Assembly: GCF_000003815.2 (NCBI RefSeq) | Contig: NC_049984.1 | Span: forward strand, 4,044,695-4,108,694 | Direction of reading: 5' to 3' | Source of the DNA: Branchiostoma floridae | Lineage: Eukaryota > Chordata > Leptocardii > Amphioxiformes > Branchiostomatidae | DNA: 64,000 bases | Part shown: piece after piece, positions 1 through 64,000 of the stretch | Numbering within the stretch: position 1 is the first letter of the stretch | How the letters are laid out: the number at the start of each line of letters is the position of its first letter | Translations under genes and position numbers: made by a program | Notes under the pieces: model-generated | Seen by the model: only the letters and a program-made list of their open reading frames with translations | The model's database searches: none | What the model was told of the DNA's origin: nothing

Positions 1-1698
1 AAATGTAACTCTAACAGCCAAAAATACTGTCTCCATTGATGAATGAGACAAAACGTTTTTTCTTATCGTTTATTGCAGCTTTAAAAGCGCGCTAAAGCAG
101 TTACAAGCTCTGATTCAAAACAATGTCACAGTATTAAAGATATAGTATAGGCTGGACTTTAGTCCAATTCTTCTATCTTCCATATATAGTTCAGAAAGAC
201 ATATACAATGTGCGCCGTAGCACATGTAGCAAATACGCTTTGTACAATGGCATTAAACATTACATAGCAACGATATAGCAAAAGATAGGATCTGTGTATT
301 CCACAAATTAACGTTAGCAAATATCCATGCGACTCAACAGTGGGTTTCCGATCTAAACCTCTGTTGCTGTGTGTACATGTGAAACCTGTTAGTCCAAGAC
401 TTCTTTAGTTAAGTGATTTGCTGTGTAATACTGTTTTCCAATCGAACTATTGGCAAGAGTAAGCAGAAAAATACTTTGTGAAAAAAGTCAAAACGACATA
501 GAATACTGTGTATCTGTACTTTGTTTAAAACACACTGAGGCCAATGTTTCCTTCATACAGAGGCTTTTCCAATACATCTACATTGTTACATAAAGCACAA
601 AGATTGTCCGCCAATAGACCAAGTTCTTGACACCAACGATATACAAGATTCACTGTATTGAAAATACAATCTCTTCAATATATATCTATCTTTGTGTTAC
701 CTTTGTTAAAAACTTTTAAAAGTATACAACATTTTCTCTGTTACAACAAGTAGGATCTAAATATATAAAACAATTTTTCATTCCAAATTTGCCTTCTTAC
801 GTTTCCTCTCTGTCAGTCTATGATATAGTGACTGCAAGCACAAAACGTTTTTGTCGTGCATTTGTATATGAACATTATCAATATATCAAAGGCAGAATTG
901 TTCAATTCTAAAAGAGAGAAGGCAGTTTTTGTACAATATCTGCGACACATGAGGAGACGTTTTCGAAAAGCAGACAACCTTTCTGTCCTCACATGAAGAA
1001 CAAGAAAGTTTTTTCTATAAGCTTTACGTGATCATCTTTCATGACATGATTATAAGTACGATTTAAGATATAGCTCTACATTTATGAAGAGGAAGCAAAA
1101 CTACGTTCACTTATTTCTTTATCTAATTAATATAAAGTAAATAGAAGGATGCCTACTACAGTCACAGATTTTGAAGATCTATACCATTTCAACAGCAAAC
1201 AAACCAAGTTAGATAAATTCATCTATAATAATCTATTATAATCTTATTGGCAGAGGCAGCACGTGTCACGTGGATGCCAACGTTAACCGTACATGATGTT
1301 ACTTATGATTTAGTGATCACTGTCGATAAAGTTGATAAAAAAGGTGAAATATAGACAAGAACCGATCAGGTAGATGGTATAGTCTGTGTGCCGATTTTCA
1401 AGATGTCATGTATGATTTAGGCCCTTTTGAGCGTTTCTGCGCTGTTTAATAGTCAAAGTTTAAGTCAAAATGCACAACATGAATTGTGGTATCGTCACCT
1501 GTGCTGTAGAGATGACAATCTCCAAGCAGATGTAAGGGTCTAGCTCAGTCTCAGTGTTTTACGCGTGTTTTGTAACATTCAGTTCGTCTTTATCGTCGCT
1601 GTAACCGGTAGGATAACGAGGGGCAAAAAGCTAAGGCGTGCTCCTAAAAAAGACTGAGCCGTATCGTTGCATCTGCCTGGAGTTTAGAGTAGGATTTG
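1..1698 (-). other. 3' flank / probable 3' UTR of the minus-strand CD225 gene
   Basis: AT-rich DNA downstream of the stop codon of the minus-strand CD225 gene. No coding potential is seen. A TTTATT (AATAAA on the minus strand) lies at 69-74 and could be a poly(A) signal, but that would need a 1.6-kb UTR. A short MITE-like end (TCTCCAAGCAGA) occurs near 1519. Confidence 0.4.
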
Positions 1699-4600
1699 TT
1701 AACCGAACGCCGCGGCAAACTGAGCGGGGAGGATGACCAGGAAGTAGATGGGGATGATGACGAGAACGATGATGAGGGAGGCGATGCCGATACCGAGGCT
1801 GATCTTGGAGAACAGGTTGGCGCTGCTGGAGGCAGACTTCGCGCCTTCGCGGTCACCTGCGTTCCACCTGGAGTCCACCTGCGGAAAACGGGTCAAGAAA
1901 AGAGTCCAGACTTCACACAGTGTAAGAAATGACAGAACGACTGGTGGACATACCAACTATCAGCTAAAAAAGGACCAAAAGACAGTCATGGCTACGAGAA
2001 GTATCAATGCAGGACTGAGATGTTTAAAGTTTCTTTTTTTAATGAAGCTAGTCATACTGTGGCTAATAGTAGAATTTAAAATTGCTAAAGTGGTAATATT
2101 GAACAAAGCAAAGCATATTGTCGTAATGTTCATTCAAAGAATGCTTCTAACCGTCAATCATTGTCGTCTGCTATTGTTGTTTTACATTCTGATGACGGAG
2201 TATGGGTGAAGTATAACCTACCTGACAGGAGAAGATGAGGGCCACGATTCCTGTCGGCCAGAAGCAGCACAGACAGGTGAAGAGCGCGAAGCCGAAGTAA
2301 TCTGCTGGCTTGGAGTCCACAATCACCATCGTAGGCTGCATCCCCGCCACCTAGCGATATCAGTTGGTATTACAGCAGCTGCTTCGTGTGGATTCATACC
2401 GTATCTACAACACTCGTGCAGTGCCTTAGTCACATTTCCAAACCGGAGCCCGGCTGGGCAGCTTTCGGTAACGAAAATTACGATATAAAAGACACAAAAC
2501 TACATAAGACGTAAAGAGAATAGCATTGTTTTTGAAAACTTTTGCGTATACATTTCTATTTTTCTTTTTTCATAACAGCCCGGTCGAGTCCAGGTTTGGA
2601 AATATGACGTTAGCCTGGTGTATTTTTGTTCAGTGTCTCCTTTATTCCTTTATCCAGACTTGCTAAAACAAAACTTCAGTTTTTACTTACTAACTGCCCC
2701 AACAGCCATCTACTTCTAAACAAGCATCACGACCATAGCACGTACAGAACACGAGATATCAAAACCGGTGGTTCTACTGCAGTACCATAAGAAGCCGCCA
2801 GGAGGTCAATATAATTGAACTTAACGATCCTTCAATATCTTGCTATGCTTTTCATAAACAAACACAAGATACCGAAAACATGGCCCTCTTGGCGAAGGCA
2901 TTCTCCTACGCAGAGATATCCAACGGCGCCAACAAACCGCCTCTTGTCTGTACCGTCACCATCAGTTCCTGACCGCCCTGCTCATAAATGTCAATGAGCT
3001 TACCCTTCCTTATATATGCGAGATCCCTTTTGAAAACTGAAAGTCCTATTCTCTGATTGGCTAACAGCTGTTTTGTGGCAACGCCCACAGGAACTGATGG
3101 TGACGGTTGGGATAGCAGAGTACAGACAAGAGGCGGTTTGCTGACGCCGTTAGATGTTAATCTCCAAGCAGATTACTCCGTGGCAAGACAGTAACATAAG
3201 CTGAGGAAGGACTTTAGCGGCCAATTTTACTTCTCTGCCGGCTAAAGTCCTTCCCCAGCTTATTGAAATTAGTTGGATATCACTGTGTAGGAGAATGTGC
3301 GAAGGCAGTAAACCTGATCTCACCACAACGGTTTGCTGCTGGGGCATGCCGGGCTGTAGGGGCTGCGGGTAGCCTGGTTGCTGGGCGTAACCTGGTTGCT
3401 GGGCGTAACCTGGTTGCTGGGCGTAACCTAGTTGCTGGGCGTAACCTGGCGGCGGCGGCTGGTACTGCGGCTCTCCGGGCGGGGGATGCCCTGAAGAAAG
3501 GACATATCATAAATGTTTAGCTACATTATGTCGACTATCGAGGTAGCGATATCTCAGCGTTCCAAAAGCATATCCAGTTGCTTGCGATAAGTAACTGCTT
3601 TTTTTGGCTTAAATTAAGTGAACCTTTGTTTATGCATGAGAACAGAGAAGCAAGACCACGAACAATGAAACACTATTTAAACACGGGACCCGCATGGGGA
3701 CGCCCATATTCAAGGTTAGGCACTCATTCTTACATGAGTGAAGTGATGGAATTCGTTTCAAGGGCCTTTCCTAAGCATATCAAGGGACCTAAACCCAGGA
3801 TCTCTAGGCTATTAGCCAAACGCCCTATCTTTACGCGACGTGACGCCACATTAATGAAATAGCACATGTTTGATTATAAAGTAACCAAATGCCTTAAAGG
3901 CAACCATAAGCTGGGTTTATTAGTCAGTGTACACAATACAAAGCTGAAAGAAACAGATCATCTCAAACAGTTATCATAAATTCACGGAGCTTTTACCATT
4001 TAGGACATCACCGAAAGCCCAAAATCCAATCATCACAGAGAACGTGGGACAGTTCATTAGCTACAGTAACTGTATTCAAAGAAGAACTCAAACCCGACAA
4101 TAGTATTCATTGTATTATATAGTTGATCGGACCCTAGTGTCAGGTATCACACTATATTCTACTCTTAGTCTCTTTGAGACTTTTCATGCAACTCGCCTTC
4201 GGGCATGATTTTGCAAACAAAACAAATTTGAGACCCTGTGATATATCGCTACCTCACATGCCCCAGATATCATTGACTGCCAGATATGTTTTATGTATAT
4301 TGAAGGTGATTAACTCCAAATACAATGGGCAGCCTCTCATCAAATATTAACCGTTAGAAAGAATAACGAGACCTCCCCAGAGAATCCTTTGAATGCGTTC
4401 AGTAAAATTACTTGTTGTAATGGGAGATTTTCAACCTCGCAACGCCAATTATATGTGAGATGTTTGGAAGGCAAATAGCAACAAGAATAACCATGGGCTT
4501 TGACCTCTTCTTAATTATAATAGCTTGGGAATGCCATTTTCCACGTAAGAATACGCGTTGGGACACATGACTTGATGACAGTACAGTGTATTATGAATAA

Positions 4601-7600
4601 TAGTAATCATTTCTTCGTGGATGGACAAGCATGCATTGCTGTAGCAAACTGCAAGGGGCACACTGGGAAAATGTTTCAGGAATTATGTGAAGTAAAATAC
4701 ACGAGGGGAAGACAGATAATTGACATGCTTACAGCTATTCTATCGTATTGTAGGGTGAAAACGGAAAATGAAACTTTTTTCAACCTTTATTTTGGAAATT
4801 CAAAGCTATCCGGCCCGTACGTCATAATCGCGTGCATCCGGGTGGTGCCCATCGCCATATCTATATCCCTTGGGCCACACATTTGTGCAAGTACTAAAAC
4901 AAGGGGCTAGTCCGTAATTTCCAAGCAGATCCTATGGTAGCGCTAGCATAATATCATATGGTAGTATCAAAAGCTGACACAGGAGTGTAGCTGGCCTATG
5001 AGTGTGCACTGGCCTTGGAATTGGCCTTGACATTCTATGACATTCGTATAGTTTGTTTTTACGCTTTAGGGTATCTTTTGTAATCTTTGGCATTTGCTCA
5101 TTTTCCTGTCCTTTGCACGTCTACAGTATAGTTGAAACTTTTTTACTTGGAAACGGCCGAAAACTGATACACGCGGATGTCATCCATATAATCAAATCAA
5201 CATGGCTTCATCGGAAGACAGAGTACTGTCTATCCTTATTGAAGAGAAGGATTCGGAGATCAAAAGATCTTTTAACACTAAGTTCACCTCGTTAATACAA
5301 ACAAAGCTTGAAGAACAAACATAACCACCACCACTCCACGAAGCAGGGTTGTAGCCAGCACCTGTCCTTCAGTCCTTTGAAGGAATTTTGCAGCTGGGGA
5401 CTGAAAAAAGTTTTCCCCATTCCATCCCCTTGGACTGACAAAAATTGATATGCAAAGATATAAAAAAACCAAAACCCATGTGTTCTTCTTCACCAAAAGA
5501 GATGCCACTGAACAGCTTAGTCTACAAGCAAAATTTGCACCTCAAAATGCAGAAAATAGTGTTTCAGAGGGTCTTGATTTAAAACTTTTCTGGGACCCAG
5601 ACCCCCTAGAAATGACACGCAACGTCAGGCCATGCCTTCGGTGCTTTGATAGGATTCCCATTCAAAATCAAGGGGACTAAAAATGATTTCAGGCTGGCTA
5701 CAACCACTCCACGAAGTAATGGCACCTCTTCAACTCTGAAAAAACCTCAGGAATGTTTGCTAAAGACCACAGGTGTGACCACTGTTAACATCACCATGGT
5801 TACTAATCTAATGCACAGACGCCTGATTGCTCAGATGGACTGTTGTTGCACTTGTGTGTGGTTCTGGGTAATGCAATTGTGGCCGTGGCTTTGTAGAATT
5901 GAGAATGAATTCTATTTTCGTTCGACCAGACTGCAATCTAAACGACACATTGTTTCGCTCACACAAAGAGGCATTTCATTTAGCCTCCTCCACCGACGTC
6001 TCTCTGGGGGCCTTGGCGTTAGTTTTTTTTTTTCTTGGGGGCGGGGAGGGGGGGGGCGGTATTCGCGATTTTTAACCGGGAATACGTCGGGAAAACAAAT
6101 ATGACAGGAAATATATGCCGGCCCCCGTACAAGCTTACCGGTATGATCCGGCCGGTATATATTCCTTATTCCCTTATACCAAGGAGCTTTTATCATATAC
6201 TTACACCAACGCCACCTGAAACGCCAGTGAAGGAGGCTACATTTCATTGTGCTTGAGCGGCAAATCGCTGCACGCTTGCTGTGAAATAGAATTTAACACA
6301 GAGCATTACGATATTCATAGATAAAAAAAGAGAAAAATCAATTATATCTTGCATGATTAAAACTATCAACTTAACTTGAGAACAAATGGTGGATTGCCTT
6401 TTTAAAGCGTGAAACTTAACGACAGGGATTTTGGATCCTTTGGCATGTCATCTGTCTATATTCGTCCAATTTCTATAATCTTCTATAATATGGTAGAGGC
6501 TAAGGCTTCCATACGGACCTCATACGGACTTGAATATATACGCAGGTGTGGACCCACCTTAAATTCTTGTCGTTTACGATGCGTGCACTCTAATTGATTT
6601 ATGTTACCATAATTGTCGTCTATATAGTGGAATAAGGGTCTTAATTCTTGTTGTCCTTTGCTCTGTGTGCACTCTTTCATTTATTTATGCTACCATTCGA
6701 GCGCACTCAGGTCCTTGACTTGTTTTTCAGGTGTCCCTTCACTGCACATTTGTGGTTTATTGCCAAATTGACCTAGGTTTCAGTCAGCGCTTCTTTTGAA
6801 GTGCATTATTACGTGTATTGTGTAAATGGATGTATTCGTTCATTCGAGTTGTAAACTCCTGATAACCTGACTGGCTTTCTTGGAAACCAGAGCGTGGGTA
6901 CAAGCGGGTAATCTCCATGCATATTTACCGGTGGCATAAGGAGTTTAGCTGTATTATTCATATATATGTATTAGCTGTATTATTCATATATATGTATATA
7001 TATATCAATAATATTTATAAAGTCTCTAGTTTAAGCTTCAACATTGTTGCATTTTTTTTCTCAAGTTGTTGTAATTCAGAAGAAATAAGACTAAATGCTG
7101 GTTCACACGTGTGTACATATACAAAGCCGTATGGAAGTCTTAGCCTGTACCAGGCTTCACAAGTCACTCATAAAATAGTAGAAATAGGACAAATATGGAC
7201 AGATGCCAGCGGAGTTAGCTGGTCACAAGCCGTACTCTTTGGACAGACAACTCCGCTGGCATGTAGCTATATTTCTTCAAACTTTCCCATTTTTCCAGTG
7301 ACCTTTTGGAGTGACGCCAACCGAGCCTCACGGCTAATCCGTCTAAAGGTGCCAAAAAACACCTACGGATTTGGTGCTGCCAGTGTGTCAACATCTGCAC
7401 ACTTGCTACTAAGATCCGTGATTTTTTTCTGAGCCTGGTAGTGGCTAAGAATTCCGTACAGACTTAAATATATATAAACAGGTGTGGTTTGCTCTATGTG
7501 TACTCCTTCATTTATTTAGGTTATCATTAGAGCGCACTCAAATCCTTGACCTGTTACGTTTTAGTCGCCCCTACACTACAAATCTGTGGTTGATTGCCAG

Positions 7601-10002
7601 ATTGGCCTAGATTCAGTCAGTCCCTTATTTGAAGCGCATTGTGCATCATTTTACTGTACAGCATGATGAGCCGTTACTTTATTGGCTATCTGGTTTGTGG
7701 GCGTTGTATTGCTCGTTTTTACGTCAAAACCGTTTAAATGGTAACTGATTGGAATTGCATATTCGTGACATCTGTAATCGCATGAATACAACTTGAGTCA
7801 GACTGTTTATTTTGATTCACCGTGGCATGAAAACCGGTTCAACGAGTTTCAGAAAGCCTCATTAGTAAATATCGCCCATTGCACATGGACGGCGACAGAG
7901 TAATCTGACAAATCCATCTACTAAGGTAAAACTTGAAGATAAAAGGGGCTCGCTGGTCGCGAACATTCTTTCCTGAAATTTTCATTCTAGATCTCATTTT
8001 CACATCAGTTCTGGTGTCAGTCGGGATTGTAGCCTAAAGAATGACCTTGGGGCACTGGTGCGGCGCTGCGGGGTTCGTAGATGACTCAACGAATTTCAGA
8101 GATAAAGAACTAATTTTCTTCCGTTTTGTGTATTTTACGTGTCACGCAATATCTAAATTATAAAAAATCGCGAAAATAACAAAACAGTGCCGTAGTGAAC
8201 GAACCCCGCAGTGCCGCACCGGTGCCCCAAGTGCAGTGAGAGTCCACCTAAAGTTATGTAGCACTCAGTTGTCCTTAATCAGGTGACGTCAAATACTTCA
8301 CCAAACACAAAACGTTATCCGGACACTTGATATCCTGTCCTTCGGTAAATACTTGTAAACATTATTAGTGTACGGCGTCGTCTGTTGTTAGCTAAGCTGG
8401 CCCTTGAGAAAATAATTTCCGCTACATTTCAGGAAATTTGCCCATATCAACGGGCCACAATGAATAATAAAAACATATACAAGATAAGAATACAACTACA
8501 AACACGTATGCAGTAAAATGTTGAGTACGATTAGTCAGGGGTGTTTGAAGGTAAGGTTGATGTAATGTCTCTGAATGTGCTGTGATTGAAGGCATCTGAA
8601 TGGAATAACCGGATGATGATGTAATTTTCAGGTGACGATACGCTGTTCAAATACGTTATGTTAATTTTCTTCTCCTAGCTTCAAATGTGTCTACCTCATA
8701 TGAACCAAACATTTGGCTAGCACTTGCACTTATTCCATGAAAGAGAAAAGGCATTGTTTACATTGACAATATCGTCAAGAATTGCCAACAAGCGCTGGGA
8801 AACTTGACCTCTACATAATTGCCTGCGGCGTGGAAACAAACCAAGAACAGACAAAGAAACTTTTGTTCAAAACCTACGTCAGACTAGAAGTAATTTCAAA
8901 ACTGTGCCTTAATCGAATTTTACTTCAATCTGCTCTTTTTGTCCTTGTTTTTTGTTCACGTGAATGAAATTAAAGCAAGTACAAACTTTGTTTACGTTTA
9001 CCATGTGCATGCCCGCCGGGGCTCTATTGTTCTTTGAGCAGTCTGTCAAGTAATTTGGCACGCCACATCGGCCACTAACCCCGCGATTGTACTCTCCAAG
9101 CAGAGGTTGGGAGGAAAAATAGTGACCTTTTTCTTTCATCAAGTTTTTTTCGACCGGCATTCATTTGGTGGGAAAACTTGATGAAAGGAAAAGGTCAGGA
9201 TTTTTCCTACCAGCTTCTGCTTGGAGAGTAGCGTTTTGCAGAGGTTATTCAGATTTCTGACCTATAGGTTGTCGCTGTCGTTACGTGCATGCAAATAAAG
9301 CTAAATCAGTCACCGTCTGAGATAGCGAAGATATCTATGGCGTGATCTTTCGTGTTTTTATGGGATAATATCACCGTCGCCTGTTTGATATTTTGTGTGT
9401 TTTGTTGTCTTCTCACTGTTCTCAGTCACACTTTTATGTTTTGTATGATATACCCAGTATGTAGTGAAAGCGAAGGTTACACATATCCTATGTAGGTCAA
9501 AGTGAGAGCTAGAGCGCATCGCGATCGCCGTCTAGTAGAAAGCTTCGTAAGTAAAGCTTCTGCAAAACTGTCCCTCCCCATTCCCATTGACACCTTCATT
9601 GTCAGGAAAACATCCTTAGAGCCAGGCATAATGGACAATACGTTATTCATGAAATACTGACCTTTAAAGATTTGACACATTAAAATTTAAGAGCGCTCGT
9701 GAAACAGAATTTCCACTGGAACCTGAGGCGAGCTATTTACAGACCAAACACTTAAAAAATTCTGTGCAAATGTATTGTTTTTCCACTGGCTACTTCCGCC
9801 TGATAGTACACGTCTTGTATTCTGGCCAATTTTATAAGTCCAACTCACGAATGGTGGCTCGTTGAGCAAAGTAAGGGTTAAGGAAAAGCGAGATGGCCTC
9901 ATAAGAATAGATGCAAGTTTTCAGGTGAAGAGGAACCAGCTCACCTGGCTGTTGTTGCATCTCCATTCCGGGCATTTTCGGGTCAGGAGCAATGGCGGCC
10001 AT
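1699..10002 (-). CDS. CD225 / dispanin-type two-pass membrane protein with Pro/Tyr hexapeptide array (4 exons)
   Basis: Exons 10002-9945, 3490-3324, 2350-2222 and 1878-1699, all with GT/AG borders, join in frame to 177 aa. Start: ATG at 10002, A at -3, G at +4. Residues 1-34 are Met/Gln/Pro-rich. Residues 35-64 are five near-copies of a GYAQQP hexapeptide (18-nt DNA repeat). Residues 93-117 form the first hydrophobic segment with the CLCC cysteines (101-104), followed by a conserved loop with WNAGDREGAKS, then TM2 (about 145-168) and a short tail. This hydrophobic-Cys-loop-TM order is the CD225 domain of IFITM and proline-rich transmembrane proteins. In those families the clustered cysteines are palmitoylated and the protein sits in endosomal or plasma membranes. 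A role in membrane fusion or trafficking is family inference only. The plus-strand gene at 14.1-19.6 kb is its paralog. The first exon is assigned from phase and splice context, so it is less certain than the other three. Confidence 0.85.
2351..3323 (-). repeat. Intron 2 of CD225 gene 1: two palindromic MITE copies
   Basis: Two inverted-repeat elements are visible. In the first, the arms at about 2922-2971 and 3089-3151 are reverse complements (AACGGCG...GACGCCGTT ends). In the second, arms at about 3196-3217 and 3240-3262 pair (TAAGCTG-GGAAGGAC type) downstream of a TCTCCAAGCAGA end near 3159. Neither carries a gene. Confidence 0.65.
4925..5035. repeat. Truncated MITE (TCCAAGCAGATCCTA family)
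   Basis: The left half matches the element at 43481-43617: a TTCCAAGCAGATCCTA end, then 'agtatcaaaagctgac' and 'ggagtgtagc'. The right inverted arm is missing. Confidence 0.6.
6037..6059 (+). other. G-rich run, possible G-quadruplex
   Basis: Four or more G-tracts (5, 4 and 9 consecutive G's plus a GG) lie within 23 nt, right after a T-run. It lies in intron 1 of the minus-strand CD225 gene. Confidence 0.4.
6455..6570. repeat. Solo arm of the TTCACACGTG palindromic element
   Basis: Matches the right arm of the complete copy at 27663-27992: 'tctatattcgtccaatttct', then 'ggcttccatacggacctcat', then an ACGCAGGTGTGGACCCACC end. The left arm is absent. Confidence 0.6.
6655..7650. repeat. Direct repeat pair (6655-6810 and 7490-7650) flanking a palindromic element
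   Basis: The two roughly 155-bp blocks share 'gcgcactcA', 'tccttgac', 'tgattgcc/attgcca' and 'gaagcgcatt' in the same order. Between them lies a TTCACACGTG-type element (7099-7490) whose arms pair around 'agttagct' at 7214. Confidence 0.55.
7099..7490. repeat. Palindromic MITE, TTCACACGTG family
   Basis: The left arm starts GGTTCACACGTG. The loop is near 7210-7260, where CAGCGGAGTT and AACTCCGCTGG are inverted. The right arm ends 'ataaacaggtgtggt'. The order matches 27663-27992. Confidence 0.6.
8043..8230. repeat. Short palindromic MITE with about 32-bp terminal inverted repeats
   Basis: The left end CTTGGGGCACTGGTGCGGC (from about 8045) is the reverse complement of GCCGCACCGGTGCCCCAAG (ending about 8230). 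The roughly 125-bp interior is AT-rich and non-coding. Confidence 0.75.
9090..9230. repeat. MITE, TACTCTCCAAGCAGAGG family
   Basis: TACTCTCCAAGCAGAGG at 9090 is mirrored by CTTCTGCTTGGAGAGTA ending at 9230. Internal arms (ACTTGATGAAAG and its complement) also pair. Confidence 0.75.
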
Positions 10003-11204
10003 CTTGTTTCAGACGATCGTTCACTGACAAATTCTATTTTCTCGACGCAAGATTAAACCGCTCTTGAAAAGGACCGCAGATCGGTGCTTAATCACTGATC
10101 CCTGACCGCCTTAACACGGACGAGATCCTCTGCCTGTCTCTGAAACTGGATCGCCTGAGACAATACGGGCGGTGCGATAAAGAAGGTTCAGGGAAAGGCA
10201 CGGTTTTGGAGACACGCCGAGTCTCGGTGGAGTCGGTAGTGTTAAATCGTGCGTGACAAGGGATCGCAGGTAGGCTGGCCTGCGGTGGTCGGCACGGGCA
10301 ACGGGACAACAAAGACGGAGCGACAAAATACACGTAGGCGGCCTATGATTACACCGGGCACTTAACGGACTACCAACCATTTCCGCGTGAGGAATATGTT
10401 TTCGTCACCATTAGGCGTATTACTTACAGTTTTGTGATAAGGCCACACCGACTTAATAATAGTTAATTTTAAGGATGACATCCTCTGGGACTCCAAAACT
10501 AATACGCTCGGGCGAAAAAAGAAAAATACTGGAAACAGATGCAGCAAGTATAACAAGTATGAACCACAGGACTAAACACCCAGACCATTCTTTCCCAGGC
10601 CTGGTATGTCTTATAATCACCTCCAGTAGGACTGTAAGAGACAAACGTCACCAAAAAAATAGATTGTCATGTTTGTTTGTTTTCTTTTTGTTTATCTGTT
10701 TATAGGCGTAATCACGAAAGGATGAAGTCTATTGAAAAGACAGGATTAATATGGAGAAAGCATTGAAAGGATGAAGTGTTGCGAATAATGGTATATTAGA
10801 AAACCCTAGCAAAACTTTACCTAAATGTCCATACGCAACTCATAGGCCATTGAATATACGCACTAGCGTAAACGAGCCTATAGAGAGAGACCACATTGGG
10901 AAAACAGAGAAGCCACTTGAAATATAAAAGCACGCCACTTAACCGGAAACAATGATCCATGATTATCGGTTGTTTGAAGGAGCCAAACGACTGAAGACCC
11001 GTGTATGTGAGGAGGACACCCTTCCAAATCAAATGCATAATGAGCAAGAGATCGATTTGTAATCAATAAGAATTAAAGTTAATTATCATATTTGAAGTAT
11101 AACGTTACGTTAACTAGTTCAATTAATTATATGTATTCTATGCGTATGTAAACGTTTACGTATATGTATGTTGTATGTTGGCACACGATATCAGCCCAGC
11201 CGCC

Positions 11205-11361
11205 TAGTCTCCAAGCAGACCCTACGGTGCCTAAAGATAGTATCAAAGCTGGCAAAGGAGTATAGCCGGCTCCGGTGCCCATTTGACTCCCTTTGGCCGG
11301 CTATACTCCTTGGCCAGCTTTGATACTATCTTTAGGCACTGTAGGGTCTGCTTGGAGACTA
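11205..11361. repeat. Complete MITE with near-perfect palindrome and target duplication
   Basis: TAGTCTCCAAGCAGACCCTA is mirrored by its complement ending GGAGACTA. The direct repeat CAGCCGCC flanks it at 11197-11204 and 11362-11369. The internal arms (GATAGTATCAAAGCTGGC and complement) pair along almost the whole length. Confidence 0.85.
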
Positions 11362-12189
11362 CAGCCGCCTGGGTATACCATGTATTGTACTGTCTGCAGT
11401 TGAAATGAATCTAAATCTAAATATTTGGAACAGTAAATCCCTGAATGATAAGTCAACGTCAATAGCGGACTACATGTCACCTATGGGAATGAGATATTCA
11501 AGTTACGGGGTCAACGACCGTTCGAGCGTGCATGATTACTGGAAGGGCTTTGAGAGGCTTTATTTATTTGTCCATTAGCAGTGATACAAAAAAATATTGT
11601 ACAATGCTAGTCTTCCTTGAAATATAAAAGTACACACATGACATAACGAAACGCATACAGATACATACAATTATTTACAGTGCAATCATTCCATGTAGAT
11701 ATGGATCTACATATGAAGGTTTTCTTCATGGCACTAGTTCTCGGTTTTGATAGTCTGTATGTGTGCTTGCTGGTATGACGTGTCTTGTAACTGTGTTGCT
11801 GTGTGACAGGAGACAAGTGGCTGTAGAGAACTGCTGGTTGCTGTGTTGTGACGATCCTCCTGGACTGAGACATAGGGCCATATTCAATAAATTTTCTTGA
11901 TGCACAAATACATGTATATGCAAAGACAATGCGTTGTATTCTTTACCCTCCAACCACTCTCATATTTTCATGTTAATCATTTACTTTACTTATTTATCAT
12001 CATTTCATATTTATTGATTTTATCTAATATATAAAGGTTTTGATGGCAGATGGCGTAAATTGTGCTACGTATTTTGTATATGAGTTTCTCCGCTCGTCTT
12101 ACACCATTGTCTGTACGTAAGTCGGATTGCCAATACAATGTACCTACTTCAAAACCTCTGGGTCGGAGGCGACTGTGTATACAAATCGA

Positions 12190-12414
12190 TACTTTCCAAA
12201 CAGAGGTTCGGCCTCAGCTGTTTTTTTAAGCATAAGGGCGTTTTTATTGGGCTTTCCATTTTGTGCTCTTTTCTTTATGCCTTCCTGCCAAACACATAAA
12301 TAAACTTCTGCTTGCAGAGTAGAAAGACATAAAGAAAATAGCACAAAATAGAAAGTCCGAGAAAAACGCCTGAAACGCTTTAACAGCCAGACCCGAACCT
12401 CTGCTTGGAGAGTA
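12190..12414. repeat. MITE, TACTCTCCAAGCAGAGG family
   Basis: TACTTTCCAAACAGAGG on the left, CCTCTGCTTGGAGAGTA on the right. Arms pair around 'aagaaaatagcacaaaat'. Flanking 9-mers ACAAATCGA and ACAGAACGC match at 6 of 9 positions, compatible with a decayed 9-bp target duplication. Confidence 0.75.
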
Positions 12415-12639
12415 ACAGAACGCCATATGTTTCTATGTTATCTTCGAATATTCAGGAATATGCTATGTATATATTCTCATGAGTAGTATGTATCTTTTCC
12501 CCTTTTTTTTATGGCCAATTGGTGTATGAAAATAGCAGTAGTTGATGATAACACACACTGTCATACAGTTCTGATTTTCAATGTCAGTCAGTAGCGCCCT
12601 GCAGGTCAATTATTCAAATGACGTACCAAGGCCACGGGG

Positions 12640-12722
12640 TCAACCAGAGACAGGTCTTACTCTCTCTCTTTGGTCGGGCTTTCTAGTTGGCCAGAGTCGA
12701 ACCTCTCCTTGGAGAGTAGACA
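12640..12722. repeat. Right-end fragment of the TACTCTCCAAGCAGAGG MITE
   Basis: Ends CGAACCTCTCCTTGGAGAGTA; the left end is missing. Confidence 0.5.
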
Positions 12723-12907
12723 CTAAGACAGGCCACAATACACCCCATCCCCTCAATGCCCAAAAATATTACATAGGGGCATAATGAATGCAATAATTGA
12801 AAAGACAGCATTAAATATCTATTGTCTCGTGGGAGGAGTTGTCTATTTGTTGTCTGAGACATCCACTTTAAAAAAAGCTTTGTTTCATCTCATATAGCCA
12901 ATGATAA

Positions 12908-13023
12908 TGAATCTCCAAGCAGAGGTTTTAGGGTGCACATTTGTCACATTTCATGACAGGCCTTCGACTAAAAATCTACCTTTAACCAAGGAGGTTGAAA
13001 ATTCTTTTTTTCAACCTCCTTGC
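12908..13023. repeat. MITE fragment followed by an AGGAGGTTGAAAA hairpin
   Basis: A TCTCCAAGCAGAGGTTTTAG end at 12910 is followed by a near-perfect hairpin at 12988-13023 (AAGGAGGTTGAAAA and TTTTTCAACCTCCTT). Confidence 0.5.
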
Positions 13024-14143
13024 TTCCACCAAAGATCTATATATAACATCAAGAAACATGCTAATAGTATTACACAAACCATACAAATGTGAAATCGCAT
13101 TGCACGCGCCTTGTTGATTACTGAAACGATCTCATTTACCAAAACTGGACTGACAAGGTTTTCTGTCCCTCTCATTACGTGTGTTGACGTGTGTTGTGTT
13201 GCAAGCCATGGGAACTAAGATCCCCTGGGGGTTTTCTGCGAACGGGTGGGGCTGGAGCGTATCACTATTAATTTGAGGGGGTGACAAGAAAATCATGCAA
13301 GAACTTTGGGGTATATTGAAACCATTGGTGTAACAGGTGTAAAACGTAACACTTCGCGGTATACTAGTATATGGCCTTAAGTTGATATAACAAATTTTAG
13401 AAAAATAAAACGTATAGGCCTTGGGCAAAAACGATCATTTCGTCAATGTCAGAAAATTTCAATTTCACAACATTTTACACGAAAATTTTTGTGACATTTT
13501 GACAATCTTTTTTAACATCTGTGTTGCATGCTAGTTAACTTGTATATGTTGCTCTGTGCGTCTGTCTGTCAGTGATGTGTAATGTTATATTTGTAAATCT
13601 TAATCTTTCTTCAAACAAATAAATGTAGACATATTGTTTGAAACAGGGAGGTTTGAAATCAGCCGTTTTCTACCGACATCCATAAGGTTAACCCCACATT
13701 GATCAGTCCAAATACTTCAGACAATAGCAAGTAAATATTCTATTTTTTTTGCCTATCTGTTGGTGGATCTATGGATTAGTACTTCTATAGAACGATTATC
13801 GTACATACATTGTTTACTTTGTTGTTTGAAACCTGTTGTAACCTGGCTACATCAACAATCCGACCGGTCCGACCGCTTCCGGCAGAAAGTGCTGGTTTGG
13901 TCACGCCCATTTCTGTGACGTATGGGTTGTCTCCTGGTAACCCCAGCTTGTGTTGCATGCGGTATAATATCCGTTGCTGCGGACGACGGCCTCACACGCT
14001 TGGAGTAGTCGACACCTTCCTCATACCCCGGTAGCGAAGTTTGAGGCTCCGTGAAACTTACTTAGATCGAACACTTGCCTGTCTCCAACCCATATTCGGA
14101 CTTTGCTTCTCAGGAATTCTATTACATCGGAATAACAAGAAAA

Positions 14144-17100
14144 ATGAGCGTTGCACCAGGTATGTTAACGCTATGTTTCACTTTCATTGAATCAACTTCT
14201 CTTTATCCTATAAAAAAGACTTGTTTGTGTAACAGAGCACGCTAAAGATGACATTTATTCAGCCGGTTACAGTGTAGAAGCTTGGGTGACGAGCTGTTCT
14301 ATGTCGGACATGATGACACTTGTTTCTTCAGTAACAGTTTGTCGGTGCCACGTGTGTTTCCTGTTAAGCAATTGTTACCTGTAAAAATGACAAGAATTCT
14401 ATTTGACAAGATATTTTTAAAAAAAGAAGCTATAATTATCGGAACAATTCACAAGCTAGAAGATTTGGAAGTAGAAATCTTGTTTGAAGCATGTTTAGTC
14501 TATGTACAGACAACTACGTGCCACTATGCATGTGGCCACCAGTTGTACCTTGTTGAGCATAAGTGTCCTGTTTTTATAGCGTTGTCGTATTTTAGACATA
14601 AACAGACCGTTTGTATGCTCGGTCAACAGATTTTGGCTTCGCTAAGAATGTAGTTTTCTAATTGCGACATGGAAACTTGGAATCCTCTGTGATTTTTAGT
14701 GGGCGTAACGAGTAATACAAATAACACTCTTTGTTCAGGCAGTGTCTTTCTAAGTATCCCGTTTCTTATACAGCAAGTACTTTTCTTTGTTTGTTATTTT
14801 CAGCAGACAAATATACTACGTTAACTGTGCACGTGTATAAAGTGTATGAATCTTTTTTTTCGTGATGTGTATATTTCGCAACCAAGGTTATTGTGAAGTA
14901 AGGCGAAAGCCGTGCACATGTACAAGGTCAGGAAAGGCGAAAGTATTTTTTTTGTCAAGCACAAACAGGTTCATTAATGAATTCCATGGTGTGGCCTCAA
15001 AACTGTTGACAGAAAACGAAAGAAGAAGCAGTAGCATCTTTGGAAATTAAGAAAAATGATACATGATAAAGTCGACAACGTGTTCGTTGTTTACCCGTCT
15101 CCTAGCAACAGAGACACCATGGGCAGGATCTTCGGTCAGAATGCAGCAGAAGCCTGACACAATTCTCTGATGTCCTGTTCTACACAATGACATCTACTGA
15201 GCTGTGAAATTGGACATAAGATATTTACCCACTGTCTGTGTACAGAAACCATTTCGCCATCATCCTGGCTTAGGCGGAGGATACATTTTTGTATGCGTAA
15301 GAAGAAAAAAAGAGGTCATCCTTTGGCAATTACAATCCCCCTAGACTTTGCGTGACAGGCCTTTGTACGGGTGGATTGACCTAGATAACTTCATTAACAT
15401 AATCACCACCAAGTCCCTAGCAACTACACAAACACGACATTGTATCTAGTTCATTTCTTATTTCTACATTTCTGTGAAGTCTAAAAGTGTCGGGAAGTTA
15501 CTATGCGCATTGTATACATAGGCGCCCAGTCACAGAATCACACAACTTGAGTAAAGCGCACAATCATCAACTTATAAAAGTGCGAGAGGATTACAAAACC
15601 AACGAAAGGACATGACAAGCTGAAGACATGTACATGTAATTGATCGATAATTATAGGCGTTACGAGTTCGAAATCTCCGGTTGCGCAGTGCGCTTCCCAA
15701 TTCCGAGGCAGAGAATGCACTGCATTGATCAAGTTGCTTACGTCAAACCCTTGTTGTGTACTATATTTAAACATTTGTTTCAAAACATCAGCACATCTCT
15801 TAAAAAATTCATACCATTAATCATAATCTCCAGCCAGATTTACTGGTACCGTGGCATAAGATACATCTAATGTCAAAGCTGGCCACTTAGTCAAACACCA
15901 GACTAATACAGTACGTGTATTACGAAAATAGTAAATTATCCGATAGACCCACAAGCACACAAATGTGGATTTAAAAAAAATGTATCAAATCGAAACCATT
16001 ATGCGACTCTGTTTTGTTTCTAATTGAGTCATGTTTGAGGAATGTTCATTAGTGTTGAATACAACCACTATTTTCCCCGGTGTCCTCTTCCACAAAATAC
16101 GTACACTATGACTACTATTTGCGAAACGTTGTCTTACTAACAATGACTAAATAACAATGATAATAGCACAATAACTTACACGTTTAACATCAATGAATAC
16201 TAGTAACGTTATCTAACAAGATTCCATATTTTCCAGGATACGACCAGCAGCCCGGCATGGTGCAGCCAGGTATGCCGCAGCAGCAGACAGTCGTGGTACG
16301 TCTTTTCCAGTTCAGTTCAGTTCAGTTCAGTTCGTCCTCATATGAGGTGCCCTTAAAGCCTGGGGCACAACCCGCCGTACGTGCAATTTGTCCGTACGTT
16401 TTTTGTGGAGGCCACGTCCGCCACGTATTCCTGAAAACGTTCAGTCTGTACATGGCAGGTGCGTCGCCCGTACTGGCACGTACGGAGGGCGATTCCGCAG
16501 CCCGAACGCAGAGAAAGTTCTGCATGCACTTAAATTTCTACGGCGTGTCTGCGTGCTCCCAAATCCGTGGGAATCGCCACGTGTTCGTACGGAGACGGTA
16601 CTTACCACTTACGGATACCAAAAGATTGCCCACGTTTTGGCACGTAGACAGCACGCACTTGCAAGTACGGCGGGTTGTGCCCCTAGCTTTACAATGTCTG
16701 ACCATGCGTTTCTATCATGCATGGCGGCTAGAAAGTTGTAGTCCTTTAAACCAACCTCCTCCTCCAAAACTTTCTTAAGTGTTAGGTTCGGTCGTCCCCT
16801 TTTTCTCTTTGCGTCAGGTTCCCAGAGGAGAACTTTGGCAGCCATCTCCTCATGACGTGCTACATGGCCAGCTAGGGCCACTCTTCTTTTCTGAATAGTT
16901 CTAGTGATCGGGGGAAGTCCATTGTACAGCTGTTGTTTTTCCGATGCGACTCTGCCAGGGTACATTCAGAGCATAACGAAGCAGACGGGTGTAGTTACCA
17001 TCCAGTTTCTTGGACAGAGACTTTTTCCAAACTTACTGCGTCTTAGGCCGGGTTCACACGTGCGAATGTATTCAAGTCTGTATGAGGTCCGTGAGGAAGC

Positions 17101-19605
17101 CTTAGCCTCTACGAGGCTCCACGGGTCACTGGAAAAATAACTGAAATTGGACAAAGACAGGCACATAACATATCAGAGTAGTTAGCTGTCTGCATCTGCA
17201 TCTGCATCTGCATCTGCATCTATATAGCCGGTATAACCGCCGTTTGGCGTAACACACCAGCTTCACAGGCACGCGGCGCGGCAGCAGCTGGTTATATTAC
17301 ACCGAACGACTCGTTACCCCTAACTTTTGCACATCTATCTGCAAGCGTTCTTTAAAACTACCGAGAGAAGATGCCCCTACTGTACTTGGTGATAACAAGT
17401 TCCACTCTACGATAGTTCTGGGAAAGTACGAATTTTTCAACACATCAATCCTAGGTTGGTAACTCTGGTATTTGAAGGCATGACTGTTTCTTGTTCTCTT
17501 TTGAGCTGGTATTAGATACATATCCGTTGGAAGCCATCTGTCCGAAGAGTATGGTTTGTGACAAGCCAACTCCGCTGGCATGTTATTTGGCAACATTTGT
17601 CTAATTTGTATTTTTTTCCAGCAAACTGTGGCTAAAACTTCGACACGGACCTCATAAGGACTTGAAAATATACGCACGTGTAAACCCACGTTTAGACTTT
17701 GATAAACGCACATCCTACACTTAGAAACAACCGTTGTAAGTTATGTTATTTGTAGACCTATGCAATCAGCTGTGCTGCCTATAGGACTGTGTAATGTACC
17801 GTCGCATTTTGAATAAATAAATAAATGAAGAAAAAAAAAGAAACAATATAAGAAAACCAAGAACAAGAGTGTAGAGGTCGTGCTTATTTAAAAACTGAGA
17901 ACTGGTTTCTTTGTATAACAACATACACTAAGTACAAGATGGTAGTCGAAAGATCAAATTGCCTCGCACAGTGTACAATACAGGAGGGCGCTTAAAAAGT
18001 CTGATATCTAAAGTTCAAAACTCTTGTTCGGAGTGCTTTTAACGTAAAACTCATCTGAATTATTCACGTTTTTCGAATCAAGTACAACATATTTTAAGGG
18101 ACATGATGCTACAAACAGATTAGTATACATCCCTAGATGTTAGAACTCCAATAATGCAAACATAGGCAAATATACCAAGGACTTCTTTGCTATTAGAAAA
18201 AATACCGAAACTAATGATTAGCCTACCCCGTTATATAATACTATGTCAAAGAATTATGTTAGCCCTTATTGTTATGTTAACTAGGATGTAAAGCTGTATC
18301 CTATACCTCTGTTTTGTACTTTGTGTAATAGTTGTTGCCACACTTTGTACCATGTACAATTGTCGCGCAATAAAGTTCTTTTTATGAAGACGTAAAAGAG
18401 AGAGAGAGAGGGAGATGGTTTATTTTGAAAACAAGGACAATGAAGTTTATTGTATATAACAATACAATACAATTCAAAGTATAAGATGGCAGTCCAAAGA
18501 CCAAATTGCCTCGCACAGTGTACAATACAGAAATGCGCTTAAGAAGTCCGATATATTAAGTTCAAAACTCTTGCTCGGAGCTAGTGCCTTTAATTACAAA
18601 CCCATCTGAAGACGTGTCCTCCTTCTCTCTCCAGGTTGGCGCCGCCCCACAGACGATGATCATCATGCAGGACTCGAAGCCTGACCCCGGAATCTGCATG
18701 GCCGTCTTCACCTGCCTCTGCTGCTTCTGTCCGATCGGACTCGCCTCTCTCATCTTCGCCTGCCAGGTCAGTATTCATCATTTATTTAGTATGCTTACCG
18801 TAGGCCAAAAAGCAACTGGATATGATTTGGAAACTTCCGAGGTTTCTAAATCATATCCAGTCGCTTGAGTAACTGTTTTTTGGCATATCTTATTACCTGG
18901 ATGTCTAATCTTCATCGACGCATGTTGATTTGATTATATGGATGACATCATATGGGGTACCAAAAACTGATGCGAACTGTGCGAAAAAAAGTTCCTTCAT
19001 TGGTCAGGAAGGTTGAACAAATGACTGAAGACACAGGGAATAGTATAGCGAACAATAGATTCTTCCAATGTCTGATTCTTCTAAAAAGATGGGCTCTACC
19101 TTTCACTACCATTGCCTAGACACAGTGAATAGTCCACTGTCCCAACGGTCTTAGAAAAGCGCTACTTTTTTTTTACATTCTCAGCTTCTGACCATTTTTT
19201 CCTATTTGCTTTTGAAAAGACGATGACAATGTGGCACTGCACTCAAGTTCTGTAACTTATTTTAACAGCGCCACATACACGATACAGACAGGTACCCATT
19301 TTTACACCCGGGTGAAGTGAGGCCTTTCCCAAGAGCACAACGTCGGGGGACACGGCGGGGATCGAACTAGCTCACGCCCGACACCACAATCTGACCATTG
19401 CTCTTTTTATTTCCGTCGCCAGGTGGACTCCAAGTGGGACGCAGGTGACAGGGAAGGCGCCAAAGCTGCGGCCCGGACGGCGGCTACCCTCTGGAAGGTG
19501 GCGCTGGGGATCGGCATTGCTGGAATCATCATCGCCGTCATCATGGTGCCCGTCTACCTGTTCGTCATCGTTCCCGCTCAGATTGTCGCGGCGATTAACG
19601 GCTAG
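14144..19605 (+). CDS. CD225 / dispanin-type two-pass membrane protein, short paralog (4 exons)
   Basis: Exons 14144-14159, 16237-16295, 18635-18766 and 19423-19605 splice with GT/AG and phases 1,0,0 to 129 aa. Start: ATG at 14144 with A at -3. The proline-rich N-terminus is only about 25 residues and lacks the GYAQQP array of its paralog, but exon 2 ends in the same PGMPQQQTVV sequence. Exon 3 encodes the first hydrophobic segment with CLCC (52-55). Exon 4 carries the conserved WDAGDREGAK loop, TM2 and a short AQIVAAING-type tail. The domain is CD225, as in IFITM/PRRT-type proteins: one re-entrant or membrane segment, a cytoplasmic loop and a C-terminal TM. Likely an endosomal or plasma membrane protein; the specific role is unknown. 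Divergently arranged with the minus-strand copy. Introns contain nested LINE/MITE insertions, one ending about 20 nt before exon 3. Confidence 0.88.
16355..16690. mobile_element. TIR element (AAAGCCTGGGGCACAACC ends) inserted in a LINE fragment
   Basis: Left end AAAGCCTGGGGCACAACCCG, right end CGGGTTGTGCCCCTAGCTTT (inverted with small mismatches). Interior rich in CCGTACG-like words, no transposase. LINE coding sequence resumes immediately at 16691, so the element appears to interrupt or abut it. Non-autonomous DNA transposon. Confidence 0.7.
16691..16965 (-). pseudogene. LINE reverse-transcriptase C-terminal fragment
   Basis: The minus-strand frame reads about 90 residues of the classic post-RT region of a non-LTR retrotransposon: LPPITRTIQKRRVALAGHVA, then a KRKRGRP basic patch, then DRNAWSDIV. 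It is truncated at both ends. The upstream boundary is eroded and the downstream boundary is the TIR element at 16690. Dead copy. Confidence 0.75.
17045..17705. mobile_element. TTCACACGTG palindromic MITE split by a LINE 3' end
   Basis: The left arm (17045-17188; GGTTCACACGTGCGAATG to 'gttagctgtc') and right arm (about 17545-17705; 'gaagagtatggtttgtgac' to ACGCACGTGTAAACC) match the intact element at 27663-27992. The LINE piece at 17189-17545 sits in the loop, so the LINE inserted into the MITE. Confidence 0.7.
17189..17545 (-). pseudogene. LINE 3' end with short-repeat tail
   Basis: On the minus strand a frame encodes the typical end of a non-LTR RT ORF: RTRNSHAFK, then YFPRTIVEWNLL, then SLGSFKERL, stopping near 17307. 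The 3' end is a TGCAGA-type tandem tail (17190-17222 read on plus as CTGCAT repeats). A related 3' end occurs at 43680-43925. Confidence 0.75.
17895..18612 (+). mobile_element. LINE 3' end flanked by a roughly 165-bp direct repeat
   Basis: 17895-18056 and about 18440-18612 are homologous ('caaattgcctcgcacagtgt' and 'ttcaaaactcttg' in both). Between them 18057-18392 matches the LINE 3' end at 33850-34220, ending GCGCAATAAAGTTCTT. The second copy of the repeat ends about 23 nt before exon 3 of the CD225 gene. Confidence 0.65.
18808..18960. repeat. Palindromic repeat, CATATCCAGTTGCTTGAGTA family
   Basis: Hairpin arms (CAACTGGATATGATTTGGAAA and complement, trimmed) flank a short loop at 18838-18845. 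The right portion recurs near 3565 and 44290, and the following 'gttgatttg..atggatgacatc' block recurs at 47597. Confidence 0.55.
19285..19395 (-). repeat. tRNA-SINE fragment just upstream of exon 4
   Basis: The stretch 'tacccatttttacacccggg', 'gtgaagtgaggcctttccca' and 'ggggatcgaactagctcacg' is a reversed SINE body with a B-box-like motif. It ends about 28 nt from the exon 4 acceptor at 19422. Confidence 0.5.
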
Positions 19606-19661
19606 CACCCCCTCCCCCTCTCCGCAACATGGCTCGCTCCAACTCTAACACCTCCGACGTC

Positions 19662-19806
19662 ATCTCCAAGTAGATCCTACGGTAGCATAATATACTATGA
19701 AAAGCTGGCAGAGGAGTGAAGCCGGACTAGGAGTGTGTATACTTCGGTGCCCGTCTGAATCTCTTTGGCCGACTATACTCGGCACCGTAGGATCTGCTTG
19801 GCGATT
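19662..19806. repeat. MITE (TCTCCAAGTAGATCCTA family) in the presumed 3' UTR
   Basis: TCTCCAAGTAGATCCTACGG at 19662 and CCGTAGGATCTGCTTGG near 19782-19800 are inverted. It begins 57 nt after the CD225 stop codon, so it is probably transcribed in the 3' UTR. Confidence 0.7.
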
Positions 19807-20094
19807 ATTCGGACGGGTTTACTGTACATTACATTGTGATGACGCTATGTTCACCTTTATCCGCGGGGTAACCTATATGCGTTGTATTAAGAAACAGGGG
19901 ATTTAGGGATGCCAAGTCGACGGACGGTGGTTTGAAACAGCAATGTTTTCAAAATGAAGCAGTTTTAAACCACGGCCCGTCAACGTGATAATAGTGATAT
20001 CCCTGGATACCATGGGTTTTTTTTTAAAGTAACGGAAATAGGTTACCCCTCGGATAAAGGTGAATTAGCGATACGGTCGTGCTGCAACAGCAGG

Positions 20095-20272
20095 TACCCG
20101 TCCAAGCAGAGGTTAGGCGCCGGATAATTTTTAATGCGTTTCAAGCTTTTGTATTGGGCTTTCTATTTTATCATCATTTTTGGTCCTACAGTCAAAAACG
20201 GAAATTATAACAAAATCGAAACGCCTAAAAGGCGTCAAAAAAAGCCGGAGCCTAACCTCTGCTTGGAGAGTA
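20095..20272. repeat. MITE, TACTCTCCAAGCAGAGG family
   Basis: Left TACCCGTCCAAGCAGAGGTT, right AACCTCTGCTTGGAGAGTA; arms pair through the centre near 20190. Confidence 0.7.
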
Positions 20273-21871
20273 ACTACAAAGGCTGGGATGTAAAAAGAAA
20301 ACGCAATATAATATAGCGTGGTCGAGTGTGTAATAGTTTTCCTCAGTAGTGCCGTCCATCCCTTGCAAATCTATAAGATGGAACAATCCGAATAGATATG
20401 TTTCTTGTCAACACTCCTTGGAACTTTTCTTCCACCATCACTCTTGTAAAGTGATGCACATATTGAGATTCCAGACATATAATCTCCTACCTCAAAACAA
20501 GATTATCCTTGGCTTCTAACTCTGAAATGTACAGTCAGTAACTGATGTACCCTGTTGACTAGCCATACACTACTTCGGTCTGTATTGCAAAGTTGTCACG
20601 TCTACTTTGAGAGCTTAAGCTTTATGACTTATAGAAATGTGTTGTGTATACGCACAGGAAGTCATTTGGTTTTGTCAAGCAAGTGTTAAAGAAGATCAAT
20701 GACGATTTTGTTAAAAATAGGCATTTTCTGGTTTTGATACTCAAAATCAGTCTGCACTGTGCATCAAACTTGAGTCTATCGTTTTATTATTGATGTAAAT
20801 ATGAATTTTAAGACGAAAGTCTTTCTCTTACTTCTTTCTAAATATTTTGGATACGGAGTTGTTGCCGATTTTATGTGAGTGTCAAAAATTAGGGTCACTA
20901 TAGCAACCACGCCTTCTATGTACCAATATTTGTCACATATATTTGTATGTACAGGACTCCAGGTGTTGATTCTTTTCTACCCAATTTTGTCATCAATAAA
21001 GGTGTTTGTAAAATCAAAGCAAACTATTTTTTTTCTCCTTTTTTTATTCATTAATCAACAAGAGTGGGTACAGGAGTAAGCGTGCACCGAGGTTATGCAC
21101 TTTAATACAAACAAGGCCAAGGGGTTAATATCAAGACAAGTTTATCTCTAGGAAATGAGAGTTGAAATTGACCAAAATGAATACGAGTACAATAGGCAAT
21201 AACACACAGCATCTAATAGGGGCACTCCATTATAGAATATAAGGTTAAATGCAGGGTCATATTTAGAAATGATAATTGTACATTGAGGTTTAGTATATAC
21301 GTCATCACGTCAGTCTTAGTTAAAGCGAGTGGTCTCTAAAATGAATATCCAAACGGACCCCACTCGGGTGTTTGAGGGTTAAATCAAGACATTTCTGTTT
21401 AGTTTCTTTGGAAAACAAGAGTAAATACCTGAATCGGATGTTTGTCTTGCTTGTTGCAATATTAGCTGAAGTCGCTATGTGTCACCGTTTCCACGTATGC
21501 CATACTATTAACTACTCGCGAATTGTTACAGACTAAAACAGGAATTTACTTAATGCTAAGGTCACATTTCCAATCAAGTGGGGAGTTGGTGCAGAGTGCC
21601 TTTCCAAGGACACAGCATTGGAGCACGTCAAGCGTTTGAACCCAGGATCTCTGGGCCAAACACTGTCACAATATATTATGTTACGTCGATGAAGGTTAGA
21701 CACCCAGGTCATGACGTCACGAGATAACGCGAAACATCAGTTACTCAAGCAGCTTTATATGTTTTTGAAAACGGTCAGACGTTTTACATAACATTCGTTA
21801 TCTTTCGTCAATGGCACTGAAATGATCTTGTTGAAGAGTAGGCTTTCTATACCATAATTATGAATTGATAT

Positions 21872-22007
21872 TCGTCTTCCGGGAGGGACGTAAAACGGGG
21901 GTCCCGTGCTCGAGGAGGTGCCTCGACCACGTTAAACAGCCTCATTACCCTCACTCTGGGTACCTAATGGCTGCAAAATACACCCGATATTATTATTATT
22001 ATTATAT
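21872..22007 (+). repeat. 5'-truncated 5S-derived SINE
   Basis: The body ('cgtcttccgggagggacgta', 'aaaacgggggtcccgtgctc', 'gaggaggtgcctcgaccacg') and a (TTA)n tail match, in the opposite orientation, the fuller copies at 35094-35363 and 53910-54180. The 5S head is missing. Confidence 0.7.
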
Positions 22008-23013
22008 GCAAAGGGTTGAAGGCAGCAAAGATATATTATTTGAATCACATTTTAGCTATTTCAACATAGGTTTTTTTCATCAAATGAACAGTTATGTGAC
22101 CTAGCAATTTGTCAAATGACCTTACATTTGGCTAGTCTAGATTGGGACTCAAAATCCTTGTTTTGAATTACCAAAAATCGGTGTTAAAAGGGAGTTACAA
22201 CACAGCACGACAAATTCATCAAACATTGGTCTACATTCTTGTGTAGCGTTTTGTCAAAACACACACAGTCACAGTTCACAGTTCGTAAAGGTGTCTTGAA
22301 TATCCATCTACTAACTCCGCAGTACTCAGACTCAATCTATCCGGTATGCAAGAATAACAAGTCTGCTCTATGCCATTTACCACTCGTGTGCGTGACAAAA
22401 TTTTCTACACAAGAATTAAAAACAGCCGACACAATATTGTGGTTACTTCAATGACAGTAACACAATGGCAATATACTGGACCAAAAGTTAGTCCGGAGAT
22501 TTCTCATCAATATCTTATAGCAAATGAGAAAATTTTAAGCCAAAAACGAGGTAAGCAACCCCTGTGGATAATGCATGGTTTCTTCAAAGACGTTATACAA
22601 CGGCTCCTCTTGAATATTCACGCACAGCTGACGCTTTGTGATTTGCGCGTTATAAATCTAAGCCGCGACGGCGTAAGATGATTTTACACTTTCACTTGAA
22701 AAATTCTTTTGAAAAGTGTCAACTTAATCTTGCAACGATAATGACAAAAAGAATACTTACATCCACACGTTTTACCACAATACACCATGTATATTATAAT
22801 ATCACAGGTCTCTGACGTCAAAGCAGCGATAACTCATAGTAAATTGAAAAATTCCTCCTAAACATAAAAAAGTGGCTGCTGTTGATGTTGCATGTTCATG
22901 ATGTGCCACATCCGATTTCTAGACAATTAGTGGGATCGGCTTTTTCGCACACGACAGAGCGGAGAAAGCGCATTTCGTGATCGGCATCAGATTGGGTGCG
23001 GTCCGAGTGCGAG

Positions 23014-26000
23014 ATGGCGGAGGGTCCGGTTGGCGAACTTCAGCAGACCCAAACAGCAAACAGCCCGACAGAGTTGACTGACCCAGGAGGGTCTACACGT
23101 GAAGAAAATGGCTACATGCCAATGAAATCAATCGTTAACAATGGTTATACTCCAATGGCTTCTCTCGTAGACACTGGCTACACTCCTATGTCAGCTATCG
23201 TAAACAACGGCTATACTCCGATGGCTTCTCTCCAAAAGGCTTCTGAGGTGCCACCGCCTCTTCCCCCGAAAAAGAACCGTCGTCGTCAGGGAGGACCGTC
23301 TCATCCCTCAGGAGACACTCCGAGAGAACCGCCGCGTCTCTCTGGAGAAACTTCCGGGGGCCCGCCGCGTCCTTCCGAAGAAACTCCGTCGCAGTTTCTC
23401 CTCCCCAAACGGAGAAACGCCAAGAGGGCCGGTGTCTACTGGATGCGGGAGGAAGACATCGTCAACCTGCCGCTGAACCCGATGTACAACGCGGACCTAG
23501 ATCTGCAGCCAGGTCAGTTCAAATTGTCCGACTGTGTATCATTCCAGTTAGTTTAAGGGAATATTGCACTGGGCGCGGTAAGTTTGCGGCGTCGTTGCCT
23601 CCTAACTAAATTCTATGTTGCCCTTTACTTTAAAATGAGAATATCGTGCAAAACGCACATGTATCGCCAACAAAAGACAACAAAATACGCAAAGCGTGAA
23701 TGATTCGCTTTCTGTAGACGAAATTCGTTGAGCGCTCTGTTCAAATCGCTCAGCAAGGCGCAGCGACGCCGCCAACATGCCGCAGCTTCAGTGAGGTAAC
23801 CCCTTACCGCCGGGCTCCCATACTCTCCCCTCACCAACATAATGTACTTGGTAAGGGGAGAGGATGGGAGCGGTAGACTAACTAGGATGACTCTCAGTCT
23901 GCAGCTGTGTTCTAATCGTAACATTGTAAGAAACACTGCGTTCATACATACAGGGAACCGGGGCCATTTAAACAAGTATTTTTCTCATTTTCACTGTTTT
24001 ACCCGGAGTTCACGAGGCGAAACGTCACCTTATCAATTATGGAATTAGATAAAACTAGACAAGAAAAAAAGGAAATTTAAAACAGTTTAGGACCCAACGT
24101 ACACAATCATAACGAAGTCATCGCTGTGAGCCTTCGTGCCCGGGAGGCAATGAAAAATCCACATAACGTTGATTTTATATCTAGAAATTGGAGTCCTGAT
24201 CTTTCCTCACATTTTTGGATCCTCGTGTCACCATGTTTTCCAACACTTAATCTACAAAAGACGAAGCGTCATCTTATCAATCATAAAATGGAACAAAACT
24301 AGACGAGTAGAAAAGCAAATTTAAAGCAGTTTTAGGACACAACGTTAAGATTCAAAACGAAGTTAAATTGTCGCTATGGGCCTTCGTATATGGGAGGCAA
24401 TGAAAAATGCACATGTCTAGAGTAGATACAGAAATATCTTAACGTTGATTTTATATCTAGAAATTGGAGTCCTGATCCTCGTTTCACCATGTTTTTCCAA
24501 CAGTTTAGCTTCAACAGACGAAACGTATTACTAACCTTATCAATTGATATAGTATGGAATAAAACTAAACAAGAAGACAAGCAAAAGCAGTTTAGGATAC
24601 AACGTAATCATGAGAGGCAATGAAAAATGCACGTCTATAGCTAGAGGTACAGACAAAATCATAACGTTGATTTCATGTCTAGAAATTGGAGTCCTGATCT
24701 TTCCTCGTATTTTTGTATCCTCTGTAGCTACAACAGACGAAACGTCACCTTATCAATTATAAAACGGAACAAAACTAGACGAAAAAGCAAATTTAAAGCA
24801 GTTTTAGGACACAGTGTTAACGTTTAAAACGAAGTTGTCGCAATGAATAATGCACATGTCTAGAGGTACTGAAAAAATAACGTTGATTTTATATCTAGAA
24901 ATCCTGATCGTTTCTCACATTTGGCAGTTCCTCTTGTCATGATCTGCACCTCACCCTGGTATCAAAACAAATCAGAAGCAAAAAACTGCAGAAAAATGTT
25001 ATGCTTTGTTGCGGGAAAGATTACTAAGATTAACTTTATAAAATCAAGAACAAGGTAGTGTCAACATATTACACCATCATCATCATCGGTCGACGTGCTT
25101 ACACACGACGGGGTTATACAGCCCCTTATTACGGGGTGACATACCCTTTCGCTGGCTAATTACAAGCCGGGGATACACCATACAGTCTTTATCACTAGTT
25201 GCAGGATTCAAAACGAACAGTCATTGCCATGGTAACCGGAATGTTATCCGGTCAATTTCCATGCCGAACTACGATACAAGATTGGCACTTGTTACCAAAA
25301 TGTGTTGAATATGTACTCTGTTCCAGTGGAGTCAGGAATATTCATAACTGGAGTAGATTTTCTTCCCCACACAGCCTTCTAATACTCTGCCGAGTACATC
25401 TGTTGTCCTATACGCTTGCCAGTTTTACATACATACATACATATCAGCGACCGGAGGTCGGGACCAGCTAATACATATTTCACCCCATAGGGCCCTATCT
25501 GACATAGCTTGCTCTAGGTTATCAAAATCAATACCAGAGTCTCTAGTTAAAGTGTCCGTAAAAGTCAAACTTCTGCAATGTACCCGTCCTCTTGGTTTCC
25601 ATACTGTTTTGCTCGGCAACAGTGTCCCGCAAATTTTACCCTTCGGTGAGTCAGTTTCTTTAAAAGCTGTGGAAGACTTCCATATATAGTTTTGAGTGTA
25701 GCATGTTGAGTCCAAGATATGTTCTGTGCTCTGCGAAGTAACTTTGTGTGAGTCCCATCTAATCTGTTCTGGAGTTGACAAGTAAGTGTCCAGGTTTCTG
25801 CACCATACAGCAAAATAGGTTCCACCAGACCTTCAGTTTGTTAGGGATATTATATGCCAGTTTTATAACACTTAGTTGTGCACAAAGCAAAGTTGTTAAT
25901 AAGTTAAACGTTAACAAAGTGATGAAACTATTCGCATTGGGAGAATGCTTATTCGCGCTTGCCTGTCTGTGTCTCTGTCTATTCTTGTGTCTGTTGATCA

Positions 26001-29000
26001 CCAAGATGGCTCAAGAATAGCTGTGTGTTAACGTTGGTAGGTTGTGACAAAAATTGGAAAATAGCTTAGAAAAAGTCAGGCGTGGATAATAATTAGGTCT
26101 TCAGCATACGGGCGATCGCGATGATGTCACGGTGACGCAATGGTCAGCACAAAGCAGGTGTTTTTTTGGCAAAATATGGGCTTTTATATTAACCAGTAAT
26201 TTGATCTGCTGATTTAAATATCAATTTTTAATCCAGTCCTCTGACGTCCTGGTAGGCACCAACCACCGAATTCCCCGGATATAAACATCTTTATTCATTA
26301 AAAAAACATGGCTTACAATATAAACATCACAGCCTAGCAGTACATTAAAGTATTAGTCTTCAGCATAGTTCATCCAAGCAATCCATAAAATGTACTTCCT
26401 GTGGCCTTACGTATAGGGTACATGGGGTAAAAGCTGAGCATGTATGCTATACTTAAAATATGCATCAGAATTTCAGTAAAATATTGTTTTAGCATAATAT
26501 CCTTAAATTCATACATGCGATTATTCAACACGACTCTTGGCTTGGGTAACAGTTTAAGAAGTTATTTACCGCTACAAATTCTAAAAGACTCGAGCTCAAT
26601 ATTTACCCTAGTTTACGCTTCTTGTGAGAGTCTTGTGAACCATGATTTACCCAGGCGCTGTGGAAATATTTCCTCTCCACATATTTGAATCTCATTACGT
26701 CGGCGCACGAGTCTGTGCTGTATGGTAGAGGTTTTCTCACGCTTGTTGAAATGTGCAAATATATCCGGTGTAAGGGTCTACTCGTATATGGGAGTACACA
26801 TAAAGTATGGGCAAACCAGATATTTTCCACTATTAAAATGACTCAATATATTTAAAGTTTCAGGCATGTTTTAAGTCCAAAAGTACACCGCAGACAAGGG
26901 AGATTTTCAAATAGACCATGTTAGGAAGTTTCATAACAGTTACTGTTCTGTATTTGATATTCTTCTTTGCAATATTATATGAAGGCTGCCTTTTCTTAGA
27001 AATATATTTTCGAGGCGTTATTTTGGCCTTATTTTTAAACATATAGATCTATGCACGAGGTATGCATTGTGGATTTATGTAGGCCGTATTTTAATAAAAG
27101 TGCTCTTACCTCGCAGTATCAGAGTCCAAGCACATCACAGTAACACAACTCGACCATGTGTTCAATAACTACATTTCAGAGACTGAAATATTCACTTAGT
27201 TCAATTCGATTGTTAGCCAACCTTGTGTCTGTAGTAACTATCTTGTTTTTAGTTCGTTTCTTATTGTAACCTTACAATTATTACTTGTTTCCGTTGTTGC
27301 TGATTTAGTTTATTCGATGTCATTTGACTGTTATCTGTTTTTTTAATATTCTATTGAGCAGAAGACTCATATAAGCATGATGTGTTTTTTGTCCTGTCCT
27401 CTTATAAATAAATAACACTAACCCACCTGTTACTTCCACATTCCACTAGGGTGGCGACTGAGCTGCGGCCGGGCTGAGACCTCAAATTTGATAGATCTCT
27501 CAAGGATTTTCTTACGCCTTATGTGTTTTGTTCACTTTTCAGTTATACTTTAACCATTGGAACAATATTCAGATAATGAGATCAAGGGTAACACAATTCC
27601 AATTTAGGTCGCAGTGAGCTCGCAGCGCGATCGCCGTCTAGCGGAACAGGGGTGCCAGGTAAAGCTTGGTTCACACGTGGGAATGTATTCAAGTCCGTAT
27701 GAAATCCTTATGGAAGTCTTATCCTCTATCAGGCTCCACAGGTCATTGGAAAAATAGTAGAAATTGGACGAATATAGACAGATAACATGCCAGGGGAGTT
27801 AGCTGTCCGAGGAGTATGGTTTGCGACCCAGCTAACTCGTTTGGCATGTTTTCTGTCTATATTTGTCCAATTTTTACTATTTCTACAATTTCTACTATTT
27901 TCCCAGCGACCCGTGGAGCCCGATAGAAGCTCAGAATTCCATACGAATCTCATACAGACGTGACAGTATATACGCACATGTGGCCGTACCCTAACCTTAT
28001 TTGTTTCTGTTGATGGCCGACCTAACAACATCTTCATGGTGACAACGAATGTCATGATTTATAATGCTCATTCAAATACCTGTTACTGATGATTATTCAC
28101 ATGTTACAGGAACTTTTACATTAACCTGCCAGCGATGTATTCGCTACCTCCGCCAAGAAGGTTACGGTTTGCGCGCGCGTTTGTTTGTTTTTGTGAACAG
28201 CACAACTCAAGAACCTGCAAATGGATCTTTAGGATATTTAGTTTGTCGGTAGGTGTAGGCAAAATGAAGACATCATTAGATAATGGGCTACCTAGCGCCT
28301 TTTAAGGTACTGCAGCAGAAATTCCGTTTTTGATATCTCGTGTTCTGGTCACAATTTTTGATAGTATATCCTGGGTTCTTGAGTGACGTAGCCTACGATC
28401 CCCAAGCACTTGTTATAACTGCAGCGGCCGATTTTAATAAAAGGTTAAAGAATGATAATACAAGAAATGGTCGACGGATCATTATGATATTTAGTATGTG
28501 GACATATTTGATAATAATTGACTTGATTAGACGATAATTGTGCAAGTCAGCAGCTAACTTAAACTAATGGTGATAAAATCATATCAGTTTTCTGCGTTTA
28601 GTGATAAAACTATTCAAACATCTGACATAAGTAAATTAGCAACAGAGGAGGATCGAAATATATATAAATGAGGACCTCGTTTGCATGATTAATGAGAGAA
28701 TACCCTTAAAGAATAGTGGCATATTTCAAGAATCGTTTTATCCCTGTTGACTTCGGGAGTTACCTAAAGGTGGACACTGGGTTATGGAGTTAACTTAATG
28801 TGAACACCATTCGACATAAATCAAGAAAATCATGGCCTTTTCTCATCCTTTTCTGCATAATGGACGAGAAAAGGCCACTATAGCCTTTCCTTGCTTAGAT
28901 GAGACTTGTATATCTGTTATTTGAGTGGAGAAGATGATGCACTGATGTAATTTATGCTAATGCTGTTTGCATAATTGATTAGAAACATTTGTACTACGTC

Positions 29001-31244
29001 ACTCGAAAAGTTGAACAGCAATTGAAGTAGATGTGAGGTCTTGGAACTCTGGTTTGATATGTCATTATTCTCGAGAAGGACCCGATGGAAGTGATCATGG
29101 TCAACAAACAACTCCGAAAGAGGTCGGTGGGCCATCCCAAGCTGGAGGTCCGGATGATGGGAGGAGGCAAGGGGACCAGGCGGCGTCTGGTCCAGCCACA
29201 CACACGTATGAGGATGGAGACGCGTTCGGGATGCGTCTCGGACCACCTCTGAAGGGAAATCCTCGCAGCGCCCCGCCTGTCCCCTCCACCCCGAGGCCAG
29301 GACGAACCACCGATGGGGCCCAACCTGTGGCGGCCGCCACACACGTGTATGAGGATGGAGAATCGTTCGGGATGCGTCTCGGGCCAGCTCTGAACCGAGA
29401 CGCACCTGCTGTCCCCTCCACCCCGAGGCCAGGAAGACCGACCGGCGGGGCCCAACAAGTGCCGGGCGGGCCAAATCCGCTATCAAACCCGCAGGACGTC
29501 ATCAACCAGCTGCAACCAAACCCGATGTACAACTCCAACCAGGCTCCACAAGCTCCGGGTTGGTATTACAGAAGAGTTGGGACATTCCTCTATATATTTA
29601 ACGGGAAAAAATACAATTATTGTATATTGTTCACAATCATTAGTAGTATACAGGGAACGGAGCTTTTCAAATTAGAGATGCTGTATGGCACCAGATGAAA
29701 TGATGTACGATTAGAAAAATGATAGTTCTGTATTTATCACAGTGAAACTTTATTTGTGTTGGTAACGCATTTGAAGTAGATGTTTATTTTCTGTTCTCCC
29801 GCAGGCTCAGCCGAAGAAAGTCGCACCATTTGTGGACGGCTCCGTCGTCGCCTGTCACGACGACCACTGATGTACACTGTCATGTCTCTGTCTCTGGCAT
29901 TCGGTACCGCGGTAACACTGGCGATCGTGGTACCTGTACTCCTGACGCACTTCAACCGCCAACCTGGGATCCATGGCTCTGTAAGTCTATTACTGATTCA
30001 TACTGAATGTTCACACATGAAGTACTGGTAAACAAACCGCCTATGCACAGCCAAGCATATGCATGAACACATTATAAACATTATTTCATATTTTTCTGTT
30101 AGAACAAATCTGACACAGAATTGTTGACTCGCCCGTTTACAGCCGACTACAATCACAACAGGACCCAACATCGCTGGCAGTACGGCCACAGCAGGACTCA
30201 AAACTACTGACAGTGCTGCCTGGCAAAGTTCTGCTGTACTGATAGGGACTGACAAGGTGACATCTGCTGACGTCATCAAGGTCAGTACTTGGGTTTCCTT
30301 GTGTGCCCATTAAGCATCAGTGTACCTCTGATGATCATAAAGCAACAGATGGCTATTGGCGACTAATTTTCTGCATCACCGATGTCCAAACATAGCCTTC
30401 CAGTAAACAGCAACACGGTGCTTACTGTACAGCAGATCTATGGACCTTACAGTAGCTGAGTTGTAAGATATTGAAACACGGAGTCCTTGTCATGGAGCCC
30501 TTGTCTTAAGGAAACTTTATGCCGACATATCACCCAAAATGACTTTCTTTACTAAACTAAATTAGATGTGATAGAAATAAATTGAGAGTTTTGCATACTC
30601 AAGACTTGACTTGTTCCAACCGTTTATAGGTGAGTCCGGTCCGTGGGCGTGGCCCCTCACCCGGCATCACTGCGGAGATGGAAGAAGCAGGACATGCACC
30701 AATCAACAAGCCGGGTTCCACGGGCACTGGAGGTTCGGGATAACACTTCTATCTTTTTTATCTTTATTTTTCTAATATTTACAATTTCTTTTTAAGTTTT
30801 CTTTAAATTGAAAAAAAAAAGGTTAGATGTTGTATCTTGTTTCATACCCAATGCACTGCAATTTACTTTTTATGTCCCTTATTTTGTTTCATAAACAATC
30901 AAACACAAAAAATGTTTTAGTACACATTAGTATCACATAGGGAGGCTGTGCTCATGACAGAACAGTTCATGTCATTATATGATGCATAAAAACAATTGAC
31001 TGGTTTTACTTTTGCTTTAGTCAAAATTATTCGCGTAATTTTGTTTCTATTATGATAGTAACTAATAAACAATGTTTTAGCGTCTGTATCCCATGGAAGA
31101 GCAGTGATATGGGATATTTTATGCCATTACATGACGCGTACAAACAGCTGGCTGGTTGTACTATTGCTCACATTCATAACATATACGTCACAGGGCATCG
31201 CACGTCAGGCTGATGAAAATACACGTGGCAAAGAAAATTGGACT

Positions 31245-31278
<34 letters not shown>

Positions 31279-32229
31279 TATATAGTATCTTTTCAAGAAC
31301 CGTTCAGCAAATATTGATGTAACGATCCGGCTGAATTACTTACCTGAGCGATGTAAACATGCTGTGTGATTTTTTTTCATTCAACAGAAACGTCTGACCA
31401 AGCCAGCAGGCCACACATAATCACATTTGGTGATGAGCCGGGGGCTGGAAAACTGCGCGGCGGACGCGGAGTTGCAGTTTCCCCCGACAACAAGATCTGG
31501 GTGGCTGATCGGTCCACAACGCGCCTCAAAGTGTACAACATGGAAGGCGTTTACCAGTACCATGGTCAGTTCTCACCAGGGCTAGGGTACACATCAAAGG
31601 AGCTATCTGATGTGTCCATCGACAAGGATGGTCATCTGTGGGTCTTGATGCTTGGGCACTATGCCAGCCCTGACTCCGTGGTACAGGTGACCAGGGATGG
31701 TGATCTCAAAGCCAACTTTGACCTACCTGACACTGTGCCACGGAGAGCGCTCCGCGGAATGGCCGTGGACTTGCGCAATGACCACGTTTACGTCACATGG
31801 TCTGACGGTCACTCCCGTGGTGGTGTGCAGGCCTTCACGCCGGATGGGAAACTCCTGTGGAATACCGGCCCGAGGATGAAGAAGCCGATGTGCGTCGCCG
31901 TTGACGGGAAAGACAACATCGTAGTCTCGGACTTGGACACTAACTTCATCTACATGTACGACAAGACCGGCCGGTACGTGATGAAGTTCGGAGGACCGGG
32001 ACTGAGTGGTGGCCGCCTGAATCGTCCCGAAGGCATCTGTGTGGACAGTTCCGGTCACATCATGGTGGTGGATGCATCCAACAAGCGCGTGGTGATGTAC
32101 ACCGGCCGGGGTGAGTACGTCCGCAACATCGCTCTCCGTGCGGAACACCCAACAGGGGTGGCAGTGGGGCCGGGGGGACAGCTTGTTGTGGCCCATAGTT
32201 ACACTATCACTGTCTTCCCCCGCTACTGA
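23014..32229 (+). CDS. Predicted type II membrane NHL-repeat receptor-like protein with YxxM/NPxY cytoplasmic tail (6 exons)
   Basis: Exons 23014-23512, 29076-29558, 29805-29980, 30143-30280, 30630-30732 and 31388-32229 join with phases 1,1,0,0,1 to 746 aa. ATG 23014 has G at -3 and +4. Order: four YxxM motifs at Tyr34, 45, 56 and 67 (YMPM, then YTPM three times); PPPLPPKK (80-87), an SH3-type motif; NPMY (155-158); two 47-residue repeats with YEDG at Tyr211 and Tyr258; NPMY (315-318); an Arg-rich stretch (339-347); one TM (about 352-375) with no signal peptide, so N-in; a Thr/Ser-rich stalk (387-466); and an NHL beta-propeller of about six blades (468-746) with repeated GVAV/GICVD and VVxxxDxxNxRV motifs. 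By family knowledge YxxM binds the p85 SH2 domains of PI3K, NPxY binds PTB domains, and NHL propellers bind protein or RNA; here the propeller would face outside. Ligand unknown. Additional exons inside the 5.56-kb intron 1 cannot be excluded. Confidence 0.85.
23806..23880. repeat. Hairpin in intron 1 of the NHL gene
   Basis: CTCCCATACTCTCCCCT and AGGGGAGAGGATGGGAG pair around a short loop at about 23835-23850. Confidence 0.6.
24015..24935. repeat. Tandem array of about four 220-255-bp units in NHL intron 1
   Basis: Each unit has GACGAAACGTCACCTTATCA, 'aaaactagac', 'gcagttttaggaca', 'gaggcaatgaaaaatgcac' and 'tctagaaattggagtcctga' in order. Units start near 24017, 24260, 24518 and 24736. The array lacks long open frames. 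Confidence 0.85.
25430..25830 (-). pseudogene. Frameshifted LINE reverse-transcriptase fragment
   Basis: Minus-strand frames show ILLYGAETWTLT, then TKLLRRAQNISW, then HRRVKFAGHCCRA, the region just after the RT core of many non-LTR elements. The sequence then shifts into another frame (KQYGNQEDG / SKTVWKPRGR). Truncated and broken; lies in intron 1 of the NHL gene, antisense to it. Confidence 0.75.
27663..27992. repeat. Complete palindromic MITE, TTCACACGTG family (about 330 bp)
   Basis: The left arm begins GGTTCACACGTGGGAATG and the right arm ends ACGCACATGTGGCCGTACC. The loop lies at about 27800-27830 between 'gttagctgtccg' and 'cagctaac'. The best copy in the window; used to recognise 6455, 7099 and 17045. 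Confidence 0.75.
28143..28400. repeat. Dispersed repeat, CTCCGCCAAGAAGGTTACG family
   Basis: Starts CTCCGCCAAGAAGGTTACGG, then a TTTGT run, 'ttaggatatttag', 'ggtactgcagcag' and 'tttttgatatctcgtgttct'. The downstream half recurs at 44360-44550 in the CIBAR gene. GGCGAAG-type pieces also occur near 2889 and 54975. Function unknown. Confidence 0.5.
30905..31180 (+). repeat. Diverged tandem duplication and TA microsatellite in NHL intron 5
   Basis: 30913-31020 and 31071-31175 share 'atgttttag', 'gtatc.cat', 'catta.atga.gc', 'aca..tg.ctggtt'. Downstream (31247-31284) is an uninterrupted TA repeat. Confidence 0.45.
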
Positions 32230-33556
32230 TAGTGCTGAAGGAAGCTGATGTTTGTATGATGCACTTAGCTGACCTTATATTGTGTACATTAGTAACTGCA
32301 GTGTAGAAACATTTCTCTTTATTAGGAACAACTGATGGGTGGATGATCATGATCACATGATCAACTGTGCTACAGACAGGTGCAAGATTTCATTATAAAA
32401 GTAGTTTTATCTGGAAAGGCCCCATGAAAATCACCACATACATGTAACATATAATGTGTCACTGTAAACCAAAGTTTCTTTGGAAAACTGAGAAGATAAT
32501 ATAACACTTAACTGTGGTCTGATTCTTCACAAAGAGAATGAAGCGTAAGGTTAAGACTTTGTTTGGAATGAATTTTACCTGTAGTGTCATTAACTTTGTC
32601 ATTAATTGAAGGAAATTTAGGAAAAAAGTTTTCATATTGTAACAATGCATGGAAATGTCTTATGTATCGTGCTTTTCTAGTACATTCTGATACAGGTATC
32701 TTAAACCAATTTGTCATATATTCTGCACTGACAAGTCACATCTCCGAGATGTGGTAGATTTTGACAACAGGTGTACGTGATGTTTTACTTTTTTGGGCAT
32801 CCTGTTCTTGTATTTGTGTGTTAATGGTATTGGCTACATGTATTGTCAGGGTTTAAGTGGTCTAAATTGATACATGATGAATAATGAGATGATGTGAAAA
32901 TCATACAACGTTTATAAAGGCCTTTGTAAATGTTGATGGCCATAAACTCTTACATGATGTGATGAAGCAATAGATTCATGATTTTGACTAAACTGTCAGG
33001 TTAGTGCAGGTCGTTATGGTCTGTGTTTGTAAGTCATATTATATGTGGCACAGAAAACTGCTTGGCTGTCAGTGTATGTAAGTGAATAGTGTTTCTTTTT
33101 GTATAAATAACAACTATAAGGAGACCAAAATGTAACTGCATGTATCAGTAGTCAGAATTGTGATGTGTAGCGCTACTTTTAGCCTCTTGTATCTGTTCAC
33201 ATTCATGGCGCCTACTCTGCCTAGAGAAAACGTCAGCTAATATCAGCAGGCAAATATTGATGAAAAGGTCGATTTTAAAAATTGAAAGCCAACTTGGATT
33301 GGTTAAGGATTTTAAGTCTTAAAAACTTCATTTTATAGCTATGTATTTCAATGTTGCATTTGGATTTCCCTAATTTGATGTGTAAATTGAATTCAACTTC
33401 CTGTACGTTATCTACAGAAAGAGATGTATAGTATATTGGATATATTGCATTATGCAATGTATCAAATATCAAATAAAACTTCCAGTTTTGTTATGGCTGC
33501 CAAAATTGTTGACAACGTACACATCAGTGTAATCATTTATGTTGCTCGTGTTTGAC

Positions 33557-33562
33557 AATAAA
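33557..33562 (+). terminator. Candidate poly(A) signal of the NHL gene
   Basis: Canonical AATAAA about 1.33 kb after the stop codon; another at 33472-33477. Nothing else gene-like lies between. Confidence 0.45.
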
Positions 33563-33639
33563 AGCTTCAAGGCATATTTGGAAATTTTGTTCTCGACCAT
33601 CCGTTCTTTGGCCGATTGATGTAGTGCTTAGTTAGTTAT

Positions 33640-34220
33640 GATCAAGAAACTTACCTTTATGACATTTATAACTTTGAAATTCGTAAAGCGATAACCCAGT
33701 TAAGAATAAGCAGTCATTAATTGAATGTAGAAACAGATAGATATCATAATGTAGCCCCTGACCAAAGGTTTTGCCCATTCTGTCCAAAGCAAAGTGAAAA
33801 TGAATTTCACTTTGTCATGATGTGCAGTAGGTACAATGTTTCACGTAATGAGTTATTCACATTCCTCGAATCTAGTACAACAGATTTTAAGAGACTCAAT
33901 GCTACAGACAGATTTGATTATATATTCTGATGTAACAACTCACACAATGCTAAAATAGGTAAATATATAAAAGACTGCTTTGCCATAAGAAAAAATGCCG
34001 AAACTCATAATTAGCCCCACTCGATTGTAGTACAATATCAATGATTTAAGCTAGCTCTTATTGTTCTGGAAATTAGGATGTCAAATTTCATTCTATATTC
34101 ATAATCTGCATATGTACTATGTTTGATACTTGTTTTAGTAATTAGGATCATAATTTTTTTTCTTCCTTTTTTTGGCCATACATGTACCGTGTACGATCGT
34201 TGCGCAATAAAGTTCTTCAT
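33640..34220 (+). pseudogene. LINE 3' end with C-terminal CCHC-like motif
   Basis: A 69-residue frame (33721-33930) ends a non-LTR ORF with CPFCPKQSENEFHFVMMC, the Cys/His motif often seen at the C-terminus of such ORFs. It is followed by about 290 nt of UTR ending GCGCAATAAAGTTCTT, shared with 18057-18392. 5'-truncated. Confidence 0.75.
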
Positions 34221-34898
34221 GTTAGTTGTACATGTATTGACTGAGGATGTAACTTACAGGACTGCAGGATAGAGGGAAATATGTAGCGCTAAGATGGCTA
34301 GCTTGCAATTAGACACGATCGATAATTCAACGATTTTATGTACCCTCACCGCTGGCATATCAACTATGTAAATGATTTTGGATTTTCAAAAGTTTTTAAT
34401 TTTGTAGAAATCTAGTACTTCGGCTACATAACTTTCGTATGTTTCAAATATCAAAAATCCTTTTATTTAGAGTATTTTTCATCAATCAGCCAGGTCCAAC
34501 TTAGCATGTAAACTATCTATTGGTGGCCTGATATAGCCGCATTGAAAAAGTATGGACGTTCTACCTTTCGCAGAAATAAGTGTAGCATTTAACTCATCAT
34601 TTGAGAAAATAACATCCACCCCAAGCCCGTAAATCTATGTAAATTAATAATGTTTAATTTTGATTGCATATGTCACACACGTGATGAGTTTAAAACTCCA
34701 AAGTGCCGACTTTTACCTGCCAGCTATCACCTCAAACGACCCAAGAACCCGACACTTCCCAAATCTCGGATGCAGGTGAGATGAAGTCTCGCGTGATTCG
34801 GCGAGACATTCCGGGGTCAGTTCAAACCCGACGCGCAGACAGTTTATTTGTTTACTTCGCGAATCTCCAACCAACGATTTCATCTAACAGAACTCGAC

Positions 34899-37800
34899 AT
34901 GGCGAAAAACCCGGAGGCCAGAGCAAAGTATGTGTATACGTGATATCATTCTTACATTAGGCCTTGCTAGAGCCGTGTAGTATGACCGGACTAACTGTAG
35001 TTTGAGCAACCTCCTTGCCTTGGTTCGATCGAGCTCGAGTAAATCCTCCTATAATCCTGCCCCCCCTCCCCCTTGCTCGAATCTGATGTGTTACATATAA
35101 TAATAATCACCAGGTGTATTTTGCCAGCCAGTAGGTACCCATTATGAGTAATGAGGCTGATTAACGTGGTCGAGGCACCTCCTCGAGCACGGGACCCCCG
35201 TTTTACGTCCCTCCCGGAAGACGATTTCGTGGAAAGCTTCGTGAGGCTACAGCAATCCGGACGTCCTTGGTTGGTCTCCCATCCAAGCACTGTCCGGACC
35301 GTCGCGTTGCTTAACTTCCGAGATCGAGGGATCGGGTGTACCAACGCGCCACGCGGCCGTAGCTATATATGACTTGACTTTATTGAGATCCACATTTAGC
35401 TATAAACAGGTTATATGTAAACGTTACATGTAGAACTTAAACTTAACGAGAGACCACGTCTGGGGAGATAGTTGTCGTAAACAAGGACAAAAGCTGAGTG
35501 AATGATATGATATGATGTCTTCACATCTGGTCTTCACACATGTTGTTACAACGTCAACTTTCCACTCATGATATTGTTATAGAGGCCTTCTCAAGATTGT
35601 TTTGAACACCTAAATATCTTAAGCATATTTATCTAAAATACCTAGATTACTGATAAGTATATCTCTGTAAATCACTAAATAAATTCCTATATTTTTTTTC
35701 TCATACATGAGGCCACACCGATTTAATTTCTTGGTTCACGGATTCGCTCGCTCCTATTTTTTAGAAAAAAAAATGAAAATAAAAATTACCACCCAGCAAA
35801 TTTTCACCATTAATGAAACCATTCACCAACTTTCTGGTGTAGCAAATTTTCCTTTATATTATAAGCTCCTTAAAGTGTGGGTACAGGTGCTGTTACTGCA
35901 CAAAAATAGTGTTTTTGTACTTTTTTCAAGCTGAAAACTTTTTTTCTTTATGTTGTGGATTAGCCCTTACCTTTACCCCAACCATTTTACAATTTTTATT
36001 TTTATTTCGCCCTCTCGCTCCATATTTTTTGTGAAAAAATCCGTGAACCAAGAAATTTTAAATTGGTGTGGTCTGATACCTTAAAAAAAATACCTGTATC
36101 ATTGTATCTGGTGGAGAAGGACGTTACTTAGTACATAACGTCCTCTGGTAGAGTTATCATTCTCCTACACAGGGACATCCAACAGCCAAACCACCTGTCT
36201 GGATGTACCCTGCTCTTTCAACCATCACCCTGCGAAGGTACTAGGAGGATGGGAGTTATGACTATATATGAAAGATGTTACTAAATTGTTAGTTAGCACA
36301 TGCAACTGACGTTAACTTAAAGTCATTTTTGAAACTTCAACTTTTCCAGAGAGAACCAGATGAAGTTCATCCAGGACAGAATCACGAAGGCCGAGCAGCA
36401 CTTCGGAACTCTGTGTCAGGAGTTTGCCGGGTTCTCGCGGAAGACGGCCAAACTGCGAGACAAGGGCGACGAGCTGGCAAAGGCCCTGCTGACTTACGCG
36501 GAGGCCGAGGGGCAGTCGCTGAAGTCTGGAGTCACGGGATTCGCTGAGACCATCTCAGCCATACAGGACTACAGGCAGGCGGAGGTAATGAAAATACCTT
36601 TATAGCAAGGGAACACATTGTTTTTGCTCAATTTCTTTTTCTTCAAACAGATAATTTCGATGACCTATACCAGAAGGCTGTCACCATGGTTACTGTAGTG
36701 TGTCAGACACCCTGTGGTGTACAATTACATCATGTATGATGTAGCAAGTGGCAGGTCTAGCAGAGAGCCATATAGAGGCTGGTCATTATACATGATCAAT
36801 GTGGGTAGGAATAAACAAAGTAGTAGTCTGTTAGGCAAGACCATGTGAAGGGTAACATTATGTATTTGAACTATTTGCTTGCAAATTTCACCTTAGAATC
36901 TTAGAATATTAGATATAAGTTCTTGTTTATTATGAGTTGGTAGAGCTACATGTACTGGTACACTGTACACTGTACCAGTGCAGCACCGGTACAATCAGTC
37001 AGGTATATGTAAGTTGGTCCAAAATACCAGAACGTTGCTTTTGGTGTCGGGGGCTGGACATTTTGACAGATACAATGTATAATAATAATTACCATGAATC
37101 TACAGTGGCAGTTCAGGAAGCCTCGTCTTTACTTTATTGCAGCATAACTTCTTTTCTTTTCTACACGTTTGGTACAGGTTCAAAGGTTAGACGCCAAAGT
37201 CGTGCAGCCGTTGACGTTATACGGCAACACCTGCAAGCATGCCAAGGTAGGTGTACTCTCCAAGCAGAGGTTTGGCCCCTGTTGGTTTTTGACGTTTTTA
37301 AAGGTGTTTTTATCAGGCTTTCTATTCATGTCTCATAGAGAAAACGGTACAAAATAGAAACCCAGAGAAAAAACGCCTGAAAGAACGTCAAAAAACAGCG
37401 GAGCCAAACCTCTGCTTGGACTTGGAGAGTAAGGTAGGTGGTAAACATGATACTTAAAGTAAGTTAAGTATGACAAGAGCTATAATTATGTAAAAGTTTT
37501 TTTTTGATGTTTTGAACTGTTTAAACAGGGCCTTGCTTTTACTAAATAAGAAGGTTAACCATTTTTAACCAACTTGCTTGCACCAGGCAAATTTTACTTT
37601 ATTTTGCACAGCTGAGCTTGAATAGGAGATCTTAGAAAGTCAAAATGTACATGTTGCATATGACCCAGCTGTATGGTTTGATTCTCTTTTATTGATAAAG
37701 TGTATAGTGAGATCTTAAACATGCGTAAATGTAAGGCATTGCTCTCCTCAATCACAGAGCTTCTGCCTTTATTTCCTATCCAATGGAATGTCTCCAACCA

Positions 37801-40800
37801 AAGCTACATAATCATTTCGGTCTGAAAAAATTCTCACAGCAAGGGATCTGCTCGCGATTGAGATGCAGACCATTTAGATTATAACTTATATTATCTAAGG
37901 CAACAAATCCTAGTTAAAGGCATAGGCATTGTAGGGGTTGTAGGAGCTTGTTCTCCTGAAAAATTGTAAATATAACCCTAAGAAACACTATTTCATGCAT
38001 AATTTTTTTAATCTTTAGTAATAGGACTTTACATCAAAACAACAGAATTGCCCTTCTGCTGGTTGAAAACAAACCCAGGGTTTTCACAGTGTAGGGAGCA
38101 TCCTGGCCTGGCAAAGCCACATGGTAAAAGGCATAAGCATTTTTGGGGTTGTAAGAGCTTGTTCCCTTAAAAATTGTACCATAAATATAACCCTAAGAAA
38201 CATTATTTCCTGCTTATTGAGGGCTAGATTTTTGTAATCTTTACTTTAGTACTAATAGTGTTTTACATCAAAACAATAGAATTGCCCTTCTGCTGGTTGA
38301 AACACACCATACTAGTATGGGGACCAAATCACAGCATACGGTATACATCACAGCATAGGGGATACAAATCACAGCATAGGGGGTACAAATACAACAGTAT
38401 AGGGGGTAAAAATCACAGCATGCAGTATACATATTACAGCATACGGTATACATATCACAGCATAGGGCAGGGATAAACAAGTCCACTAGCCCTATTGTCC
38501 AGGGCAAGTGAAAGTGCTGTTCGGGCAAGTGCATGTCCTACCCCACTTGTCCGATCGGGCAAGTAAGATTTTTCCATTGATTTTAGTGCAATTTTGATAA
38601 GCTTTTACTTTTTACAGTCATGACATCAAGCAATTGTCTACAGAGAATTCCATTGCTGGAAGTGAAAATGCATATACTAGTAACAGTGACATTTGAATTT
38701 TGGGCAAGTGAAAAATTGGTTCGGGCAATTGGTTTTTATGTGCTTGCCCGATAGGACAAGTGGATTTTAGAAAACTTGTTCAACCCTGATAGGGGATACA
38801 AAATCACAGCATAGGGCCCCCTACGCTCAACCGTGCTGGCGGTTACCCTGCACTCTAACCACCCGGCCTCCTTCCCGACTTGTAGGAGGACCTGAAGAAG
38901 AGTCAGACAGCGCGAGGGAAAGAGCAGCAGCAGCAGCAGAGGCTGGAGAAGGCACGACAGAAGAACCCCAGCGACAGGCACACCATCGTATCCTTCCTGA
39001 CACTCACAGGGCAAACCACAGCCTTAACTTCCTGCCACTCAGAGAGCAAACTGCAGGCTTAACTTTCAAGTTTCAACCTTCGCTTTACAGGGTCACTGAA
39101 AAGATCGCCCCTCCTCATGCCTTTTATAGGTTCAGTTCTGCCGCAGATCTTCGCGGTGGAATAAAACTCCTCTGCCGGCTAAACTCCTTCGCCACCTTAT
39201 GATACTACAGTATCTTATGCCACCGCAAGCTCTGCTTTGAGATTACCTTGCCTGTCCATTCACTGATATTATCCTCCCATCTTCTCCATTTTCTATCCCT
39301 CTTTGTTCCTCTCTGCACAGGTCCTTGCTTGATACTTGATAGTTTGGGCTATTCCTGCATGACGGCCACTTCAGTTTTCTTGTCTTTACTGTGGTTAGGA
39401 GATATAAGATGAACTCTCTTATCAGGACTTTTGATGAGCAATGGAGGTACATGTCTGATCAGCCAAGCACAGGATTCTAAACTGTTTGAGCTGAGTTTAT
39501 TAGAAATATAGTAGACTTCATCTTAAACATAAAAGGTAAGTAGTAAGAAAGGTTTGTTTGTATAACACTTTTTGGTGGAAGTCCCTAGTTCTGGTAGGTA
39601 ATATTGTATGACTTAATCTAATGCTCAGTAGAAGGACTACTTAACGATCTTTTGACATAAAATTTCACGGAAATAAAAGCTGTCACTAAGTAAGATTTTG
39701 AATTTCTGAATCTAGCATTCTATTATCAAGACAAGAAGAACAGCTTTTTTCTTTAACAGTTTCTCCAGTCACAGGTAAATAACCCTGACATGTGGCTAGC
39801 ATCGGGTAGCAGCACATCGCTCGCTGTGTCATCGGTGATGCTCCAATCATGTCCCATCTCTTACTAACCGGTGTAAATAACTTAACACATGCATCAGGGG
39901 TGCCTAAGCATTTGCACGACCCCTGCGAAAACGTACAAACCTTGTGTAATTTGCACAACTCACTATGTGACACACACGCACCTTATGCGATTTGCAGAAA
40001 CCTTATGTGAATGACGTAATGTCACGTGACCGACGGCGGTGGTCGACTGCTTTTGCATTAAGGTTCGTGCAAATCGCATAAGGTTTGTGCGTGTGTCACA
40101 TAGTGATTCGTGCGAATCACATAAGGTTCGTATGTTTTCGCATGATGATTCGTGTGATTTTCATAAGGTTCGTGGATTTTCACATAGTGAATCGTGCGTA
40201 TCACATAATGTTCGTATGAATCTCATAGGGTTCGTGCAAATGCTTAGGCACCTCTGTGCATGTTGATAAAGACTGCATGTCACACCAACAGCAAGGTCGG
40301 TGCATTAATTGTCTCTAATAGTATTCAGGGTCTGCATGCCTTTTTTTTCAAAGATGTGTAGTGAGCTGTTTTGATTCACAGTAAATTGTAGTCAGCTCAA
40401 ATTCAATGTCAAGCATAATTATGTGGATGTAATTGTATGTAACATGTTGTTTGCTATCTAGAATTTGTTGTGAAGCATCATTAACTTAGGTCAAAAATGA
40501 AAGTCCCAAAAAGTTTGCAGCATAGTTTTACCAACTTAGGAAGATGCCAAAATCTAGCTCAGTACATATACAAAGGTACATCAACCTTAAGCTTAATCAA
40601 ACCTATGGGGCAAAGCCTTACCATCTTCATTTTTTTCTAAAATGTTCTGCTGAATTTGATTTATGCTTGGCAAATGCAATGAATAAATTGTTACAAAGAA
40701 AGATACAAGGTGCAATACATTAAAAGGCACTGACTACATGTATCTATTACAGTTAGTATGATAGGAGTGAGACTGACGACACATGTTCCCTTGGTGGAGA

Positions 40801-43800
40801 ATCTTACATGGAAAATATGTTTATGTTAGATTGTGAGTGCTTTCTTCAAGACAAAATGTAAATGTAACTTGTCTGAAACTCTAGCACTTTCTACAAAAGT
40901 GCAGAATTGATCTTAGCATGAAAGTTCATCTGTGTTGGTAGAATACATTATAGAAATTGCTAAACTTTCTTTCCAACACTGAAATTAATATAGGGACTTA
41001 CCCTAAATTTTCGGTCAAACTCCGTCGACCTTGTTCACAGAATGACCCTTTCTATCATGACCCTATCTATCTATCATCTAACCTGACATCACTGCTGGAG
41101 ATAGAGAGGGTCATTCTGTGAACAAGGTCGACGGAGTTTGACCGAAAATTTTGGGTAAACCTCTATATTAATTTCAGTGTTGGAAAGAAAGTTAAGTAAT
41201 TTCTATAGTGCAGAATTGATGTTTACCCTTTATCCAATCAAGACTGTGTGAAATTTTCAGGCAGAGTCTGAGCTACAGCGGGCAGCCGTGGATGCGACAC
41301 GGTCGGACAGGGCCCTCGAGGAACAGATGGACAACTTTGAAAGGCAAAAGATGGAGGACATAAAGGTTCTTACTCTCAGTTTTTTAGATTTTATATTTTC
41401 CCTTGCCAATATGAATGTACCGGTAGATATGCATAAAGCAAATTCAACATGTAGTCCAGTATAGAGCTTTTCCATCTGACATCGTAGGGAAGTCAACTTG
41501 GAATCGAACGCTGCACTGTTTCATTTCAGTTCAAATTGTAGCATTTTAGACAACTACAATGTACATATCAGATTGTCTGACCATCTCAAATAACCCCTCT
41601 GTTGAATGTGTAGCTCAAAGAATAGACTACCAGAAGTATGGTTTAAGAACTCCTGATTAAAGACCAAAGTGCCATGTACTCTTGAGCTAATCAATGTAAT
41701 GCAAATCAAGGACATCTACATATTTACAGCATCTGCCTACTTTATTGATAAGGAGGTGAGTAAAAATGCTCTATTCAAACTTCAGTATTTTTGTTCCAAA
41801 CAGTTGTGTACAACTCCACTGGCAATATATAGGTACACTTATCATTGCTAGTGTAGTTGTACACACCTCACAGATGAGCTTCTGGTCCCAATCAGTTGGA
41901 AGGGGCTTAAAAATGTGGTTATCGTGTTTGAGGAGGTGCTGTTAAAGGGAAAGGGCTACAACAACCCCCCACTCCTTCTTTTAAAACAGCAGGGCAACTT
42001 GCTGCCCCATGTGTCACTAGAATGAAGGAATATATATCAAAATCTTGTATGTTTGTGTATCTTGCAGAAGATCCTGTGTGATTTTGTGCATGTAGAGATG
42101 GTGTTCCACTGCAAGGCCCTGGAGCTGTACACCGTGGCTCATCAGTACCTCCAGGGGATTAACGATGAGGATGACTTAGAGGTAACGTCTTGTAAACCTT
42201 GAGATGTTTTATAGTGCACATTTTTTTTACAGTGACACAGCTAATAAACATTTCCACTGTATCACTTCCAATTTTTTCAAAGAGCTAGTGAGGTCTGTGT
42301 GGCACAACAGCTAGAGCATTTGACACGGGACCAATAAGTACCGGGTTCGATACAACACCCCGATCTTGTGCCCTTTGGAAAGGCACTTTACATGATACAC
42401 CCACAATGATGGTGGAGCCACCGAACCTCTTTGGCTTGTCAAAAAGTGTGCCAAGAACAGTCACACAGATTTGGTACGCCAGGAGCCAATTTTTTTTTAT
42501 TGTTTCAAAGAATCACAGCTGAACAAAAAACACTGCTGCAAAAGCCTCCTTTTCCTCCAGTAAAACATACCATGAAATCAACAGAAAGAAATTTACACTT
42601 TTTACAGATACTGTGTTTGTTCTTGAGAGTAACATTTTTGTATTATCTTTTGTGTTGTATTCAGGGTGCCAAATACAAAATGTAACTGCCCTTTTGAGTG
42701 CAAGGTCCATATCAGCATTCTAATCATTTTCATTCAGAAACTGGTGTCATATTACATTGAAGGCAGGAAAAATAAAGCAAAATGCAGACTGCTCTCCTTG
42801 CGGCCTAAGACTCTGGAAAAACAAGAAATGTAGTTTACCATCTGACAAATGATTAGTGCAGTTTTCTCTGGTTCTGCTAGGGGGAGTGTGTGTGACATGT
42901 AACATGAACTGCTGAAAGAAACCTCATGAGTGAGTGAATGAATGCTTCATATATTGTGAATCAACAGATTACAAAATGTGGATTTCATTTTTTTTCACGG
43001 TTAAATGCTGCAGTTACTTGTTGGTCACTTAGCTATGAACACTGACCTCTTCCTCAGACAAAAGTCTAGCTACAAACAATCAACTTTTATCTTAACAGAG
43101 ACGGTTGGCGTTGTAAGCTTCCTGACAGGTTTGACCAATTGCTGATGTCGCGTATCGGCAAGGTCACGTGTTGATAAGATCAACCTCACGAGTTTACAGT
43201 CTGAAGTGATTGATCATCAGTATTGATCCTGAAGAAGGCAACAGTGGTCATTGATCCGTGTATACCTTTGTGTTGGTAGAAAGTTTGGCTTTGTACTATG
43301 ATTACTACCAACATACATTTTTTGTAGATGAACTTCCATGATCAGCTTTTAGAATGTTTAGATTCATATTATTCACATTCAGTCAAGCAAAAACAGTGGG
43401 AGAAATAAGACATCACAAGATGAAAGTGATAGTGATCAGTAGAAGTAATGTCAGGCCTTGTTGCCTTTGACGTCATTCCTTATCTCCAAGCAGATCCTAC
43501 GATGGGATAAGATAGTATCATAAGCTGGCCGCAGGAGTGTAGCCGGCCTAGGAGTGTATATTTCACACCAAAGGAAATGTTCACTCTTATCCTACTGTAG
43601 GATCTGCTTGGAGATTAGTCATACTGTGGACATAGAATTGACTTAAAATCTTCCTTCCCTTCTTGAAGCATACAGAAAATGGGTACCGCTCCACCCCCTT
43701 TTTTGTGTCTGTATCTGTTTCTGCATAGCTGGTATACAACCACGGTTGAACCACCCATCAGCGTAACACACATGATTCACAGGCACGTGAAGTATCAGCA

Positions 43801-44862
43801 GCTTGTTATATTACACAGTAAGACCTGTCACACCCAACCTTTGCACACCTAAAGCATTGTTTAAAGCTCTCTGATGATATACATGCCACTACAGTGGGTA
43901 CCACTCTTCAATCATAGTTCTGCACTCTTACGTTACTCTTGCTCTATTTCTCCAGGAGTTCAGGAATTCCATGCGGCCTCCCAGTGCCCCCGCCAGACTG
44001 GACCTGGTGCGAGCCAACTCCAAAACCTCCCTCAGGTACTGATGTGTGTTGGGACTTGCTCAGTTTTACATATTATCAAATCAACACTAAGCCATGATAA
44101 TACGAATGACATCTGCGCACTCAATTTTCATTCATGGAAAAAAAACAATGACCATACTGTACATACATCCTGCAGTGGAACTTGTATGTTTGCCTAGGGG
44201 CCACCCACCCATTTTGAATATGTTAGAACTATAACGAATTGATAAGGTGCTGTAAATGTATTGACAAGGAGCTGTGGATGCTTCCAAAATCATATCCAGT
44301 TGCTTGAGTAGCTGCTTTTCGGCGTACTGTAATATCTGGATGTCTAACCTTCATTGACGTAGCTGTGGATGTGTCTTCATGATATTTGGTAGGTGTGAAG
44401 CTAAATTAGGGAAACAAAGGTCAAGTTTGGTAATGGGCCTGGCCTCCAAGCGGCTATGTACAGTACTGCAGCAGGATTTCTGGGTTTGAGATCTCATGTT
44501 TTGGAAGAGGTATGGTCATGATTTTTTAATGGCAGATACCTCTTGTGGCATGGAGAAAGTGGCGCAAGTTTAGGCTCTTTAGCAGCTTGTTTAATGCGTG
44601 CTCTGGAACAGTTATGAATTTTACGTGGTATTCAGCTTTTAGGGTGGGTAATAAGTAAGGTAAGTTTAGGCCTTCTAGGTGCTAGCTTAATGCTGTTCCT
44701 TTTCCTCCCAGCTCAACAGCACGGCAGACCCCAGGTGCAGAGCGCCGCGCCACCGCCTTCAGCAAACCTCAGGAGCAGGAGACAGACGAGGATGAGGAGG
44801 AGACAGAAGATGAGGATGAAGATGAGGAGGATGAGGAAGATGATAGGCACTATAGGAGATAG
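34899..44862 (+). CDS. CIBAR1: CBY1-interacting BAR domain protein (CIBAR / FAM92 family), 8 exons
   Basis: Exons 34899-34927, 36350-36584, 37178-37246, 38886-38987, 41261-41365, 42068-42181, 43956-44035 and 44712-44862 join in frame to 294 aa, close to the vertebrate family length (about 290). ATG 34899 has G at -3 and +4. Family landmarks occur in order: HFGTLCQEFAGFSRKTAKLR, AIQDYRQAE, QKNPSDRH, SELQRAA, a helix ending MEDIK, a CKALELYT segment, DLVRANSKTSL, and a Glu/Asp-rich tail (about 267-290). The BAR domain spans about 10-220. CIBAR proteins bind and curve membranes and work with Chibby at the base of cilia; that role is taken from family knowledge. Oddities: a five-glutamine run in the BAR helix from exon 4, a non-consensus donor (ATC|gtatcc) after exon 4, and a MITE inserted at the exon 3 donor. 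Orthology to CIBAR1 rather than CIBAR2 was not tested. Confidence 0.93.
35094..35363 (-). repeat. 5S rRNA-derived SINE
   Basis: Read on the minus strand the head resembles 5S rRNA: 'ctacggccgcg', 'cccgatc', 'gatctcggaagttaagcaac', then CTTGGATGGGAGACC, which are the internal promoter boxes of 5S genes. A roughly 150-bp body and a short ATT/TTA tail follow. Too diverged in the middle and joined to a non-5S body, so a SINE and not a 5S gene. Lies in CIBAR intron 1. Confidence 0.8.
35709..36074. mobile_element. TIR element (AGGCCACACCGATTTAATTT ends)
   Basis: Left AGGCCACACC...TTTCTTGGTTCACGGATT and right AATCCGTGAACCAAGAAA...GGTGTGGTCT are inverted over about 38 bp. The 290-bp interior is AT-rich and non-coding. 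Non-autonomous DNA transposon in CIBAR intron 1. Confidence 0.75.
37254..37431. mobile_element. MITE inserted on the exon 3 splice donor of CIBAR with 9-bp target duplication
   Basis: TACTCTCCAAGCAGAGG (37254) and GGAGAGTA (ending 37431) bound a 178-bp palindromic element. AGGTAGGTG is present at 37245-37253 and again at 37432-37440, so the donor AAG|GTAGGTG now exists twice, 187 nt apart. Confidence 0.85.
37905..38300. repeat. Tandem duplication, about 220-bp unit, in CIBAR intron 3
   Basis: Both copies contain 'aaaggcata.gcatt', 'taaccctaagaaaca', 'tttacatcaaaaca' and 'gaattgcccttctgctggtt'. Confidence 0.8.
38326..38815. repeat. Minisatellite (ATCACAGCATAGGGGGTACA) split by an inserted element
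   Basis: About eight units of 17-22 bp run from 38326 to 38468. The array is interrupted until 38788 and then resumes for one or two units before exon 4. Confidence 0.75.
38469..38788. mobile_element. hAT-like non-autonomous element inside a minisatellite
   Basis: Ends CAGGGATAAACAAGTCCACT and its inverted counterpart ending AACCCTG. CAGGG termini fit hAT superfamily elements. The flanks (ATAGGG on both sides) fit a target duplication but also belong to the minisatellite unit. Interior carries several 'gggcaagtg' words; no transposase. Confidence 0.6.
39160..39245. repeat. MITE fragment (CTCTGCCGGCTAAACTCC type)
   Basis: 'ctcctctgccggctaaactc', a short palindrome around TATGATACTACAGTATC, and a 'ctctgctttgagatta' end. 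Resembles the fragment at 3158-3262. Confidence 0.5.
39896..40255. mobile_element. 360-bp inverted-repeat element built of 21-bp subrepeats
   Basis: Outer ends AGGGGTGCCTAAGCATTTGC and GCAAATGCTTAGGCACCTCT are inverted. The right arm is eight to nine units of about 21 bp, each with TTCGTG and a CAT end (for example TTCGTGCGAATCACATAAGG), and the left arm has them reversed. Lies in CIBAR intron 4. Confidence 0.8.
40949..41207. repeat. Near-perfect 260-bp palindrome just before CIBAR exon 5
   Basis: Arms 40949-41058 and 41095-41207 are reverse complements over about 110 nt with few mismatches (for example GGTCAAACTCCGTCGACCTT and complement), loop about 36 nt. GTGCAGAATTGAT occurs at 40900 and again at 41208. 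It ends 53 nt before exon 5. Confidence 0.85.
42295..42440 (+). repeat. tRNA-derived SINE in CIBAR intron 6
   Basis: 'gtggcacaacagctagagca' (A box) and 'taccgggttcgatacaaca' (B box) are followed by GATCTTGTGCCCTTTGGAAA and 'ggcactttacatga', the same body as 59146-59300. Confidence 0.65.
43481..43617. repeat. MITE, TCTCCAAGCAGATCCTA family, in CIBAR intron 6
   Basis: TATCTCCAAGCAGATCCTAC and GTAGGATCTGCTTGGAGATTA are inverted ends; 'aagatagtatcataagctgg' body shared with 11205-11361. Confidence 0.75.
43680..43925 (-). pseudogene. LINE 3'-end fragment
   Basis: Matches 17200-17390 in the same orientation: 'gcgtaacacac', 'ttcacaggcacg', 'cagcagctggttatattaca' and a repeat tail with 'tgcat'. Too short to encode anything. 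Confidence 0.6.
44270..44600. repeat. Dispersed repeats upstream of the last CIBAR exon
   Basis: 44283-44365 is the CATATCCAGTTGCTTGAGTA repeat also at 18860. 44366-44550 matches 28235-28400 ('ggtaggtgt', 'gtactgcagcag', 'gagatctcatgtttt'). Confidence 0.5.
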
Positions 44863-45793
44863 GAGGAAGAGGGACCTGGGTACCACTGCCATCAGCAAGC
44901 CACAGCAAGATAGAGAGATAGATGAGACAGATAAAAACAAAGAGGAAGTCTGTGGTCTGTCGTCTGTTGTTCCTATTCAGGCAACAGTTAGACGTGCTTG
45001 CAGGTAGATGTGGAGGCTTGGTGGCTTTAGGAGGAGCTTTAGGTTCGGTACTGTGTAGGTTCTGTAGTTCAGACGAAGAACAGAATCTGCCAACAGAAAT
45101 ACCTACCCCTTACCAGGATTTACCCAATGCATGTATTTACGTCTGTAGTCTCCTACAGCTTCCTCCAGGGTTGTCCAAACTCAGTAAGTTACTGTTTATT
45201 TGTGTGTCTGTGATGTTGGTTCAACTCTGTCTGTCTCCAGCCCTCATTGAACATTGTAATAAGTGGTTTTGTCTACTCTCTTGGCTTACAGTAACATCAA
45301 CATTATGTAAATATAATAAGTTTCAAACAGCTTCTCATAGTAATAAAGTTAACTATTTGTTCCAGTTTCTTTTCTTCTTTTTATGCAGTGAGATGGTATG
45401 TTTATTAATGTTCAACATGTAACAAGGGTATCTTACCATTCGACCCAAGACACACCACTGAAAATATTGTATGTTCAACTCTACTCAGGGGAAATGCACT
45501 CTTATCTCCCATTCAAAATTGTCTTTTATTTGATGTCGTATTCAAGTTCATCCAACAGACAGGTCGTTTTTAATTTTAGTTGATTATATAGCCTTATTTG
45601 ATTATTCCTAAGTTTGTAAACCCGCTGCACGTTCATTCTGTTACTTGACTCCCTGTTTATTTTGACTTCGTTATCATTATCTTTTGACTATGTTATTTAG
45701 TGTACTTTATTTTGTATGTGTGTCCTTATTTTTGTCATGTGTAAGAGGAGAAGACCCAGATAAGCAACCTAGCTTTTTGTCTAATCCTCATTA

Positions 45794-45799
45794 AATAAA
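45794..45799 (+). terminator. Candidate poly(A) signal of CIBAR
   Basis: AATAAA 0.93 kb after the stop, followed by a second overlapping A-rich signal. Confidence 0.45.
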
Positions 45800-48051
45800 T
45801 GTGAATAAAAAATAATAATAAAAAAAACATGTATCAAACACCAGTTTTATATTTAAGTACAAGCTGTGTAAGAGCTAGAGAGAAAGACTGCAAAGTTTTG
45901 AAGTATAAATTTAAATGTTTTTTTTTTACCTTTGTTCCAAAACTGTGGCCTACACTAAGCTTCCACATTGAAGTGCTTCCCAGTGAGAATAGAGCAGACA
46001 TGCATGTATTTATGCCTACTGTAGTAATGTATGTTGTGTTAACTTAGTCAAATAACTCATCAGACACAGAAAGTAACTGACATGCAGCAAATTTGCCATA
46101 TGTGGCTTTTATTATTTTCACACACCACTTCCTGGACATAATATCAGTGCCAATACCAACAATATACAATGTAAACCATGGTTATTGACATGATAATTGT
46201 TCTGTCAGAAAGAGCACATATCAACAGTAAAAGTCATCTCCGAGGATGAACTGAACTGAACTGAGGGAAAATACCGGGTAGCTGAGTTAATTATGTGTAA
46301 CTCTGTGATAAGCTATTGTACTCGATATATTTGGCCATATTTCCCCACAAATGAAGAATTGACAGACTTTGACAAATGTGTAAGTGGTTCAAACCCTTCG
46401 GAATAGTCCTTTGGTCGCACATGGGGCAACTGGAGACCGTATTGAGGTCACCTGAGTTGGTGCCGAATGACAGCCACTCCAGACCCTTGTGATTTAGCAC
46501 CGCCTGTTGTTAACTCCTCAGCCCCTGGCTGCTAAGAGAAAGTAGCCGACCCACCCAATAACCAACTGTGTGATAAAGGTGGGTATAGATTGGGGCATTG
46601 TCTGAAAGTCATCTGAAGGAAAACGTGTAACAGTATATACAAGAAAGTTGATAAATAGTTGAAGAACTAGAAGGCAACCACATAATATTTACCTTCACAT
46701 GGTCTAGCTCAACAAAGTCCAGCTGTTTGTTCTTACTCAAACATTTATACATATATATGTACATGTTATAGCCAGCCTCTCCAGCTCTGTCCTACAACTT
46801 GCCACATAATGAAATCGGACACCACAGGGTTCTACATTACCATAGTAACAGCCGTCTGATCCAGGTCATTGACCTTAGTGACTTGGAAGGTATTACATGA
46901 AGAAGATGAAGAAACAGATCAAAAACAGTGTTTCCCATCTGTGTACCAGGTGAAAATGATTACAAGGGCTAGATTGTATGAAAAATCACTCACATACTCT
47001 CTATCCCTCTTGATTGCCTACATTAATTATTCCATTAATTTCTTCCTTGAAACTTTGGTAACATGATAACAAATAATTGTATCTGGGGCCAATTTTATAG
47101 ACTGTACAGTAAACTTGCCCCATTTTTATTTCATTTACATCAATAAAAGTCGCAAAATAGTGTTATTTCGTTACTACAATGATAGCCAAACAATGACACG
47201 TATAGAAGCACTGATTCATACACATTCATATACTGTACAACTCTAACCTAAACTCTTCAGTGCATTGTCTTGGCATTGGAAAAATATATCTTCACAACTA
47301 ATACTGTCATGTAATGTTACATCTCTTAATTGTATTTTAAGTTGACAACTTTGAAAATACAGCCAGTCTCTCAATAAATGAGAGTCACAGAAATTACACA
47401 CTTGTAGGAATCCTGGAGAAGTTACTTTTCCTGATACCAAGGGACTGTCTACTAATTAGGGCTTCATGTTTTAGTACTAATGATGATCCTTACACCACAT
47501 TTGACATTTCATACTGGCCAGCAGAGGAAAGTGTAATTGCTCACTGTGGGCTTAACATTATCCTGAGCTGGGGGCATGAGGCGTCATTAAGGCCATGTTG
47601 ATTTGGTTGTATGGATGACATCCGCTGGGAACATCAAAACTGACGGGAGCGGGCGAAAAAAAAATAGTTTAGCCGAAAAAAGTTGCCATGAAAATTATTA
47701 GATGATCTTAAAAATCATTTCAAAACATTTCATATACGTACGACAGCATCAAATCGTTCAACAGTTCACTAGTTGGTGAATTGAATTATACTACATAGAA
47801 TTTATAGAATCCATAGAAAATGTGGTTGGATAGAATGGGGTTGATTTACATGTTAGAACTTCAGTTACAGTTACAGTGCTATAAAACATGACTTCGACGA
47901 AGGTAAAAACAGGTAAAGGTCAAATGCGTGTTGAGTCTGAATATGCGTCACGTTGTGACTGTTTCTAGCTAGGGCACGGTATGGGAAGGCTGAGCCGCTA
48001 TTCGCAATCCTTTTCTTTATCACCACTGCTGAAGTCAGGTACTCATTTACA

Positions 48052-48245
48052 CTTCTCTCCAAGCAGATGCTCGGCTTTGGCTAGTTTTGACGTGTTTTAT
48101 GCACTTTTTTATCGGGCTTCTATTTTGTGCTATTTTCTTTATGTCATCCCCATAATTGACAGGAAGACACAAAGAAAATGGTACAAAATAGAAGCCCGAA
48201 AAAGTGCCTAAGACACGTCAATAACAGCCGCAGCCGAACCTCTGG
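48052..48245. repeat. MITE, CTCTCCAAGCAGATGCTCGG copy
   Basis: Long pairing arms ('gggcttctattttgtgc' with 'gtacaaaatagaagccc'). Right end decayed to CCGAACCTCTGGATAGTA. Confidence 0.7.
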
Positions 48246-49179
48246 ATAGTACTTGTACCTGTGTGCAGTGCTAATGAATCCAGTGAGGAAAGTCTAGTAT
48301 TTAAAGGTTCTTTCCCAAGGACACAAACCCTAGCCCTCCTGAAATGCTGGGAATTTCTGGCTCAAGCAAGTACTCAGCCATTGACGTTACGGTGCGCATA
48401 GTGCTATACATTTACAGTGCACAACTTTACAGTGTACATTTTCATGGACATTAAGCTCACGCCATGACGATATATGTGTAACTACCAAAAAAACTACCAA
48501 ATAATAAGTCACAACACATGTACGTATATATATTGGATACTACTAAGATGTAGAATCAAATAGGAGGTCCATTTTCCACCACTCATTGCCGACAAATGCA
48601 ATTTGAAACCAGCGTCTGCATGTCGACTTCATATCCCAAAATACCCTGTTTTCACATACAACGGATATAGGTTACCCCGCCGATAAAGGTACACTAGTAA
48701 GTGTGAAAGTGCAGATAATGATATTTTCGATCAAACATACGCTGGGGGCCACATCTCACATCCTAAGCAATTCTTTGTTGCAGTCACTTGGCCCAAACCA
48801 CGACCTTGCCCTGTTTCCTTTTTATCTTTTTTGTTCACCTCCTTTGGGTCACTCATACAATGCACGTATCCCCAGGTGTGCAGATAAACCAGAAAGCAAC
48901 GCCACATTAGTAGCTTTAAATTGGCAGTCTGTACATGGGACGTGTGTGTCACTGAACAATCGGGCCCCACCGGAAACACCGGCCAGCGCACTCTGGGGTT
49001 TAAGGGGCTTTCAACAAGCTGGCTGATTCTTCTCGATGGAGAAAACACAAATTGAATACGGTGGCGCATCACAGGAAGGGTTGTAATGTCCTCAAAAGTA
49101 TGGTATTTATTCTTTGCTTTATCAATATGCCACTAGAGACACAGACAAGCACGTAAGCACATACAATGCGCTCACACAC

Positions 49180-49275
49180 ACAGAGACTCAAACACGCACG
49201 CACGTACGTACGCGCGCGCGCACACACACACACAGACACACACACAGACACACAGACACACGTGTACACACACAT
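49180..49275. repeat. CA/GT microsatellite with a CG-rich core
   Basis: Interrupted CACA and ACGCACGTACG repeats across about 95 bp. Confidence 0.85.
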
Positions 49276-50308
49276 TCAGCACGTTTACACACCTTTTCGC
49301 TTGAACTATAAGCTTGTAAGTTCACAACAGCGCCAATGTGCTATTATTCTGACTCTTTCTAGTACATACCACTCGCGGTCGACACAAACGAGGCGTTTAT
49401 CCTCATGATACCAAAGTTGCTACCAGTTCTCCACTTGTTATGTGGTTGGAAAGCAGGAAAAACGTTATATATTTTCCTACTTAGTCTCAGTTACCAATGA
49501 GGTTCTTTTCTGTCCTCGCTTTGTCGCCTCCAGTAAATTTGGTTCTATTAGTACAAGGACCTACTTCTGTGTTGAGCTAAATTTTGTTCTACCATCTTGC
49601 AGAGTTTATGGGGATACTAGTATGTAGAAATGTACGAACACCAGATTAGAAATCTAGTAATCATGTCACTAAAATAAGCTGATTAATATGTGGCATCGTA
49701 ACCGATTGGCAAGAGATGTGACGATATGCCTTTTTTAAATTTTGAATGACCAAAATATAGCTTCACATACTGTAAGGGAAAATGTTTTGTTATCGGTCTG
49801 GCGATCATGAACGATTTGACAGATAGTAGTCAGAGTTTTTACTTTGTTATTTCCATGTCCGTCAGTATGAGATGTTTGGATAGATATGTTTGTACTTATT
49901 TGTTTGTTTATCTTTTGCGATTTGCCACATTGTTGGAGGGATAGGTGGCTATCACTGGATAGGCCGTAACCAGGCTGTTATGTTTGAACTATTCACACCT
50001 GGTCTTTCTTTCACGTGCTCGAGCTGTGGCCCTCCCTAAACAAGGGACCTCAAGAGCACGACGTCCTTAATCGAAGCCAGCTATAGCTACTCACTTTTAC
50101 CTCAGCCGAGAGAGGAAATAGTTGTTAGATTCCTTATCAAGTTCGATTCAACGTCAACAACCCTTAAACCCCGGAACCACCACTCCACCTGTAGGTTATT
50201 TACAGGTTTGCGATAGCAAAACCTGTATTGCTTTCGTATGCGTCCATGGGCGCGGCCATGTTGGATATTTGACTACCATGTTAAAACGAAGAGGTCTTCA
50301 TAGACGGG

Positions 50309-51476
50309 TTAAGGAGTCGCGTGTCCGGGAGCCTTGCTGCAGAGCGCATTCTTGAAGGCCTCGCGGATGGCGTCGTTCCAGATGGCGTAGATGGCGGGGT
50401 TGAGGGCGCTGTTGCAGTAGCCGAGCCACACGGACAGCACGAACAGCCAGCGCGGGAAGCACTGCCACCACAGCACGCACAGCAGGTAGAACGTGAAGAA
50501 CGGCAGCCAGCAAAGCGTGAAGGTCACCATCACCACCCCGATGATGAAGACGAAGCGCCGCTCGCGACGCTGGGCGGCACACTGCCGCATGGGGGACCCC
50601 ACCTGTAGAAGGAGATAATGATAATTATCTGGTCAAAGAGCAGTATCTTACAGTTAACCCAGACATATATATTGTACATAGCAAACGCTTTGCAGCCACA
50701 TGGTAACCAAAATTATTTGTAAATAGCTGTGAATCTTTTGATATTGCTATTTTATTTGTCCTTGTCAGTTTTTTTAGGGGTGATGTTAATATTAGCATAC
50801 TGCTAGAGTGCATCACCTCCTGTATTGTGCTTTGTTAATGAATAAAAAAAGGTTCAAACCAACCAACAAACAAACAAACCTGCACCAGGTTGCGAAAGGA
50901 CGGCATGTCTAGCTGGGGGATGCCGCCGGCGGGCTGCGGGGTTCTGGCGTGCCACTTGGCCGTGAGAAGCGCCGGGCACAGGAGGAGGTTCAGCGGCGGG
51001 GCCTGTAAGGGAGGCTGACCGGCCTTCCGTCGTCGCCGCATCGGTGACGTTTGCGGGGCCTCGATGCCGGCTGCATCCAGGCGGATCGAGAGAGGGGAGA
51101 GCGGGCCTGACGCGGATCTCTCTATCCTGCGGGCGGGGGCGCCATGCCGGACGGTCCCGTTCAGGGCCAGAAATCTTGCGCCGCTGAACTCGGTCTCCCT
51201 CTCGGCCGCCTCCGGGTCGGCATCCTCGGCGCTAGAGCGTCTTCCGTCCGCCGGCCTGGCCGCGACGGTCCGGCAGTCATTCGGACTGGACTTGGGCGTG
51301 GCAGAGTCCTCATCCGTGCTGACCGGCGCCTGTATACATAGAGGAATTTATTGCTTGATCGATGAATGTGACAGCAAAATGAGATGGAAGGCATGACATT
51401 CGCCTCACCAATACGTTCACTTGAACTGTTGATGAACAAGAAGCAGATATATATCATTGGTTATTTGCAACACTGA

Positions 51477-51529
<53 letters not shown>

Positions 51530-54500
51530 GAGAGAATGTAACGTTATATATGTATAATCGTTTTTCATTGAGAGAGAGATAGAGAGAGAGAATGTAACGT
51601 TATATATGTATAATCGTTTTTCATTGACAACCAACTTGTGACAGACGACCTTGCTTTGACATCGCACTTAAGGCTGTGTGGCAACTGACACAGAGAGGCC
51701 ATGAGACTATTTTGAATACTAGTACTGCGTTTTCAAGTATTATGTTATCAACAGCTGAAGGACAAGGGTTTGGTTTGGTTTTGTCATTTTCTTATCATCA
51801 GCTGTATACGGTCCATAAGCCCCAAAGCAACAGGTGTTTATCCTCTACTGAGTGCGCGTGAAGAAGAAAATCAGACTACTCCTTTACTACTAATGGACAC
51901 AGAGAGATGTGCAGGTGGGCAATTTCACACTCTCGGAGTCGGTGGCTTTTAACCAAAGAACATCAGACAACGGAGTACCTCCCACGCCATCTTCTGTTCT
52001 GTTACAAGGACTGAAGTAATATTGGTCTCGAGTTGGCGGCTACAGAAGAACTCGTGTTGGCCAGCACATTTAGGTCGCGTGAAACAGAAGCTTAAGGGGC
52101 GAGGATTCGAGCCCAGACCGCCAGCTCACAAACCCAGCACCACCAACTAATACGTCAAATGGTCGGACCGTTTGGCATGGGCATTTCGTATGGTCAGTTT
52201 GGCGGCGCTTGAACTTCACTGTTACATTTACCCTCCTCTTTTTTTTTCTTTTAAAGATTCGCCCTCGAATCTCCGAGCTCGATACATGGCCCTAAGGCCT
52301 GCGTGGGGCATCGATATCTTTAGCCTGTTACTCACAGGGTCGGTGTATGAACTGCTAAAGCACAAGGGTCCCCTAACTCCCGGGACTCGAACCCGCGCCG
52401 AACCCGGACAGCCAGCGCAAGCTAACAAACTCAACGCCACTAACCACTACGTCAGAAGGGTTAGTGGCATGGTCAGTTTTGCGACGTCTGAACCCCAGTG
52501 TTACACTTCTTCCCCTTTTATCTTTTAAAATTCGCCCTAGAATCTCCGAGCTCGATATATGGCCCTGTGTAGCACATCTTTAGTAGGTTACTCACATGGT
52601 CGGCGTGGGAACCACTGGAACACAAGAGCTAGAGGCGACTAGAAACAGTCTCCTGGCTCCCGGGATTTGAACCCAGGCCGCCAGCTCACAAACCCAACAC
52701 CACTATTCTAAAACACAAGAGGTGAGTAGAAACAGTATTCTGGCTCCCGGGTAGGATTCAAACCTGCGCCGAACCCGGGCCGCCAGCGCTAGCTCACAAA
52801 CCCAACGCCGCTAACCACTATGTTAAAAGGTTGGACCGTTTTGAATGGTCAGTTTGGCGGCGCTAGAACCCCACTGTTACACGCATGTGTAGTCCCCAGT
52901 TCTTAGCGACCCTTCCCCTGGAACTAGAAGCCGTGAGTTGGATCCCGACTGTGTCGCTCTCCCGACATGCACGCTACGGGAAAGGGTTGCAGTCCTCAGG
53001 ACGGGACGTTAAGCTGTGGTCTACTGTGCCGATCGAAAATAGCTACAGGCATTTCCGCAACACAATCAACCTGTCATCATCGTCGCGGGCTACTTGCCCG
53101 GACCAGGTCCACTCTCCCCTTCCAAACGTCTCTGCAAAAGCTGTACTATCACATACTGTCTGTCTTCTCTGTCACAAGCAGTAGAATAATAGCTATTCGA
53201 TGAGCCTAAACGGATCGAGATCACTTTTTAGTGTAAGACATGTACTTTAAAAAGTTTGTTTTTTTCAAGAACGAAAATCTTGGATGTTGTTTGTGCACAG
53301 GTTAATAGTACGTACAGTATCTTTCCTATAGATCTGTTTCTTTTGCAAAGGCGCACAGAGTCTGTCCAAACAAGCACCCCAATTTTGTTGCAAGTTTTGA
53401 TTTGAAAACCTCATCATTTTGGAACAATTTCAAAGGACAAAACTCTGTCCATTGTCCCTTTAGATGGGCAAAGGCACCAATTGAATGAATTATCCTTTTT
53501 ATTCATTAAAGACAGACGCCAGCATGTTGTTGAGAGAAACGTATCTGCTGGTCATTACCGGTCCATTGTTAGTGTTTATTTCTCAGCTCGCCACTGATGT
53601 CTCAACTCAGTTGTCTCCCAAGAGGCGGAAGCGGGTTCTGTTGGGAGCTTGCCGCGGCACCACACGGGAAATGTACTCAACTTTTGATTGCGTTGATTGC
53701 TCACGTACGTAATACCTTAGCGTGGAACACTGCGCCACAGGCGTAGATGTGATATAATTGAACCCCAGGGTTTTACTGCTTCACTTAGCTATGTTGTAAA
53801 GGCCATTGGGTTCTGCCCTACTTGTTTTCCCGGTCTACAGGTAACATGTCAAGTATATACAAACTTGCCTGGCTTGCCAGTGTACCATGCAACTCGTTGG
53901 TAAAAATTTGATAATGATACAATACATCTGGTGTATAATTTCCAGCCATTGGGTACCCAAAGCGTGGGCAATGAGGCTGATACGTGCCCGAGGCGCCTCC
54001 TCGAACACGGGACCCCGTTTTACTTCCCTTCCGAAAGACGATTTCGTGGAATTCTTGGTTCCCACTACAGCATTCGGTCGTCCTTTAGTGGTCTCACATC
54101 CAAGAACTGTCCGAACTGCACGTTTCTTGACTTCCGATATCGAGGGATCGGGTGAGTCCAACGCGCCACGAGGCCATCTATCAACATACACATGACCTTA
54201 CAGTACAGACAAGTGACCTTAGAAACGCGTGACGTAGACACAGTACCAGCAATTGGTCATTCTAACATGATGATAGGTTCAGTAGGAAAATTTCGGATAG
54301 TTTTATTTCTGGAATAAAGGTAAAATATAGATAACTAGCCATTGACAAATCAAGGTGAACTTTGTGCCCATTTTTTATCTGCCTTGAAATGAAGCTGAAG
54401 TCAATGGTAAACAATGCTAACAATCAAAAACCATGACCACAGCATGTCCAGAACACAAAAAAAAAACTTCTGCTGTAGTACACTAGGAAGCCGCTATGGT

Positions 54501-55982
54501 GCTCATTGTCGAACTTGACCTTCGTTTTTCTGACTCCTACCCACCTATCAGATATCATCAGGATCCATCCAAGGTTTCTCGAGTTATTTATTTGACACAC
54601 ACAAAGACAGACAAACAGTAGCCTCCATAGCAGGCTCTCTATGGACTTTTTTGGCACTTTTGCTGCCGTTTCTTTTTGTACTGGTCGCTGACNNNNNNNN
54701 NNNNNNNNNNNNNNNNNNNNNNNNNNNNNNNNNNNNNNNNNNNNNNNNNNNNNNNNNNNNNNNNNNNNNNNNNNNNNNNNNNNNNNNNNNNNCGTTTTAT
54801 AATATGTCTTCGTCCCGCGGAAAAAATGCAGGCTCTAACATGATGGACAGCTATGAGAGAGGCCAGCAATCAGCGACCCAGTACAAAAAGAAATGGCTAG
54901 CAAAAGTGCCAAAAAAGTCCATAGAGAGCCTGCTATACAGGAGGCTAGACAAACAGGCCCAAAACAAAACCTTCTTGGCGAAGCCTTCTTGGCGAAGGTA
55001 ACAAATCACCTCTTTCCTGGTGGGGCTCATCTCCCCGTCCTCAGCTGCGGACATGTTGCGGCTCTTGAAGGTGTTGTTAGTGACGGTTGTGGAGCAGGAC
55101 GGCCCCTTCCCCAGCTTCCGCCGCCAGTTCTTCCGGGAACGGTGGGAGTTCAGGATCATGGCGTACAGCGTTACCATGACGACCAGCGGGATGAAGAACG
55201 ATAGTGTGCTGAAAAGTGACACGGAGAGATTGAGTTACCATTGGCCAATGTGAAGTTGTATTTCAAAAGACTTTTTGAAATATGAACGCAGTTTGAAATG
55301 TTTCAAATTTTCATATTGAACATCTCAACACTTGTGCGTGCGTTAACGTTACCATCAAATTAGTGCCAAGACAAAGATAAAAATAGAAAACGATCGCCAG
55401 ATTAGTTCAATGCATGTTATTTGTGTAAGTAAGTAATGTTATAGTCGATTAAGAAGAGCAGAATAATTGAACGTTAACGTTGTTCCAAAGTTATATAGTG
55501 ACTTAAAATGTTTAAACGTTGGCTTTCGGATTTTGTTAGCGTTTTGTTGGATGAGCACTCAAGAAAGTGTGCCTATGTACAAGTAATATAAGTACGTTTA
55601 AAAGTTGAGTCGGGTTTGAAGTTTGCTCTAAGAAGTCTTTATAGAGGCTGTCAACTGCAAAAAACCAGGCCCACATTGAGAGAACCACATACGGGAAGAA
55701 TAAGATCGATCGATACATTTTGAACTTGATGGAATCAAGACTTCCCACTACAGATATTATTACAATGAAACAGTGTTTTGATCCGTCTGTACTGCAGCTT
55801 TCCTCTTGACTTTGAACTCGTGATCTTACAGACACGTGACCTTATACTAGTATACACGTCACCTTGGAGACAAGCCTTCCATAGGTGTCGACTGACAACA
55901 GCCATAGTCCCATGTTGAGAAAACCACGTACGGGAAGAATGGTAAAGAATGAGATGAATCAATACACACACACAGACACACA

Positions 55983-56021
<39 letters not shown>

Positions 56022-59000
56022 ACACAGCCATGGTCCAACAGCCATAGTCCAATGTCAGTGGTGCTGCCTGAGATGCTGATCGAGTAATGTATCTTGCCAC
56101 ATTTGCTAATAAATAAATGAATAAACAGCCATAGTCTCACCTTGACAGAACCACGTACGGGAAGAAGGAGCTGAGGCCGCACATCCCCTCCCCCATGCCG
56201 AGCTCCTCCCCCCAGCCCATGAGTGGCGGCAGGCACACGGTCAGCGCCAGCACCCACACCGTCAGGATCAGGGCTCCCACGCGCGTCGAGCTCTGCAGAC
56301 GGGCGTAGTTCATCCTGGGAACGAGAGATTTCCGTTCACGTGACACTGACGTCATCTAGTGTCCGCCATGTTGGCGGGTTGAAGACATCGCAAATCTCGC
56401 ATGTGAGACATGTCTAGAGAAGTTGATTTTACGTGAGTAGAGCTATGTATGTGTCGCATGTGTGTGTGTGTGTGTGTGTGTGTGTGGACTTGTGTGTGTG
56501 TCCGTGTGTGCCAGCACCCACACCGTCAGGATCAGGGCCCCCACGCGCGTCGAGCTCTGCAGACGGGCGTAGTTCATCCTGGGGACGAGAGATTTTCCAT
56601 TCACGTGACACTGACGTCATGTATGGTCCGCCATGTTGGCGGGTTAACATGTCTCGTACGTGATGTTTTGAAATGCTGACTGTACGTTGTGTGTGTGTGT
56701 ATCTGTGTGTGTCTGTGTGTGTGTGTGTGTGTGTAGCTCTTGGGCATGGGCAGAAGCAACAATTGCGCAAGGTACAAAGCATGGCATCTACTGATACATC
56801 ACTACAGTTCTATAAGGCTAATCTACTTAATACAGGGGTGCATTATACGAAATGCACATAGATGCGCAATAAAAGCCATAACTACCTCGTGGAGCACCAG
56901 TATCTGTCCAGCGCGATGGCGCACAGGTTGTAGATGGAGGCGGTGCAGGCCAGCACGTCCACCGTCACGTGGATCTCACACCACACCGAACCGAACGGCC
57001 ACGAGCCCCGCACCTGGATAACAACAAGACCGAGAATAATGCCATCAGGTTGGCAGATCATAGGATAGTAGAGTTTTCTTTAACACAACCTGCTGACGTT
57101 TCCATGCCTATCAGACATCTTCCTCAAAGCTTCTAACTGGAGTTCTGCTTCTCGCTACTCTATATAGCCGATGTAGGTGGCAAGAACATAATCCCAAAGT
57201 GGCTACGTTTGTGCCCCCCTCGCCACCAACATCGGCTACATATAATGATATAGCAGCGAGAAGCAGAACTCCAGTTAGAAACTGTGAGGAATCGAAGCGT
57301 CAGCAGATAAGATTAAGTGGTTGCATAAAAGAAAACTCTACTATCCAACAACAAGGCCGCAGCATGTCCAGGATAAAAGATACAAGATACACGAACAGGA
57401 AGTTCTGCAGGAGGTCCTGACAAACAACAAGGCTGCAGCATTTTGTTTTAACAGGATTGTTCAGATTGTACAATTACACGAAATGGAACGTTAGTAATAC
57501 ACAATTGCGAGTATCAAAATCTTGGAAGTCCAGCAGTGCTTACAGTTAGATCATTTATGGGATAGAACACATCATAAGATCAATTTGAACGCATCTCCCA
57601 TTCTATTCCACCATGCCAATGGTTGACAAAGTGTGTTGACCTTGAAACTATGTGCGCAGCTCACACCATTCTGATGTCACACACGCCATACACCAGTGCT
57701 TCAGTTGATGAACGAGTTTTCACTTAACGTAGTCGGCGTTCACCCTTTCGCATGTCCTTCCGGTCATCGTGAAAGCCGTAGAATTCGTTAAGTGCCTGTC
57801 AGAACTAAATGTACATTTCTGCGTCATTCTAGTGGGGAACAATCGATCGTGCGTGGGTCCCGTTAAACTGTGAAGGACACCAAAGTTGTCGGCGTGACTC
57901 TTACACACCAGACGAGCCCGTACTTGGCCACCCCGATGTACCGGCGACTCCTCTTTAATTAATATTTTGTGTAAACACATTTTTCGGTGTATGCTAGCCT
58001 CCATAGCAGGCTCTCTATGGAGGCTATGAGATGTGTGCGGGAGGAGTTTTGAAGGACGTGTGCGGTGCGAGACAGAAACCAGAGTAATGAGACTGTTTTA
58101 CGTTCTCGAGGCACCTCCTCAAACACGGGACCCCATAACTGTAGCAACAGGACCTGAAGTGCTACATTGTAGCAGCTGGACAGGAACTGTAGCCACAGGA
58201 CCTAGTGCTACACGGGACCCCCATTTTACGTCTCTTCCGTTCCGAGAGACGAAAACAATCCCTTACAACATGTCCGAGCTGCACCGACCCTAGGATGGAA
58301 CTCAGGTCCACAGATCCATTGAAATGGAATCAGATAGATCCAGATTAGCCGATCCTGGGATCGAAATCAGGCCCAAAGTTCCATGGAAATGGACCCAGAT
58401 GGCCAAGCAGCGGAGTTGCGTTACCGCTAGGCCACGGAGACATGAACAGAATGTGTCGATAATGGGCAGGGGATGCAAATAAAAACCTTGAGAAGCCCTG
58501 TAGCGTTCACGACGCGCACCTAACATTTCACATCAACGGTAAAGATGGGCCCCAGGCTGCACTGGAGCCTCAGCAAAGATCTAACGTTTATAAGATCAGA
58601 CTTTTTAACGTCTATGAAGTTACATCATTCAACTCCGCCAGACTTTTTGTCTTGACTTGTTTCCATGGTAACACCACAACAGGAGGACCAGGTTCAGCCG
58701 TTTGATGTCAGATGTTGGTGGCTGCAGTTGCCATAGCAGGATCGCTTTGAAACTAAAATGAAAGTGTAAACAATTAATATCATAACGACACAGTCCAATA
58801 CCCACACAAAATGTAGCCATGTATTTCTAAGACGTGTCCGTCTTCCGCAACCTGCCAGACACACCTGTATATACCTTTTAAAACGGGGACCTTTAAAGAC
58901 TTAAATGCTTTATAGTTGGTAATGTGTGTCTAAGGGCGTCCGATCACTACCAACAAAAGCAAAAGCTAATCATTTTTTGATAGTTTAAGACCAAACCACA

Positions 59001-62000
59001 CATCAAATTTTATAGCAATGAATCCTTCGCTTCTTGCTACCGAAAGCAGACGTTTCCTGAGGTGCCTGTCGTTTTTCCACACTTCTGCACGCACTCGTTC
59101 AACAAAAATAGACACAACGGCTCACGGTTATTACCATAAGTGAGATCATGTGGCGCAGCGGCAGCGTGTTTGCCTCGGGACCGAAAGGTCTCGAGTTCGA
59201 ACCCGGCTGCGTGCCACCGATCTTGTGCCCATGTTAAGTGATTCAGCAATACGGCTGGCAATTTCCAAGATCTGCTGAATCACTTTACATGGCTTTCCTC
59301 GCTTCACTCAGGTGAAAATGAGTACAGGATTTCAGCCCCGTAGTGGTCTTCCACACAACTGTACGGCCCACTACTCCCGTATCTCATCCAAACCTTTTGG
59401 GCATGAAGTGCTTTCGGATTCCCCTCAGCGGGCGCGAGAGACAAAGTTAAGGCCATGAGCCAATGTTTAGCGAGATTGTTCAAAGCAATGTCAAAGTTGG
59501 AAACTGTGCACGGAGATAGCGGTTGACATTTGTTTTGAAGGCTGATAAGTCGTAGACTGGAGGGAAACAAGTGTCGTTGAGAGATTTCCATAGTTTTGCT
59601 GTCCGTGGAAAGAAACTGTTGCTGTAAAATCTTAAGCCTTCATCTTAGTCTAAATTAGACTGACTACACTGACTGTTACAGGGAGAGTAATTTTCCAGGG
59701 GAGTTTAGCTTAGCATGGACTCCCCTGGCCAATTTCCCGATTTTTTTTACCAAATTCTACGATCCCCGCACCCCCGTAGGAAGGCCTGGTGGAAAAAAAA
59801 CATGAACCTAAGCGTGGACTGACTCTCCTGACCATGTCCTCGATTTTTTTGCCGAAGTCTACGATCCCCGCACCCCCGTAGGAAGGTCTGATGGAGGCTA
59901 CCCGATCCTGTGTACGAGAGTTGTGTGTGAAAACTCGGACGTGCGTTGCCTCCGTTAGTGACGTCGGGAATACTTACTTCAAAACGACCTTTTCTCCAAC
60001 ACCAGAAGCAGAATCTCAAAGTGCACTTCGGAATTATTCATGCTACTAGAAAGGTCTGATATGCAGTGCCAAAGGCACGGTACGGTCTGCACTTCTTTCC
60101 GTGTGGCTCCCAGAGCGTCACATGCGTTATTCTTTTCAGGTCGACCTTGCGTGTCATGTGCAGAGTCTAACGCAGCTGGCCGAGGCATATTGGGGTGGGA
60201 AATCAGCGTCAGATTCACAAAAATGAAGCGAGAGGGTCAAAGGTCATTATAATGGTTTTCTTACGGCTGTACACGTGTATGTAAAAATGCAAGTAAAACT
60301 TTAAGACAGATATGGTGACTTAAATCTAAAAGCAGATATTTGGGATTTATGAGACCATGGGACGAAGCAATATCCTGGGTTAGACGTCGATACTGTTTCG
60401 GCCCATTGATACGGTTTTGCAAACCAAAGGACCAGTTATTTCTGCGCTGAAAAATGTCTCTACGAGCCAGCTGCATCGCTACATTAGTAACGCTGTGACC
60501 AGCTCCATTCATGGCTCTCAAACTAGATGATCTATTCTTTGAAAACATCGTGCAAAAATATGACTTCTAAAGCATCCTCTACTATTCGGCATTTCAGATT
60601 CTTTTGTCAACCATGAAATACGGGAAGTTAGTCTTTACATGCGAACTGCTTTCAGTGTATTGAATCGCTTTGACGAACGCACCCAATGGCCCTCGAGCTA
60701 AAAGATGCTTTCTTTGGTCCGATCAAAACAAATTTCAAACAGAACCAATCTTCTTTGGCCTTCGGGACTCCGCCATCAACAGAGAAATACGGCACATTAG
60801 TATTTACCTGCCAGCTGTATTCAATGCTTTGACCACCACCCCCGTGACCTTTAGGGTAGAAGATACATTCCCTCATAAGGACGTATTCACATAATAAAGA
60901 AAAAATGAATTCAAAATAGCCAATCTTCTTCGGCCTTGAAGACTCTGTCATCAACTGGAAAATAAGGAAAAGTCCTGAATTACGAACACAGCTTACCGGT
61001 GTGAGGATTCACCAGGGTCTGAAAATGTTTCGCGTTTCTGTTCTTCATGTCGAACAAATAATGAGGTGACCTGAAACTAACTCAATTTAACAGACGAAGT
61101 TTAGAGAAAGCTAGTTTTGCTCCGGTGGCCAAAAGAAACACGTACGCGTGGGTTCAGCCAGGTGTATTTCCGCCTCAGACGCACGGAGCTTTGCTTTGGT
61201 GAATAAGGCTCTATCAAAAGCATGTCTTGTTGAAATCATCTTTGTGACAGGTCCTGGGACGTCACTCAAAGTTCCTTGTAGTCTCATTACTCGTCATAAA
61301 GGACTTAAAAGTCATGTAGACAAGATCTGTAGTTTCTGCGTCATTGCACTACTCAAAGTGTGTTTATTTGAGCCTATCTTTTAATTGGTGTTTGGAATTA
61401 CAATTGCGCAAATAAATGTTCATACAAGTGAACCCTACGGTTGATAGATTCGGTTTTTCCGTTGTTTTTCCGTTCAAGCCGAACGTTTCCCCGGTTGGGA
61501 AGAGCCAAACCTGAAGCACGTTAAGGAATTCACAGTATTCTTGTGGACAGAATCGGGAGCAATCTTTCATAAGCAAGGGATGACACAAGCAAAACAGTAC
61601 CGTTTACTCCTTCTTAGATCTGCTGCGTTGTGTCGGTAGCTATTTATCGGGTATGCGCAACAAAGTGGATCATACGAAATAATGGCCTGCAGTATCAACT
61701 CGGCAAGATTGTTTTCTATTCGTGGCGTATAGACTTAACGACGGACTCAAATCACAAAGCCAGGAAGAGGTACAATTTAAGCACGTTGAAGGAAAAATAT
61801 TCGATCTGCATAATGTATGAACGACCGGCTAAAGGCTAACCGCTTAAGTCACTTACACAGAATCTATTTACCAGGGCCATACGCTCGGGATGTGCCTTTA
61901 TTTAGCTATCAAACAAGCAATTACCATCTTCAAACAGCAGCAACATCACATCAGGAACAGTACGAACTGTATCAGCGTGTCTTATCGCATACGGCTTTGA

Positions 62001-63617
62001 AGGCAATGTTTGAATGCCCTGATGAGCTGGAACATTTTTCGCTCCTCCTCAAAGACATTCTTCCATGGCTGAGTTCGTCTGCCGCAATGTTGCGACCTGC
62101 ATCTGAAGTGTTTTACATTGACGTACTAACAGTCAAGTTTTAAATGGGTTTATAAATATCATAGATAAATGGTAATGATATTGCATGATTTCTATTCAAA
62201 AAAATTCAAATGCCATTCTCTATTCTTTGAAAATCAGTGATCGTAAAAAAAACTTGACAATTTCCTACCTAAGATCGGCCTGATAGAATTGAAGGAAATT
62301 AGATCCTGGTGAAAGTATACCATGGAAGATGATGTCAAGTCTGGACCGAGCGTAAATTCCATCCGGCAAATTTTGTCGTTTTTTGGCTATTTCCACATTT
62401 TGCACTGGTCAAAAAAACCTACAACACCCACCGTCGTCAGGCAATGAATTTTTTCCATTGCCAATCTTGTTGTTGTTGTTCCGCTTAACAGGTAAACCGT
62501 CCTGAGGCATAACACACCAGTTGTTTGTTGTTTTTTTGCAGTAAGAAAAAGCTGTATAAGACAGGACTGTAAAGATTGATCCACATCGGAAATTATGATT
62601 TACTGTTTTTGATAAGTTTTATGTAATCTTTAAATAGCAAGCTCAAGGTGGATTCTCACTAGACTAGACCCGCATTTAACGTCCTATCCAAAAAACGGCC
62701 CCATCGAAAGCTAGGCTCTCATTTTGAACTGCGTTTAGGGGAAAAGGTGAAAAGTACCATTACCAAGGGCACAACACTGGAACCTACAGTGGATTCGAAC
62801 CCCAAACCTTAGGTTCAAAGTCAACAACCCTCACCACAAAAAAAACACCTTAAGTTACTACAGCCTAAAAGTATAGTGAGTAAGTAGGTATCTTCAAGGT
62901 GTAGCTGTTCTCAAACACGGGGCCTCCATCTCACGTCCTTCCCAAGGAACGGCCCTAACCAAAGCTAGGTACTCGTTTTCAATTGAGTTAGGAGCGAAAA
63001 TAGGTGAAAAATACCATTACCAAAGGCACAACATTGAGGCCTGTCGGCCAGGAATTGGAACCCAGAACCTAAGATTCAAAGTCAACAACCCTCACCACAA
63101 AAACATATTACTACTGCCTAATAATCCAGGCGATTGGTGCAAAAATTGCTCAAATTATGGTAAAAGCATGGAACTTGGCACAAGTGCTCTATACAACAAT
63201 AGAAGTGATTCTAGGGGTGGAGCCAAAAGAAACCTGCTTTTACATGGCAACTGTAAAAAATATAGTAAGGGAAAGTAAGTAAATCTGTCCTACCTCGTTG
63301 ACGAGCGCGAACGGCATGACCAGTAGCCCCACGGTCAGGTCGCTGACGGCCAGGGAGATGAGGAACCAGTGGTGCGGGCGCCTCAGCTTGCTGTCCGTCA
63401 GGCAGGCGTAGATCACCAGGCTGTTGCCCACAACGATGAGGAAGATGACCGGCGACATGATGGCGACCAGGAGCGTGGTCACGATCGGGCTGTACGGGAT
63501 CTCCGGCGGCAGCAGGGCGAGGCAGACCCGAGGAACATCGGGCCCGAGGTCCGTCGAGTTGAACGAGGCATTGCCCGTATCATAGTCATAGAGGCCACAG
63601 TAAGTGGCGTTCATCAT
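50309..63617 (-). CDS. Aminergic GPCR, alpha-2-adrenergic-like (6 exons)
   Basis: Exons 63617-63294, 57013-56886, 56314-56141, 55208-55010, 51329-50880 and 50602-50309 close in phase (0,2,2,0,0) to 522 aa. ATG 63617 has G at -3. The extracellular N-terminus has NxS/T sites (NAT, NAS, NST). TM1-TM2 lie in exon 1. MPFALVNEV and W-FG--WCEI at the TM2-TM3 border resemble alpha-2 receptors. Asp127 (3.32) is the amine anchor. DRY is at 144-146. Cys120 and Cys196 would form the TM3-ECL2 disulfide. Ser208, Ser209 and Ser212 at the start of TM5 correspond to catechol-contacting serines. Intracellular loop 3 is about 200 residues. CWLPFF (456-461) is TM6, and NPAIY (493-497) TM7 with a short tail ending in Cys. 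Expected role: Gi-type class A receptor for a catecholamine or tyramine-like ligand; ligand inferred only. Vertebrate alpha-2 genes lack introns in this region, so the five introns are notable. The N gap lies in intron 4. Confidence 0.92.
51481..51626. repeat. AG microsatellite and adjacent 50-bp tandem duplication
   Basis: (AG)n over 51481-51533. The block GAATGTAACGTTATATATG...TCATTGA then occurs twice in succession. It lies in GPCR intron 4, about 150 bp upstream (in transcript orientation) of exon 5. Confidence 0.85.
52095..52885 (-). repeat. Tandem array of tRNA-SINE-like units
   Basis: Units start near 52101, 52381, 52661 and 52748 (280-bp period, the third truncated). Each begins with a reversed B box ('gggactcgaacccgcgccg'), then 'ccagc..agctcacaaaccca', 'ccactaaccacta', 'atggtcagtttggcggcg' and 'gttac'. 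In GPCR intron 4. Confidence 0.75.
53910..54180 (-). repeat. 5S rRNA-derived SINE, second copy
   Basis: The minus strand reads 'ggcctcgtggcgcgttgg', 'cccgatccctcgatatcgga', 'tcttggatgtgagacc', then the same body as 35094-35363. More diverged in the 5S boxes. Confidence 0.75.
54618..54947. mobile_element. TAGCCTCCATAGCAGGCTCT inverted-repeat element containing the assembly gap
   Basis: 54621-54692 and 54874-54947 are reverse complements (TAGCCTCCATAGCAGGCTCT end, 'ggcacttttgct', 'tttctttttgtactgg'). The 100-N gap lies between the arms. A short hairpin of the same ends is at 57989-58028. Confidence 0.7.
54693..54792. other. Assembly gap (100 N)
   Basis: A run of exactly 100 N, the usual placeholder for a gap of unknown size. 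It lies inside an inverted repeat, which often stops assembly. Confidence 0.99.
55649..55943 (-). pseudogene. Two duplicated fragments of the GPCR TM5-side exon end
   Basis: Minus-strand 55704-55649 and 55943-55896 each encode FFPYVV(L/F)S with flanking sequence like the true exon 3 end at 56170-56125, spaced about 235 bp. Both have lost the GT donor (ATGGGAC or ATGTGGG in place of GTGAGAC), so they are remnants. Confidence 0.7.
55967..56028. repeat. CA microsatellite
   Basis: (CA)n with CAGACA interruptions, between the duplicated exon fragments. Confidence 0.9.
56459..56510. repeat. TG microsatellite at the edge of a duplicated exon half
   Basis: (TG)n running into the copied TM4 coding sequence at 56511. 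Confidence 0.9.
56511..56665 (-). pseudogene. Duplicated 5' half of the GPCR TM4 exon
   Basis: 56511-56665 matches 56244-56400 almost base for base, including the exon acceptor and about 65 nt of coding sequence (MNYARLQSS, GALILTVWVLA). The TM4 frame then runs into the TG repeat. A partial copy, 267 bp away from the real exon. Confidence 0.85.
56689..56735. repeat. TG microsatellite
   Basis: (TG)n with TCTG interruptions, on the other side of the duplicated exon half. Confidence 0.9.
57067..57346. repeat. Palindromic MITE in GPCR intron 1
   Basis: TAGTAGAGTTTTCTTT left, AAAGAAAACTCTACTA right. Inner arms TCTAACTGGAGTTCTGCTTC and GAAGCAGAACTCCAGTTAGA, and GCCGATGTAGGTGGC with complement, also pair. 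Confidence 0.8.
58083..58250 (-). repeat. 5S-SINE body fragment with internal duplication
   Basis: 'gttctcgaggcacctcctca', 'aacacgggaccc', and a second 'cgggacccccattttacgtc' 'tcttccg'. The 5S head is missing. A 58138-58205 segment ('gtagca.caggacct.agtgctac') is locally duplicated. Confidence 0.5.
58300..58445 (-). repeat. tRNA-derived SINE
   Basis: The minus strand starts CTCCGTGGCCTAGCGGTAAC (A box) then 'gcaactccgctgcttggcc'. A body with two 'gatcc..tggaa' duplications follows. Confidence 0.6.
59146..59300 (+). repeat. tRNA-derived SINE
   Basis: GTGGCGCAGCGGCAGCG (A box) and GGTCTCGAGTTCGAACCC (B box). GTGGCGC at the start pairs with GTGCCAC 62 nt on, as an acceptor stem would, but the T-stem does not pair. 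Body GATCTTGTGCCCATG and TTTACATGG. Confidence 0.7.
59750..59905. repeat. Tandem duplication, about 112 bp
   Basis: 'ctacgatccccgcacccccg' 'taggaagg' occurs at 59758 and 59860 with similar flanks ('gatttttttt', 'tggactgac'). Confidence 0.8.
60590..60970. repeat. Three diverged tandem units, 170-190 bp
   Basis: Each contains a 'tcaacc/tcaaca' then 'gaaatacgg' or 'aaaataagg', 'cattag', 'caatcttcttcggcctt' and 'gactc.g.catcaac'. GPCR intron 1. Confidence 0.6.
61817..62143 (+). other. Open frame of unknown origin in GPCR intron 1
   Basis: A 108-residue frame with ordinary composition (DELEHFSLLLKDI, SSAAMLRPASEV). No family is recognised and there is no splice partner. Listed as a possible but unproven coding fragment, antisense to the GPCR. 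Confidence 0.15.
62650..63110. repeat. Two tandem copies of a SINE-like repeat
   Basis: 62655-62850 and 62905-63110 share 'acggcccc', 'aaagctagg', 'ctcgtttt', 'ggtgaaaa.taccattacca', 'gcacaacattg' and 'ttcaaagtcaacaaccctca'. GPCR intron 1. Confidence 0.75.
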
Positions 63618-64000
63618 GGCACAGGAAAACAATTTTACAATTTACAAAGAAGGCCGAGGGAACAAAGCTGTGCCTTGAAAACCAGCGCCCGCCTTTTCTC
63701 TAGGTATCGTTACACCCCAATCATTTCTGACGAAAAACAAAGAAAAATTATATAAGAGATACGCTGAGTCACATAGGGGACTGAAGCACAACACTTCTAG
63801 AGACCTGTTGCCGGACCGTAGATCGAATGATTGAAAACGGACACGGACGCAGGACTGAAACAATCCCTGCCAGCTATGGGTCTGCTACTGGAGAGTTTTC
63901 CTTCGGTCGACAAACTAAAAGCAGCTGGCGCTCAGCCAATGGGCTGTGCTTTGTGAGAGCATGCGCACTACACTAAATCCATGTCTGTACTGCGTATGTC

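Follow-up and report, generated by a model that had tools for sequence, protein, structure and literature searches.

On the forward strand of the window (C6:4044695-4108694 in a 513-Mb, 431-contig genome of Branchiostoma floridae; the window is the whole 64,000-nucleotide stretch analysed), six exons rebuilt from the window sequence join into an open 745-residue frame with no internal stops, and the locus looks like a real animal gene with a predicted single-pass membrane protein as its product. Exon 1 (23014..23512) holds the start codon, four YxxM motifs in a 33-bp tandem repeat, PPPLPPKK, a basic stretch and GVYWMREEDIVNLPLNPMY, and its open frame terminates at a GTCAGT donor. Exon 2 (29079..29558) carries two YEDG units and a second NPMY; like exon 1, it ends in phase 1 after NPMY. 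A basic juxtamembrane stretch and the sole transmembrane helix (hydropathy peak 2.33) lie in exon 3 (29805..29980), and a stalk is encoded by exon 4 (30143..30280), where it is rich in serine and threonine (16 of 47 residues), and by exon 5 (30630..30732). Exon 6 (31388..32229) encodes a predicted six-bladed NHL β-propeller, followed by the stop codon.

The initial annotation had proposed the same six exons as one protein, and both the exons and the open frame were recovered, but its boundary for exon 2 was off by 3 nt. The start at 29076, which gives 746 aa, was dropped in favour of 29079 because the common acceptor in the nine C6 copies of the gene is (A/T)AG|G, and these paralogous acceptors shift the boundary by 3 nt. 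The exon 1 donor begins with GT in all ten copies; the exon 2 donor is GTTGGT in the nine C6 copies and GTCAGT in a relative on C16, the exon 3 donor is GTAAGT in all of these, and the acceptor AG and donor GT of exon 4 are kept across the nine C6 copies. For exon 5, ends from 30725 to 30744 were tried, four of which leave the frame open, and a GT comes next only at 30732. This donor, GTTCGG, appears weak. Exon 5 and its splice sites were found in copies B, C and E (D, G, H and I having been examined only in part), and in the distant paralog J the exon is 6 nt longer through an insertion that leaves the reading frame intact. A transcript lacking exon 5 would go out of frame, because exon 4 ends in phase 0 and exon 5 consists of whole codons plus one base.

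The gene is a member of a small duplicated family in the B. floridae genome. Most of exon 1 is matched by nine further copies, of which eight are on C6 and the ninth is on C5. Each of those eight C6 loci also has exon 2 downstream of exon 1, with an NHL exon beyond it, so that, with the window included, nine loci share the same order and strand; in copy H some 14 kb separate exon 2 from the NHL exon, which is assigned from order alone. Exon 3 is present at the nine C6 loci and on C16, and no exon 2 was detected with the C5 copy of exon 1. Over the aligned part, exon 2 is 91-98% identical in nucleotides to the eight paralogs, whereas intron 2 is 68-89% identical; for J the values are 92% and 72%. 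The NHL frame is shifted or broken in two of the nine C6 copies (B and E). Neither the gene family nor the one-sided variability of the propeller was accessible to the initial annotation.

Membrane segment and tyrosine motifs of the tail

A single hydrophobic segment spans residues ~348-374. The 20 residues before it contain seven K/R and two D/E, and those after it one K/R, a charge pattern that predicts an N-in, C-out (type II) protein; the single signal-anchor proposed at the outset is thus borne out at the level of prediction. A similar hydrophobic segment, again preceded by basic residues, occurs in relatives on C16, C171 (two copies), C3 and C6:16.16 Mb, and the examined stretch of a third C171 copy ends within the segment. 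The transmembrane exon is less constrained (ω 1.04 between two C6 clusters, with copies E and F excluded). There is no N-glycosylation sequon in the whole 745-aa protein of the window, and the NHL part lacks one in 10 of 11 family members; all eight sampled relatives on C17 have one to three. The lack of sequons gives no support to an extracellular NHL domain; the domain may be one that avoids glycosylation, or one that never encounters the enzymes for it.

The predicted cytoplasmic tail comprises 347 residues, of which 54 are proline and 41 glycine, and is assumed from this composition to be disordered; a Pfam scan of the tail gave no match. All the motifs listed in the initial annotation were located in the 745-aa protein. 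Four YxxM sites (residues 34, 45, 56 and 67), the motif for PI3K docking, lie in this predicted tail together with PPLPPK (residue 81), two NPMY sites (asparagines 155 and 314) and two YEDG sites (residues 210 and 257). These account for eight of the nine tail tyrosines, and the ninth lies in GVYWMREED. YEDG is not known as a consensus site for docking. A p85-type domain (PF16454) is encoded on C15 of the same genome.

When the tail was shuffled 100,000 times, at least four YxxM arose in two of the shuffles and at least two NPxY in 236, and the count of three PxxPx[KR] motifs was unremarkable, being reached 5,146 times. The YxxM sites are spaced 11 residues apart inside the 33-bp tandem repeat (3.1 copies by TRF), so they do not represent four independent origins, and their retention in ten paralogous exons (40/40) may be taken as a stronger sign of importance than the shuffle odds. 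In these ten copies of exon 1, the tyrosines are kept 60/60, PxLPxK is kept in nine, and 85 of 166 columns are invariant. Similarly, 26 of 27 tyrosines are kept in the nine copies of exon 2, the missing one lying in a deletion in copy G; in copy E, YENG replaces one YEDG. At the codon level the tyrosines hardly vary (a synonymous change, at Tyr67, occurs in two copies), and so the codons by themselves are no proof of selection. With copies E and F excluded, pooled ω is 0.33-0.42 for exon 1 (eight copies) and 0.25-0.36 for exon 2. The exon 1 value does show constraint on the predicted tail. This constraint is uneven across the predicted tail, as single pairs range over 0.26-0.54 in exon 1 and 0.11-0.80 in exon 2.

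The relatives on C171 keep the transmembrane segment and NHL domain without the YxxM array. Each of the three C171 copies of exon 2 contains two to four YDN/YEN sites and lacks NPxY; a single YMFM in each sits close to where the open frame ends and may be intronic. In the one C171 copy of exon 1 covered, a lone NPMY occurs and YxxM is absent. Motifs of the form YxN belong to the Grb2 type. Set against the YxxM array on C6, these YxN sites suggest that the transmembrane-NHL core is coupled to differing tyrosine arrays.

The NHL propeller and its two faces

The NHL domain named in the initial annotation was confirmed by a profile search, in which the exon 6 translation matched PF01436 with 83.2 bits (cutoff 20), and an AlphaFold2 model built from nine sequences (mean pLDDT 86.5, pTM 0.87, 24 strands) has six blades. 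Exon 6 is therefore predicted to encode a six-bladed NHL propeller. The best Foldseek match to the model was the NHL domain of TRIM2 (E 5.6e-20, TM 0.82), then TRIM3, Thin, TRIM71 and Brat, with the PknD propeller (1rwi) at rank 49; in a phmmer search of PDB sequences, TRIM71 came first (8.1e-47).

Loops were classed from the model strands as top (D-A and B-C) or bottom (A-B and C-D). Among seven copies, columns with at least three kinds of residue make up 23 of 82 top, 5 of 52 bottom and 11 of 131 strand positions; hand-drawn classes, which predate the model but postdate sight of the variable-column list, give 27/91, 3/47 and 10/129. Copy B, in which exon 6 opens in a different frame, and copy E, whose frame is broken, were left out of the NHL codon tests. 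Overall ω for the NHL exon, with copy F excluded as well, is 0.62-0.69. By the Nei-Gojobori method (seven copies, 21 non-independent pairs, gene conversion ignored), ω is 1.17 [0.77-1.82] in the top loops, 0.38 [0.18-0.77] in the bottom loops and 0.48 [0.29-0.80] in the strands. The difference between top and bottom was reached in 13 of 5000 label permutations (bootstrap P(top<=bottom) 0.0045), and a top-face ω above 1 was not significant in the seven copies (P(top<=1) 0.234). Top and bottom ω are 1.89 and 0.95 in the 3-4-Mb cluster (three pairs) and 0.87 and 0.18 in the 23-Mb cluster (six pairs).

Furthermore, eight members sampled from 68 matches at C17:18.29-18.97 Mb (a count by eye, with 139 of 745 candidates scored) gave a top ω of 1.21 [0.83-1.78] and a bottom ω of 0.38, a difference reached in none of 5000 permutations, with P(top<=1) 0.156. 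Three C171 copies point in the same direction (top 1.15, bottom 0.25), with a difference that was not significant (784 of 5000 permutations). Relaxed constraint could explain the excess, given the greater length of the top loops relative to the bottom turns; the ω values and permutations together show face-dependent change and do not show strict positive selection. At the level of these sequences, change in the predicted propeller is mostly on one face and the tail is better kept. None of the matches to the transmembrane exon is on C17, and one C17 gene outside the eight sampled (L006), read upstream, has no evident transmembrane segment.

Interpretation of the locus

The best reading of the locus is a lancelet-lineage signalling receptor, and we interpret the protein as a recognition receptor that is diversifying, with docking sites for phosphotyrosine-binding partners in its tail. 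It is probably a type II receptor, with a top face of the NHL domain diversified for ligand and a phosphorylated tail that would recruit p85-PI3K, PTB or endocytic, and SH3 partners. The predicted architecture would place the 347-residue tail in the cytoplasm, followed by one helix, the S/T-rich stalk and a C-terminal NHL domain that is lumenal or extracellular. The top face of the propeller would bind a ligand differing among family members, and binding would lead to receptor clustering. A tyrosine kinase would then phosphorylate the tail, whereupon p85-PI3K could dock at the four YxxM sites and PTB or endocytic adaptors at the NPMY sites, with an SH3 protein drawn to PPPLPPK. From the motifs we infer signalling via PI3K; similarly, we infer the membrane side, ligand binding, phosphorylation, the partners and a putative immune or self-recognition role.

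The same features could be accommodated in other ways. The protein might be a type II resident of the ER, Golgi or endosome, with a lumenal NHL domain and a trafficking or scaffold tail in which NPxY and YxxM are sorting signals and not PI3K-docking sites. NPxY and YxxΦ are classical sorting signals, YxxM also fits YxxΦ, and the NHL part lacks sequons in all but one of the 11 family members; yet four tandem YxPM in all ten copies exceed the apparent need of sorting, and propeller change on one face is what recognition would predict, so we regard this explanation as unlikely. The sequon pattern would also agree with an N-out insertion that leaves the NHL domain in the cytosol, in a membrane-bound TRIM-NHL relative binding RNA or protein. 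The closest folds and sequences (TRIM2/3/71, Thin and Brat) are cytosolic proteins by general knowledge, but the excess of positive charge on the N-terminal side of the helix predicts N-in, and the opposite orientation would put the conserved tyrosine motifs outside the cell, which makes such an insertion very improbable.

It seems hardly likely, too, that exons 1-2 and exons 3-6 are separate transcription units, or that exons 1 and 2 are alternative first exons. Either exon could splice directly to exon 3 and the C5 copy of exon 1 has no detected exon 2, but order and strand are constant at nine loci, the acceptor upstream of exon 2 is conserved, and the open frame ahead of FGMRL contains no in-frame ATG. 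A broader view of the receptor reading, which we hold only tentatively, is that of an expanded lancelet repertoire of NHL-propeller recognition proteins in membrane and apparently soluble forms, both with a diversifying top face on a conserved scaffold, the membrane form having tails of the YxxM (PI3K-type) kind on C6 and of the YDN/YEN (Grb2-type) kind on C171.

Work on animal NHL propellers has centred on cytosolic binders of RNA or protein, on enzymes that are secreted or lumenal, and on teneurins. If the receptor reading is true, the union of a TRIM-type NHL domain with PI3K- and adaptor-type tyrosine motifs would be an added receptor class in chordate signalling; and if the wider repertoire is real, it would be a propeller-based counterpart to the LRR or Ig receptor repertoires. 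The one-face change in the C6 family and the sampled C17 cluster offers a testable case that in invertebrate chordates the propeller serves as a scaffold for variable binding.

Comparison with known systems

TRIM-NHL proteins are cytosolic, and IRS proteins carry repeated YxxM sites. The TRIM-NHL proteins (TRIM2, TRIM3, TRIM71, Brat and Thin) provide the best sequence and fold matches to the lancelet NHL domain, but the lancelet protein has a transmembrane helix, and a Pfam scan of its 745 residues found no RING, B-box or filamin domains. The likeness to IRS/GAB docking proteins lies in the repeated YxxM; however, the lancelet protein spans the membrane, and the same scan of the 745-aa protein found neither a PH nor a PTB (IRS) domain. 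The tail is therefore 'IRS-like', as it had been called, in its motifs and not in its domains.

The mycobacterial kinase Mbk is presumably PknD. Mbk has an N-terminal kinase, a transmembrane region and extracellular NHL repeats (PMC1262709), and so resembles the predicted layout of the lancelet protein in having an N-terminal signalling part, one transmembrane region and an extracellular NHL domain. PknD differs in having its own Ser/Thr kinase, and the tail is not common to both. Teneurins are type II proteins whose six-bladed NHL propeller is extracellular and whose intracellular part contains SH3-binding prolines (PMC6297184); on its predicted topology the lancelet protein would share this orientation, along with the propeller class and SH3-type prolines inside. 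However, TEN_NHL scores 16.4 bits here, below the cutoff of 27.1, the lancelet NHL domain is closest to the TRIM type, and the portion of PMC6297184 used mentions no YxxM array for teneurins. EGF and YD/RHS are absent among the five Pfam families that match the 745-aa protein at E <=0.1.

Among the matches listed in open-licence papers on amphioxus or lancelet NHL, TRIM and YxxM, there is no report of the family. The initial view that a type II NHL receptor was without known parallel was too strong, since teneurins (PMC6297184) and the mycobacterial kinase (PMC1262709) precede it. The arrangement thus has precedent and the combination differs: what appears to be new is the pairing of an NHL domain with a YxxM/NPxY tail, together with the gene family and its face-specific change.

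Exon 1 and the first intron

Between the two clusters of the membrane family (the window gene and its paralogs on contig C6), synonymous divergence is 0.53 in exon 1 as against 0.21-0.28 in exons 2, 3 and 6, and this discrepancy among the C6 copies is suggestive of either gene conversion or an independent origin for exon 1. A copy of exon 1 is also present on contig C5, at 535 kb (L014), and in genome searches neither an exon 2 match nor, among the matches listed at a cutoff of 1e-20, an NHL match was found beside it. Intron 1 of the window gene contains open frames on the reverse strand (25425-25840) that include GAETWTL and which we take to resemble a fragment of the tail of a LINE reverse transcriptase.

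Repeated units within the genes

In copies B and C (L062 and L063), stalk exon 4 is matched twice each, and the exon looks to have been tandemly duplicated in both. In copy J, a long tandem array with a unit of approximately 56 bp, as judged from match spacing, lies between exons 4 and 5 (L084:363-2365). In the related transmembrane NHL genes on contig C171 (L046, L048 and L049), YDNE and YEND units are repeated in arrays within exon 2, each unit spanning about 45 amino acids by eye, and the number of units varies from copy to copy.

Other NHL genes in the genome

A cluster of NHL genes at C17:18.29-18.97 Mb (L006 and L076-L083) accounts, in a count by eye, for 68 of the 139 genome NHL matches listed, 139 of 745 candidates having been scored. 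As in the membrane family, top-face propeller loops vary more than bottom loops (by omega) in the eight cluster members sampled. In L006, the sole member read upstream, the N-terminal part appears coiled-coil-like and no evident transmembrane segment was found upstream, both by eye. Finally, at 20.70 Mb on C15, an open frame (L007:640-2346) contains, by eye, RING- and B-box-like cysteine patterns followed by a hydrophobic segment and then NHL, and could possibly encode a TRIM protein with a transmembrane segment between B-box and NHL.
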